Shown here: positions 1 through 36,624 of the stretch, piece after piece | How positions within the stretch are numbered: position 1 is the first letter of the stretch | Layout of the letters: the number at the start of each line of letters is the position of its first letter | Assembly: GCA_019248485.1 (NCBI GenBank) | Contig: JAEHGL010000010.1 | Span: 1 to 36,624 of the forward strand | Reading direction: 5' to 3' | DNA: 36,624 nucleotides | Origin: Candidatus Komeilibacteria bacterium S5_K13 | GTDB taxonomy: Bacteria; Patescibacteriota; Patescibacteriia; UBA1558; S5-K13 | Translations under genes and position numbers: made by a program | Notes under the pieces: model-generated | The model's database searches: none | The model's input: only the letters and a program-made list of their open reading frames with translations | Told to the model about the DNA's origin: nothing

Positions 1-665
1 AGTGGATTTAAATTTAAAAAGTGGACTTTTAATAGTAACTTAGCAAAAAATATTTTATCAGGTTCTTTGTTGTTAATGTTGGCAACATCAACAAGTTTTT
101 TATTTATGAAAATAGATCAAGTAATGGTAAAATATTTTTTAGGAACATATTATGTTGGTTTGTATGCTACGGCTGTAAGATTTGTTGAAATTTGGTATTT
201 TATTCCAGGTTTCATTTGTAGCTCCTTATTTCCAGCAATTGTTAATGCTAAGAAAGAAAGTAATGAAAAATATCATAAGCGCTTGAAAAAATTATATATT
301 TTTTATTTTTTATAGCGCTTTTTATATCTATAATATTAACAATCTTTGCTAGATTTTTAATAAAATTTATTTTTGGTGATGCATATTTAGATTCAACTCC
401 GATATTACAAATTTATGCATGGTCAAGTATTGGATTATTTTTATTTTGGGGTGTGCAACAATATTATTTATTAGAAAATAAACTTAAAACTATTTTTTAT
501 CTAAGTTTCTTCTCTATGATCATGAATATTGTTTTAAATTTAATTTTAATACCAAGATTTCTCTTAAATGGAGCAGCATGGGCAACTTTGATTTCTTATT
601 CTTTTGCCCCCATTTTTGTTCTTTTCATAAACTTATATAAAAATAAAATCAAAAAATATGATTAA
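1..665 (+). pseudogene. Wzx-type polysaccharide flippase, 5'-truncated and frameshifted
   Basis: This is the C-terminal part of a multi-helix lipid-linked oligosaccharide flippase of the MATE/Wzx (polysaccharide biosynthesis) superfamily, which would move undecaprenyl-linked glycan units across the membrane. The frame is open from base 1, so the N-terminus lies outside the window. Frame 1 reads MKIDQVMVKYFLGTYYVGLY and then GLYATAVRFVEIWYFIPG, typical of the family, up to a TAG at 313-315. The protein clearly continues in frame 3 (ALFISIILTIFARFLIKFIF, then FGDAYLDSTPILQIYAW) to TAA at 663-665. The switch falls in the T6-A-T6 tract at 299-311, and one extra T would restore a single protein. 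It overlaps the next gene by 8 nt. It may be a real mutation or a homopolymer sequencing error. Confidence 0.8.
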
Positions 666-1752
666 TGTAACAAAAACATTCTTACCCCCAATTATAGAAT
701 ATGAAAAATATTTAAAAAAAATATGGGAAAAGGGATGGGTCACTAATGATGGGCCACTAGTAAAAAAATTGGAAGAAAAATTAAAGAAGTTCTTTGATGT
801 CGAGAATTTATTTTTAGTTTCTAATGGAACTATGGCTTTGCAAATAGCAATAAGATCCCTCAATTTGAAGGGGGAGATTATAACGACTCCATTTTCTTAT
901 ATTGCGACATCCTCAAGCATTATCTGGGAGAATTGTAATCCTGTATTTGTAGATATAAATAAAGAAACATTAACAATGGATATTTCAAAAATTGAAGCAA
1001 AAATTACAACAAAAACAAGTGCTATATTAGCTACACATGTTTATGGTATACCATGTGATGTAGAAAATATAAAAAAAATAGCAAGTAAAAATAAACTCAA
1101 GGTAATATATGATGCTGCTCATGCTTTTGGTGTTAAATACAATGATAAATCAATAATGAATTTTGGCGATATTTCTATTATTAGTTTTCATGCTACAAAG
1201 TTATTTCATACAATAGAGGGTGGAGCAATTGTCGCTAATAATAAAAAATTGGCACAAAAAATATCTTATATGAGAAATTTTGGACATAAAGGTCCAGACA
1301 AAGATTTTTGGGGAGTTGGAATTAACGCAAAACTCTCAGAATTTCATGCGGCAATGGGATTATGTTTATTTCTAAAGATTAATAATTTAATTAGCGCAAG
1401 AAAAAGACACTCTGCTTTATATGATAAATTATTGGACTGGAATATTTTATTAAAACCAATGCGTTCTTATAAAAATATAAAATATAATTATAGTTATTAT
1501 CCAATTATTTTTCCATCAGAAAAAATACTATTAAAAGTTCTCAAAAGCTTAAACGAATCACAAATTTTTCCTAGAAGATATTTTTACCCTTCTTTAAATA
1601 CTGTTAAATACATACAAAAAATCAAAAAACAATTTATGCCAGTATCTGAAGACATATCAAAAAGAATTATGTGTTTACCACTTTTCTATGATTTATCTAA
1701 AAAAGATGTTATAAATATATCAGAAATTATTATAAAAAATTTATGCGATTAG
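658..1752 (+). CDS. DegT/DnrJ/EryC1/StrS-family sugar aminotransferase
   Basis: PLP-dependent fold-type I aminotransferase of 364 aa, the usual size for this family, which transfers an amino group to a nucleotide-linked keto-sugar. Visible motifs are NDGPLVKKLEEKL near residue 30, SNGTMALQIAI (55-65), TTPFSYIATSSSI (76-88), the cofactor aspartate D152 in YDAAHAFG and the Schiff-base lysine K181 in FHATKLFHTIEGG. The ATG lies inside the end of the flippase frame, with 8 nt overlap, and the gene overlaps the following WbqC gene by 10 nt, which suggests coupled translation. Two genes later there is a formyltransferase-like protein, so the product may be an amino sugar that is then N-formylated. 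The exact sugar cannot be read from sequence. Confidence 0.93.
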   Translation: MINVTKTFLPPIIEYEKYLKKIWEKGWVTNDGPLVKKLEEKLKKFFDVENLFLVSNGTMALQIAIRSLNLKGEIITTPFSYIATSSSIIWENCNPVFVDINKETLTMDISKIEAKITTKTSAILATHVYGIPCDVENIKKIASKNKLKVIYDAAHAFGVKYNDKSIMNFGDISIISFHATKLFHTIEGGAIVANNKKLAQKISYMRNFGHKGPDKDFWGVGINAKLSEFHAAMGLCLFLKINNLISARKRHSALYDKLLDWNILLKPMRSYKNIKYNYSYYPIIFPSEKILLKVLKSLNESQIFPRRYFYPSLNTVKYIQKIKKQFMPVSEDISKRIMCLPLFYDLSKKDVINISEIIIKNLCD

Positions 1753-2432
1753 GGATAATGCAGCCATATCTTTTTCCATATATAGGATATTTTCAATTAA
1801 TTAATGCAGTCGATGAGTTTGTTATTTATGATGATGTGAACTTTATAAAACAAGGTTGGATAAATAGAAATCGTATTTTATTAAACAAAGAACCATTCAT
1901 GTTTTCTATGCAATTGAGCGGCGCAAGTTCATTTAAAAAAATCAATGAAATTTCCATAAGAAAAGAGAATGAAAAAATTTTGAAAACACTTTTTCATGCA
2001 TATAAAAAAGCCCCATTTTACAGTCAATCTATCAAATTAATAAAGAATGTATTAGATGATGAAGAAACAAATTTAGCAAAGTTTATAGGTCATACTATTG
2101 TTAAACTTTCTGAATATTTGGATATTAAAACAAATTTTATTATATCTTCTGAAATAAAAAAAGATAATAATTTAAAATCCGAAAATAAAGTAATAGAAAT
2201 ATGCAAAATTTTAGGAGCAACAGAATACATTAATACAATAGGTGGGGTAGAACTTTACTCAAAAGAAAGATTTCAAGATACGGGTATCAAACTGGAATTT
2301 CTTAAACCAATATTTGTAGAATATAAACAGTTCAAAAATGATTTTGTTCCAGGACTTTCAATAATAGATTTGCTTATGTTCAATAGTCCTGATTCTATAA
2401 AAAAAATGCTTAATAAATATGAATTAATATGA
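1743..2432 (+). CDS. WbqC-like family protein
   Basis: 229-aa protein with the start typical of the WbqC family (MRLGIMQPYLFPYIGYFQLI) followed by DEFVIYDDVNFIKQGWINRN. The family occurs in O-antigen and other polysaccharide clusters beside sugar aminotransferases. Its reaction is not firmly established, although a role in building or attaching an amino-acid-like or acyl substituent has been proposed. No signal peptide or membrane segment is seen, so it is probably cytoplasmic. It overlaps the aminotransferase by 10 nt and the next gene by 4 nt (ATGA), which fits a coupled module. The family call is firm and the function is not. Confidence 0.9.
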   Translation: MRLGIMQPYLFPYIGYFQLINAVDEFVIYDDVNFIKQGWINRNRILLNKEPFMFSMQLSGASSFKKINEISIRKENEKILKTLFHAYKKAPFYSQSIKLIKNVLDDEETNLAKFIGHTIVKLSEYLDIKTNFIISSEIKKDNNLKSENKVIEICKILGATEYINTIGGVELYSKERFQDTGIKLEFLKPIFVEYKQFKNDFVPGLSIIDLLMFNSPDSIKKMLNKYELI

Positions 2433-3391
2433 AAAATTCAATTGGTGGTTATTTTGAATTAGAACTCAATAAAAATAAGGAATTTCATGAGAATGCCATT
2501 TGTTTGAATACTGGAAGAAATTGCCTCGAATATATATTAAAAGTAAATAAATATAAAAAAATATACATACCATTTTATATATGTGATGTAATTTTAGAAC
2601 CTATAAAGAAAATAGGCATAGATTATGAATTTTATAAAATTGATAAAGAGTTTAAGCCTATTTTTAATTTTACATTGAGCAAGGAAGATGCTTTTTTATA
2701 TGTTAATTATTTTGGAATAAAACAAGATTATATTAAGAAATTATCAAAAAAATTTAAAAATTTAATTATTGATAATACTCAAGCATTTTTCGATAAACCA
2801 ATAAAAGGAATAGATACATTTTATTCAGCGCGTAAATGTTTTGGTGTGCCAGATGGTGCCTATTTATATTCGCATAAAAAAACAAATAATACTTCAGAAT
2901 TAGAACAAGATATTTCTTCAAATAGGATAAAACATCTTCTTTTGCGTATTGAATATGGAGCTGAAAAGGGCTATGAATATTTTATTGAGAATGAAAATTC
3001 TTTGATTAATCAACCAATTAAAAAAATGTCAAAGTTGACGCACGCAGTTTTAAATAGCATAAATTATGAAAAAGTTATGTTAACAAGAAAGAATAATTTT
3101 ATATTTTTACATAATAAATTAAAAAATAAAAATGAAATTACAATTGATATAAAAAATATCAAAACACCTATGATTTATCCCTTTTTATATCCTAATAGTA
3201 ATAAACTTAGAAAGATATTAATAGATAATAAAATATTTATTGCATCTTACTGGAAAAATATAAATAAATTAATAGGGCCTGATTCTTATGAAATTTATTT
3301 AAGCAATAATCTGTTGCCTATTCCAATAGATCAAAGGTATTCAATTAAAGATATGAATAAAATTATTAATATAATAATAAAAAATATATGA
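2429..3391 (+). CDS. DegT/StrS-like PLP-fold protein of unknown substrate
   Basis: 320-aa protein that follows the fold-type I aminotransferase plan but is divergent. It has NTGRNCLEYIL (27-37) where the phosphate-binding segment is expected, YIPFYICDVILEPI (46-59), IIDNTQAFFD with D115 in place of the cofactor-pairing aspartate, and FYSARKCFGVPDGAYLYS with K136 at the Schiff-base lysine position. The C-terminus carries SYWKNI and LPIPIDQRYSIKDM, which resemble the closing part of DegT proteins. Its neighbours are WbqC (4-nt overlap upstream) and a formyltransferase (4-nt overlap downstream). It probably acts on the same intermediate as these two, but no substrate can be assigned. Confidence 0.7.
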   Translation: MKNSIGGYFELELNKNKEFHENAICLNTGRNCLEYILKVNKYKKIYIPFYICDVILEPIKKIGIDYEFYKIDKEFKPIFNFTLSKEDAFLYVNYFGIKQDYIKKLSKKFKNLIIDNTQAFFDKPIKGIDTFYSARKCFGVPDGAYLYSHKKTNNTSELEQDISSNRIKHLLLRIEYGAEKGYEYFIENENSLINQPIKKMSKLTHAVLNSINYEKVMLTRKNNFIFLHNKLKNKNEITIDIKNIKTPMIYPFLYPNSNKLRKILIDNKIFIASYWKNINKLIGPDSYEIYLSNNLLPIPIDQRYSIKDMNKIINIIIKNI

Positions 3392-4230
3392 AAGTTTTAT
3401 TTATAGGAAATAGATATAATGTATTAGAGTGCTTATTAGAAATAAGTGGTCTTGAGGTTGAAATATTAGCATTAAGAGATAGTGTGCTTGAAAATATATT
3501 AGTAAAAAATAAAATATCATTTATACCCTTTGAATTACAGAATAAAGAAGATGTATTACAAAAAATACTCTACGGTGATTATGATGTGCTTATATCTAAT
3601 GGTTGCCCATTTATTATTCCAGTAAATGAGAATATGGATTCAAAATTATTAATAAATATTCACCCTACTTATTTACCAGAATTAAGAGGAAAAACTCCAT
3701 TAAATGGCATTTTTTTTAACGGATTAAATTATTTAGGAGCAACTATGCATTATATATCAGAAGAAATAGATGCGGGAAATATTATATATCAAGAAAAAAT
3801 ACCTGTAACAGAAGATATAGATCAGGGTTTGGTATATTTTCTTTCATTTAAAATGGAAGCCACTGTATTTAAAAAAGGTTGGGATATATTATCATCCAAT
3901 AATTTTAATTTTATAGGCAATACCATAGATATTAAAGCAGGAAGTTATTTTAATAGAACTAAAGATAAAATGATTGTTGATTTTTTAGAAATGAGCACTG
4001 AAGAAATAATAAAAAGAATAAAATCTTTTGGTGTCCTTACCCAAGGATGTACTGTTAAAAATTGTGATATTAGTAAAATCTCAAAAATTTATGATGCAGA
4101 AAAAATAATTAATCCATTTTTGTTGAAAATGTTCATTAATAATAAGCCAGGCGAACTATTGTTATCTTATGATTCAAAATATTTAATAAAAACAATAGAT
4201 GGAATTATAAAAGTAATCAAAAATAATTAA
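3388..4230 (+). CDS. Formyltransferase (methionyl-tRNA/sugar formyltransferase superfamily)
   Basis: 280-aa protein with a Formyl_trans_N domain that uses N10-formyl-tetrahydrofolate. The hallmark block INIHPTYLPELRGKTPLN (89-106) carries N90 and H92, and HYISEEIDAGNIIYQEKIPV (121-140) carries the catalytic aspartate D128, completing the N-H-D triad. The C-terminal region does not look like the methionyl-tRNA-binding domain, and the gene sits fourth in a polysaccharide operon after an aminotransferase. It is therefore more likely to N-formylate a sugar amine (as in Qui4NFo or Qui3NFo pathways) than initiator tRNA. The substrate is inferred from context. The start overlaps the previous stop as ATGA. 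Confidence 0.85.
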   Translation: MKVLFIGNRYNVLECLLEISGLEVEILALRDSVLENILVKNKISFIPFELQNKEDVLQKILYGDYDVLISNGCPFIIPVNENMDSKLLINIHPTYLPELRGKTPLNGIFFNGLNYLGATMHYISEEIDAGNIIYQEKIPVTEDIDQGLVYFLSFKMEATVFKKGWDILSSNNFNFIGNTIDIKAGSYFNRTKDKMIVDFLEMSTEEIIKRIKSFGVLTQGCTVKNCDISKISKIYDAEKIINPFLLKMFINNKPGELLLSYDSKYLIKTIDGIIKVIKNN

Positions 4231-4252
4231 AATTTAAATACATTAATTTTTT

Positions 4253-5218
4253 ATGAAAATAGATAATTTTGCTCCAGTTGTAATACCCACATTAAATAGA
4301 TTTGATCATTTAAAAAGATGTTTAGATTCTTTGTTAAAAAATATTTATGCAACAAAGACCCCAATATATATATATTTGGATGCCCCTACAAAAACAGAAC
4401 ATATGATTGGTTATAATAAAATCATTGATTATGCTAATGAAGTATCTGGTTTTAAAAGTGTAACAGTGATAAAAAGAGAAAAAAATTTAGGTGCTGTTAA
4501 AAATGGATTAAATGCTATAAATGAAACCTTTGATTTACATGATGAATTAATATTTAGTGAAGATGACAATTATTTTTCGCCAAATTTTTTGGAATATATG
4601 AACAAAGGCCTTCAATTTTTTAGGCAAGAAAAAAATATCTTTGCTATTTGTGGATATAATTATTCAATTCAAATGCCAGAAAATTATTCTAATAATTTTT
4701 ATTTATGGCAAGGATTTGTCGCCTGGGGTTGTGGCTTTTGGAAAGATAAATATAGAAATGTTGATTTAACAGTAAACTCTGTTTCTAAATATATCGAGAG
4801 TCCAAAAAATATTTATAAACTAAATAGGGTTGCTAATCATTATTTTTTTCAACTATTGAAAATTGTTAGAACAAGAGAAATCGTGGGAGATATTATTTTC
4901 TGTATGCATTTAGTAAAAAATAATATGTTTTGTATTTTTCCTACAATATCTAAGGTTCGTAATTGTGGCTGGGATGGAACAGGTTTTCACTGTAATAAGG
5001 AACAAAATAATACATTCTCAAGTCAATCAATTGACAAAAAAAACGTATTTGATTTTGATAATATAGATAAAATATCCGAAAATAAAAAAATTAATCATAT
5101 ATTATGGAAACATTTTAGAATACCTGCTTGGAAAAGAATAGCCCTATTGTTTTTTAAGAATGGATTTATATATAAACTTTACCATAAAATTAAGAAAATA
5201 ATTATTTTAAAAACATGA
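4253..5218 (+). CDS. Glycosyltransferase, GT-A fold (GT2/GNT-I-like)
   Basis: 321-aa nucleotide-sugar glycosyltransferase. It begins with APVVIPTLNRFDHLKRCLDS (7-26), the nucleotide-binding beta strand and helix of GT-A enzymes, then PIYIYLDAP (37-45), REKNLGAVKNGLNA (75-88) and the metal-binding acidic motif FSEDDNYFSP (101-110; E103, D104, D105). The middle contains an aromatic, Trp/Gly-rich segment WQGFVAWGCGFWKDKY that resembles acceptor-binding parts of related enzymes. There are 22 untranslated bases before it, and its stop overlaps the next start as ATGA. Donor and acceptor are unknown. Confidence 0.85.
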   Translation: MKIDNFAPVVIPTLNRFDHLKRCLDSLLKNIYATKTPIYIYLDAPTKTEHMIGYNKIIDYANEVSGFKSVTVIKREKNLGAVKNGLNAINETFDLHDELIFSEDDNYFSPNFLEYMNKGLQFFRQEKNIFAICGYNYSIQMPENYSNNFYLWQGFVAWGCGFWKDKYRNVDLTVNSVSKYIESPKNIYKLNRVANHYFFQLLKIVRTREIVGDIIFCMHLVKNNMFCIFPTISKVRNCGWDGTGFHCNKEQNNTFSSQSIDKKNVFDFDNIDKISENKKINHILWKHFRIPAWKRIALLFFKNGFIYKLYHKIKKIIILKT

Positions 5219-6021
5219 AACTTGAAAAAATTATCAAAGCTATAAAAAATCGATTTTTTAACTTTATAAAAATATTAACAACTAAAACAGAATGGATTAA
5301 TATTAAAAGTGGACCCCTTAAAGATGGTTTTATATTTTTAAACAAAAATTTGTATGAAGGTTGGGGTAACATGGAAAATGGCTTATATGATGAATTTATT
5401 TATAATTATTTAAATAAAGAAAATTTGTCTGATAAAATAATATGGGATGTGGGAGCACATTTTGGTTATCATACGCTTTGTTTTGCAAATTTAGTTAACG
5501 CTAATGGACAAGTTCTAGCATTTGAACCAAATCCGTATAATTTAGATAGATTAAAGATAAATATAGAAAAAAATAAAAAAATATCAAAAAGGATTATTGT
5601 TATTGACAAAGCATTGTCCAATAATACTAGTAAAATAAACATGTCAATTAGTAGTGATGTGGATGGCAGTAAAAGTAGTGGTGGATATTTAAAAAATATT
5701 CCAATAAAACCACTAGATATAAAAAATTATAAAGGATTTAAGGATATTATTGTTGACACAATAAAAATAGATGATTTTATTATTTTTAATAAAGCAAAAG
5801 ATCCAGATATTATAAAAATTGATGTAGAAGGAGCAGAGTCTCTTGTTTTAAGCGGAGCCAGCGAACTTTTAAAAAGGAAGCATCCACTTTTGTTTATAGA
5901 GATTCATGATATTGTGAATATGTTTTACGTGCAAAAATTTTTATTTGAAATGAATTATAAAATTAAACTTCTAGATGAACAAAACGCCTCATCTTCTAGG
6001 TGTTTCATTGTAGCTTATTAA
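5215..6021 (+). CDS. FkbM-family SAM-dependent methyltransferase
   Basis: 268 aa, SAM-dependent. Motif I is WDVGAHFGYHT (77-87), the acidic ribose-binding residue is in AFEPNPYNLDRL (102-113), and the FkbM signature IIKIDVEGAESLVLSG lies around 200-215. It ends with LLFIEIHD and a short C-terminal strand. Relatives O-methylate sugars or polyketides. In a glycan operon it most likely adds a methyl group to a sugar hydroxyl, but this is inferred from context. The 4-nt ATGA overlap with the upstream glycosyltransferase suggests the two are made together. Confidence 0.9.
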   Translation: MKLEKIIKAIKNRFFNFIKILTTKTEWINIKSGPLKDGFIFLNKNLYEGWGNMENGLYDEFIYNYLNKENLSDKIIWDVGAHFGYHTLCFANLVNANGQVLAFEPNPYNLDRLKINIEKNKKISKRIIVIDKALSNNTSKINMSISSDVDGSKSSGGYLKNIPIKPLDIKNYKGFKDIIVDTIKIDDFIIFNKAKDPDIIKIDVEGAESLVLSGASELLKRKHPLLFIEIHDIVNMFYVQKFLFEMNYKIKLLDEQNASSSRCFIVAY

Positions 6022-6058
6022 ATTTTAATTAATTTAATAATAGTACATCAAAAATAAT

Positions 6059-7300
6059 ATGAATATATTAAAAATAGGAACAATAGATAAGTCAGGTGGG
6101 GCAGCTTTAATTTCTTGGAAAATAAAATTAATGCTAGAAGAATTAGGAAATAAAGTTTCTATGTTTGTCGCGTCTAAATATTCAAATGATCCCAGTGTTT
6201 TTATAATAAAAAGAACAGTTCATCGTTATTTTTGTTTTTTATTTTCAAATGATATAGATTTTTTTAAGACAGATTGGATAATGAAAACTGAGCAATTTAA
6301 AAATGCAGATATTGTTCATTGTCATAATTTACATGGTTGGTTTTTTAATCTTAATACTTTAAGAAAAATATCAGAAAGAAAACCACTTATTTGGACATTA
6401 CACGATATGTGGGCTATTACACCACATTGCGCCCACTCTTTTGAGGGAGAATTAAAACACGGTTTTTATCAATGTCCTAAGATGAGTTTATATCCAAGAA
6501 TATTGTGGCACAATGAAAAATATCTAATGTGGAGAAAAAGATTTATATATCAAAACACTAAAATGGATATTGTTGTTCCATCTTTGTGGTTAAAAAATAA
6601 AGTTGAAAAAAGTATTTTAAAAGATAAAAAAATTCATCTTATATACAATGGTATTGATATAGAAATCTTTAAACAATATGATAAGCTACGATCTAGAAGA
6701 GAATTGAATGTGCCCTTAGATAAGAAAATTATATTATTTGTCAGTGATGGAAAAAATATTCAATCTAAAGGTAATATGTGGAAATATATAGAAGTTCTAT
6801 TAAAAAAATATAGAAATAGAAAGGATATTCATTTTATATCCATAGGTAATGAAGATTATTTAAAGAATCCAGAAGATTCAAATGTTGTATACATATCTAA
6901 AATTAAAAAACCAGAGATACTTGCTAAATATTATTCCTCAGCAGATATATTTTTATATCCATCATTAGCAGATAGTTTTGGGTTAGTTGTTGCAGAAGCA
7001 ATGGCTTGTGGAATTCCGATTTTAACGTTTAATACTGGTGGAATACCAGAAATTGTAGAGCATAAAAAGAATGGATATATTGCTAATTATAAAGATTGTA
7101 ATGATTTAATTTCTGGTTTTGAATATTTACTACATTTATCAAAAAATGAAAAAGATGAAATGATTAGCAAATCGATAGAGAAAATAAAATCTAATTTTAC
7201 AGATAAAATTATGATAAAAAATTATATGAAACTTTATAAATCTATATTATTAAATAATAATCAAAAAAATGAAAATATCAATAATAACCCCGTCTTATAA
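6059..7300 (+). CDS. Glycosyltransferase family 4 protein
   Basis: 413-aa GT-B fold enzyme. The N-terminal acceptor domain has IGTIDKSGGAALISWKIKL and DIVHCHNLHGWFFN, followed by WTLHDMWAITPHCAHSFEG, which is common in GT4 enzymes that begin with a gly-gly loop. The C-terminal donor domain has LIYNGIDIEIFK, a KKIILFVSDGKNIQSKG strand and the EX7E-type region DSFGLVVAEAMACGIPILTF (about 305-324). It is a retaining transferase of a nucleotide-activated sugar, linkage unknown. A 37-nt gap precedes it, the longest in this part of the operon. The C-terminal 11 codons overlap the next gene by 32 nt. Confidence 0.9.
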   Translation: MNILKIGTIDKSGGAALISWKIKLMLEELGNKVSMFVASKYSNDPSVFIIKRTVHRYFCFLFSNDIDFFKTDWIMKTEQFKNADIVHCHNLHGWFFNLNTLRKISERKPLIWTLHDMWAITPHCAHSFEGELKHGFYQCPKMSLYPRILWHNEKYLMWRKRFIYQNTKMDIVVPSLWLKNKVEKSILKDKKIHLIYNGIDIEIFKQYDKLRSRRELNVPLDKKIILFVSDGKNIQSKGNMWKYIEVLLKKYRNRKDIHFISIGNEDYLKNPEDSNVVYISKIKKPEILAKYYSSADIFLYPSLADSFGLVVAEAMACGIPILTFNTGGIPEIVEHKKNGYIANYKDCNDLISGFEYLLHLSKNEKDEMISKSIEKIKSNFTDKIMIKNYMKLYKSILLNNNQKNENINNNPVL

Positions 7301-8069
7301 TAGTAAAAACTATATAGAAAAATGTATTAATAGTGTTATTTCTCAAAGTTATAAAGACATTGAATATATAATTATGGATGGATTGTCAGATGACGGTACA
7401 TTAGATATATTGAATAAATATAAAGATAAAATTAAATTTTTTTCAGAAAAAGATAACGGAAATTATGATGCTATTAAAAAGGGTTTTGAAAAAGCAACGG
7501 GAGATGTAATTACATGGATTGATTCTGACAATTATTATTATAGCGATGATGTTATAGAAAAAATAATGAAAGCGTTTATAAGTAATGAATTGGAATTGGT
7601 TGTAACAAATTGCTATTACCATTATGAAGGATCAAAAAAAATGCATGTTGTAAGTCCAGCAAGAAATAAAATAAATAGAAAAACATTAATTAATTCGGGA
7701 AATATTTTTATGCCAGAGTGTGTTTTTTATAAAAAAAATTTATATGAAAAATCCGGCGGATTAAATTTGAAATATAAACTTCTTGCAGATTATGAACTTT
7801 GGATTAAAATGTTAAATTCGCATCCTAAATTAGATTTAATACCAATGATTAGTTCGGTTTACGAAGTAAGATCTGACGCGCTTTTAAGAAAAAATTTTTT
7901 ATTATCATGGAAGGAGTCTTTCTTAATAGGTAATATTTATAATAGAAATTTTTTTATAAAAATAAAATTTTATTTTCTGTATATAAAATCTCAAATTCGT
8001 TATTCTATTGTTTCAATTATAAATAAGAACAAAAATTTAAAAAACTTTTTAATAAGACATTTTCGTTAA
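7269..8069 (+). CDS. Glycosyltransferase family 2 protein
   Basis: 266-aa GT-A enzyme. It starts with MKISIITPSYNSKNYIEKCI and SVISQSYKDIEYIIMDGLSD, the standard GT2 nucleotide-binding fold, then FSEKDNGNYDAIKKGFEKAT and the DXD-type motif TWIDSDNYY (D85, D87). The region LLADYELWIKML (the ED/DxxLW-like acceptor motif) follows. The closest general group is the WcaA/PGL-type GT2 subfamily, which usually builds O-antigen or exopolysaccharide. The ATG is 32 nt inside the upstream gene, and the conserved N-terminus begins exactly at this ATG, so the overlap appears real. Confidence 0.92.
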   Translation: MKISIITPSYNSKNYIEKCINSVISQSYKDIEYIIMDGLSDDGTLDILNKYKDKIKFFSEKDNGNYDAIKKGFEKATGDVITWIDSDNYYYSDDVIEKIMKAFISNELELVVTNCYYHYEGSKKMHVVSPARNKINRKTLINSGNIFMPECVFYKKNLYEKSGGLNLKYKLLADYELWIKMLNSHPKLDLIPMISSVYEVRSDALLRKNFLLSWKESFLIGNIYNRNFFIKIKFYFLYIKSQIRYSIVSIINKNKNLKNFLIRHFR

Positions 8070-8070
8070 T

Positions 8071-9102
8071 ATGTTAAATATAATTTCTAGATCAATTGTT
8101 GACAGTGGAATAAATGGACCACAAAAAGTTGTCAATAACTTAATAAAGGGTCTTGATATTCTAAATTATCCATATTGTCTAAATAAGGACTTAAATACCA
8201 CTTCACAACTTTGGATACATGATGATCCTATCGCTATAAAAAATGCCTCTAAAAGACATTTAAAGGCTATTATTGGACCAAATATTTATATTCTTCCAAG
8301 AAGTATTCCAAAAAATTTAAATATGTCCAATTTTATATATATTCAGCCGTCAAAATGGGCGCTTGATTTTTGGCGAGACTTTGGATTTGATAAGTGCAAA
8401 ACTGATTTTTGGCCAACTGGTATTGATACTGAAGAATTTTCAGAGAGAAAAAAATCTAATAGTGGAATTGTTTTAATATATTTTAAACAAAGATATAAAG
8501 AAGAACTTGATTTTGTTAAAAATATATTAGATAATTTAAAAATTCAATATGAAATTATTATTTATGGCTTATATGATCAAAAAGATTATTTAAAGAAATT
8601 ACAGAATACAAGATATGTTATTTGGCTAGGAAGGCAAGAAAGTCAAGGAATTGCATTAGAAGAAGCACTTTCAATGAATGTTCCAATATTGGTTTGGGAT
8701 GTATTAAATGTTGGACATTGGGTGCCCAATAAAAAAGAGAAAAAAATATTTAATCAAGAAGAGTTAAATTATAAAAATACTACTTCTGCTTTTTATTTTA
8801 GTGATGAGTGTGGAATTATAACGAAAGATAAGGAGAAAATAAAAGAATCCATAAATAACATGGAAAATAGCTGGCAAAGTTATGAGCCAAGAAAATATAT
8901 TATTGAAAATTTAAATTTAGAACAACAAGCAAGAGATTTTATTGAATTATTCTATAAATACTATAATATATCTTATGATGATGGTAAAAAAGAACATATT
9001 ATATCAAATAAAAAATGGCACAATGATAAAATTTATTTCAAAAAATTTGTATATATAAAATCAATAATAAAAAAATGTATAAAAACATTAAAAAAATATT
9101 AA
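8071..9102 (+). CDS. Glycosyltransferase, GT-B fold (GT4-like), divergent
   Basis: 343 aa. The N-terminus reads ISRSIVDSGINGPQKVVNNL, which resembles the glycine-rich acceptor loop of GT4 enzymes. QLWIHDDPIAIKNA, IIGPNIYILPRS and FDKCKTDFWPTGIDTEEFSE correspond to the inter-domain region, and GRQESQGIALEEALSMNVPI (about 191-210) matches the donor-binding EX7E block. It lacks the fully canonical C-terminal helices, so it belongs to a divergent branch. It starts 1 nt after the previous stop and overlaps the DUF268 gene by 28 nt. Substrates are unknown. Confidence 0.75.
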   Translation: MLNIISRSIVDSGINGPQKVVNNLIKGLDILNYPYCLNKDLNTTSQLWIHDDPIAIKNASKRHLKAIIGPNIYILPRSIPKNLNMSNFIYIQPSKWALDFWRDFGFDKCKTDFWPTGIDTEEFSERKKSNSGIVLIYFKQRYKEELDFVKNILDNLKIQYEIIIYGLYDQKDYLKKLQNTRYVIWLGRQESQGIALEEALSMNVPILVWDVLNVGHWVPNKKEKKIFNQEELNYKNTTSAFYFSDECGIITKDKEKIKESINNMENSWQSYEPRKYIIENLNLEQQARDFIELFYKYYNISYDDGKKEHIISNKKWHNDKIYFKKFVYIKSIIKKCIKTLKKY

Positions 9103-9797
9103 AGTATGTATTATTTCCATTTATATGGTTTGATTACATAAAATTTAATAAACTCAAAGATAGCCGCTTTATTTTTAGCCCAAAGAATATTTATCCCTGT
9201 ATAAAGGACAAAACAATAAAAACAGAATTTGATAGGCACTATGTATATCATACTGCTTGGGCAGCTAGAAAGGTAAAAGAAATTAATCCAGAGTTTCATA
9301 TAGATATTTCTTCAAGTTTATATTTTGCAAGCATTGTTTCTTCCTTTATTCCAGTAAAATTTTATGATTATAGGCCTGCAAATATAGAATTATCTAATAT
9401 GGAGAGCCTATGTGGGAATTTAATGAGTTTACCATTTGAAAATAATAGTATTAATTCTATTTCTTGTATGCATGTAGTAGAACATATTGGATTGGGTCGT
9501 TATGGAGATAAAATTGATTCATCTGGTGATTTGAGGGCTATAAATGAATTAAAAAGGGTGTTGGCAGTAAATGGATCGCTATTGTTTGTAGTGCCTATGG
9601 GTAGAATTCCTAAAATAGAATTTAACGCTCACAGAATCTATACTTTCAAACAAATAAAGGAATATTTTTCTGATTTAGAATTAAAAGAATTTTCTTTGAT
9701 TCCAGAAAAATATGGTTCTATAATATATAATGCAACAGAAAATGATGTAGATAAAGAAAGATATGCTTGTGGATGTTTTTGGTTCATAAAAAAATAA
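9075..9797 (+). CDS. DUF268 family protein, methyltransferase-like
   Basis: 240-aa protein with the DUF268 pattern: YHTAWAARKVKEINP (58-72), HIDISSSLYFASIVSSFIPV, FYDYRPANIELSNMESL and the methyltransferase-like stretch MHVVEHIGLGRYGDKIDSSG followed by AINELKRVLAVNGSLLFVVP. Part of it aligns conceptually with the Rossmann-like methyltransferase core, with D/S-rich and VEHIG segments like post-I motifs. The family is found in polysaccharide gene clusters of many bacteria, and its reaction is not established. A short hydrophobic N-terminus (KYVLFPFIWFDYI) may associate with membrane. It overlaps the upstream gene by 28 nt. Confidence 0.8.
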   Translation: MYKNIKKILKYVLFPFIWFDYIKFNKLKDSRFIFSPKNIYPCIKDKTIKTEFDRHYVYHTAWAARKVKEINPEFHIDISSSLYFASIVSSFIPVKFYDYRPANIELSNMESLCGNLMSLPFENNSINSISCMHVVEHIGLGRYGDKIDSSGDLRAINELKRVLAVNGSLLFVVPMGRIPKIEFNAHRIYTFKQIKEYFSDLELKEFSLIPEKYGSIIYNATENDVDKERYACGCFWFIKK

Positions 9798-9798
9798 T

Positions 9799-10650
9799 AT
9801 GATGATAATAAAATTAAAAGGTGGGCTTGGTAATCAATTGTTTCAATATGCTTTTGGAAGACTCTTGTCTATGAAAAGAAATGAAGAAGTTAAACTAGAT
9901 TCAAGTAGTTTAAGTGGTCCAAAGGATACACCAAGAGCTTATGCTCTAGATGTTTTTAACATTGATTTAAAAATAGCAACAAATATTGAAGTTGAAAAAA
10001 ATAAATATCCTTATGGTCTTTTATCTAAGATTTTTAGAATTATTAATCAAAAGGTATCAAAAAGATATAATATTAGATATGATGAATATTTACTTAAATC
10101 AAGATCAAAATATTTTGAAGGATATTTTCAAAGCTATAAATATTTAGAACCAATTAGGGATATATTGTTAAAAGAAATTACTCTAAAAGAATCAATAGAA
10201 GACAAATATAAAGAGATTTTAGAAAATATTGAAAAATCAAATTCAGTATCAGTTCATATAAGACGCGGTGATTATGTAAATGATGAAAAAACAAAACAAG
10301 CCCATAATGTTTGTGGGTTGGAATATTATAAAAAGGCAATTAAAATTATTAATGAGAAAATTGAAAACCCTGTATTTTTTGTTTTTTCAGATGATATTGT
10401 TTGGGTTAAGCAAAATTTAAAAATAGATAATAAAATTTATTATGTTTCAAATGGGATTATAAAAGATTTTGAAGAATTAATTTTTATGAGCAAGTGTAAA
10501 AATAATATTATTGCAAATTCAAGTTTTAGTTTTTGGGGTGCGTGGCTAAACAAAAATGAAAATAAAATAGTAATAGCGCCAAAAAAATGGCACAATAAGC
10601 TGGATTATGAATACAAAGATTTATTACCAGGGTCATGGATAAAAATATAA
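9799..10650 (+). CDS. Alpha-1,2-fucosyltransferase (GT11)
   Basis: 283-aa GT11 enzyme that transfers fucose from GDP-fucose in alpha-1,2 linkage. The family start KLKGGLGNQLFQYAFGRLLS (5-24) is present, as is the GDP-fucose-binding motif HIRRGDYV (153-160; R155, R156 and D158). Downstream are FFVFSDDIVWVKQNL and the closing motif IANSSFSFWGAWLN. Length and motif order match full-length bacterial members. Methionine 2 is an equally possible start. No GDP-fucose synthesis genes lie in the window, so they must be elsewhere or fucose is imported. One nt separates it from the DUF268 gene. Confidence 0.95.
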   Translation: MMIIKLKGGLGNQLFQYAFGRLLSMKRNEEVKLDSSSLSGPKDTPRAYALDVFNIDLKIATNIEVEKNKYPYGLLSKIFRIINQKVSKRYNIRYDEYLLKSRSKYFEGYFQSYKYLEPIRDILLKEITLKESIEDKYKEILENIEKSNSVSVHIRRGDYVNDEKTKQAHNVCGLEYYKKAIKIINEKIENPVFFVFSDDIVWVKQNLKIDNKIYYVSNGIIKDFEELIFMSKCKNNIIANSSFSFWGAWLNKNENKIVIAPKKWHNKLDYEYKDLLPGSWIKI

Positions 10651-10655
10651 ACTAT

Positions 10656-11432
10656 ATGCCAAAAATAAGTATTATAATAATCACATACAATAGGGAAGAA
10701 TTTATTAAAGAAGCTATTGATAGTGTTTTATTTCAATCATTTAAAGATTGGCAGCTAATAATCATTGATGATGGATCAGATGATAAAACAAAAGAACTTG
10801 TTAAGGAGTATTTAAATATCGGTCTTAATATCAAATATGTTAGAAATGAAAAAAGACTAGGCATTTCAAGGGCTAGAAATTTAGCTTTATCGATGTGCGA
10901 AAGTAAGTATATAGCAGTATTAGATAGTGATGACCTGTGGTGCGATAGCGAAAAATTACAAAAACAAATTGATTTTTTGGAAAAAAATAAAGAATATGCA
11001 CTTGTTGGAACAAATGCGATTTTTATAAATAATAGAGGAGTCTTTATTAAAAAATCCAACGTTAAACTGGCAGATTATAATATTCGAAAAAGTATTTTAA
11101 TCCGAAATCAATTTTTTCATTCAAGTGTAATATTTAGAAATAATATTTTTAAAATTTTGCGTGGTTATGATGAAAGTTTGAAAATAGGAGAAGATTATGA
11201 TTTGTTTTTGCGTATTGGTAACAAACATAAATTTGCTAACATAAAAGATTGTTGTATTAAATATAGAGTTCATAATAATAGCATTTGTGTTTCTGATAGA
11301 ATCTGTGCGTCGCGCGACACTCAAAATATTATAAAAAAATATAGGACCTATTATCCTAATTATTTTTTTGCATTTATCAAATCTTATTTACGAATTTTTT
11401 TAGCTTATTTATCTAAATTTTTATCTTATTAA
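10656..11432 (+). CDS. Glycosyltransferase family 2 protein
   Basis: 258 aa when started at the ATG at 10656, whose product opens directly with the conserved MPKISIIIITYNREEFIKEA. An upstream in-frame ATG at 10635 would add 7 residues and overlap the fucosyltransferase by 16 nt, and it is less likely. GT-A features are VLFQSFKDWQLIIIDDGSDD (24-43), RLGISRARNLAL and the metal-binding AVLDSDDLWCDS (D90, D92, D93). IGEDYDLFLRIGNKHKFA contains the ED acceptor motif near residue 185. The C-terminus is hydrophobic and basic, perhaps a membrane anchor. It is the last gene of the plus-strand glycan operon and converges on the phosphotransferase gene. Confidence 0.92.
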   Translation: MPKISIIIITYNREEFIKEAIDSVLFQSFKDWQLIIIDDGSDDKTKELVKEYLNIGLNIKYVRNEKRLGISRARNLALSMCESKYIAVLDSDDLWCDSEKLQKQIDFLEKNKEYALVGTNAIFINNRGVFIKKSNVKLADYNIRKSILIRNQFFHSSVIFRNNIFKILRGYDESLKIGEDYDLFLRIGNKHKFANIKDCCIKYRVHNNSICVSDRICASRDTQNIIKKYRTYYPNYFFAFIKSYLRIFLAYLSKFLSY

Positions 11433-11464
11433 ACAATTAATCTATTACCCTATTAAGCAATTAA

Positions 11465-12835
11465 TTACATCCCACCCCCCTTTAAAATAGCATCAATAGT
11501 CTTAAGTATAATAGAAATATCGAGCGCGAGATTTCTATTTTTTATATAGTATAAATCATATTCTAATTTTTCTATTGCATCATCTACTGATGCGCCATAG
11601 GGATAGTTTATTTGAGCCCAACCAGAAAGACCGGGTTTTACAAGTAATCTATGGTTATAATATGGAATTTCTTTTTCAAGCGACTCAATGAATTCTGGTC
11701 TTTCAGGACGAGGACCGATGAGACTCATATCACCTTTTATAATATTTATAAATTGAGGTATTTCGTCAAGTCTAGTTTTTCTTAAAAATTTTCCAAATTT
11801 TGTGACGCGAGAATCGTTTTTTGATGCCCATTGCGCACCATTTTTTTCTGCATTATCAATCATCGTTCTGAATTTTATTGCAAGAAAACGTTTTCTATCT
11901 TTTCCAGTTCTGATTTGTTTAAAAAATATTGGCCCGCGAGAGCTAAATTTGATCCCTACAATAATGAACGGAATTATTATAAGAGATAATACCAAGAGAA
12001 TGGAGGTAAATACTTTTTCAACAATATTTTTAGCAAAATCAAATATAAATTTTTTGTTTTCATTTAGATTGCTTATAAGCCACATTTGATTGATGTTTTT
12101 AAGCACCACCTTACCAAGATATTTTTCATAAAATTCAGTAGTTTTTATTACTTCTATTTTGAGATTAATACATTTTAAAAGCCTGCTAGATATATTATTA
12201 TCAAAAAGCAAATCGTCATCTATTACAACGCTTTGAATTTTATTATTTTCCAAATAAGTTTCCAAATCATCAAGACTTATTTTCTCAGCAGTATCTAAGT
12301 TAATATTTGAAAGCGGATTAATATATGTTTTTATGTTTAATTCAAGTTCTGGTTTGAGATGAATATTTTTTAATAAGTCGGGATTGTTTGTAATGATAAG
12401 GGAGTTTTTTTGAATTTTATATCTATACAATGCTTTGCTTGCATAAAACCTCCAAATATAAAATAGTATTCCAAAAATTAATATATTTAAAATAAGTATT
12501 GTTTTTGGGGTAATAATATTTTGTGGTGTAATATAAAAATATAGAACACTAAGAAAGAAGTTTATTGCTGAAAAGTTTATTATACTTACTATAAGCTCAT
12601 ATTTGTTTTTTATTGCACGGTTTGTTTCGTATAGTCTTAGAGCATACATTATTATAAGCCAAATTATAAATAGTGTTGAAAAATAAGGAATATGCTTGAT
12701 AAATAAGTTATCAGACATATTAAAATTATATCTTAAAAATAATGCTAAAAATAAAGCAAAATAGAGACATATTATGTCCCCAATAAAGAAAATTGTTTTT
12801 TTGATTTTGAGTTTTAAATCCGTGTCTAATGTCAT
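11465..12835 (-). CDS. Polyprenyl-phosphate sugar phosphotransferase (WbaP/EpsE-like)
   Basis: 456-aa integral membrane enzyme that loads the first sugar phosphate onto undecaprenyl phosphate and so starts glycan assembly. The N-terminal half has about four membrane helices (roughly 12-30, 40-64, 80-101 and 108-126) and a Rossmann-like soluble part. Then comes a fifth hydrophobic segment (about 272-292). The bacterial sugar transferase domain (about 265-456) shows FSSRGPIFFKQIRTGKDRKR, AIKFRTMIDNAE, TKFGKFLRKTRLDEIPQFIN, IKGDMSLIGPRPERPEF and LVKPGLSGWAQINYPYG. This is the exopolysaccharide polyprenyl glycosylphosphotransferase type. It is convergent with the glycan operon, 32 nt apart, and is transcribed from the 12836-13143 gap. 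Confidence 0.93.
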   Translation of the reverse strand: MTLDTDLKLKIKKTIFFIGDIICLYFALFLALFLRYNFNMSDNLFIKHIPYFSTLFIIWLIIMYALRLYETNRAIKNKYELIVSIINFSAINFFLSVLYFYITPQNIITPKTILILNILIFGILFYIWRFYASKALYRYKIQKNSLIITNNPDLLKNIHLKPELELNIKTYINPLSNINLDTAEKISLDDLETYLENNKIQSVVIDDDLLFDNNISSRLLKCINLKIEVIKTTEFYEKYLGKVVLKNINQMWLISNLNENKKFIFDFAKNIVEKVFTSILLVLSLIIIPFIIVGIKFSSRGPIFFKQIRTGKDRKRFLAIKFRTMIDNAEKNGAQWASKNDSRVTKFGKFLRKTRLDEIPQFINIIKGDMSLIGPRPERPEFIESLEKEIPYYNHRLLVKPGLSGWAQINYPYGASVDDAIEKLEYDLYYIKNRNLALDISIILKTIDAILKGGGM

Positions 12836-13006
12836 TCTGTTAGATATTATTACTAATTATAGGGTGCATTTCCCATTTATATAATACTATTAATATCATT
12901 AGTATTTATCAAGCGGGAAGTATGTGTTAATTTTAGCAAATTTATATTATTTTTACTATATTTTTAGGCATTTATCAATATTGAATATTTGGCAAAAATA
13001 TTATAT

Positions 13007-13012
13007 TATAAT
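13007..13012 (+). promoter_or_regulatory. Probable -10 box ahead of the fibronectin-III gene
   Basis: A TATAAT hexamer lies in the AT-rich gap between the two divergent genes. The best upstream candidates for a -35 are TTGAAT at 12981 (20-nt spacing) and TTGGCA at 12989 (12-nt spacing), neither ideal. Transcription from here would pass through the two hairpins at 13035-13088 before reaching the ATG at 13144. Confidence 0.4.
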
Positions 13013-13034
13013 AGTATTAAAGATTAAAAATGTC

Positions 13035-13122
13035 AACGGGTTATTCGACCCGTTTCACTAGAGTCCATAGCGCGCCTTCATGGCGTGCATTCTACGCATT
13101 TCACTAGAGTCACATGACTTAT
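13035..13122. repeat. Repeat cluster: two hairpins, each followed by a 13-bp direct repeat
   Basis: The 308-bp gap between the phosphotransferase and the fibronectin-III gene holds no ORF but does hold a GC-rich block. Hairpin 1 is AACGGGT/ACCCGTT (13035-13041 with 13048-13054). Hairpin 2 is GCGCGCC/GGCGTGC (13070-13076 with 13082-13088, one G-T pair). The 13-mer TTTCACTAGAGTC follows each (13053-13065 and 13099-13111), and the second copy runs into the short palindrome AGTCA-CA-TGACT. The rest of the gap is plain AT-rich sequence. Confidence 0.75.
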
Positions 13123-13143
13123 ATTAAATAATATAAAATATAT

Positions 13144-14460
13144 ATGTTAAATAAGAAATTATTATTAACAGCCTTTATAGTTTTATCTTTTTTTGTTGCG
13201 AAAAATGTTTTTGCGGAAATAATCTTTAATAGTATTGAAATTTCTGACATGAAAGATAGAACAGCAACCTTGAAATGGAATACAAGTCAGGAAACAAAAG
13301 GAGATGTTTATTACGGAGAAGATCAAAATAATTTAGACAGATGGATGGGTTATAGTCTTTATAGAATTCAACACGAAACAAGTTTAAGTGGCTTAGATGA
13401 TGACAAAGATTATTATTATAAGATAATAGCCACAAATCAAGCTGGAGAAACTTCTGAGACTTTTATTAATTCATTTTCAACAGATGATATAGCTGATACA
13501 ACAAGACCCACTTTTTCTAACCAAGAAATAGTTCAAACCACTTCAGACGCCGTTACTGTATCTTGGGTAACAGACGAAGATACAAAAGCAGAGCTGTGGT
13601 ATGGATTTGAAGAAGATAGAGATAAAAAGGTTGTTTATTCTAGTTACAAAAAAAATCATATTCTACCAATTTATAATTTGGATAATGATTCAAGGTATAG
13701 CTTAATGATAATAGCAGAAGATAAATCTAAAAACAAAACAGAAAGTAGGGTTTTGTTTTTTAATACAGCAAGTGGAGACACTACTCATGCACTTGTTATT
13801 TCTGATATAAAACCTCAGGGTCCAGGAGATCAAATAGGATTAAGGGATGCAAGAATTACGTGGAAAACAAATTTTATAGCAAAAGGACTTTTAACATATG
13901 GAACGAGTGAAAATAGTTTGAATAAAAAAATATATGTATCTCCAGAAAAAGAAACAGAACATTTTGCAGTTTTATCTGGATTAGAACCAAATACAAAATA
14001 TTATTATAAAATAAAGGCTTATGAGAGTCTTTATAATAAGACGGCCCAAACTCCTATTTTGAATTTTGTAACAAAAAACCTCAAAACAAATTTAAAAACA
14101 GGAGATATCGTCAAAGGAAGTGGTAGAGAGGTTTTTGTTATAAGTGGTAAGAATAAATATTTTATACCAAGTGAAAATGTTTTTAATGACTTAGGACTTA
14201 AGTGGTCGTGGCTTGATTATGTAGACGATTTAAAATTAGCAGAATATAAAAATTTAGGAGAGATTTCTTCCAAAAAACAACCTGATGGATCTTTGATTAA
14301 ATATGATGGTAAGGTTACTGTTTATGTTCTTGAAAATGGTAAAAAAAGGCCAATTCTTACTGAATCGGCTTTTAATAGATTGGGTTATGACTGGTCTAAG
14401 ATTATACGTTTAGCTAAAAATAGTAAGTTTAAATATACAACAGGTAAAAATATTCAATAG
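13144..14460 (+). CDS. Secreted protein with three fibronectin type III domains
   Basis: 438 aa. An N-terminal signal peptide (MLNKKLLLTAFIVLSFFVAK, cleavage likely after VFA at 24) directs export. Three FN3-like beta-sandwich repeats follow: about 25-112 with KDRTATLKWNTSQETKGDVY, about 118-208 with SDAVTVSWVTDEDTKAELWY, and about 215-310 with RDARITWKTNFIAKGLLTYG. Each has the YYYKI or YSLMI strand typical of the fold. The C-terminal part has two copies of a surface-type repeat (GDIVKGSGREVFVISGKNKY near 323 and GSLIKYDGKVTVYVLENGKK near 383). It is probably a cell-surface adhesive or binding protein. No enzymatic motif is seen. Confidence 0.85.
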   Translation: MLNKKLLLTAFIVLSFFVAKNVFAEIIFNSIEISDMKDRTATLKWNTSQETKGDVYYGEDQNNLDRWMGYSLYRIQHETSLSGLDDDKDYYYKIIATNQAGETSETFINSFSTDDIADTTRPTFSNQEIVQTTSDAVTVSWVTDEDTKAELWYGFEEDRDKKVVYSSYKKNHILPIYNLDNDSRYSLMIIAEDKSKNKTESRVLFFNTASGDTTHALVISDIKPQGPGDQIGLRDARITWKTNFIAKGLLTYGTSENSLNKKIYVSPEKETEHFAVLSGLEPNTKYYYKIKAYESLYNKTAQTPILNFVTKNLKTNLKTGDIVKGSGREVFVISGKNKYFIPSENVFNDLGLKWSWLDYVDDLKLAEYKNLGEISSKKQPDGSLIKYDGKVTVYVLENGKKRPILTESAFNRLGYDWSKIIRLAKNSKFKYTTGKNIQ

Positions 14461-14468
14461 TGAATAAG

Positions 14469-14499
14469 TAAAAATTAATCTCTGTAAGACTAATTTTTA
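14469..14499 (+). terminator. Hairpin terminator after the fibronectin-III gene
   Basis: TAAAAATTA (14469-14477) pairs perfectly with TAATTTTTA (14491-14499), a 9-bp AT-rich stem starting 8 nt after the stop codon. The run of T in the 3' arm fits a rho-independent site, though the stem has no GC pairs. Confidence 0.5.
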
Positions 14500-14526
14500 T
14501 GATACTCATTGATTTTTTTGTTGTTA

Positions 14527-14532
14527 TATAAT
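14527..14532 (+). promoter_or_regulatory. Probable -10 box of tRNA-Glu
   Basis: A perfect TATAAT lies 16 nt before the first base of the mature tRNA, as expected for a tRNA gene with a very short leader. No convincing -35 is present at 16-18 nt spacing. Confidence 0.5.
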
Positions 14533-14548
14533 ACAATATTTTAGACAT

Positions 14549-14623
14549 GCCGTCATCGTCTAGTGGTTAGGACGTCAGGTTCTCATCCTGGTAACCGGAG
14601 TTCGATTCTCCGTGGCGGTACCA
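14549..14623 (+). tRNA. tRNA-Glu (CTC)
   Basis: The cloverleaf can be drawn by hand. The acceptor stem is GCCGTCA with TGGCGGT (two G-U pairs). The anticodon stem CAGG/CCTG encloses the loop TTCTCAT with anticodon CTC, and the T arm is CGGAG-TTCGATT-CTCCG. The discriminator A is followed by an encoded CCA (14621-14623). It lies between the fibronectin-III gene and the HAD gene, whose ATG is 22 nt beyond it. Confidence 0.95.
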
Positions 14624-14644
14624 TATTTACCGAATATATGCTCT

Positions 14645-15277
14645 ATGAATACAGATAAAATTAAAAATTATGGAATTGCTGTTGATATTGATGAAACTTT
14701 GTCAAACACGCTTTATCATTTAGTTGAGCGAATATTAAATAAATTTGGAAATCCTGAAAATTTAACAGTTTCACAATTGATAAAAAAATACAGATATACA
14801 TATAATGTTCCGTATTGGCAGAATGAAAAAGTATTTAATTGGATTCAAAAAACAGTATCTGTAAATAAACTACAGGAAGAATTACCTCTTATAAAAAATT
14901 CTAATTTGTATGTTAATAAGATTAATAAAATTATACCAATTAATGCTTATATAACAGTTAGGCCAGAAAAGGTTTTAAGGGGAACTCGAAATTGGTTGAA
15001 TGCAAATAACTTCCCAAAAGCCAAGATTATTTGTAGGCCACTTAGCGTTGCTCGCAAGGACGGGGATGAGTGGAAGGCTAAAATTCTTAAAGAACTATAT
15101 CCAGAAATAATTGGTCTAATTGATGATAATCCATCAATTTTAAAATTTTTAGGGAAAAAATATAAGGGTATAGTTTTTTTATATAATAATATTGATAATT
15201 TAAATTTTTCTAATGCTATAGCTTGTAAAAATTGGAATTCTGTTTATAAAGAAACAAAAAACTATTTTAAAAAATAA
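14645..15277 (+). CDS. HAD-superfamily hydrolase
   Basis: 210 aa. The four HAD motifs are visible: nucleophile motif AVDIDETLSN (D14 and D16), motif II threonine in ITVRPEKV (T104), the lysine in ARKDGDEWKAKIL (K138 or K144) and the acidic motif GLIDDNPSI (D160, D161). The arrangement resembles small phosphatases of the 5'-nucleotidase/NIF type, and the substrate is unknown. I start it at the ATG at 14645. The longer frame from the GTG at 14612 lies inside tRNA-Glu and adds 11 residues that look like tRNA translation. It is convergent with the dihydrouridine synthase gene, 27 nt apart. Confidence 0.8.
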   Translation: MNTDKIKNYGIAVDIDETLSNTLYHLVERILNKFGNPENLTVSQLIKKYRYTYNVPYWQNEKVFNWIQKTVSVNKLQEELPLIKNSNLYVNKINKIIPINAYITVRPEKVLRGTRNWLNANNFPKAKIICRPLSVARKDGDEWKAKILKELYPEIIGLIDDNPSILKFLGKKYKGIVFLYNNIDNLNFSNAIACKNWNSVYKETKNYFKK

Positions 15278-15304
15278 AATAGTTTATCATAAGTATGTAT
15301 TATA

Positions 15305-16324
15305 CTAGTATTTCTCAAGTGCTTTTTTAATTTCTTCAAAACTTTTTATAGCTACTAAGTCTTTTCTCATTTCTCTTGCGTTTTCTTGATTTTTTGTATA
15401 AAAGAGAAGGTGCTTTCTCATTTCTATCATTCCATAATTACCTCCTGAATTTTCAACAAATTTTGCATGAGATAGTGCAATTTTTTTTATTTGATTCCAT
15501 GTTTTTTCTTTGTATTTATTGGTCTCTAGATAGTCTTCTATCTGTTTAAAAATCCATGGTTTGCCATATACACCACGAGCAATACCAATTCCATCAGCTT
15601 CTGTTAGTTGTAGCGTTTTTTTTGCCTGTTCTGGGTCATAGATATTACCATTTGCTATTATAATGCCATTGAAGTATTTTCTTGCTTTTTTTATGTAATT
15701 ATAATCAATTTCTCCTGAAAAACCTTGCTCATAGGTTCTTCCATGGATTATTATTGCACTCACTGGTAAATCTTTAATTTTTTTAATTAGATCAATAGAC
15801 TCAATAATATCTTTTTTACTTTTAACGTCTAATTTTTTTGCTTTGCAACTTTCAGCCTTTATAGATTTTCTTACTTTTATTGATACTGGTAAATTTGTAT
15901 TATTACATACTGTTTTTATAATTTTATAACACAGGTCTAAATCTCGCATTAGGGTTGCGCCACCACCGTGTCCAGCAACTTTTTTTGCAGGGCATCCGAA
16001 GTTTATATCAATTCCAGAAAAACCTTGTTTTGTTGCTATTTGAGTGGCACGTGCAAATTTTTCTGGGTCTTTTCCAAATAGCTGAACTACGACAGGTTTT
16101 TCTCCCTTTAGAATTTTTAGCATCTCATGAGTTTTTTTTGAGTTATAATGAAGTCCGTCAGCAGATATCATTTCAGTATAAACGACATCAGCGCCATTTT
16201 TACTGCATATTGTACAGAATGCTGGGTCTGTAATTCCAGCCATAGGAGCTAGCACTAAAATAGGCTTTCGCAGTGAAAGCCAGAAGTTGTTTTGTTTGGT
16301 TGTTTTTATTTTGTTTATCATCAT
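15305..16324 (-). CDS. dus: tRNA-dihydrouridine synthase
   Basis: 339-aa FMN-dependent enzyme that reduces uridine to dihydrouridine in the tRNA D-loop. It has the TIM-barrel start VLAPMAGITDPAFC (24-37), VVQLFGKDPEKFARA (79-93) and the catalytic cysteine C111 in DINFGCPAKKVAGHG. PVSIKVRKS and IIIHGRTYEQGFSG follow, and the FMN phosphate-binding segment is GIGIARGVYGKPWIF. Length and motif order match DusB-like bacterial enzymes. It starts MM, so either methionine could initiate. The 165-nt gap upstream is filled by a repeat hairpin (16325-16488). Confidence 0.95.
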   Translation of the reverse strand: MMINKIKTTKQNNFWLSLRKPILVLAPMAGITDPAFCTICSKNGADVVYTEMISADGLHYNSKKTHEMLKILKGEKPVVVQLFGKDPEKFARATQIATKQGFSGIDINFGCPAKKVAGHGGGATLMRDLDLCYKIIKTVCNNTNLPVSIKVRKSIKAESCKAKKLDVKSKKDIIESIDLIKKIKDLPVSAIIIHGRTYEQGFSGEIDYNYIKKARKYFNGIIIANGNIYDPEQAKKTLQLTEADGIGIARGVYGKPWIFKQIEDYLETNKYKEKTWNQIKKIALSHAKFVENSGGNYGMIEMRKHLLFYTKNQENAREMRKDLVAIKSFEEIKKALEKY

Positions 16325-16336
16325 TAAAGAATAATC

Positions 16337-16482
16337 AAATTACAAATAACAAATCACAGATAAGCCCCAATAATCAAATATCAAATTACAAATAAATTAC
16401 AATAACCAATAACTAATGACCATTTGAGTATTGTAATTTGGTTATTATTTGTTGTTTGTTATTTGGATATTGTAATTTAATA
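16337..16482. repeat. Low-complexity inverted repeat between dus and cysS
   Basis: This stretch is built from the word CAAATTACAAATAA, present at 16337-16350 and 16382-16395. Its reverse complement appears in the right half as TTGTAATTTGGTTATTATTT (16434-16453) and a diverged second copy, GATATTGTAATTTAAT. The two halves can fold back into a long imperfect hairpin. It fills the whole gap between cysS, which ends at 16489, and dus, both on the minus strand. No ORF is present. Confidence 0.7.
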
Positions 16483-16488
16483 ATCGAA

Positions 16489-17895
16489 TTATTTCTTTTT
16501 TAAATTATAGCTATTGCCAGTATCTTCTATTTCATATCCAAGTCGATTTATTTCATCTCTTAATTTATCAGATTCTGTCCAATTTTTATTTTCTCGTGCC
16601 TTTGATCTTTTTTCGGCCAATTGTTTAATATTGTCAGGAACTATTTGTTTTTCTACTTTAATATTTTTAAAGTTTAATCCAAGAACCTTATCAAAGTCAT
16701 AAGCGGTTGCAAGTTTATCAGGGTTTTGTAAGTTAGACTTTAGAAGTTCTTGTAAAATTGAAAGAGCTTTTGGAGAATTAAAATCATCATTTATTGCAAG
16801 GGCAAATTTTTTTTTGAACTCTTTATTTATTTTTCCTATTTTTTTGTCTAATAATTGTATTTGAGAATAGATATTGTTTAAACCAATTTCAGAAGACTTG
16901 AGAGCTTCAAAAGTAAAGTTTTGTTTTGATCTATAATTTGCTTGTAAGAAAAAATATCTGAGAGATAAAGGATTAAATCCTTTATCTTTTATTTCTGATA
17001 GCGCATAAGAGGTTCCGGTAGACTTGGACATTTTTTCGTTATTTACAAGTAAGTGTTCATTATGTATCCAATAATTTACAAACTTGACTCCATTTGCAGA
17101 CTCTGATTGTGCTATCTCATTTGTGTGATGAACTGGAATGTGTTCTATACCACCCATATGAATATCAATTGTTTTTCCTAGCAATTTTTTTATCATTGCA
17201 GAACACTCCATGTGCCAACCAGGAAAACCCTCGCCATTTTTTACTAGTTTTGAATAAAATGGAGACTTCCAATATTGTATTGCATTTTTGTGTTTTCCCG
17301 CTTTAAAAAACCACAAAACAAAATCGGCTTGATTTTTTTTGTTTTTATCTTCTACTTCACCTTTTCCAGTTCCAGAAATGTTTTCTTCTATTTTTTGTCT
17401 AGATAGTTTGTTGTAGTTATTTAATTTTGTTGTATCAAAATATATTGCTAAATCAGTAGAGTAGGCATATTCTTTTTTGATTAAGATTTGTACCATTTTA
17501 ATCATCTCTTTTATATATTTGCTTGCTCTAGGACGATAAGTTGCATTTTCTATGTTTAATGCTTTTATATCATCTTCAAATGCTTTTATATATTTTGATG
17601 CTATTTTATCTGGGCTTATATTTTCTCTTTTTGAAGCGTTTTCCATTTTATCTTCGCCATAATCTTCGTCTGAAACTAAATGTCCTACATCTGTATAATT
17701 TCTTGCTAATTTTACCTTATAATTATTGTACTTTAATGTTTTTACAATTAAATCAGAACAAAAAGTTCCACGTAGATTTCCTATGTGTTGAGTCCAATAA
17801 ACAGTGGGTCCACAATGATACATCGTGACAATGTTGTTTTTGATTGGTTTAAACTCTTCTTTTTTTCGAGTTAATGTATTATATAGATATAACAT
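16489..17895 (-). CDS. cysS: Cysteinyl-tRNA synthetase
   Basis: 468-aa class I aminoacyl-tRNA synthetase that joins cysteine to tRNA-Cys. The N-terminus has LYNTLTRKKEEFKPI and YHCGPTVYWTQHIGNLRG, with the HIGH-type motif HIGN (37-40) and the zinc cysteine C28. GWHMECSAM supplies C231 and HIPVHHTNEIAQSES supplies the other zinc ligands (H256, E260). NNEKMSKSTG is the KMSKS signature (288-292). The C-terminal DALR-like helical region ends in ENKNWTESDKLRDEINRLGY. Length is normal for a bacterial CysRS. Confidence 0.97.
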   Translation of the reverse strand: MLYLYNTLTRKKEEFKPIKNNIVTMYHCGPTVYWTQHIGNLRGTFCSDLIVKTLKYNNYKVKLARNYTDVGHLVSDEDYGEDKMENASKRENISPDKIASKYIKAFEDDIKALNIENATYRPRASKYIKEMIKMVQILIKKEYAYSTDLAIYFDTTKLNNYNKLSRQKIEENISGTGKGEVEDKNKKNQADFVLWFFKAGKHKNAIQYWKSPFYSKLVKNGEGFPGWHMECSAMIKKLLGKTIDIHMGGIEHIPVHHTNEIAQSESANGVKFVNYWIHNEHLLVNNEKMSKSTGTSYALSEIKDKGFNPLSLRYFFLQANYRSKQNFTFEALKSSEIGLNNIYSQIQLLDKKIGKINKEFKKKFALAINDDFNSPKALSILQELLKSNLQNPDKLATAYDFDKVLGLNFKNIKVEKQIVPDNIKQLAEKRSKARENKNWTESDKLRDEINRLGYEIEDTGNSYNLKKK

Positions 17896-17921
17896 ACGAA
17901 TTTTTATACTAATATACCTGT

Positions 17922-18051
17922 CTCGCCCAACGGCGAAGCCAAGGCGGACTAATTTTACTAATGATGCTAATTATAATACAAATATACTAATAAAATATTG
18001 GTTTTACAAATGAGATTTGTATAATTAGTATTATTTGTATATTAGTATATT
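17922..18051. repeat. GC-rich palindromic element plus 12-bp inverted repeat (copy 1)
   Basis: The 158-nt gap between corA and cysS starts with a GC-rich island whose modules are CTCGCC (17922), GCGAAGCCA (17933-17941) and GGCGGAC (17943-17949). After this, AATATACTAATA (17981-17992) and TATTAGTATATT (18040-18051) form a perfect 12-bp inverted repeat with a 47-nt loop. The same GC-rich modules in the same order recur at 19043-19106 on the other side of corA. Confidence 0.7.
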
Positions 18052-18053
18052 AA

Positions 18054-18983
18054 TTAGTCGAGCCATTTTTTCTGTCTAAAGTACAAGAATAATAATATCA
18101 TACATATTGCTATTACTATTACAGCGCCTAGAAATCCATAATTTGAACTTTGAAATGGTATCACGAAGTTCATTCCAAACATAGAAGAAACAAGGGTTGC
18201 TGGAAAAACTAGTACTGAAATTATTGTAAGAGTCTTCATGATGCTATTTAGTTTGAAAGAAATAAGAGACTCATTTGTATTGTGCAGTGCTTCAATATTT
18301 TCCTTTTGATTTTCAAGCATTTCCCAAATTTCTTTTGATCTTTCTAATAAACTATCAAAAAAATAAGACATATTACTATTTTCAAATATTGGATTTTGAA
18401 TAGCATTAGAAGATAATTTTTTCATTACATTTTTATGAGATTGAACACTTTTTCTAAAGTTAACTATATTTCTCTTTACAATCAATATTTCATTAACCAT
18501 TTTTCTTTCTTGATGATTGAATATGTGCTCTTCAATATTTTGCATGTCTTGAGATATGTGATTTAAAATAGGGAAACAATATTTTTGTAAATCGTTTAAT
18601 AGTTGATATAGTAAAAAGGATATTCCACCGCTTAAATATTTTTCTCGCTCCATCTCATTTCTTTGGCATATTTCAAATATTCTATTTATTGGTTCTAACT
18701 TTTTGTCATTTAGGGTTACTATAAAATCAGATCCGATAAATATATCCACTTCTGATAAAGAAATTGCCCTTGTGTTTCTATCAAAATAAGGAAAATTAAG
18801 AACAATAAATGTATAATTATCATATTGTTCTATTTTTGCTCGTAAACTGAGATTTAGACAATCGTCTAAATTAAAGGGATGAAAATTATAATTCTGTCTT
18901 AAATATTCAACAGAGCCAAGATTTGGATTTGTAATATGTGTCCAAGTAAAATTTTGTGTTTTTATTTTTTGTATTAAACCCAT
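18054..18983 (-). CDS. corA: CorA-family divalent cation transporter
   Basis: 309-aa membrane protein of the CorA family, which carries Mg2+ (sometimes Co2+ or Ni2+) as a pentamer. The long N-terminal cytoplasmic domain contains PFNLDDCLNLSLRAKIEQYD and the family IFIGSDFIVTLND. A helical stalk of about 140-240 residues follows. Two membrane helices lie at the C-terminus (about 247-266 and 281-302) with the signature GMN in SSMFGMNFVIPF at the pore mouth, and a basic RQKKWLD tail. It is bracketed on both sides by copies of one repeat family. Confidence 0.93.
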   Translation of the reverse strand: MGLIQKIKTQNFTWTHITNPNLGSVEYLRQNYNFHPFNLDDCLNLSLRAKIEQYDNYTFIVLNFPYFDRNTRAISLSEVDIFIGSDFIVTLNDKKLEPINRIFEICQRNEMEREKYLSGGISFLLYQLLNDLQKYCFPILNHISQDMQNIEEHIFNHQERKMVNEILIVKRNIVNFRKSVQSHKNVMKKLSSNAIQNPIFENSNMSYFFDSLLERSKEIWEMLENQKENIEALHNTNESLISFKLNSIMKTLTIISVLVFPATLVSSMFGMNFVIPFQSSNYGFLGAVIVIAICMILLFLYFRQKKWLD

Positions 18984-19042
18984 AAGATTAATGCTGAATT
19001 ATTAATAATGAATTTTGAATAAATTCATAATTTTAAATTTTG

Positions 19043-19106
19043 CTCGCCTCGGCATAGTCTCCAGCGAAGCCAGGAAATTTATTCATCATTTCCGCCAGAG
19101 GCGGAC
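19043..19106. repeat. GC-rich palindromic element (copy 2) in an AT-rich inverted repeat
   Basis: In the 227-nt gap between the divergent corA and the 165-aa gene, CTCGCC (19043-19048), GCGAAGCCA (19064-19072) and GGCGGAC (19100-19106) recur in the order seen at 17922-17949. TCCGCC-AGA-GGCGGA (19091-19105) is a perfect 6-bp hairpin. The AT-rich flanks (AATGAATTTTGAATAAATTC on the left, AAATTTATTCATCATT and ATCATTCAAAAT on the right) are imperfect inverted copies of each other. Confidence 0.7.
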
Positions 19107-19162
19107 AGGCATCATTCAAAATCTATAATTAATTATAGCATTGTAGCATATTACTTGCAAAA

Positions 19163-19178
19163 TATGATATAATATAAT
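19163..19178 (+). promoter_or_regulatory. Overlapping -10 boxes upstream of the secretion ATPase operon
   Basis: TATGAT (19163-19168) and two overlapping TATAAT boxes (19168-19173 and 19173-19178) lie 33-48 nt before the ATG at 19211. TTGTAG at 19141 is a possible -35, at 16 nt from the first box. Confidence 0.45.
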
Positions 19179-19210
19179 CGAGTATAAATTAATACTGTAT
19201 ATAAATTATT

Positions 19211-19708
19211 ATGGCAGATATAAAAAATATTATTGAAAAAAATCCAAGTGAACAATTTCAAAGCCCCGTTTCTCAAGAGCAAAAAAAGATTGAAATTATT
19301 CCTACAAAAGAAAACTCTCAAGAATTTTCACAATCAGAATTATCAACTCAAGATTCTTTGTCTGCTATAAATCAACAAATTCAAACTAAGGGTAATACAA
19401 AAATAACCCCTTCTGATCAAGCCGAGTTAGCAAAGGAAATAGAAAATGTATTAGAGAGTGGTTTGGAGGATTTATATCTAAAAATGTCAAAAGCAAAGCA
19501 GCTTCAATTTAAGCAAAAAGGAGAAGATGTGAGTAACAAAATTGCAATTTTACTCAAAGAAGCAAAAATTAGAACTTCAAAAATTTTGAATCTTATTATG
19601 TCGTGGCTAACTATTATTCCAGGAATTAATAAATTTTTTATACGTCAAGAAGCAAAAATTAAAACAGACAAAATTATAATATTAAAAAATAAAGACCCAC
19701 ATTCATAG
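19211..19708 (+). CDS. Conserved hypothetical protein upstream of the DUF87/TraD-like ATPase
   Basis: 165 aa. The N-terminal 60 residues are polar, Gln/Ser-rich and probably disordered. From about residue 66 the sequence is helical and charged (DQAELAKEIENVLESGLEDL, then MSKAKQLQFKQKGEDVSNKI). It continues through a short hydrophobic stretch (ILNLIMSWLTIIPGINKFFI) to a basic end with IKTDKIIILKNK. I recognise this pattern from other CPR genomes directly ahead of a large secretion-type ATPase. That points to an accessory partner, perhaps membrane-associated, but no function can be assigned. The ATPase ATG is 16 nt downstream. Confidence 0.75.
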   Translation: MADIKNIIEKNPSEQFQSPVSQEQKKIEIIPTKENSQEFSQSELSTQDSLSAINQQIQTKGNTKITPSDQAELAKEIENVLESGLEDLYLKMSKAKQLQFKQKGEDVSNKIAILLKEAKIRTSKILNLIMSWLTIIPGINKFFIRQEAKIKTDKIIILKNKDPHS

Positions 19709-19724
19709 ACGGGTAGCTAAAATT

Positions 19725-22229
19725 ATGAATTTATTTGATACTAATTTTCAAATAGGAAATATGTCAATTTCATTTTTGGGATTAATGATAATTTTTGTTG
19801 TTTTTATATTAATAATATTTTTTATTATTTATTTGTTGTTTAAGTTTATTAATAAATCCAATGCTAAACCATATTTTTCTATAAAGCTCATTAGTGTAAG
19901 AGTTCCTAAATATGAAGATGTAAATTTTACAAATCCAGACCACAAGCAAGAAACAATACAAAAAACCCAAGAGCAGATTGCTATTGCTGAAAATCTATAT
20001 AGTATTTTAGGCGGTATTAAGGCTCAAAAGGGTTTAAAGGCAATGCTTCAGCGAAGGGATGATCATTTTTCGTTAGAAATGGTTTTAAAAAGTGGGCTTA
20101 TTAATTTTTATGTAGGAGTTCCAGAAAATAATATAAACTTTTTTGAAGAACGTATTCACGCTATTTATCCCCATGCGGAAATAGAATTGATTGATGATTA
20201 TAATATTTTTACTCCAAGCGGAGTTACATTGGGAGAATCACTTAGGTTTAAAGAAAGTTTTATTTTCCCACTTAAGACGTATAAAAAGTTAGAGATGGAT
20301 CCACTGGACTCAATTCTTAATTCAATGTCAAAAATAAGCTCTGAGGATTCGGTGGTTATTCAAATAATTGCAAGAAGTGCAAATAAAGGATGGCATAAGA
20401 TAAGTAGAAAATTTACTAAAAGCATTTCAAAGGGAAAAAATCTAAAAGAGGCAAAAATTTCTTCAGGATTAGAGAGTTCTTGGAACACATTTTTTTATTA
20501 TATAGGACAATTTTTTGATTCATTTAAAAATAAAGAAGAAAAGCAGACAGAACAGCATCAGCCACTTTCTCAGATGGAGACAGAGATGATAAAAACTATT
20601 GAAGAAAAAAATTCAAAAGCAGGTCTTGATGTAAATATAAGAATCGTTGTCAATTCTCAAAATGAGATAATAGCGAAGACTTATTTAGATAATATTAGAA
20701 ATTCATTTTCTCAGTATAATTTATATCAATATGGTAATCAATTAGAGAGAGCAAGGCAAAATAAAGATGATCTTATAAGCGATTTTATATATCGTAGGTT
20801 TAACGAAAGCTATAAAATGATTTTAAATACAGAAGAGCTCGCGAGTATTTATCATATGCCACTCACCACAACAGAAACTCCAAATGTAGCATGGCTTGAA
20901 TCAAAAAGATCTGGCGCTCCAAGTAATATTCCTCTTGACGGGCTTACTTTGGGAAAAAATGTTTATAGAGACAAAGAAACAATAATTAAAATAAAACAAA
21001 AAGATAGATTAAGACACACATATATAATTGGTAAGTCTGGTACGGGTAAGTCGTATTTGCAGGTAAATATGGTTATTCAAGATATACAAAATGGTGAGGG
21101 AGTTTGTGTTATTGATCCCCATGGAGATTTGATAGAAGACATTTTGAAGTATATTCCGAAAGAAAGAGCAGAAGATGTAATTTTGTTTGATCCCTCTGAT
21201 ATAGAGCGTCCAATTGCTGTTAATATGCTTGAGTTTGAAACACCAGATCAGAAAACTTTTGTGATTAATGAAATGATAAAGATTTTTGATAAGTTGTATG
21301 ATCTTAAGGCGACTGGAGGTCCAATATTTGAGCAATATATGAGAAATACAATGCTTCTTGCAATGGAAGATGTTGAGTCTGGTTCAACGCTACTTGAAAT
21401 TCCAAGAATTTTGGCTGATGAAGATTTTAGAAAATATAAATTATCAAAGTGTAAAGATTATTTGGTATCTGATTTTTGGCAAAAACAGGCTGAAAAAGCT
21501 GGTGGAGAAGCAGCTCTTGCAAATATGGTTCCTTATATTACTAGTAAACTTACTCCATTTATTTCAAATGACACAATAAGACCTATAATATCCCAACAAA
21601 AAAGCTCTTTCAATTTTAGGACTGTAATGGACGAGAAAAAAATATTGCTTATTAATTTAGCAAAAGGAAAAATAGGCGAATTAAACAGTAATCTTATCGG
21701 AATGGTTTTTGTAGGAAAATTACTTATGGCAGCATTGTCCCGTGCAGATATTGAAGATAATAAAAGACATGATTTTTATCTTTATATTGACGAGTTTCAA
21801 AATTTTATTACTGATTCTATCGCTGTAATATTATCAGAGGCAAGAAAATATGGACTCGGACTTATTATTGCTCATCAGTATATTACTCAACTTGTTAGCA
21901 AGGGCGATGAAAGTATAAAAGATGCTGTATTTGGAAATGCGGGAACATTTATAACTTTTAGAATAGGAACAAAAGATGCTGAAACAATGGTAAAACAATT
22001 TGCACCAGTATTTAATGAGTTTGATCTTGTAAATATTCCAGCTTATAATGCTTATGTAAGATTGTTGGTTGATAATTATAATCCACCAGCATTTAGTATG
22101 AAGGTTACATCTCGTGAAGAACCAAAACAAAATTATACAAAAGAAATTAAAGAATTATCTCGTCTAAAATATGGTAAGGATAGAGAACTTGTTGAGTCTG
22201 AAATAAGAGAAAGAATGAAATTAATCTAA
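19725..22229 (+). CDS. Type IV secretion/conjugation-like ATPase (TraD/VirB4-HerA superfamily)
   Basis: 834-aa membrane-anchored AAA-type motor. A single long membrane helix lies near residues 14-43 (FLGLMIIFVVFILIIFFIIY). A region of about 350 residues of unknown fold follows. The ATPase domain begins near GLTLGKNVYRDKETIIKI, with Walker A GKSGTGKS at 436-443, DPHGDLIEDILKYIP, Walker B YLYIDEFQNF (D689, E690) and the conserved GLGLIIAHQYITQL sensor region. Such proteins pump DNA or protein at the envelope, and in CPR bacteria they are linked to type IV pilus or DNA-uptake-like machines. No relaxase or VirB6/8/9/10 genes are next to it, so conjugation is not supported. Confidence 0.88.
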   Translation: MNLFDTNFQIGNMSISFLGLMIIFVVFILIIFFIIYLLFKFINKSNAKPYFSIKLISVRVPKYEDVNFTNPDHKQETIQKTQEQIAIAENLYSILGGIKAQKGLKAMLQRRDDHFSLEMVLKSGLINFYVGVPENNINFFEERIHAIYPHAEIELIDDYNIFTPSGVTLGESLRFKESFIFPLKTYKKLEMDPLDSILNSMSKISSEDSVVIQIIARSANKGWHKISRKFTKSISKGKNLKEAKISSGLESSWNTFFYYIGQFFDSFKNKEEKQTEQHQPLSQMETEMIKTIEEKNSKAGLDVNIRIVVNSQNEIIAKTYLDNIRNSFSQYNLYQYGNQLERARQNKDDLISDFIYRRFNESYKMILNTEELASIYHMPLTTTETPNVAWLESKRSGAPSNIPLDGLTLGKNVYRDKETIIKIKQKDRLRHTYIIGKSGTGKSYLQVNMVIQDIQNGEGVCVIDPHGDLIEDILKYIPKERAEDVILFDPSDIERPIAVNMLEFETPDQKTFVINEMIKIFDKLYDLKATGGPIFEQYMRNTMLLAMEDVESGSTLLEIPRILADEDFRKYKLSKCKDYLVSDFWQKQAEKAGGEAALANMVPYITSKLTPFISNDTIRPIISQQKSSFNFRTVMDEKKILLINLAKGKIGELNSNLIGMVFVGKLLMAALSRADIEDNKRHDFYLYIDEFQNFITDSIAVILSEARKYGLGLIIAHQYITQLVSKGDESIKDAVFGNAGTFITFRIGTKDAETMVKQFAPVFNEFDLVNIPAYNAYVRLLVDNYNPPAFSMKVTSREEPKQNYTKEIKELSRLKYGKDRELVESEIRERMKLI

Positions 22230-22313
22230 ATATTAGTTTTCAAAAAGAAAAAAGTATTGTATAATTATGTTGTAAAATAAAAATAAAATTGTGTATAAAA
22301 ATAAATACCAAAT

Positions 22314-22352
22314 TTCGTCCAAGCTTCGATTCATCAAGGCCATGCAGGACGA
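22314..22352. repeat. GC-rich palindromic element before the 203-aa gene
   Basis: In the 144-nt gap, TTCGTCC (22314-22320) is followed by AAGCTTCG (22321-22328) and closed by GGACGA (22347-22352), so CGTCC/GGACG can form a stem. A related word order, TTCGTC then AAGCTTCG, occurs near 25038-25062. The core is the reverse complement of the CGAAGC seen around corA. The ATG of the next gene lies 22 nt further on. Confidence 0.5.
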
Positions 22353-22373
22353 GCAGAATAAACAAAAACAAAA

Positions 22374-22985
22374 ATGTTTAATAAGATAGATGAGTTAAAA
22401 GATATTTTGTCTAATATAGAGTTTGAGCTTAATAAGGCAAAAATAATTTTCAATGAGTTGGGAGTAGATATAAATCCATCATCCCATGATTTTTCTCATA
22501 TAGCAAAGTCGATAGGATCTGAAAAAATGGATGGTGATAACAAAGTTGTTGAAGGGGTTTTCGATGGTGGTCAAATGATAGGTCCTGATGGAAAAAAATA
22601 TTCTATTCCCGCAAACTATTGTTCCAAATCAAAACTTGTTGAAGGAGATATATTAAAACTTATTATCAAAAAAGACGGTAGTTTTGTGTATAAGCAAATT
22701 GGTCCAGTTGAAAGAAAGAGAATAAAAGGGATTTTAATGAAAGATCCAGTCACAGGAGAATTTAAGGTAAAAACCCAAGATAGGTTTTATAAAGTTCTCA
22801 AGGCTAGCGTTACTTATTTTCATGGTAATGATAATGATGAAGCAATAGTTCTAGTTCCGCAAGATGGCGAATCTATTTGGGCGTCTGTGGAAAATATTAT
22901 AGTTGGAAGTGGTGCAAACTCATCAAGAGTTTTGGATAATTCATCTTTTTTAGAAGATGATGAAATTAGCGATTTAAGTATATAA
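22374..22985 (+). CDS. Conserved hypothetical protein preceding dnaX
   Basis: 203 aa. The first 50 residues are helical (KIDELKDILSNIEFELNKAK). The middle part carries a compact beta-rich domain with VVEGVFDGGQMIGPDGKKYS and IPANYCSKSKLVEGDILKLI, then YKQIGPVERKRIKGILMKDP and a VLKASVTYFHGNDNDEAIVL strand. The end is acidic. The motif order is familiar from other Parcubacteria-like genomes as a protein of unknown function. The DGxxYxxPxNYxSKSKLVEGD pattern suggests a small OB- or SH3-like nucleic-acid-binding fold, but this is inference. It is followed by a strong terminator and sits 166 nt before dnaX. Confidence 0.75.
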   Translation: MFNKIDELKDILSNIEFELNKAKIIFNELGVDINPSSHDFSHIAKSIGSEKMDGDNKVVEGVFDGGQMIGPDGKKYSIPANYCSKSKLVEGDILKLIIKKDGSFVYKQIGPVERKRIKGILMKDPVTGEFKVKTQDRFYKVLKASVTYFHGNDNDEAIVLVPQDGESIWASVENIIVGSGANSSRVLDNSSFLEDDEISDLSI

Positions 22986-23000
22986 ATTGATATATCTCAC

Positions 23001-23027
23001 AAACCAGGCTTTGCTTGGTTTTTTTAT
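23001..23027 (+). terminator. Rho-independent terminator
   Basis: AAACCAGGC (23001-23009) pairs with GCTTGGTTT (23013-23021), one G-T pair and a 3-nt loop, and is followed by a run of T. It lies 15 nt after the stop codon of the 203-aa gene. Confidence 0.8.
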
Positions 23028-23056
23028 TTTTTTAATGTAAGATTAGAGGGTCAGGT

Positions 23057-23151
23057 GGTTAGTAGGTTAGTGAATTAGTCTACTAACCCCACTAACCCTA
23101 CTAACTTTCTAACCTTACTAACCCCACTAACTTTCTAACCATTTAACCCCC
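23057..23151. repeat. CTAAC-word repeat region directly upstream of dnaX
   Basis: The gap before dnaX is made of CTAAC variants: CTAACTTTCTAACC at 23101-23114 and again at 23127-23140, with CTACTAACC and CCACTAAC between. On the left, GGTTAGTAG (23057-23065) pairs perfectly with CTACTAACC (23080-23088). The array runs to within 1-10 nt of the dnaX ATG, leaving no Shine-Dalgarno site. Confidence 0.75.
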
Positions 23152-24726
23152 ATGTCCAATACTTTATATAGAAAATATAGGCCTCAAAAATTTGAAGAAG
23201 TAATAGGTCAGGACCATATTAAGATCACTCTTCAAAATGAAATAGAAAATGGTAATATATCACACGCATATTTATTTTTTGGGCCACGTGGAATAGGAAA
23301 AACAACGCTTGCAAGAGTCTTAGCAAAATCAATAAATTGTAAAGATAAAACTAACTCAGAACCGTGTAATAAATGTGAAAATTGTGTATCTATTAATAGT
23401 GGTAGCTTTATGGATCTTATTGAGATAGATGCTGCTTCAAATCGTGGAATAAATGAAATAAGAGAACTTCGTGAAATGGCCAAGTATTCCCCATCAAGAG
23501 GGCAGTATAAGGTTTTCATTATAGACGAGGCCCACATGCTTACAATAGAGGCTTTTAACGCTCTTTTAAAAACATTAGAAGAGCCACCAAAACATGCTAT
23601 TTTTATACTTGCTACAACAGAATTTCATAAGTTGCCAAGCACCATAGTATCAAGATGCCAAAATTTTGAGTTTAAGGTAGTTGATCTTGATAAGCTCAAA
23701 ATACACTTGCAGAATGTTTGTGATCGCGAGGGTGTAAAAATAGAAAGCGGCGTTATTGAATTGCTTACAAAACATTCTGGTGGATATGTAAGAGATGCAC
23801 TTTCAATGCTCGGTCAAGTTCTTGCATTATCAGAAGATAATAACGTTGATTTGGCAACTGCAAGTTTGATATTTCCAAAATCAAATATAGAAAGCGTAGT
23901 TGAATTAATAGATAATATATTATTTCAGAAATTTGATTTTGCTATAAAAGGTTTAAATAAAGTAGTTTCTTCTGGAATTGATTTAGAATATTTTACAGAA
24001 GAGCTTATTAATTATTTGCGAAAAGCAGTTCTTATCAAATTGTCTGGCGCTTCTCAGGATTATTTATGGGATGTAGAAAAAGATATAGAACAAAAACTTA
24101 TTGAGCAATCTGAAAAATTAGACTTAAATATTTGGCAAGGAATATTAGAGGAATTTTATAATGCTTTCGAACATCTAAAAAATGAGAGATTTAAGCAGCT
24201 TCCACTTGAAATTGCAATTATTTCTATAAAGAATAAGTTTTTTACTGAAAAAAAAGAAGATACAAATATGTTTAAGGGTGGTGGAAATATTTTCTCTAGC
24301 AAACCAAAGAATGATGTCAAAAAAGAGGATAGTCAAGAAGATTCAAAAAGTTCTTCTCTAATAAAATCTTCTATTGAAGATATCGTAAAAATTTGGCCAC
24401 AATTACTTATAAATTTGAAAGACTATAATCATTCTCTTTCTGCTTTTGTAAAAGTTGGTCATCCACTGAAAATTAATAAAGATAGAATAACTCTAGGATT
24501 TCAATATAAATTTCATTTGGATAGAATATTGGATGATAAGAATAAAAAAACAATAGAAGAGCTAATTTCTGGAATATTAAATGAAAAGATTACAATAAGC
24601 GCTGAAATAGACGATAATTATGAAGAGAATCATCAGAAAATGATCATCGTTGATAAAAAAGAAGAAATGGACGGTGGTGCTATTGAAGATTTAATGCAAA
24701 GTTTTGGAGGTGAAGTAGTTGGATAA
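23152..24726 (+). CDS. dnaX: DNA polymerase III subunit gamma/tau
   Basis: 524-aa clamp-loader subunit. The AAA+ module shows YRKYRPQKFEEVIGQDHI at the start, Walker A GPRGIGKTT (44-52), the zinc-binding cysteines C63, C72, C75 and C78, Walker B with DEAH (125-128) and the SRC motif (167-169). Domain III follows to about 350, and the C-terminus (about 365-524) is a charged linker plus a tau-like domain. An A8 run (24248-24255) at codons 366-368 (GAA AAA AAA GAA) is a possible slippage site: a -1 shift gives 6 more sense codons and then TAA at 24273, which would leave a gamma-like short form. The ATG lies at the end of the CTAAC repeat region with no Shine-Dalgarno site. Confidence 0.95.
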   Translation: MSNTLYRKYRPQKFEEVIGQDHIKITLQNEIENGNISHAYLFFGPRGIGKTTLARVLAKSINCKDKTNSEPCNKCENCVSINSGSFMDLIEIDAASNRGINEIRELREMAKYSPSRGQYKVFIIDEAHMLTIEAFNALLKTLEEPPKHAIFILATTEFHKLPSTIVSRCQNFEFKVVDLDKLKIHLQNVCDREGVKIESGVIELLTKHSGGYVRDALSMLGQVLALSEDNNVDLATASLIFPKSNIESVVELIDNILFQKFDFAIKGLNKVVSSGIDLEYFTEELINYLRKAVLIKLSGASQDYLWDVEKDIEQKLIEQSEKLDLNIWQGILEEFYNAFEHLKNERFKQLPLEIAIISIKNKFFTEKKEDTNMFKGGGNIFSSKPKNDVKKEDSQEDSKSSSLIKSSIEDIVKIWPQLLINLKDYNHSLSAFVKVGHPLKINKDRITLGFQYKFHLDRILDDKNKKTIEELISGILNEKITISAEIDDNYEENHQKMIIVDKKEEMDGGAIEDLMQSFGGEVVG

Positions 24727-24745
24727 ATATATTTTTATATAAAAC

Positions 24746-24774
24746 AAAAAATAGAGTTTTAGGCTCTATTTTTT
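24746..24774. terminator. Bidirectional rho-independent terminator
   Basis: AAAAAATAGAG (24746-24756) and CTCTATTTTTT (24764-24774) form a perfect 11-bp stem with a 7-nt loop and T runs on both strands. It serves dnaX on the plus strand and tRNA-Asn on the minus strand. Confidence 0.9.
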
Positions 24775-24776
24775 AA

Positions 24777-24852
24777 TGGCTCCGGGGGCAGGACTCGAAC
24801 CTGCGATATCTACGTTAACAGCGTAGCGTTGTACCAACTCAACTACCCCGAA
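24777..24852 (-). tRNA. tRNA-Asn (GTT)
   Basis: Read on the minus strand, the acceptor stem TTCGGGG pairs with CCCCGGA (one T-G pair). The anticodon loop contains GTT flanked by TACG and CGTA-type stem halves, and the T arm is GCAGG-TTCGAGT-CCTGC. Discriminator G is followed by an encoded CCA (24777-24779). Its upstream side has an unusual pair of alternative hairpins (24860-24901). Confidence 0.95.
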
Positions 24853-24991
24853 ATAAAAAATCAGCCTCGTGAGCTGATAAGTATAAACAAAATAGCTCAC
24901 GACTTAGCTGAGATTGTTATTGTTATTTAATTTTGTTATTTTTGTCTTCATATTTATAATATACCATAAAATTAAAATAATACAAGTAGTA

Positions 24992-25020
24992 TTTACTGTT
25001 TAATATATATATACTATAAT
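24992..25020 (+). promoter_or_regulatory. Promoter of tRNA-Gln
   Basis: TTTACT (24992-24997) and TATAAT (25015-25020) are separated by exactly 17 nt. The start of the mature tRNA is 76 nt beyond the -10 box. The leader between them includes GC-rich palindromic repeat words (TTCGTC, AAGCTTCG). Confidence 0.6.
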
Positions 25021-25096
25021 ATCCTTACATTCTGAGATCGTTCGTCTTTGCTAAAGCTTCGGCGCAACTTAGTTTAGTAATTTAAAATAAATATAT

Positions 25097-25170
25097 TCGG
25101 GGATCGTCTAATGGTAGGACAACAGGTTCTGGTCCTGTTTATCTGGGTTCAAATCCTGGTCCCCGAGCCA
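25097..25170 (+). tRNA. tRNA-Gln (CTG), integration site of the element to the right
   Basis: Acceptor TCGGGGA pairs perfectly with TCCCCGA. The anticodon stem ACAGG/CCTGT encloses the loop TTCTGGT (anticodon CTG). The T loop contains TTCAAAT, discriminator G, and CCA is encoded at 25168-25170. The serine recombinase gene on the other strand runs through bases 25108-25170, so the tRNA and the recombinase C-terminus share DNA. Confidence 0.95.
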
Positions 25171-26637
25171 ATTAGGGTTATCAGCTAGTTCTAGGACTAA
25201 GTTGAATGGAGAACGCAAGGTAAAACCTAGTGTTTTTTCATTTAAGGTCGGGTTCTGAAGTATGTAAGTTAAAAAAGTTCTTTTTCCTGCAATATCAGAA
25301 CTCTTTTCAAATATAGTTTTAGCTCTACGTGCTACAGATATTACTATAGCAACTGTGGTTTGATAATTATAATCTGCATTTTGATATTCAGACATTTCTA
25401 TTTCAAGAAGCTCCATTTTATCTTTAAGCTCTTGATGTTTTTTGTCATATACATCCTTAGTAATACTCTTGTCTATAAGAACATCTAATAAGTTATTTTG
25501 TTTTTCTTGTATGCTATCATAAGCATTTCTTATTCTACTTATTTGTGCTTTATGAAAAACGGCTTCTGCTTCTGTGCTTTTTCTTAATTCAGCAACAAGT
25601 TTTTCTTGTGTGTCTTCTGAAATGCTTCCAAATCGCTCTAAAACCTCATAAACGGGCTTTAGCAATTCGTTTTCGTTAATATATACCTTTTTACATACGC
25701 CCTTAGCATTTGTGCAAGAATAAAGATTATAGACCAATCCACTTGGTTTTTTGTGTTGCTCAGGAGACATAGAACAACCGCAATTTGGACATTTAAGAAG
25801 TCCTTTGAATATAAAATCTCTAGAGTGTGATTTATATGGTAATTTTTTACGTTGGGAGCGTATTTCTTTACATTTATCAAAAAGCTCTCTTGTTATAAGT
25901 TTTGGATATTTATGAATATATGGACCATATTTGGATATAGCCATACCACAAAAAAAGCTGTCTCTTAATATATTATCGATACAACTTTTAGATAATTTAT
26001 TTCCTTTTATAGACCTTAAACCAAGTCTTGTAATTTTTGTTCTTATTGTTTCTAGCGAGTGTTGATTTGTAGCATATAATTCAAACATTTTTTGTATTAA
26101 ATATGCTCTGTCTGGGTCAATTATTATGTCTTTATTAAATCTTAAATATCCCAAACGAACTCTACCCGTCCATTCACCATTTCGTCTCTTTTGTTCAAAC
26201 GCTCTTTTGACATTATCGCTAATAGCATCAGAATAGTATTTTGCTAAACCCAACTTCATCCCAAAAGCAAATTTATCTCCTGCCGACATTTTATCGTCTA
26301 TAACTTGCCCGTCTGATACAAAATGTAATTCAATTTTATCTCCAATAGCCATTTCATAAAGTTTGGCAACTCTTTTGTCAAAAATGTTTCTAGATAATCT
26401 GTCAACTTTATCAAAACAAACAGCGACCTTCTCTTTTTTAGAAACTTTTTCTATATATTCCATTATTTCATCAAAAGTATCTCTTTTTAATTTATATGCA
26501 CTTTCTATAAAATCAAATTCTTTTATTATTTCGAAATGTTTATTTTTACAATAACTATTCATTCTAAAGCTTTGGGCTTCAGGAGAATTTTCTTTTTGGT
26601 CTTCACTTGATACTCTTGAAATGTTTATTGCTTTCAT
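25108..26637 (-). CDS. Large serine recombinase (integrase)
   Basis: 509 aa. The N-terminal resolvase domain (about 1-140) has the catalytic serine in NISRVSSEDQ (S10 or S11) and DKVDRLSRNIFDKR with the catalytic arginines. The recombinase domain follows (about 150-260), starting near KRAFEQKRRNGEWTGRVRLG. A zinc ribbon (CPNCGCSMS, about 285-315) and a coiled-coil region (about 350-420) complete it. It cuts and joins DNA between attachment sites. The last 20 residues (LGDQDLNPDKQDQNLLSYH region) are encoded by the antisense strand of tRNA-Gln, so the natural end changes on excision. It is the last gene of the restriction-modification operon, 4 nt after the endonuclease stop. Confidence 0.93.
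   Translation of the reverse strand: MKAINISRVSSEDQKENSPEAQSFRMNSYCKNKHFEIIKEFDFIESAYKLKRDTFDEIMEYIEKVSKKEKVAVCFDKVDRLSRNIFDKRVAKLYEMAIGDKIELHFVSDGQVIDDKMSAGDKFAFGMKLGLAKYYSDAISDNVKRAFEQKRRNGEWTGRVRLGYLRFNKDIIIDPDRAYLIQKMFELYATNQHSLETIRTKITRLGLRSIKGNKLSKSCIDNILRDSFFCGMAISKYGPYIHKYPKLITRELFDKCKEIRSQRKKLPYKSHSRDFIFKGLLKCPNCGCSMSPEQHKKPSGLVYNLYSCTNAKGVCKKVYINENELLKPVYEVLERFGSISEDTQEKLVAELRKSTEAEAVFHKAQISRIRNAYDSIQEKQNNLLDVLIDKSITKDVYDKKHQELKDKMELLEIEMSEYQNADYNYQTTVAIVISVARRAKTIFEKSSDIAGKRTFLTYILQNPTLNEKTLGFTLRSPFNLVLELADNPNWLGDQDLNPDKQDQNLLSYH
26189..26248 (-). repeat. 60-nt near-identical block, copy in the full recombinase
   Basis: These 60 bases match 29536-29595 at 59 of 60 positions, in the same orientation. 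They encode the shared LAKYYSDAISDNVKRAFEQK stretch of both recombinase proteins. The genes diverge sharply on both sides of the block. Confidence 0.95.
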
Positions 26638-26641
26638 AGAA

Positions 26642-27724
26642 CTATTTTGTAAATCTAACTTGTAAATTTAATTTGATGAAATAGCGACCATTTTCTTTGA
26701 TAATTTTTCCTATACCATATCTGGTTGTGCTTGGTGTGTCAAGCTTTGTATTTTTCAAAAGATATTCTTGAAAATCTTCTAAGTTGTATAAATAATAACA
26801 AAGAACATCGCCGTCTTTCTTTACTAACAAAAAACCACCTAAGCTTGTAAGTATCCCGTTCCAGTTAGTATTTGGCATCATTCCTAAAGCCATAATACTA
26901 AGAAACTCTTTGATTTTATGAATAGGTTGTTTATTTTGCTTATTGGTATCAGGAAAGTTCAAAACAACTAACTCCGAAAGATTACTTGCACCTCGTGAGT
27001 AATATGACAAAAGTATTTTTGAAATATATATTGGCAAATTACTGTCAATCAAAGAAAGATTGTTTTGGAATATTTCACTATCAACTTTATAAAAAACTAT
27101 ATTGAACCCCAAACTTTCTAATAGATTGATGTTATCTTTTACATTTTTGTCGTGTAGTTTAGGTAATTTTTTAGGGACACTCATATCATTATCAAGCACC
27201 TCAAAAGTAAAGTTTGTTGCTTTTGATGCGTTTATAAGTGTTGAAGGACTACCAAGTTGTGATTTTATACTAAATCCAACCTCGGGACTTGGTTTATTAG
27301 TTTTGACATCAAGTATTACTAAATCCAAATCCTTTTTATCAAAACTTGATGCCTTGATAACGTCTTTTTGTAAAACTTGCATCATTTCTGAACCAGCATC
27401 CAAGGAAAAAGCTCGTCCTTCATTTTTTACTGACAAACTCTCAAACATTCTTTTCAGAATGCTTTGTATTTTTTTAACTTTTATTGATGCTATCTTATTT
27501 GTGCCTACAAAAATATCAATGACTTCATTCTTTATTTCATAAACCATTCTTTCTTTTCCAATTTTTTCAGCAAAAATTATTTTCAAAACTTTATAAAATA
27601 AATCTTTTTTAATATTTTGGTTCTTATCAGCACCATAAGCACCACCATTTGCTAAGAGAAAAGCTAATGCGTATAACTCGCTCCATTCTCCAGTATTGCC
27701 TGTTGTTTCTTTTTGATTATTCAT
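26642..27724 (-). CDS. HpaII-like type II restriction endonuclease
   Basis: 360 aa, close to the usual length of HpaII, which cuts CCGG. The opening motif TGEWSELYALAFLLANGG (11-28) and AYGADKNQ are typical. The central block SPEVGFSIKSQLGSPSTLIN (146-165) followed by ASKATNF is the most conserved part of the family and contains the PD-(D/E)XK-like E148 and K154. It overlaps the methyltransferase gene by 8 nt and is 4 nt from the recombinase, so all three are likely translated from one message. Target specificity (CCGG) is inferred from family resemblance, not shown. Confidence 0.8.
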   Translation of the reverse strand: MNNQKETTGNTGEWSELYALAFLLANGGAYGADKNQNIKKDLFYKVLKIIFAEKIGKERMVYEIKNEVIDIFVGTNKIASIKVKKIQSILKRMFESLSVKNEGRAFSLDAGSEMMQVLQKDVIKASSFDKKDLDLVILDVKTNKPSPEVGFSIKSQLGSPSTLINASKATNFTFEVLDNDMSVPKKLPKLHDKNVKDNINLLESLGFNIVFYKVDSEIFQNNLSLIDSNLPIYISKILLSYYSRGASNLSELVVLNFPDTNKQNKQPIHKIKEFLSIMALGMMPNTNWNGILTSLGGFLLVKKDGDVLCYYLYNLEDFQEYLLKNTKLDTPSTTRYGIGKIIKENGRYFIKLNLQVRFTK

Positions 27725-28631
27725 AGTATTTTTCTAATGCTTCAATTATTTTTTGTGCATAGTCTTGTATCCCATAAATAGCAACACTATTACCTAACTG
27801 TTTCATTGCTTGATTATTTGAAACTGGGAAAATAAAATTATCAGGGAGCCCCTGCATTTTCTTTCCTTCTTTTGGGGTAATTCGTCTGACTTTGTCATCT
27901 ACTAAATAACTATCCCAATTTCTTCTATCTGTAATCTTTGAACCCTTACCGCCAACTCTAAGAGTAAATCCAATATCTTTATTTACTTTTGCACCTTCGA
28001 ATACATCTGACATAGTAAAGGCGAGTGGTCTTTTTTTAGGAAACTCAAAGGGTATTTTTTTATTCCTAAAACCAATCATAAATAAACGAGGGCGATTTTG
28101 AGGTAGTCCGTGGTCTGATGCTTTTACAATGTTGTGATAAAGAGAATATCCAAGCTTTTCTGTTAAAACTTTTTTGATTGTTTCAAAAGTTTTTCCATTG
28201 TCGTGAGCGTAAAGATGTCTAACATTTTCTAAAAAAAATGCTTTTGGTTTTTTGACACGAATAATTTCAGCGATATCGTAAAACAATGTCCCCCTTGTGT
28301 CATTGAAACCTTTTTTGAAACCTGCCTGACTAAATGGCTGACAAGGAAAACCGCCAGTCAAAATATCAAAATCTGGTATGTCTTTTTTGCTTATTTTTGT
28401 TATATCGCCAACGAAGTTTCCTGAGCTAAACATTTCGGGGCTAATTTTTTCAAAGTTTTTCTGATAAGTTTTTCTTGCTGGTTCATCCCACTCTGATGCA
28501 AACACACATTTAGCCCCAACATTATGAAAAGCAAGATGAAATCCACCTATTCCTGCAAATAAATCAATAAAAGTAAACTTTTTAACTTTCTTTTTATTGG
28601 ATTTATCTGTCTTAGTGGTTTTTGTTTTCAT
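27717..28631 (-). CDS. C5-cytosine DNA methyltransferase (M.HpaII-like)
   Basis: 304 aa when started at the ATG at 28631; the frame stays open further upstream but overlaps the HTH gene there. It methylates cytosine C5 using SAM. Motif I FIDLFAGIGGFHLAF (21-35), motif IV with the catalytic C97 in TGGFPCQPFSQAG, ENVRHL (135-140), QNRPRLFMIG (178-187), the target-recognition part (about 190-250) with GFTLRVGGKG and RRNWDSYLVDD, motif IX RRITPKEGKKMQGLPD and motif X QLGNSVAIYG are all present. Only 1 nt separates it from the HTH gene stop. It should protect DNA from the adjacent HpaII-like endonuclease. No strong Shine-Dalgarno site is visible. Confidence 0.93.
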   Translation of the reverse strand: MKTKTTKTDKSNKKKVKKFTFIDLFAGIGGFHLAFHNVGAKCVFASEWDEPARKTYQKNFEKISPEMFSSGNFVGDITKISKKDIPDFDILTGGFPCQPFSQAGFKKGFNDTRGTLFYDIAEIIRVKKPKAFFLENVRHLYAHDNGKTFETIKKVLTEKLGYSLYHNIVKASDHGLPQNRPRLFMIGFRNKKIPFEFPKKRPLAFTMSDVFEGAKVNKDIGFTLRVGGKGSKITDRRNWDSYLVDDKVRRITPKEGKKMQGLPDNFIFPVSNNQAMKQLGNSVAIYGIQDYAQKIIEALEKYYE

Positions 28632-28632
28632 A

Positions 28633-28812
28633 TCATTTTGTTTTAACACTGTTAAGAAAGTTATTAAATTCATTTTTATCAATTCTAAATTCTCTCCCAA
28701 TTTTGTATGCTTTTAATCGTTTAGCTTTTATATATCGATAAATCGTCATAATGTTTACATCTAACAATTTAGCTAAGTCTTCCGCCCTATAAAACTCTTT
28801 TTCTTTTATCAT
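28633..28812 (-). CDS. Excisionase-like HTH protein
   Basis: 59 aa, not covered by long-ORF searches. It reads MIKEKEFYRAEDLAKLLDVN, then IMTIYRYIKAKRLKAYKIGR and a short FRIDKNEFNNFLNSVKTK tail. This is the compact helix-turn-helix_17 (MerR/Xis-like) fold: FYRAEDLAKLLDV forms the first helices, TIYRYIKAKRLKAYKIGREF the recognition helix and wing. Such proteins often act as recombination directionality factors for integrases or as small repressors of neighbouring genes, including controllers of R-M systems. Its stop is 1 nt before the methyltransferase ATG, so the proteins are likely coupled. Either role is possible here. Confidence 0.8.
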   Translation of the reverse strand: MIKEKEFYRAEDLAKLLDVNIMTIYRYIKAKRLKAYKIGREFRIDKNEFNNFLNSVKTK

Positions 28813-28872
28813 ATTATTTATTATATTATGTTAATAATTATACTTTACAAAGCTTTACATTGCAATATTAAA

Positions 28873-29166
28873 TTATTTCATTGTTGAGATTAGTATTTCT
28901 CTAAATATCTTTTTCTTTTCTGCCATTGTTCTATCTACATTATCTTGCATAATCGTTGCATAGCAATTAGCTATATGCTCCCAGATAATAAGTTCATTTT
29001 CTGGATGCAAGTCTCTTTGAAAATTATTTATAGCTTCTTCAAGTGAAGACGTTTCTACTTCTCGTAAAATTTCTTTATACTTTTGAACTCTAAAGATAAA
29101 TCCTTCTGGTAATATATCGTCTCTAACTTTTCCTAATTTTATATTAAGTGTTTTAATTTTTTTCAT
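28873..29166 (-). CDS. Hypothetical protein, 97 aa
   Basis: 97-aa, mainly helical and charged protein with a KIKTLNIKLGKVRDDILPEG start, then RVQKYKEILREVETSSLEEA and an IWEHIANCYATIMQDNVDRT region. No signal, membrane helix or recognised domain is seen. Its ATG lies 11 nt after the truncated recombinase stop and it precedes the HTH gene by 60 nt, so it belongs to the same minus-strand series. Function unknown. Confidence 0.65.
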   Translation of the reverse strand: MKKIKTLNIKLGKVRDDILPEGFIFRVQKYKEILREVETSSLEEAINNFQRDLHPENELIIWEHIANCYATIMQDNVDRTMAEKKKIFREILISTMK

Positions 29167-29177
29167 CTTTTTAGTTT

Positions 29178-29651
29178 TTAATTATTAGCTTTTTTAATAT
29201 AGAACATTTTCTTTTGACATTTATCAAATACATCTTTAGTAATAAATGTTTCATATTGATGCATATATGGACTATGTTTTCTTGATGAGACTAGACCAAT
29301 ATAAAAAGTATTTTCTAGAATTTTTTTTATTACATTAAGAGGTAGATATTTATTGCTCAATTTTATTATTCTATAAACATCTTGTATTGAATTATTTTTG
29401 TTTGAATATAAAGCAAAAATCTTTTTTACTAATTTTGATTTCTTTCTATCTGGTATTAGTATTTTCCTTTTCTTACTGGTATGAATATATCTATAGCCAA
29501 AAGGTGGCAATCCTATAAATTCGCCATTTTGTCTTTTTTGTTCAAATGCTCTTTTGACATTATCGCTAATAGCATCAGAATAGTATTTTGCTAAAGCTAT
29601 TCTAATATTGTCTTGAAATTGTTCAACTGCACTTTTTTTGTTTACTTTCAT
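29178..29651 (-). CDS. Recombinase-domain protein lacking the catalytic resolvase domain
   Basis: 157 aa that correspond to the middle of a large serine recombinase. The first 20 residues (MKVNKKSAVEQFQDNIRIAL) are followed by AKYYSDAISDNVKRAFEQKR and NGEFIGLPPFGYRY, then IKKILENTFYIGLVSSRKHS, the pattern of the recombinase DNA-binding domain. The N-terminal serine domain, the zinc ribbon and the coiled coil are all absent. It is in an intact frame with the rep gene (4-nt ATGA overlap), so it may be expressed, either as a regulator or DNA-binding modulator of the full recombinase, or as a decayed gene. Confidence 0.7.
   Translation of the reverse strand: MKVNKKSAVEQFQDNIRIALAKYYSDAISDNVKRAFEQKRQNGEFIGLPPFGYRYIHTSKKRKILIPDRKKSKLVKKIFALYSNKNNSIQDVYRIIKLSNKYLPLNVIKKILENTFYIGLVSSRKHSPYMHQYETFITKDVFDKCQKKMFYIKKANN
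29536..29595 (-). repeat. 60-nt near-identical block, copy in the short recombinase
   Basis: This block matches 26189-26248 with one mismatch (C/T), while the sequences on each side of it are only loosely alike. The two copies are direct repeats about 3.35 kb apart. Confidence 0.95.
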
Positions 29652-30754
29652 ATTTTTTTAGTTTTATATGGTTTATAATTTTCTAACGCTTCGTCTATCT
29701 GTGAAACCCAATCTCTAATTCTATTTTTAGTGATTAGTTCACTAGATTGTTTTAGGTCTTTTGTTATACGATACCAAGTCCTATCTCTAGACCTTTTTGT
29801 AATAATAGTCCTAAGTTGTCTCATTCCATTTTCATCCTTAGCAAGTAAAAAAAGTCCTAATAAATATACAGCTTGTTTGGGCTTTAATTTTTTATCAGCC
29901 AAGAATAAGGTCTGCAATATATCTTTCAAGCTTAAGGATATTGAAAATAATCCAAGATTACGTTCTTTTATAAGTTTTTTCCAATAACTCCCAACAATCT
30001 CTTTACTCATTTTTGTATTAAAGATTTGTTTGAAAGTTGGATTTTTTTCATAACCTAAACTTTGTAAAAGTTTATTTAGTTTTTGCTTATGATTTATTCT
30101 AACTTCAAAACGTATTATTTCTTGCATTTCTTCTTTTTTATACAGCTCATCAAATAGACTTCTTTGATAAGTTGTTTGTTCTTTATCAATTGCACGTTTT
30201 TTGCCTTTATTTAAGTCAGCTATCTTATCATAAATAATAAGTTGATGTGCTGTTGTATGAGCATATAAACTTTGCCCATCATTTATGTATCTTGCCTTAG
30301 CGAAATCAAAACTTTTTCTTAAATCAACCTTATTCATTTCTGAAATTAAATAATTAGCCGTATATCCGTCTTTAAGTAAGATATTTTTTGAAAAATGAAC
30401 TGAACTTACTGAGGCGTTTTGAAGAACTACTTTGAAAACTCTTACTCCCATAATCTTTAATCTTTCCTGTAAAACTTCAATTATTTCCGAGAAGTCCTTT
30501 TCTTCTAATTCATCCAAATTATTCTGATATAGTAATTTGGGAGCAGAAAACTCTATACGAACAGCATCTTGTGAAAATTTTCTTCTATAGCCCGTAAGTC
30601 TTGGAAAGTATTTTCCTGTTTTCTTTTCGGCAACGCTAGGATTACGAACATATTTTTCATACTGACTTGTTTTGGAATATAGCTCCCAACTAGATACTCC
30701 CGATAGATAGCTCATATTTGCTTTTGGTATCAAAAGACATATTGTATCAATCAT
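29648..30754 (-). CDS. Phage/plasmid-type replication initiation protein
   Basis: 368 aa. The N-terminus MIDTICLLIPKANMSYLSGV, then KTGKYFPRLTGYRRKFSQDA and AVRIEFSAPKLLYQNNLDEL, ASVSSVHFSKNILLKDGYTA and FEVRINHKQKLNKLLQSLGY, match the pattern of Rep proteins related to the gene II/CRI protein of filamentous phages and to rolling-circle plasmid Reps. The C-terminus is basic and helical (LITKNRIRDWVSQIDEALEN). I do not see a clean HUH motif and give no catalytic residues. The gene begins inside the preceding 54-aa ORF (8-nt overlap) and ends in a 4-nt overlap with the short recombinase. This suggests the element once replicated, or still does, as a plasmid. Confidence 0.65.
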   Translation of the reverse strand: MIDTICLLIPKANMSYLSGVSSWELYSKTSQYEKYVRNPSVAEKKTGKYFPRLTGYRRKFSQDAVRIEFSAPKLLYQNNLDELEEKDFSEIIEVLQERLKIMGVRVFKVVLQNASVSSVHFSKNILLKDGYTANYLISEMNKVDLRKSFDFAKARYINDGQSLYAHTTAHQLIIYDKIADLNKGKKRAIDKEQTTYQRSLFDELYKKEEMQEIIRFEVRINHKQKLNKLLQSLGYEKNPTFKQIFNTKMSKEIVGSYWKKLIKERNLGLFSISLSLKDILQTLFLADKKLKPKQAVYLLGLFLLAKDENGMRQLRTIITKRSRDRTWYRITKDLKQSSELITKNRIRDWVSQIDEALENYKPYKTKKI

Positions 30755-30911
30755 TTTCTTGTTGTTTTAGTTGATAAAGTTCAGGATTTTGTTTTTTATC
30801 TTCTTGAATAAGCCAAGCGAAAGCATCGACCAATCTTTGCTTTTCTTCAAGGGGTAAATCATCCATATTGAAACGATTTACTGTCTCTTTTTTATTTACA
30901 ATTTCCTGCAT
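30747..30911 (-). CDS. Small protein of 54 aa at the head of the rep operon
   Basis: 54 aa: MQEIVNKKETVNRFNMDDLP, LEEKQRLVDAFAWLIQEDKK and a Gln-rich QNPELYQLKQQEND end. It is acidic, helical and without a recognised domain. The stop overlaps the rep start by 8 nt, and its ATG follows the hairpin and T7 tract at 30912-30942 with no Shine-Dalgarno site. It could be a copy-number or partner protein for Rep, but this is only context. Confidence 0.6.
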   Translation of the reverse strand: MQEIVNKKETVNRFNMDDLPLEEKQRLVDAFAWLIQEDKKQNPELYQLKQQEND

Positions 30912-30942
30912 AAAAAAACCTATAGGTTGTTATATCTATAGG
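30912..30942 (-). terminator. Terminator-like hairpin immediately before the 54-aa/rep start
   Basis: On the minus strand CCTATAG (30942-30936) and CTATAGG (30925-30919) pair perfectly across a 10-nt loop and are followed by seven T (30918-30912), directly next to the ATG at 30911. The same stretch also contains the self-complementary AACCTATAGGTT (30917-30928). It has the form of an attenuator or terminator. Confidence 0.7.
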
Positions 30943-30968
30943 CTATCAGGTTTATATCTTAAGTTTGC

Positions 30969-32192
30969 TTAAGTTTTGCTTATATATTTTGGATTTAATT
31001 TTGCGGAATGTTTTGTTAATTCAAATATATTCTCTAATTGCGGTATGTTTAATTTAACTTTTCTGCTGAATTGGTATATCGCATTTTTTACTGCTTTTGT
31101 ATCAACATCATCTTCGCCTAGTGCTACACTAATATCATATAAACTCCATTCTAAATATGTGTCTTCTGGGTTTCTGAAAATAACTCTTAAAACTTCTTTT
31201 TGCACTTGTCCCTGAACGCTAATTGTGTATTTATTGTTGTCTTGGTCAGTTAAAGTCATTATTCCAGTTTGCATAGCAAAACTTAAATTAAATTTAATTT
31301 CCTTTGTCTTTTTAGTTTGTTCTATGTTATTTTCTTCTATGTTTATTTTATGTAGTTCTTTTGTAATGTATATATGAACTCTTTGAGCATAATTTTTGAA
31401 ATCCTTTACACTAAAATAATATACATCATCATCAGACGCTTCTCCTTTTCTTATTCTTTCTATTTCACCAGCTATACCTATAAAATTGAGCCAAGTCCAT
31501 TTTAAGGAGGGGTCATTATCTGCTTCTAGCTTAAACTCAGATTTTATCTCTTCGGGTTCAAAAATAAGTCGTTTTACAATTGGTAATTGATGCCAAGCAC
31601 CCCAAGGTTCAACTTGTTCTTTTCTTTCAATTCTTTTTCTTTCTTCATCTATTTTTTCGTAAGTTGGCGAAAAGGTATAATTTCCATATATATTATTATA
31701 ACGTTTCTTATTGTCTTCAAATTCTTTAATTGCTTCCTCGTGTCCATTTTCTTTTATAAGTCTTGCTACGTCAAATAAGTCTCTATCAAAAGCACATAGG
31801 GGGTCTGATGACAATATATTTCCAGAAAGACGATTACGGACTTCTTGAATTGCTTCTAGTGCGGGTTTAAGTTTTTTAGAAAGTTCTTCGCTTTGTTTAA
31901 TAAATGGTTCTTGGGACTTAAATATGTCTTGAGCTATCGGAATAATTTTTTGAGCAGAATTTATAAATTCCTTCATAGCGTCTGTATTCATCTGTTCATA
32001 GACCATAACATTTGCTTTTCTTTGTGCCTCTAAAACCTCGATAAAGGGCTTGGTTTGTGCCATTTCTTGAAGAGTTTTTGTGTATTCAGCTAGACCACGA
32101 AAAAAATCCCATTTATCTTCTAGGTTAATAAAACTTTGATATTGTTGCTCTACAATTTGTAAAACTTTATCATTTTTCTCTTTTTCCTTCAT
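30969..32192 (-). CDS. Hypothetical protein, 407 aa, with probable wHTH C-terminus
   Basis: Soluble, highly charged. The N-terminal third is helical (KVLQIVEQQYQSFINLEDKW, SEELSKKLKPALEAIQEVRN). The middle part has PWGAWHQLPIVKRLIFEPEE and KWTWLNFIGIAGEIERIRKG. The C-terminus (about 330-400) reads VQKEVLRVIFRNPEDTYLEW then YDISVALGEDDVDTKAVKNA, spaced like a winged helix-turn-helix. No enzyme motif is recognised. It is the first gene of the minus-strand series of the element, with a 57-nt hairpin-bearing gap before the rep operon. It may control the operon, or be a host-interference protein. Divergent from the membrane protein gene at 32308. Confidence 0.7.
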   Translation of the reverse strand: MKEKEKNDKVLQIVEQQYQSFINLEDKWDFFRGLAEYTKTLQEMAQTKPFIEVLEAQRKANVMVYEQMNTDAMKEFINSAQKIIPIAQDIFKSQEPFIKQSEELSKKLKPALEAIQEVRNRLSGNILSSDPLCAFDRDLFDVARLIKENGHEEAIKEFEDNKKRYNNIYGNYTFSPTYEKIDEERKRIERKEQVEPWGAWHQLPIVKRLIFEPEEIKSEFKLEADNDPSLKWTWLNFIGIAGEIERIRKGEASDDDVYYFSVKDFKNYAQRVHIYITKELHKINIEENNIEQTKKTKEIKFNLSFAMQTGIMTLTDQDNNKYTISVQGQVQKEVLRVIFRNPEDTYLEWSLYDISVALGEDDVDTKAVKNAIYQFSRKVKLNIPQLENIFELTKHSAKLNPKYISKT

Positions 32193-32307
32193 TTTTATAC
32201 ATTACTTTAATTTACATTTATTTTCAATACTGATAAAATGTTATTAGTTGACTTCTTTAATAGAGGGGCAAAAGAATTAAATTAAATAAACATTAAATAA
32301 TACTTTT

Positions 32308-32919
32308 ATGAAAAACAATAAAGTATCTATTGGGAGATTAGTAATTTTAGGGATTTCGTGGTTTACACTACTAGCCAGTATAGGAATTTTGATTTATTTA
32401 TTTGATTTGGACTTATTATATTTCTTCATACCGTTTATTCTTCTTGCTCTTTATCTTGTTCTATACAATCAAAAATGGATAAAAATTCCAGCTATAGTTT
32501 TCTTTATTACTTTATTCATTGTTTCGTTATTTTTGACTATTTTTCATATTATTTCTGCAATGTCGCTTATACCGTTATTTTTAGCAGTTGTCATATCTCT
32601 GTCTCGAGACTTCAAAAAGATACCAACATACTGCAAATTGATGAGAGAACGTAAAATAAAATTTATAAAAGAACACAAAAAATTGTGTTTTGTGTTGATT
32701 ATGATTTTAATTGTTATTATTTTTGCCTTATATTGTTTAATAAAAGTATATAGATTTCATTACATAATTGACCAAATTGCTACAGATTGGAATATAGACC
32801 CAGCAGAACTAGACCATATTAGTCTATACAATTTTGCATTTAAGAAAATTGCATTATTTGCGGGTATCATATTTTCAAGCACATTTCTTGTGCTTAAATC
32901 ACTCGAAAAAGACAAGTAA
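32308..32919 (+). CDS. Integral membrane protein, 203 aa
   Basis: About five to six hydrophobic helices: near 9-29, 34-51, 57-78 (PAIVFFITLFIVSLFLTIFH), 84-97, 126-147 (FVLIMILIVIIFALYCLIKV) and 178-197. A basic loop (SRDFKKIPTYCKLMRERKIK) follows the fourth. No family recognised. It is the first plus-strand gene within the element, divergent from the 407-aa gene with 115 nt between, and followed 18 nt later by a 63-aa gene. Role unknown. Confidence 0.65.
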   Translation: MKNNKVSIGRLVILGISWFTLLASIGILIYLFDLDLLYFFIPFILLALYLVLYNQKWIKIPAIVFFITLFIVSLFLTIFHIISAMSLIPLFLAVVISLSRDFKKIPTYCKLMRERKIKFIKEHKKLCFVLIMILIVIIFALYCLIKVYRFHYIIDQIATDWNIDPAELDHISLYNFAFKKIALFAGIIFSSTFLVLKSLEKDK

Positions 32920-32937
32920 ATATAATCAATTTAGACT

Positions 32938-33129
32938 ATGTTATCAAATGAACAAATAGAAAAATATCAGGCAATTTATAAAAAATACTATGGAAAAGAA
33001 ATTAGTCGAGAAGAAGCGTATGAACAAGGTATTAAATTTATAAGGCTTATAAAATTGATTTATAAGCCTATGACGAAAGAAGAATATCAAATTTTACAAA
33101 AAAGAAGAGAGGAAATAAATAATCAGTAA
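32938..33129 (+). CDS. Small conserved-type protein, 63 aa
   Basis: 63 aa: MLSNEQIEKYQAIYKKYYGK, EISREEAYEQGIKFIRLIKL, IYKPMTKEEYQILQKRREEI. It is helical with no signal. This pattern resembles a short protein I associate with CPR mobile regions (EISREEAYEQG then IYKPMT). The fold could be a small DNA-binding or antitoxin-like helix bundle, but no function can be assigned. It follows the membrane protein by 18 nt on the plus strand. Confidence 0.65.
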   Translation: MLSNEQIEKYQAIYKKYYGKEISREEAYEQGIKFIRLIKLIYKPMTKEEYQILQKRREEINNQ

Positions 33130-33485
33130 AATAATTGTTATTTCTATAAAGAATTAAGAGTTTAATAATAATGTTAGTCTTGAAAAACAAGGTCTGGAAA
33201 AAGTTCTAATATACCGCTAAATTGAAGTTCGCTTTTAATACTTGTCCAATTAAGCATTCTGAATTTGTCCACTAGTGGGAGCCATCAAGAAAGCGCTGTT
33301 AAAATCAGTGTTTTTTTGTTTATTGAAGTGCTAGAACGGGTATATTATTTATGCTTTCAAATCCAATTGTGGCCATATTGTGGCCAAAACTTTATTATCA
33401 TTGTAAAAGCTCCTAATGGGAGTAAAATATAGATATAGGAGAATTAATAATTAAATTAACTTACTAATAAAACTAATACAAAAAT
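33130..33485. other. Non-coding gap at the right border of the element
   Basis: 356 nt without a credible gene. It holds TAATATACC (33209-33217) and GGTATATTA (33339-33347) as an inverted pair, the candidate att word TTCAAATCC (33356-33364), two ATTGTGGCCA words 11 nt apart (33366-33375, 33377-33386), and a possible promoter TTGTAA (33401) - 16 nt - TAAAAT (33423) for the SIMPL gene. Confidence 0.5.
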
Positions 33486-34223
33486 ATGAAAAAAATGTAC
33501 ATATTTCTAGCCGTTCTTTTGATTTTGGCGGTAACAGCTATTGTTATTGTAGCTTTGGTTGGAAAAAATAATACAAATCAACAAGATCGTTTTACTGTTA
33601 CTGGATCAGGCACTGTTTATGCTAAAGCCGATATTGCCAATATTGAAGTAGGGCTAAAGACTGAGGCAAAGAAAACCGCTGCTGAGGCAACAATTGAAAA
33701 TACTAAAAAAATGAACGATATTGTAGCTGAATTAAAAAAGCTTGGTATTGAAGAAAAGGATATAAAAACTTCTAATTATAATTTGAGCCCAGTTTATAAT
33801 TATACAAATACAAAGGGCCAGGAGCTTGTTGGTTATGAGGTGACACAAAATTTGACTCTTAAAATACGAGATCTTACTAAAATTGGTGATATAATTGCCA
33901 AAACTACTGAAAAAGGTGCTAATCAAATTGGAAATATAAACTTTACTATTGATGATGAATTTGCTCTAAAAAATCAAGCTAGAGAGCTTGCTATAGAAAA
34001 AGCTAAAGAAAAAGCTCAATTAATTGCCAAACAATCGGGTATGAGATTGGGCAAAATAAAGGGTTTGTTTGAAAGCTCTGATTCCATTCCACCTATAAGG
34101 TATGATTATACTAATGCTAAAATGGAAATTTCAGGTAGCGGTGATGCTATTTCTGCACCACTCATACAGTCAGGACAAAATGAAATTAAGGTAGAGGTAA
34201 CACTTACTTACGAGGTTAAGTAA
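33486..34223 (+). CDS. SIMPL (DUF541) domain protein
   Basis: 245 aa, with an N-terminal membrane helix or uncleaved signal (about 5-27, IFLAVLLILAVTAIVIVALV) and the extracytoplasmic SIMPL domain: FTVTGSGTVYAKADIANIEV at the start, AAEATIENTKKMNDIVAELK, KTSNYNLSPVYNYTNTKGQE, LVGYEVTQNLTLKIRDLTKI and ALKNQARELAIEKAKEKAQL near the end. This is the standard order of the family, which is found in envelope and oxidative-stress-related proteins such as E. coli YggE. The role here is unknown. It is followed by the terminator at 34255. Confidence 0.92.
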   Translation: MKKMYIFLAVLLILAVTAIVIVALVGKNNTNQQDRFTVTGSGTVYAKADIANIEVGLKTEAKKTAAEATIENTKKMNDIVAELKKLGIEEKDIKTSNYNLSPVYNYTNTKGQELVGYEVTQNLTLKIRDLTKIGDIIAKTTEKGANQIGNINFTIDDEFALKNQARELAIEKAKEKAQLIAKQSGMRLGKIKGLFESSDSIPPIRYDYTNAKMEISGSGDAISAPLIQSGQNEIKVEVTLTYEVK

Positions 34224-34254
34224 ACCCAAAAAAATTTATTTATCTGAAAAATAT

Positions 34255-34286
34255 AAACAAATAATCATTTTCATGGTTATTTGTTT
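34255..34286 (+). terminator. Rho-independent terminator after the SIMPL gene
   Basis: AAACAAATAA (34255-34264) pairs perfectly with TTATTTGTTT (34277-34286), and inner bases can extend the stem to 13 bp. It lies 31 nt after the stop codon. Confidence 0.7.
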
Positions 34287-34331
34287 TGATTTATTAGAAT
34301 ATGCCTAAAGACTTCCATAAACTCAATATTG

Positions 34332-34340
34332 TGCTATAAT
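34332..34340 (+). promoter_or_regulatory. Extended -10 promoter of the 26-aa ORF
   Basis: TGCTATAAT is a perfect extended -10 (TGnTATAAT), 45 nt before the ATG at 34386. No clear -35 is seen, which is normal for extended -10 promoters. Confidence 0.6.
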
Positions 34341-34385
34341 AAACACGATATTAATTTATCCTATTAAAAATTGACGAACAACAAC

Positions 34386-34466
34386 ATGTACAAAAAGAAA
34401 AAGGTAGCAAAAAGAAAGCATAGAAAAAATGCTGGTAAAGAAATTACAAATCTAAGAAATAGATAA
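34386..34466 (+). CDS. Very small basic protein, 26 aa
   Basis: 26 aa: MYKKKKVAKRKHRKNAGKEI then TNLRNR, with 14 Lys, Arg or His residues. Too short for most gene finders, but it has its own extended -10 promoter and sits in a 290-nt gap between genes that otherwise show only terminator and promoter signals. Its composition resembles tiny ribosome- or nucleic-acid-binding proteins. Function unknown and the coding status is uncertain. Confidence 0.45.
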   Translation: MYKKKKVAKRKHRKNAGKEITNLRNR

Positions 34467-34554
34467 TAATTGATTCTTTAAATTTATAAAAACCCGTTAG
34501 ATAAATATTGGTCTATTGGGTGTAAATAAAATATTAAACCTTTATAAAAACGTG

Positions 34555-35157
34555 ATGAATAAAAAAAATATAGAAAAATCTAATGGACGAAAAAAAGCCA
34601 CACTAATAGCATACTTGTTTGTTTTTGGAATTATGTTATCAGGGTGTACAGGCGGTGAAGATAAAATCACAAAAACTGATTTAATAAATCTTAAATCGGA
34701 TTTAATAGATGAAATGAATCAAAAACTAGCAGAAAACACTGTTGCCATAAAAGATGAATTAAAGAAACAGGCAGAAGCTAGCATTCCAACAACTACTATT
34801 GTAGTGGCAACAACTACATGGTCTGAATATATAAACACAAAATACGGATTTACAATATCATTTCCAGATACTTGGAAAGGCTATGCAGTAAAAGAAAGAA
34901 AGCTAAGCTGGGGTACAAATGGATCTAGTAATTCAATAGACTTCATGTTGAATAATGATATTAAGATGTTTAATATCACAATGCTTACTAAGAAACAATG
35001 GGCTGCTATTTCAAAACTTGATGGTCAAAAACTAACTCTTTTAGATGAAAATAATACTTATGTTTTTGCATACACAAGGGCTCAAGATTTTGGAGATCTA
35101 ATTTCATATGCAAAAGATATTTCAGAAATTGTAAAGACATTTAAGCTTAACGAGTAA
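34555..35157 (+). CDS. Lipoprotein with C-terminal PsbP-like domain
   Basis: 200 aa from the ATG at 34555 (longer TTG and GTG starts at 34516 and 34552 are less likely). The N-terminus has basic residues, a hydrophobic stretch (ATLIAYLFVFGIML) and the lipobox LSGC with C31, so it should be lipid-anchored. A coiled-coil-like region follows (NLKSDLIDEMNQKLAENTVA). The C-terminal domain (about 92-200) starts YINTKYGFTISFPDTWKGY, a pattern of PsbP-like or DUF1795-type proteins. Function unknown; probably an envelope protein. Confidence 0.75.
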   Translation: MNKKNIEKSNGRKKATLIAYLFVFGIMLSGCTGGEDKITKTDLINLKSDLIDEMNQKLAENTVAIKDELKKQAEASIPTTTIVVATTTWSEYINTKYGFTISFPDTWKGYAVKERKLSWGTNGSSNSIDFMLNNDIKMFNITMLTKKQWAAISKLDGQKLTLLDENNTYVFAYTRAQDFGDLISYAKDISEIVKTFKLNE

Positions 35158-35207
35158 CATATTATGTTCGAAAACAAGTGGCCAGAAGCAATTCGGGTCA
35201 TTTTCTA

Positions 35208-35236
35208 TTTACGTGAGTACAAAAAAGTTATATAAT
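35208..35236 (+). promoter_or_regulatory. Promoter of the DUF378 gene
   Basis: TTTACG (35208-35213) and TATAAT (35231-35236) with 17-nt spacing, 30 nt before the ATG at 35267. Confidence 0.5.
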
Positions 35237-35266
35237 TTATATGTCTAATAATTAAAATAAAAATAA

Positions 35267-35476
35267 ATGCATAGGTTAAACGCACTAGATTTCCTAGCTC
35301 TCATACTAGTTATAGTTGGAGCATTAAACTGGGGAATGGTTGGGTTATTTAATTTAAACGTAGTATCAACCATTTTTGCTGATATGAACTTTGTAAGTAA
35401 TCTAATATTTGTATTAGTTGCTTGCGCAGGATTATATTTATTAATTACGCTTGGAAAGTTTGCAAAAAAGAAATAA
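35267..35476 (+). CDS. DUF378 family membrane protein
   Basis: 69 aa with two membrane helices (about 8-28 and 42-61). It reads MHRLNALDFLALILVIVGAL, NWGMVGLFNLNVVSTIFADM and a LVACAGLYLLITLGKFAKKK end, which matches the DUF378 (YuzA-like) family in both length and motif GALNWGMVGLF. The role is unknown. It is followed 18 nt later by a strong terminator. Confidence 0.92.
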   Translation: MHRLNALDFLALILVIVGALNWGMVGLFNLNVVSTIFADMNFVSNLIFVLVACAGLYLLITLGKFAKKK

Positions 35477-35494
35477 GTATATTTATAGAATTTA

Positions 35495-35530
35495 AAAAAG
35501 TCGTCTAGATATCCATCCGACGACTTTTTA
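35495..35530 (+). terminator. Strong rho-independent terminator
   Basis: AAAAAGTCGTC (35495-35505) pairs perfectly with GACGACTTTTT (35519-35529), 11 bp with a 13-nt loop and T run. It lies between the DUF378 gene and the convergent DUF218 gene, 26 nt from the latter's stop codon, so it may serve both. Confidence 0.85.
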
Positions 35531-35555
35531 TTTTTCTAACGATTCGGGAGCTCAT

Positions 35556-36068
35556 TTAAATGGTTCTGGCTTTGTTCCGGAAATACATTTCAGGCCACCT
35601 CCATCCAAGCCAGTAAAAAAGACCCACATCTAATCCTATGATTTCAACCAACACCTTTTTGAGTGTTATGTGAGATCTGGAACCTATGATTTGAATTTTT
35701 TTTACTTTTTTTCTAGCAAGCAACATCCAAATTTGCCACGTTCTTGGAACATGATAATCGGATGTTATAACGGTGATTTCGTCATCCTTAGAAAGTATTT
35801 CTAAACACAATTCAACATTGTGAATGGTGGTCAAACTTTTGCTTTCCAATCTGATTGGTATTTTGACACCTTGTGATTTTAGATAATATTGCAGAGCTTC
35901 AGCTATTGAGGTGTTATATTGGCTTTTTTCAAAGATACCTCCAGATACGATAACGAGGTCGTATTTGCCCGTATCGATTGCCTCTTTCGCTCTTTTTGCT
36001 CTAGACAACGAATCACTACTAAGAGACGCTCCTACATTAGTGTTTCCATGTACTATTAAGATATTCAC
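35556..36068 (-). CDS. DUF218 (YdcF/SanA-like) protein
   Basis: 170 aa. It starts at a GTG at 36068 with GGGAGGA (a strong Shine-Dalgarno site) 6 nt before it, one of the few clear sites in the window. Motifs typical of DUF218 are NILIVHGNTN, LVIVSGGIFEKSQYNTS, ALQYYLKSQGV, RLESKSLTTIHNVELC and ITVITSDYHVPRTWQIW, with the conserved E, T, N and H residues (LESKSLTTIHN, SDYHVPR). No N-terminal membrane helix is seen, unlike many YdcF proteins. The family includes SanA and ElyC-type envelope proteins. It lies about 30 nt from the IS30-type element. Confidence 0.85.
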   Translation of the reverse strand: MNILIVHGNTNVGASLSSDSLSRAKRAKEAIDTGKYDLVIVSGGIFEKSQYNTSIAEALQYYLKSQGVKIPIRLESKSLTTIHNVELCLEILSKDDEITVITSDYHVPRTWQIWMLLARKKVKKIQIIGSRSHITLKKVLVEIIGLDVGLFYWLGWRWPEMYFRNKARTI

Positions 36069-36094
36069 AATATCCTCCCTTTCCTACATTCGCA

Positions 36095-36624
36095 TTTGAA
36101 TCCGAACACTTGTAGAATAAAAAGATGAAAAAAACAATAAAAAGTTCTCACACCTTTCTAAAAGTGAGCGTTTAGAAATAGGGATATTATTAAAGAGAAA
36201 ATATTCTTTAAGAGACATATCTAAGTCATTAGAAAGAAGTATTTCTACAATTTCAGATGAGATAAAAAGAAATATTGTAAATGGAGAATATAATCCAATT
36301 AAAGCAAATCATAAGGCATATGTAAGAAGAAAAAATAGCAAATATCAACCAATGAAGATAATTAAGAATAGTTTTTTAAGAAGCGTTGTTGATAATATGC
36401 TCTATGATGATCAGTCACCACCAAACATTGCAGGAAGAATAAATAATCATGAAAGTAAATTACCAAACATATCAAAAGATAGTATATACAGATATATAGC
36501 TAGTCCATATGGAAGAAGAATAGAATACTATTTATCAACACGAGTAAAAAGAAGATATAGAAGACCAAAATCAAAAAAACTAGAAGATAGAACATTCATT
36601 GATAAAAGACCAAAAAGCATTGAT
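36095..36624 (+). mobile_element. IS30-family insertion sequence, left part
   Basis: The window ends inside this element. The likely left end is the stretch starting with TTTGAATCCGAACACTTGTA at about 36095, which I take to be the terminal inverted repeat; this cannot be confirmed without the right end. A transposase reading frame follows. Confidence 0.6.
36125..36624 (+). pseudogene. IS30-like transposase, N-terminal part, frameshifted at its start
   Basis: From about 36139 the plus-strand frame reads KFSHLSKSERLEIGILLKRK, YSLRDISKSLERSISTISDE and IKRNIVNGEYNPIKANHKAY, the IS30 helix-turn-helix N-terminus, then DNMLYDDQSPPNIAGRINN and IASPYGRRIEYYLSTRVKRR. No start codon exists in this frame after the TAA at 36118. 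The ATG at 36125 is followed by an A7 run and enters the wrong frame, while one more A would give MKKNNKKFSHLSKSERLEIG. The catalytic DDE domain lies beyond the window. It may be a decayed copy, a sequencing error, or slippage on the A run. Confidence 0.75.

Follow-up and report, generated by a model that had tools for sequence, protein, structure and literature searches.

A stand-alone alpha-E and Recombinase-domain protein encoded in overlap with a replication gene, and its small Rep-adjacent relatives in integrative elements of Patescibacteria

A short open reading frame that carries part of a large serine recombinase (LSR) and overlaps a replication gene raises the question whether it is a working gene or the remainder of a broken one and, if it works, on what its product acts. 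Such a frame is present in the window, i.e., the whole stretch of 36,624 nucleotides that was analysed, which belongs to a Patescibacteria-type host genome of 1.06 Mb (G000). The best explanation of the data is that its product is the Recombinase domain (RD)-bearing member of a small, Rep-coupled protein family stemming from helix alpha-E of the element's LSR. The features involved are as follows:

29178..29651 (-), short gene, stand-alone alpha-E plus Recombinase-domain protein of 157 aa (from ORF, Pfam, BLASTP, and AlphaFold2 analyses)
29519..29651 (-), alpha-E part of the short gene, residues ~1-44, the conserved unit of the Rep-adjacent mini family
29181..29516 (-), RD part of the short gene, PF07508
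29519..29595 (-), patch of 77 nt with 95% identity to the element's own LSR gene, putative gene-conversion tract
29648..30754 (-), Rep, probably of the G2P or phage-plasmid replication protein II/X type, its stop codon overlapping the first codon of the short gene (ATGA)
28873..29166 (-), o97, small protein encoded after the short gene and before xis, recurring in L042, L048, L049, L051, and L065
28837..28865 (-), xis promoter, also conserved in relatives, of the form TTGCAA-17-TATAAT and with a direct repeat (TGTAAAG) inside the spacer
28633..28812 (-), xis, excisionase-type HTH_17 protein
25108..26637 (-), full-length LSR of the element, 509 aa (Resolvase, Recombinase, and zinc ribbon by Pfam), its 3' end overlapping tRNA-Gln
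25097..25170 (+), tRNA-Gln, into which the end of the LSR gene extends; a probable attachment site

On the minus strand the order is o407, o54, Rep, the short gene, o97, the xis promoter, xis, a C5-methyltransferase with an HpaII-type endonuclease, and the LSR. The start codon of the short gene is ATG, and ATGA forms the 4-nt overlap with the Rep stop that the original prediction had described. The open frame measures 159 aa, leaving just 2 codons 5' of the ATG, and since 157 stop-free codons are expected by chance at 24% GC with P ~9e-8, the ORF is not a chance product. Scanning against Pfam returned PF07508 (Recombinase) only (E 1.9e-7, 31.7 bits, cut-off 21.1), without matches to Resolvase (PF00239) or Zn_ribbon_recom (PF13408), which bears out the earlier description of a recombinase DNA-binding part that lacks the serine domain and the zinc ribbon. 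By BLASTP the protein is 41% identical over 150 aa to residues 115-258 of the element's own LSR; the homology begins at approximately residue 115, the catalytic resolvase domain is absent, and the ORF stops right after the RD, without zinc beta-ribbon or coiled coil. Rather than being a random start, the first ~40 residues correspond to alpha-E, the long dimer and DNA-contact helix of recombinases. Lacking the catalytic and zinc domains, the protein does not belong to the functional LSRs.

AlphaFold2 modelled the short protein with a pLDDT of 94.6 as a long helix at residues 8-41 (alpha-E) followed by the RD; the input alignment consisted mostly of LSR sequences, so the model may lean to the LSR fold. 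Comparison of the model by Foldseek and VIA-align ranked LSR-DNA complexes first (4kis_B, 9dxf, Bxb1, phiC31), with Z 15.0 over 122 aa at 2.0 A for 4kis_B and Z <4 for unrelated structures. A profile of the short protein gave no match among PDB sequences, and searching the genome contigs by peptide patterns yielded no close relatives.

The Rep protein of the window has no curated family match by itself, and its model found no match among PDB folds. Rep relatives match Phage_CRI (G2P, 1.9e-5, one family member) and rep_II_X (0.0074), and the Rep model matches an Inoviridae G2P (E 3.2e-6), on which basis Rep is treated, with moderate confidence, as a G2P-type initiator. In IMG/VR, a single-sequence query with Rep detected no relative, and an alignment query detected one fragment (L127).

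Several further properties of these elements were recorded. Upstream of xis, most relatives among L047-L067 have a promoter with TTGxxA, a 17-bp spacer, and TATAAT, the spacer containing a direct repeat close to TGTAAAG-N3-TGTAAAG that probably serves as operator for Xis or for a different regulator of the element, and in several relatives a DnaA-box-like TT(A/G)TCCACT is located just upstream. The interval between xis and the LSR is a cargo slot with contents that differ per relative (window 26642-28700, L047 2892-4809, L050 9844-10515, L048 9658-11675), comprising the HpaII-type restriction-modification genes in the window and, in the relatives, different pairs of methyltransferase and nuclease or a membrane protein. 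LSR genes finish inside tRNA genes, Gln in the window (25097-25170) and Asn in the Magasanikbacteria element L038 (11356-11430), and the C-terminal LSR residues are thus antisense tRNA read as protein. Regarding the second att end, the tRNA-Gln region shares 9-10-mers but no long repeat with 31-34.5 kb. A 63-aa ORF at 32938-33129(+) of the window resembles by eye a small ORF just 5' of Rep in L032, with the motif YGKEISREEAYEQGIK.IRLI, and is possibly a member of another element-associated small protein family. Finally, LSR genes are split in two ORFs beside an intact Rep in L044 (14384-15725)/L075, L054 (11469-13054), L112, L114, and L124, which may reflect a frameshift, a stop, or an assembly error.

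Recurrence of the short form was assessed around Rep relatives drawn from 380 phylum genomes, 380 class genomes, and 80 GTDB contigs. Domain profiles detected a second stand-alone alpha-E plus RD protein in a Nomurabacteria element (L050; 185 aa), of which the gene shares 14 nt with Rep and the own full LSR lies 1.4 kb further, as well as ORFs consisting of alpha-E only in L047, L056, and L059; those of L051 and L052 were added by reading the gaps downstream of Rep. A profile of these seven minis, searched against the 13,722 small ORFs of all loci, revealed further elements, all with the ORF near Rep and some with it upstream. When the search was restricted to small ORFs no more than 500 bp from Rep, of which the 97 distinct elements have 525, the window being counted separately, 15 loci passed with E 3e-14 to 7e-20, as compared with 0.067 for the best of a ten-fold shuffled set. 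The mini family was defined as ORFs that lie no further than 500 bp from a G2P-type Rep and start with the alpha-E motif Y-x3-[IL]-S-[DE]-x-[IV]-[KR]-R, a definition that also describes the short gene of the window. Small ORFs starting with alpha-E thus stand beside Rep in 16/98 distinct Rep elements, window included, and a full recombinase was found elsewhere in the element in all 16; most Rep elements hold an LSR.

Ten of the 16 minis are positioned downstream of Rep and six upstream. Nine of the downstream copies overlap the Rep stop by 4-26 nt or abut it, the tenth (L065) being 359 bp away, and the upstream mini of L069 has a 4-nt overlap with Rep. The RD occurs only in the window and L050, 13 minis are alpha-E-only (40-63 aa), and the remaining one is a fusion with another small domain; in L065 (9497-9910) an alpha-E-like N-terminus is apparently joined to the o97 domain. 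The stand-alone form beside Rep, for which the original prediction had called, therefore recurs once with the RD and 13 times as alpha-E alone. Its emphasis on the DNA-binding middle holds for the window, where the RD is present, but the recurring unit is alpha-E, with the RD optional (absent from 14/16). A conserved 'LST...VKxxKV' C-terminus in the minis with alpha-E alone was discarded as a motif of the protein, since these residues are a translation of the xis promoter region.

Among the ORFs of the loci, the mini profile also matches the alpha-E helices of LSRs (E down to 5e-13), and nothing else. Across the 380 whole genomes, matches in short frames of <100 aa (G259, G373, G362, G013, G116, G085) all adjoin Rep, and most other matches are full LSRs; matches in frames of ~100-250 aa, part of which was inspected, represent other serine recombinases, broken LSRs, contig ends, and an unrelated protein. 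An 82-aa LSR relic distant from Rep was encountered in L165. The mini family gives weak matches to the C-terminal end of Resolvase in Pfam and PHROGs (E 0.01-0.05) and is without a clear model in either collection, and no description of a stand-alone alpha-E/RD protein was found in the open-access literature.

The short gene of the window displays a mosaic relation to its own LSR. Over 21 codons of alpha-E, 61/63 nt (97%) and 21/21 aa are identical, the next best LSR reaching 90%, and the rest of the gene shows about 40-60% nucleotide identity, with the exception of a stretch towards the 3' end (71-77%). Own mini and own LSR are 49-71% identical in six other elements, without any conversion-like patch. 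The occurrence of a 97% patch in an otherwise divergent gene suggests gene conversion, most simply a recent conversion tract, which would provide the short protein with exactly the alpha-E of its recombinase.

Whether the short ORF is maintained as a gene was addressed by codon position. Synonymous sites are saturated, and position-wise identity was used in place of dN/dS by NG86 and YN00. First and second codon positions are more conserved than third positions in all pairs, for example 0.60 versus 0.32 for the window and L050, which suggests that the frame was kept through saturating change. Moreover, a six-frame scan of 600 bp on each side of Rep in the 97 elements revealed LSR pieces of two kinds only, the intact N-terminus of a full LSR or other serine recombinase and pieces starting at alpha-E, and none starting in the catalytic or zinc part, so random decay of LSR genes fits poorly. 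The short forms of the window and L050 cluster on the tree (93/89; 76/65 in a smaller set); a separate origin of the two from their own LSRs was neither shown nor rejected (AU p 0.135 and 0.252). On the Rep tree, presence of the mini changes 12 times, indicating that it is often gained or lost and not essential. Judged from these patterns, the short ORF is probably a working gene. The earlier view that it is not a decayed gene is sustained by its recurrence beside Rep, and neither homologues of full length only nor short forms with frameshifts or stops were seen.

That the minis are leftovers of an ancestral Rep-LSR tandem, retained by chance after a second LSR and the cargo arrived, is nevertheless conceivable, as elements of more remote relationship (e.g., L078, L092, and L123) possess this tandem intact, many such elements having a full LSR directly after Rep, and as the minis vary fast, the two RD forms have long branches, and the shortest minis terminate within the xis promoter. 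We consider this unlikely, because each remnant has a start codon of its own, in most cases on the Rep stop, and opens with alpha-E, none has kept catalytic or zinc parts, six are upstream of Rep, and the frames are open despite saturated synonymous change, whereas true LSR relics (L169, L165) consist of several broken pieces or are distant from Rep. Highly improbable is that the short gene serves mainly as a sequence reservoir, a partner for gene conversion with the LSR in which swapping of alpha-E and RD would change att specificity: the mosaic of a 97% patch, a 71-77% 3' patch, and ~44% between them would suit it, but the six other elements lack such a patch and the RD, which sets specificity, is missing in most minis.

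A stronger rival is that the minis are small basic alpha-helical peptides from the replication operon that bind DNA or Rep and would act at the origin or on the copy control of Rep, with descent from alpha-E being mere history and the RD of the window and L050 adding sequence recognition. Strict linkage to Rep on either side, presumed translational coupling with its stop or start, and the basic C-termini of the minis are in line with such a Rep accessory factor. Moreover, similarity of minis to their own LSR, with the window left out, is not above that to other LSRs (p 0.095; 0.37 in the close clade), so co-variation of the two is unsupported outside the window, which keeps this alternative strong. 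On the other hand, the nearest sequence relatives of the minis are LSR alpha-E helices rather than Rep-associated proteins, the RD reads att sites, and all 16 elements contain an LSR, as most Rep elements do anyway. On balance, a role as Rep accessory factor appears somewhat unlikely.

It is quite possible that the short gene encodes an alpha-E/RD protein made together with Rep that would pair with, or compete against, the full LSR at the att sites. Oligomerisation of LSRs is through alpha-E (PMC3556126), which also forms the subunit-rotation interface, and alpha-E and the linker touch att DNA (PMC3783163). The short protein would be translated with Rep at the time of element replication; alpha-E, as dimer and rotation-interface helix, may mediate pairing of the protein with itself or the LSR, and the RD may sit on the inner part of the att half-sites. 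Having no serine, zinc ribbon, or coiled coil, the protein would enter inactive heterodimers or block att sites, and recombination would be held back during Rep activity, keeping replication and integration/excision apart. The alpha-E-only relatives would work through the helix alone. More doubtful is the generalisation to an undescribed class of LSR regulators, comprising alpha-E minis, some with an RD, that are co-translated with the replication initiator and would disable the integrase by hetero-dimerisation or att occupation during replication.

Action as a dominant regulator of the full recombinase, as originally proposed, thus appears plausible, because alpha-E is an oligomerisation helix and the window copy is identical to that of its LSR in 21/21 aa. 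It is unproven, because outside the window the minis do not follow the LSR of their element and because the linkage is with Rep rather than the LSR gene, which likewise argues against a pure LSR role. The six copies upstream of Rep, the missing RD in 14/16, and the patchy presence also count against the regulator reading. If this reading is true, integrative elements of Patescibacteria have turned the dimer helix of the integrase itself into an integrase switch, linked to replication through the overlap of genes, as a control route apart from RDFs, and the encoded alpha-E peptides are candidate brakes on serine integrases in genome engineering. If the Rep-accessory reading is true, the minis are tiny replication factors of a new sort, the evolutionary origin of which is clear. 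Under either reading, the family is absent from the Pfam and PHROGs scans made here.

Comparison with known systems places the short protein as an LSR-derived, Rep-coupled accessory protein by our rating, one that matches no described RDF. It shares the alpha-E plus RD fold and conserved RD residues with the C-terminal region of LSRs (A118/LI integrase, 4kis and 6dnw; PF07508), and differs from that integrase in being a separate gene coupled to Rep, without catalytic serine domain, zinc ribbon, or coiled coil. Despite its overall identity to the full LSR of the same element and the near-identical stretch in alpha-E, it is no simple truncation of this LSR, as its RD is only ~33% identical and the short form groups with that of L050. 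The RDFs of serine integrases (e.g., phiC31 gp3) are likewise small proteins of phages or elements and modulate an LSR, as hypothesised for the short protein; these RDFs are not known to descend from the integrase. The zinc domain of LSRs has been tied to discrimination between attP and attB (PMC3783163), and phiC31 gp3 reportedly works via this domain (PMC5814800), which is missing from the short protein. The Rep beside the short gene falls near the replication protein II/X family of filamentous phages and plasmids (G2P, Phage_CRI). In filamentous phages, the small gene downstream of G2P encodes a ssDNA-binding beta-barrel, whereas here that neighbourhood is occupied by an alpha-E helix protein.
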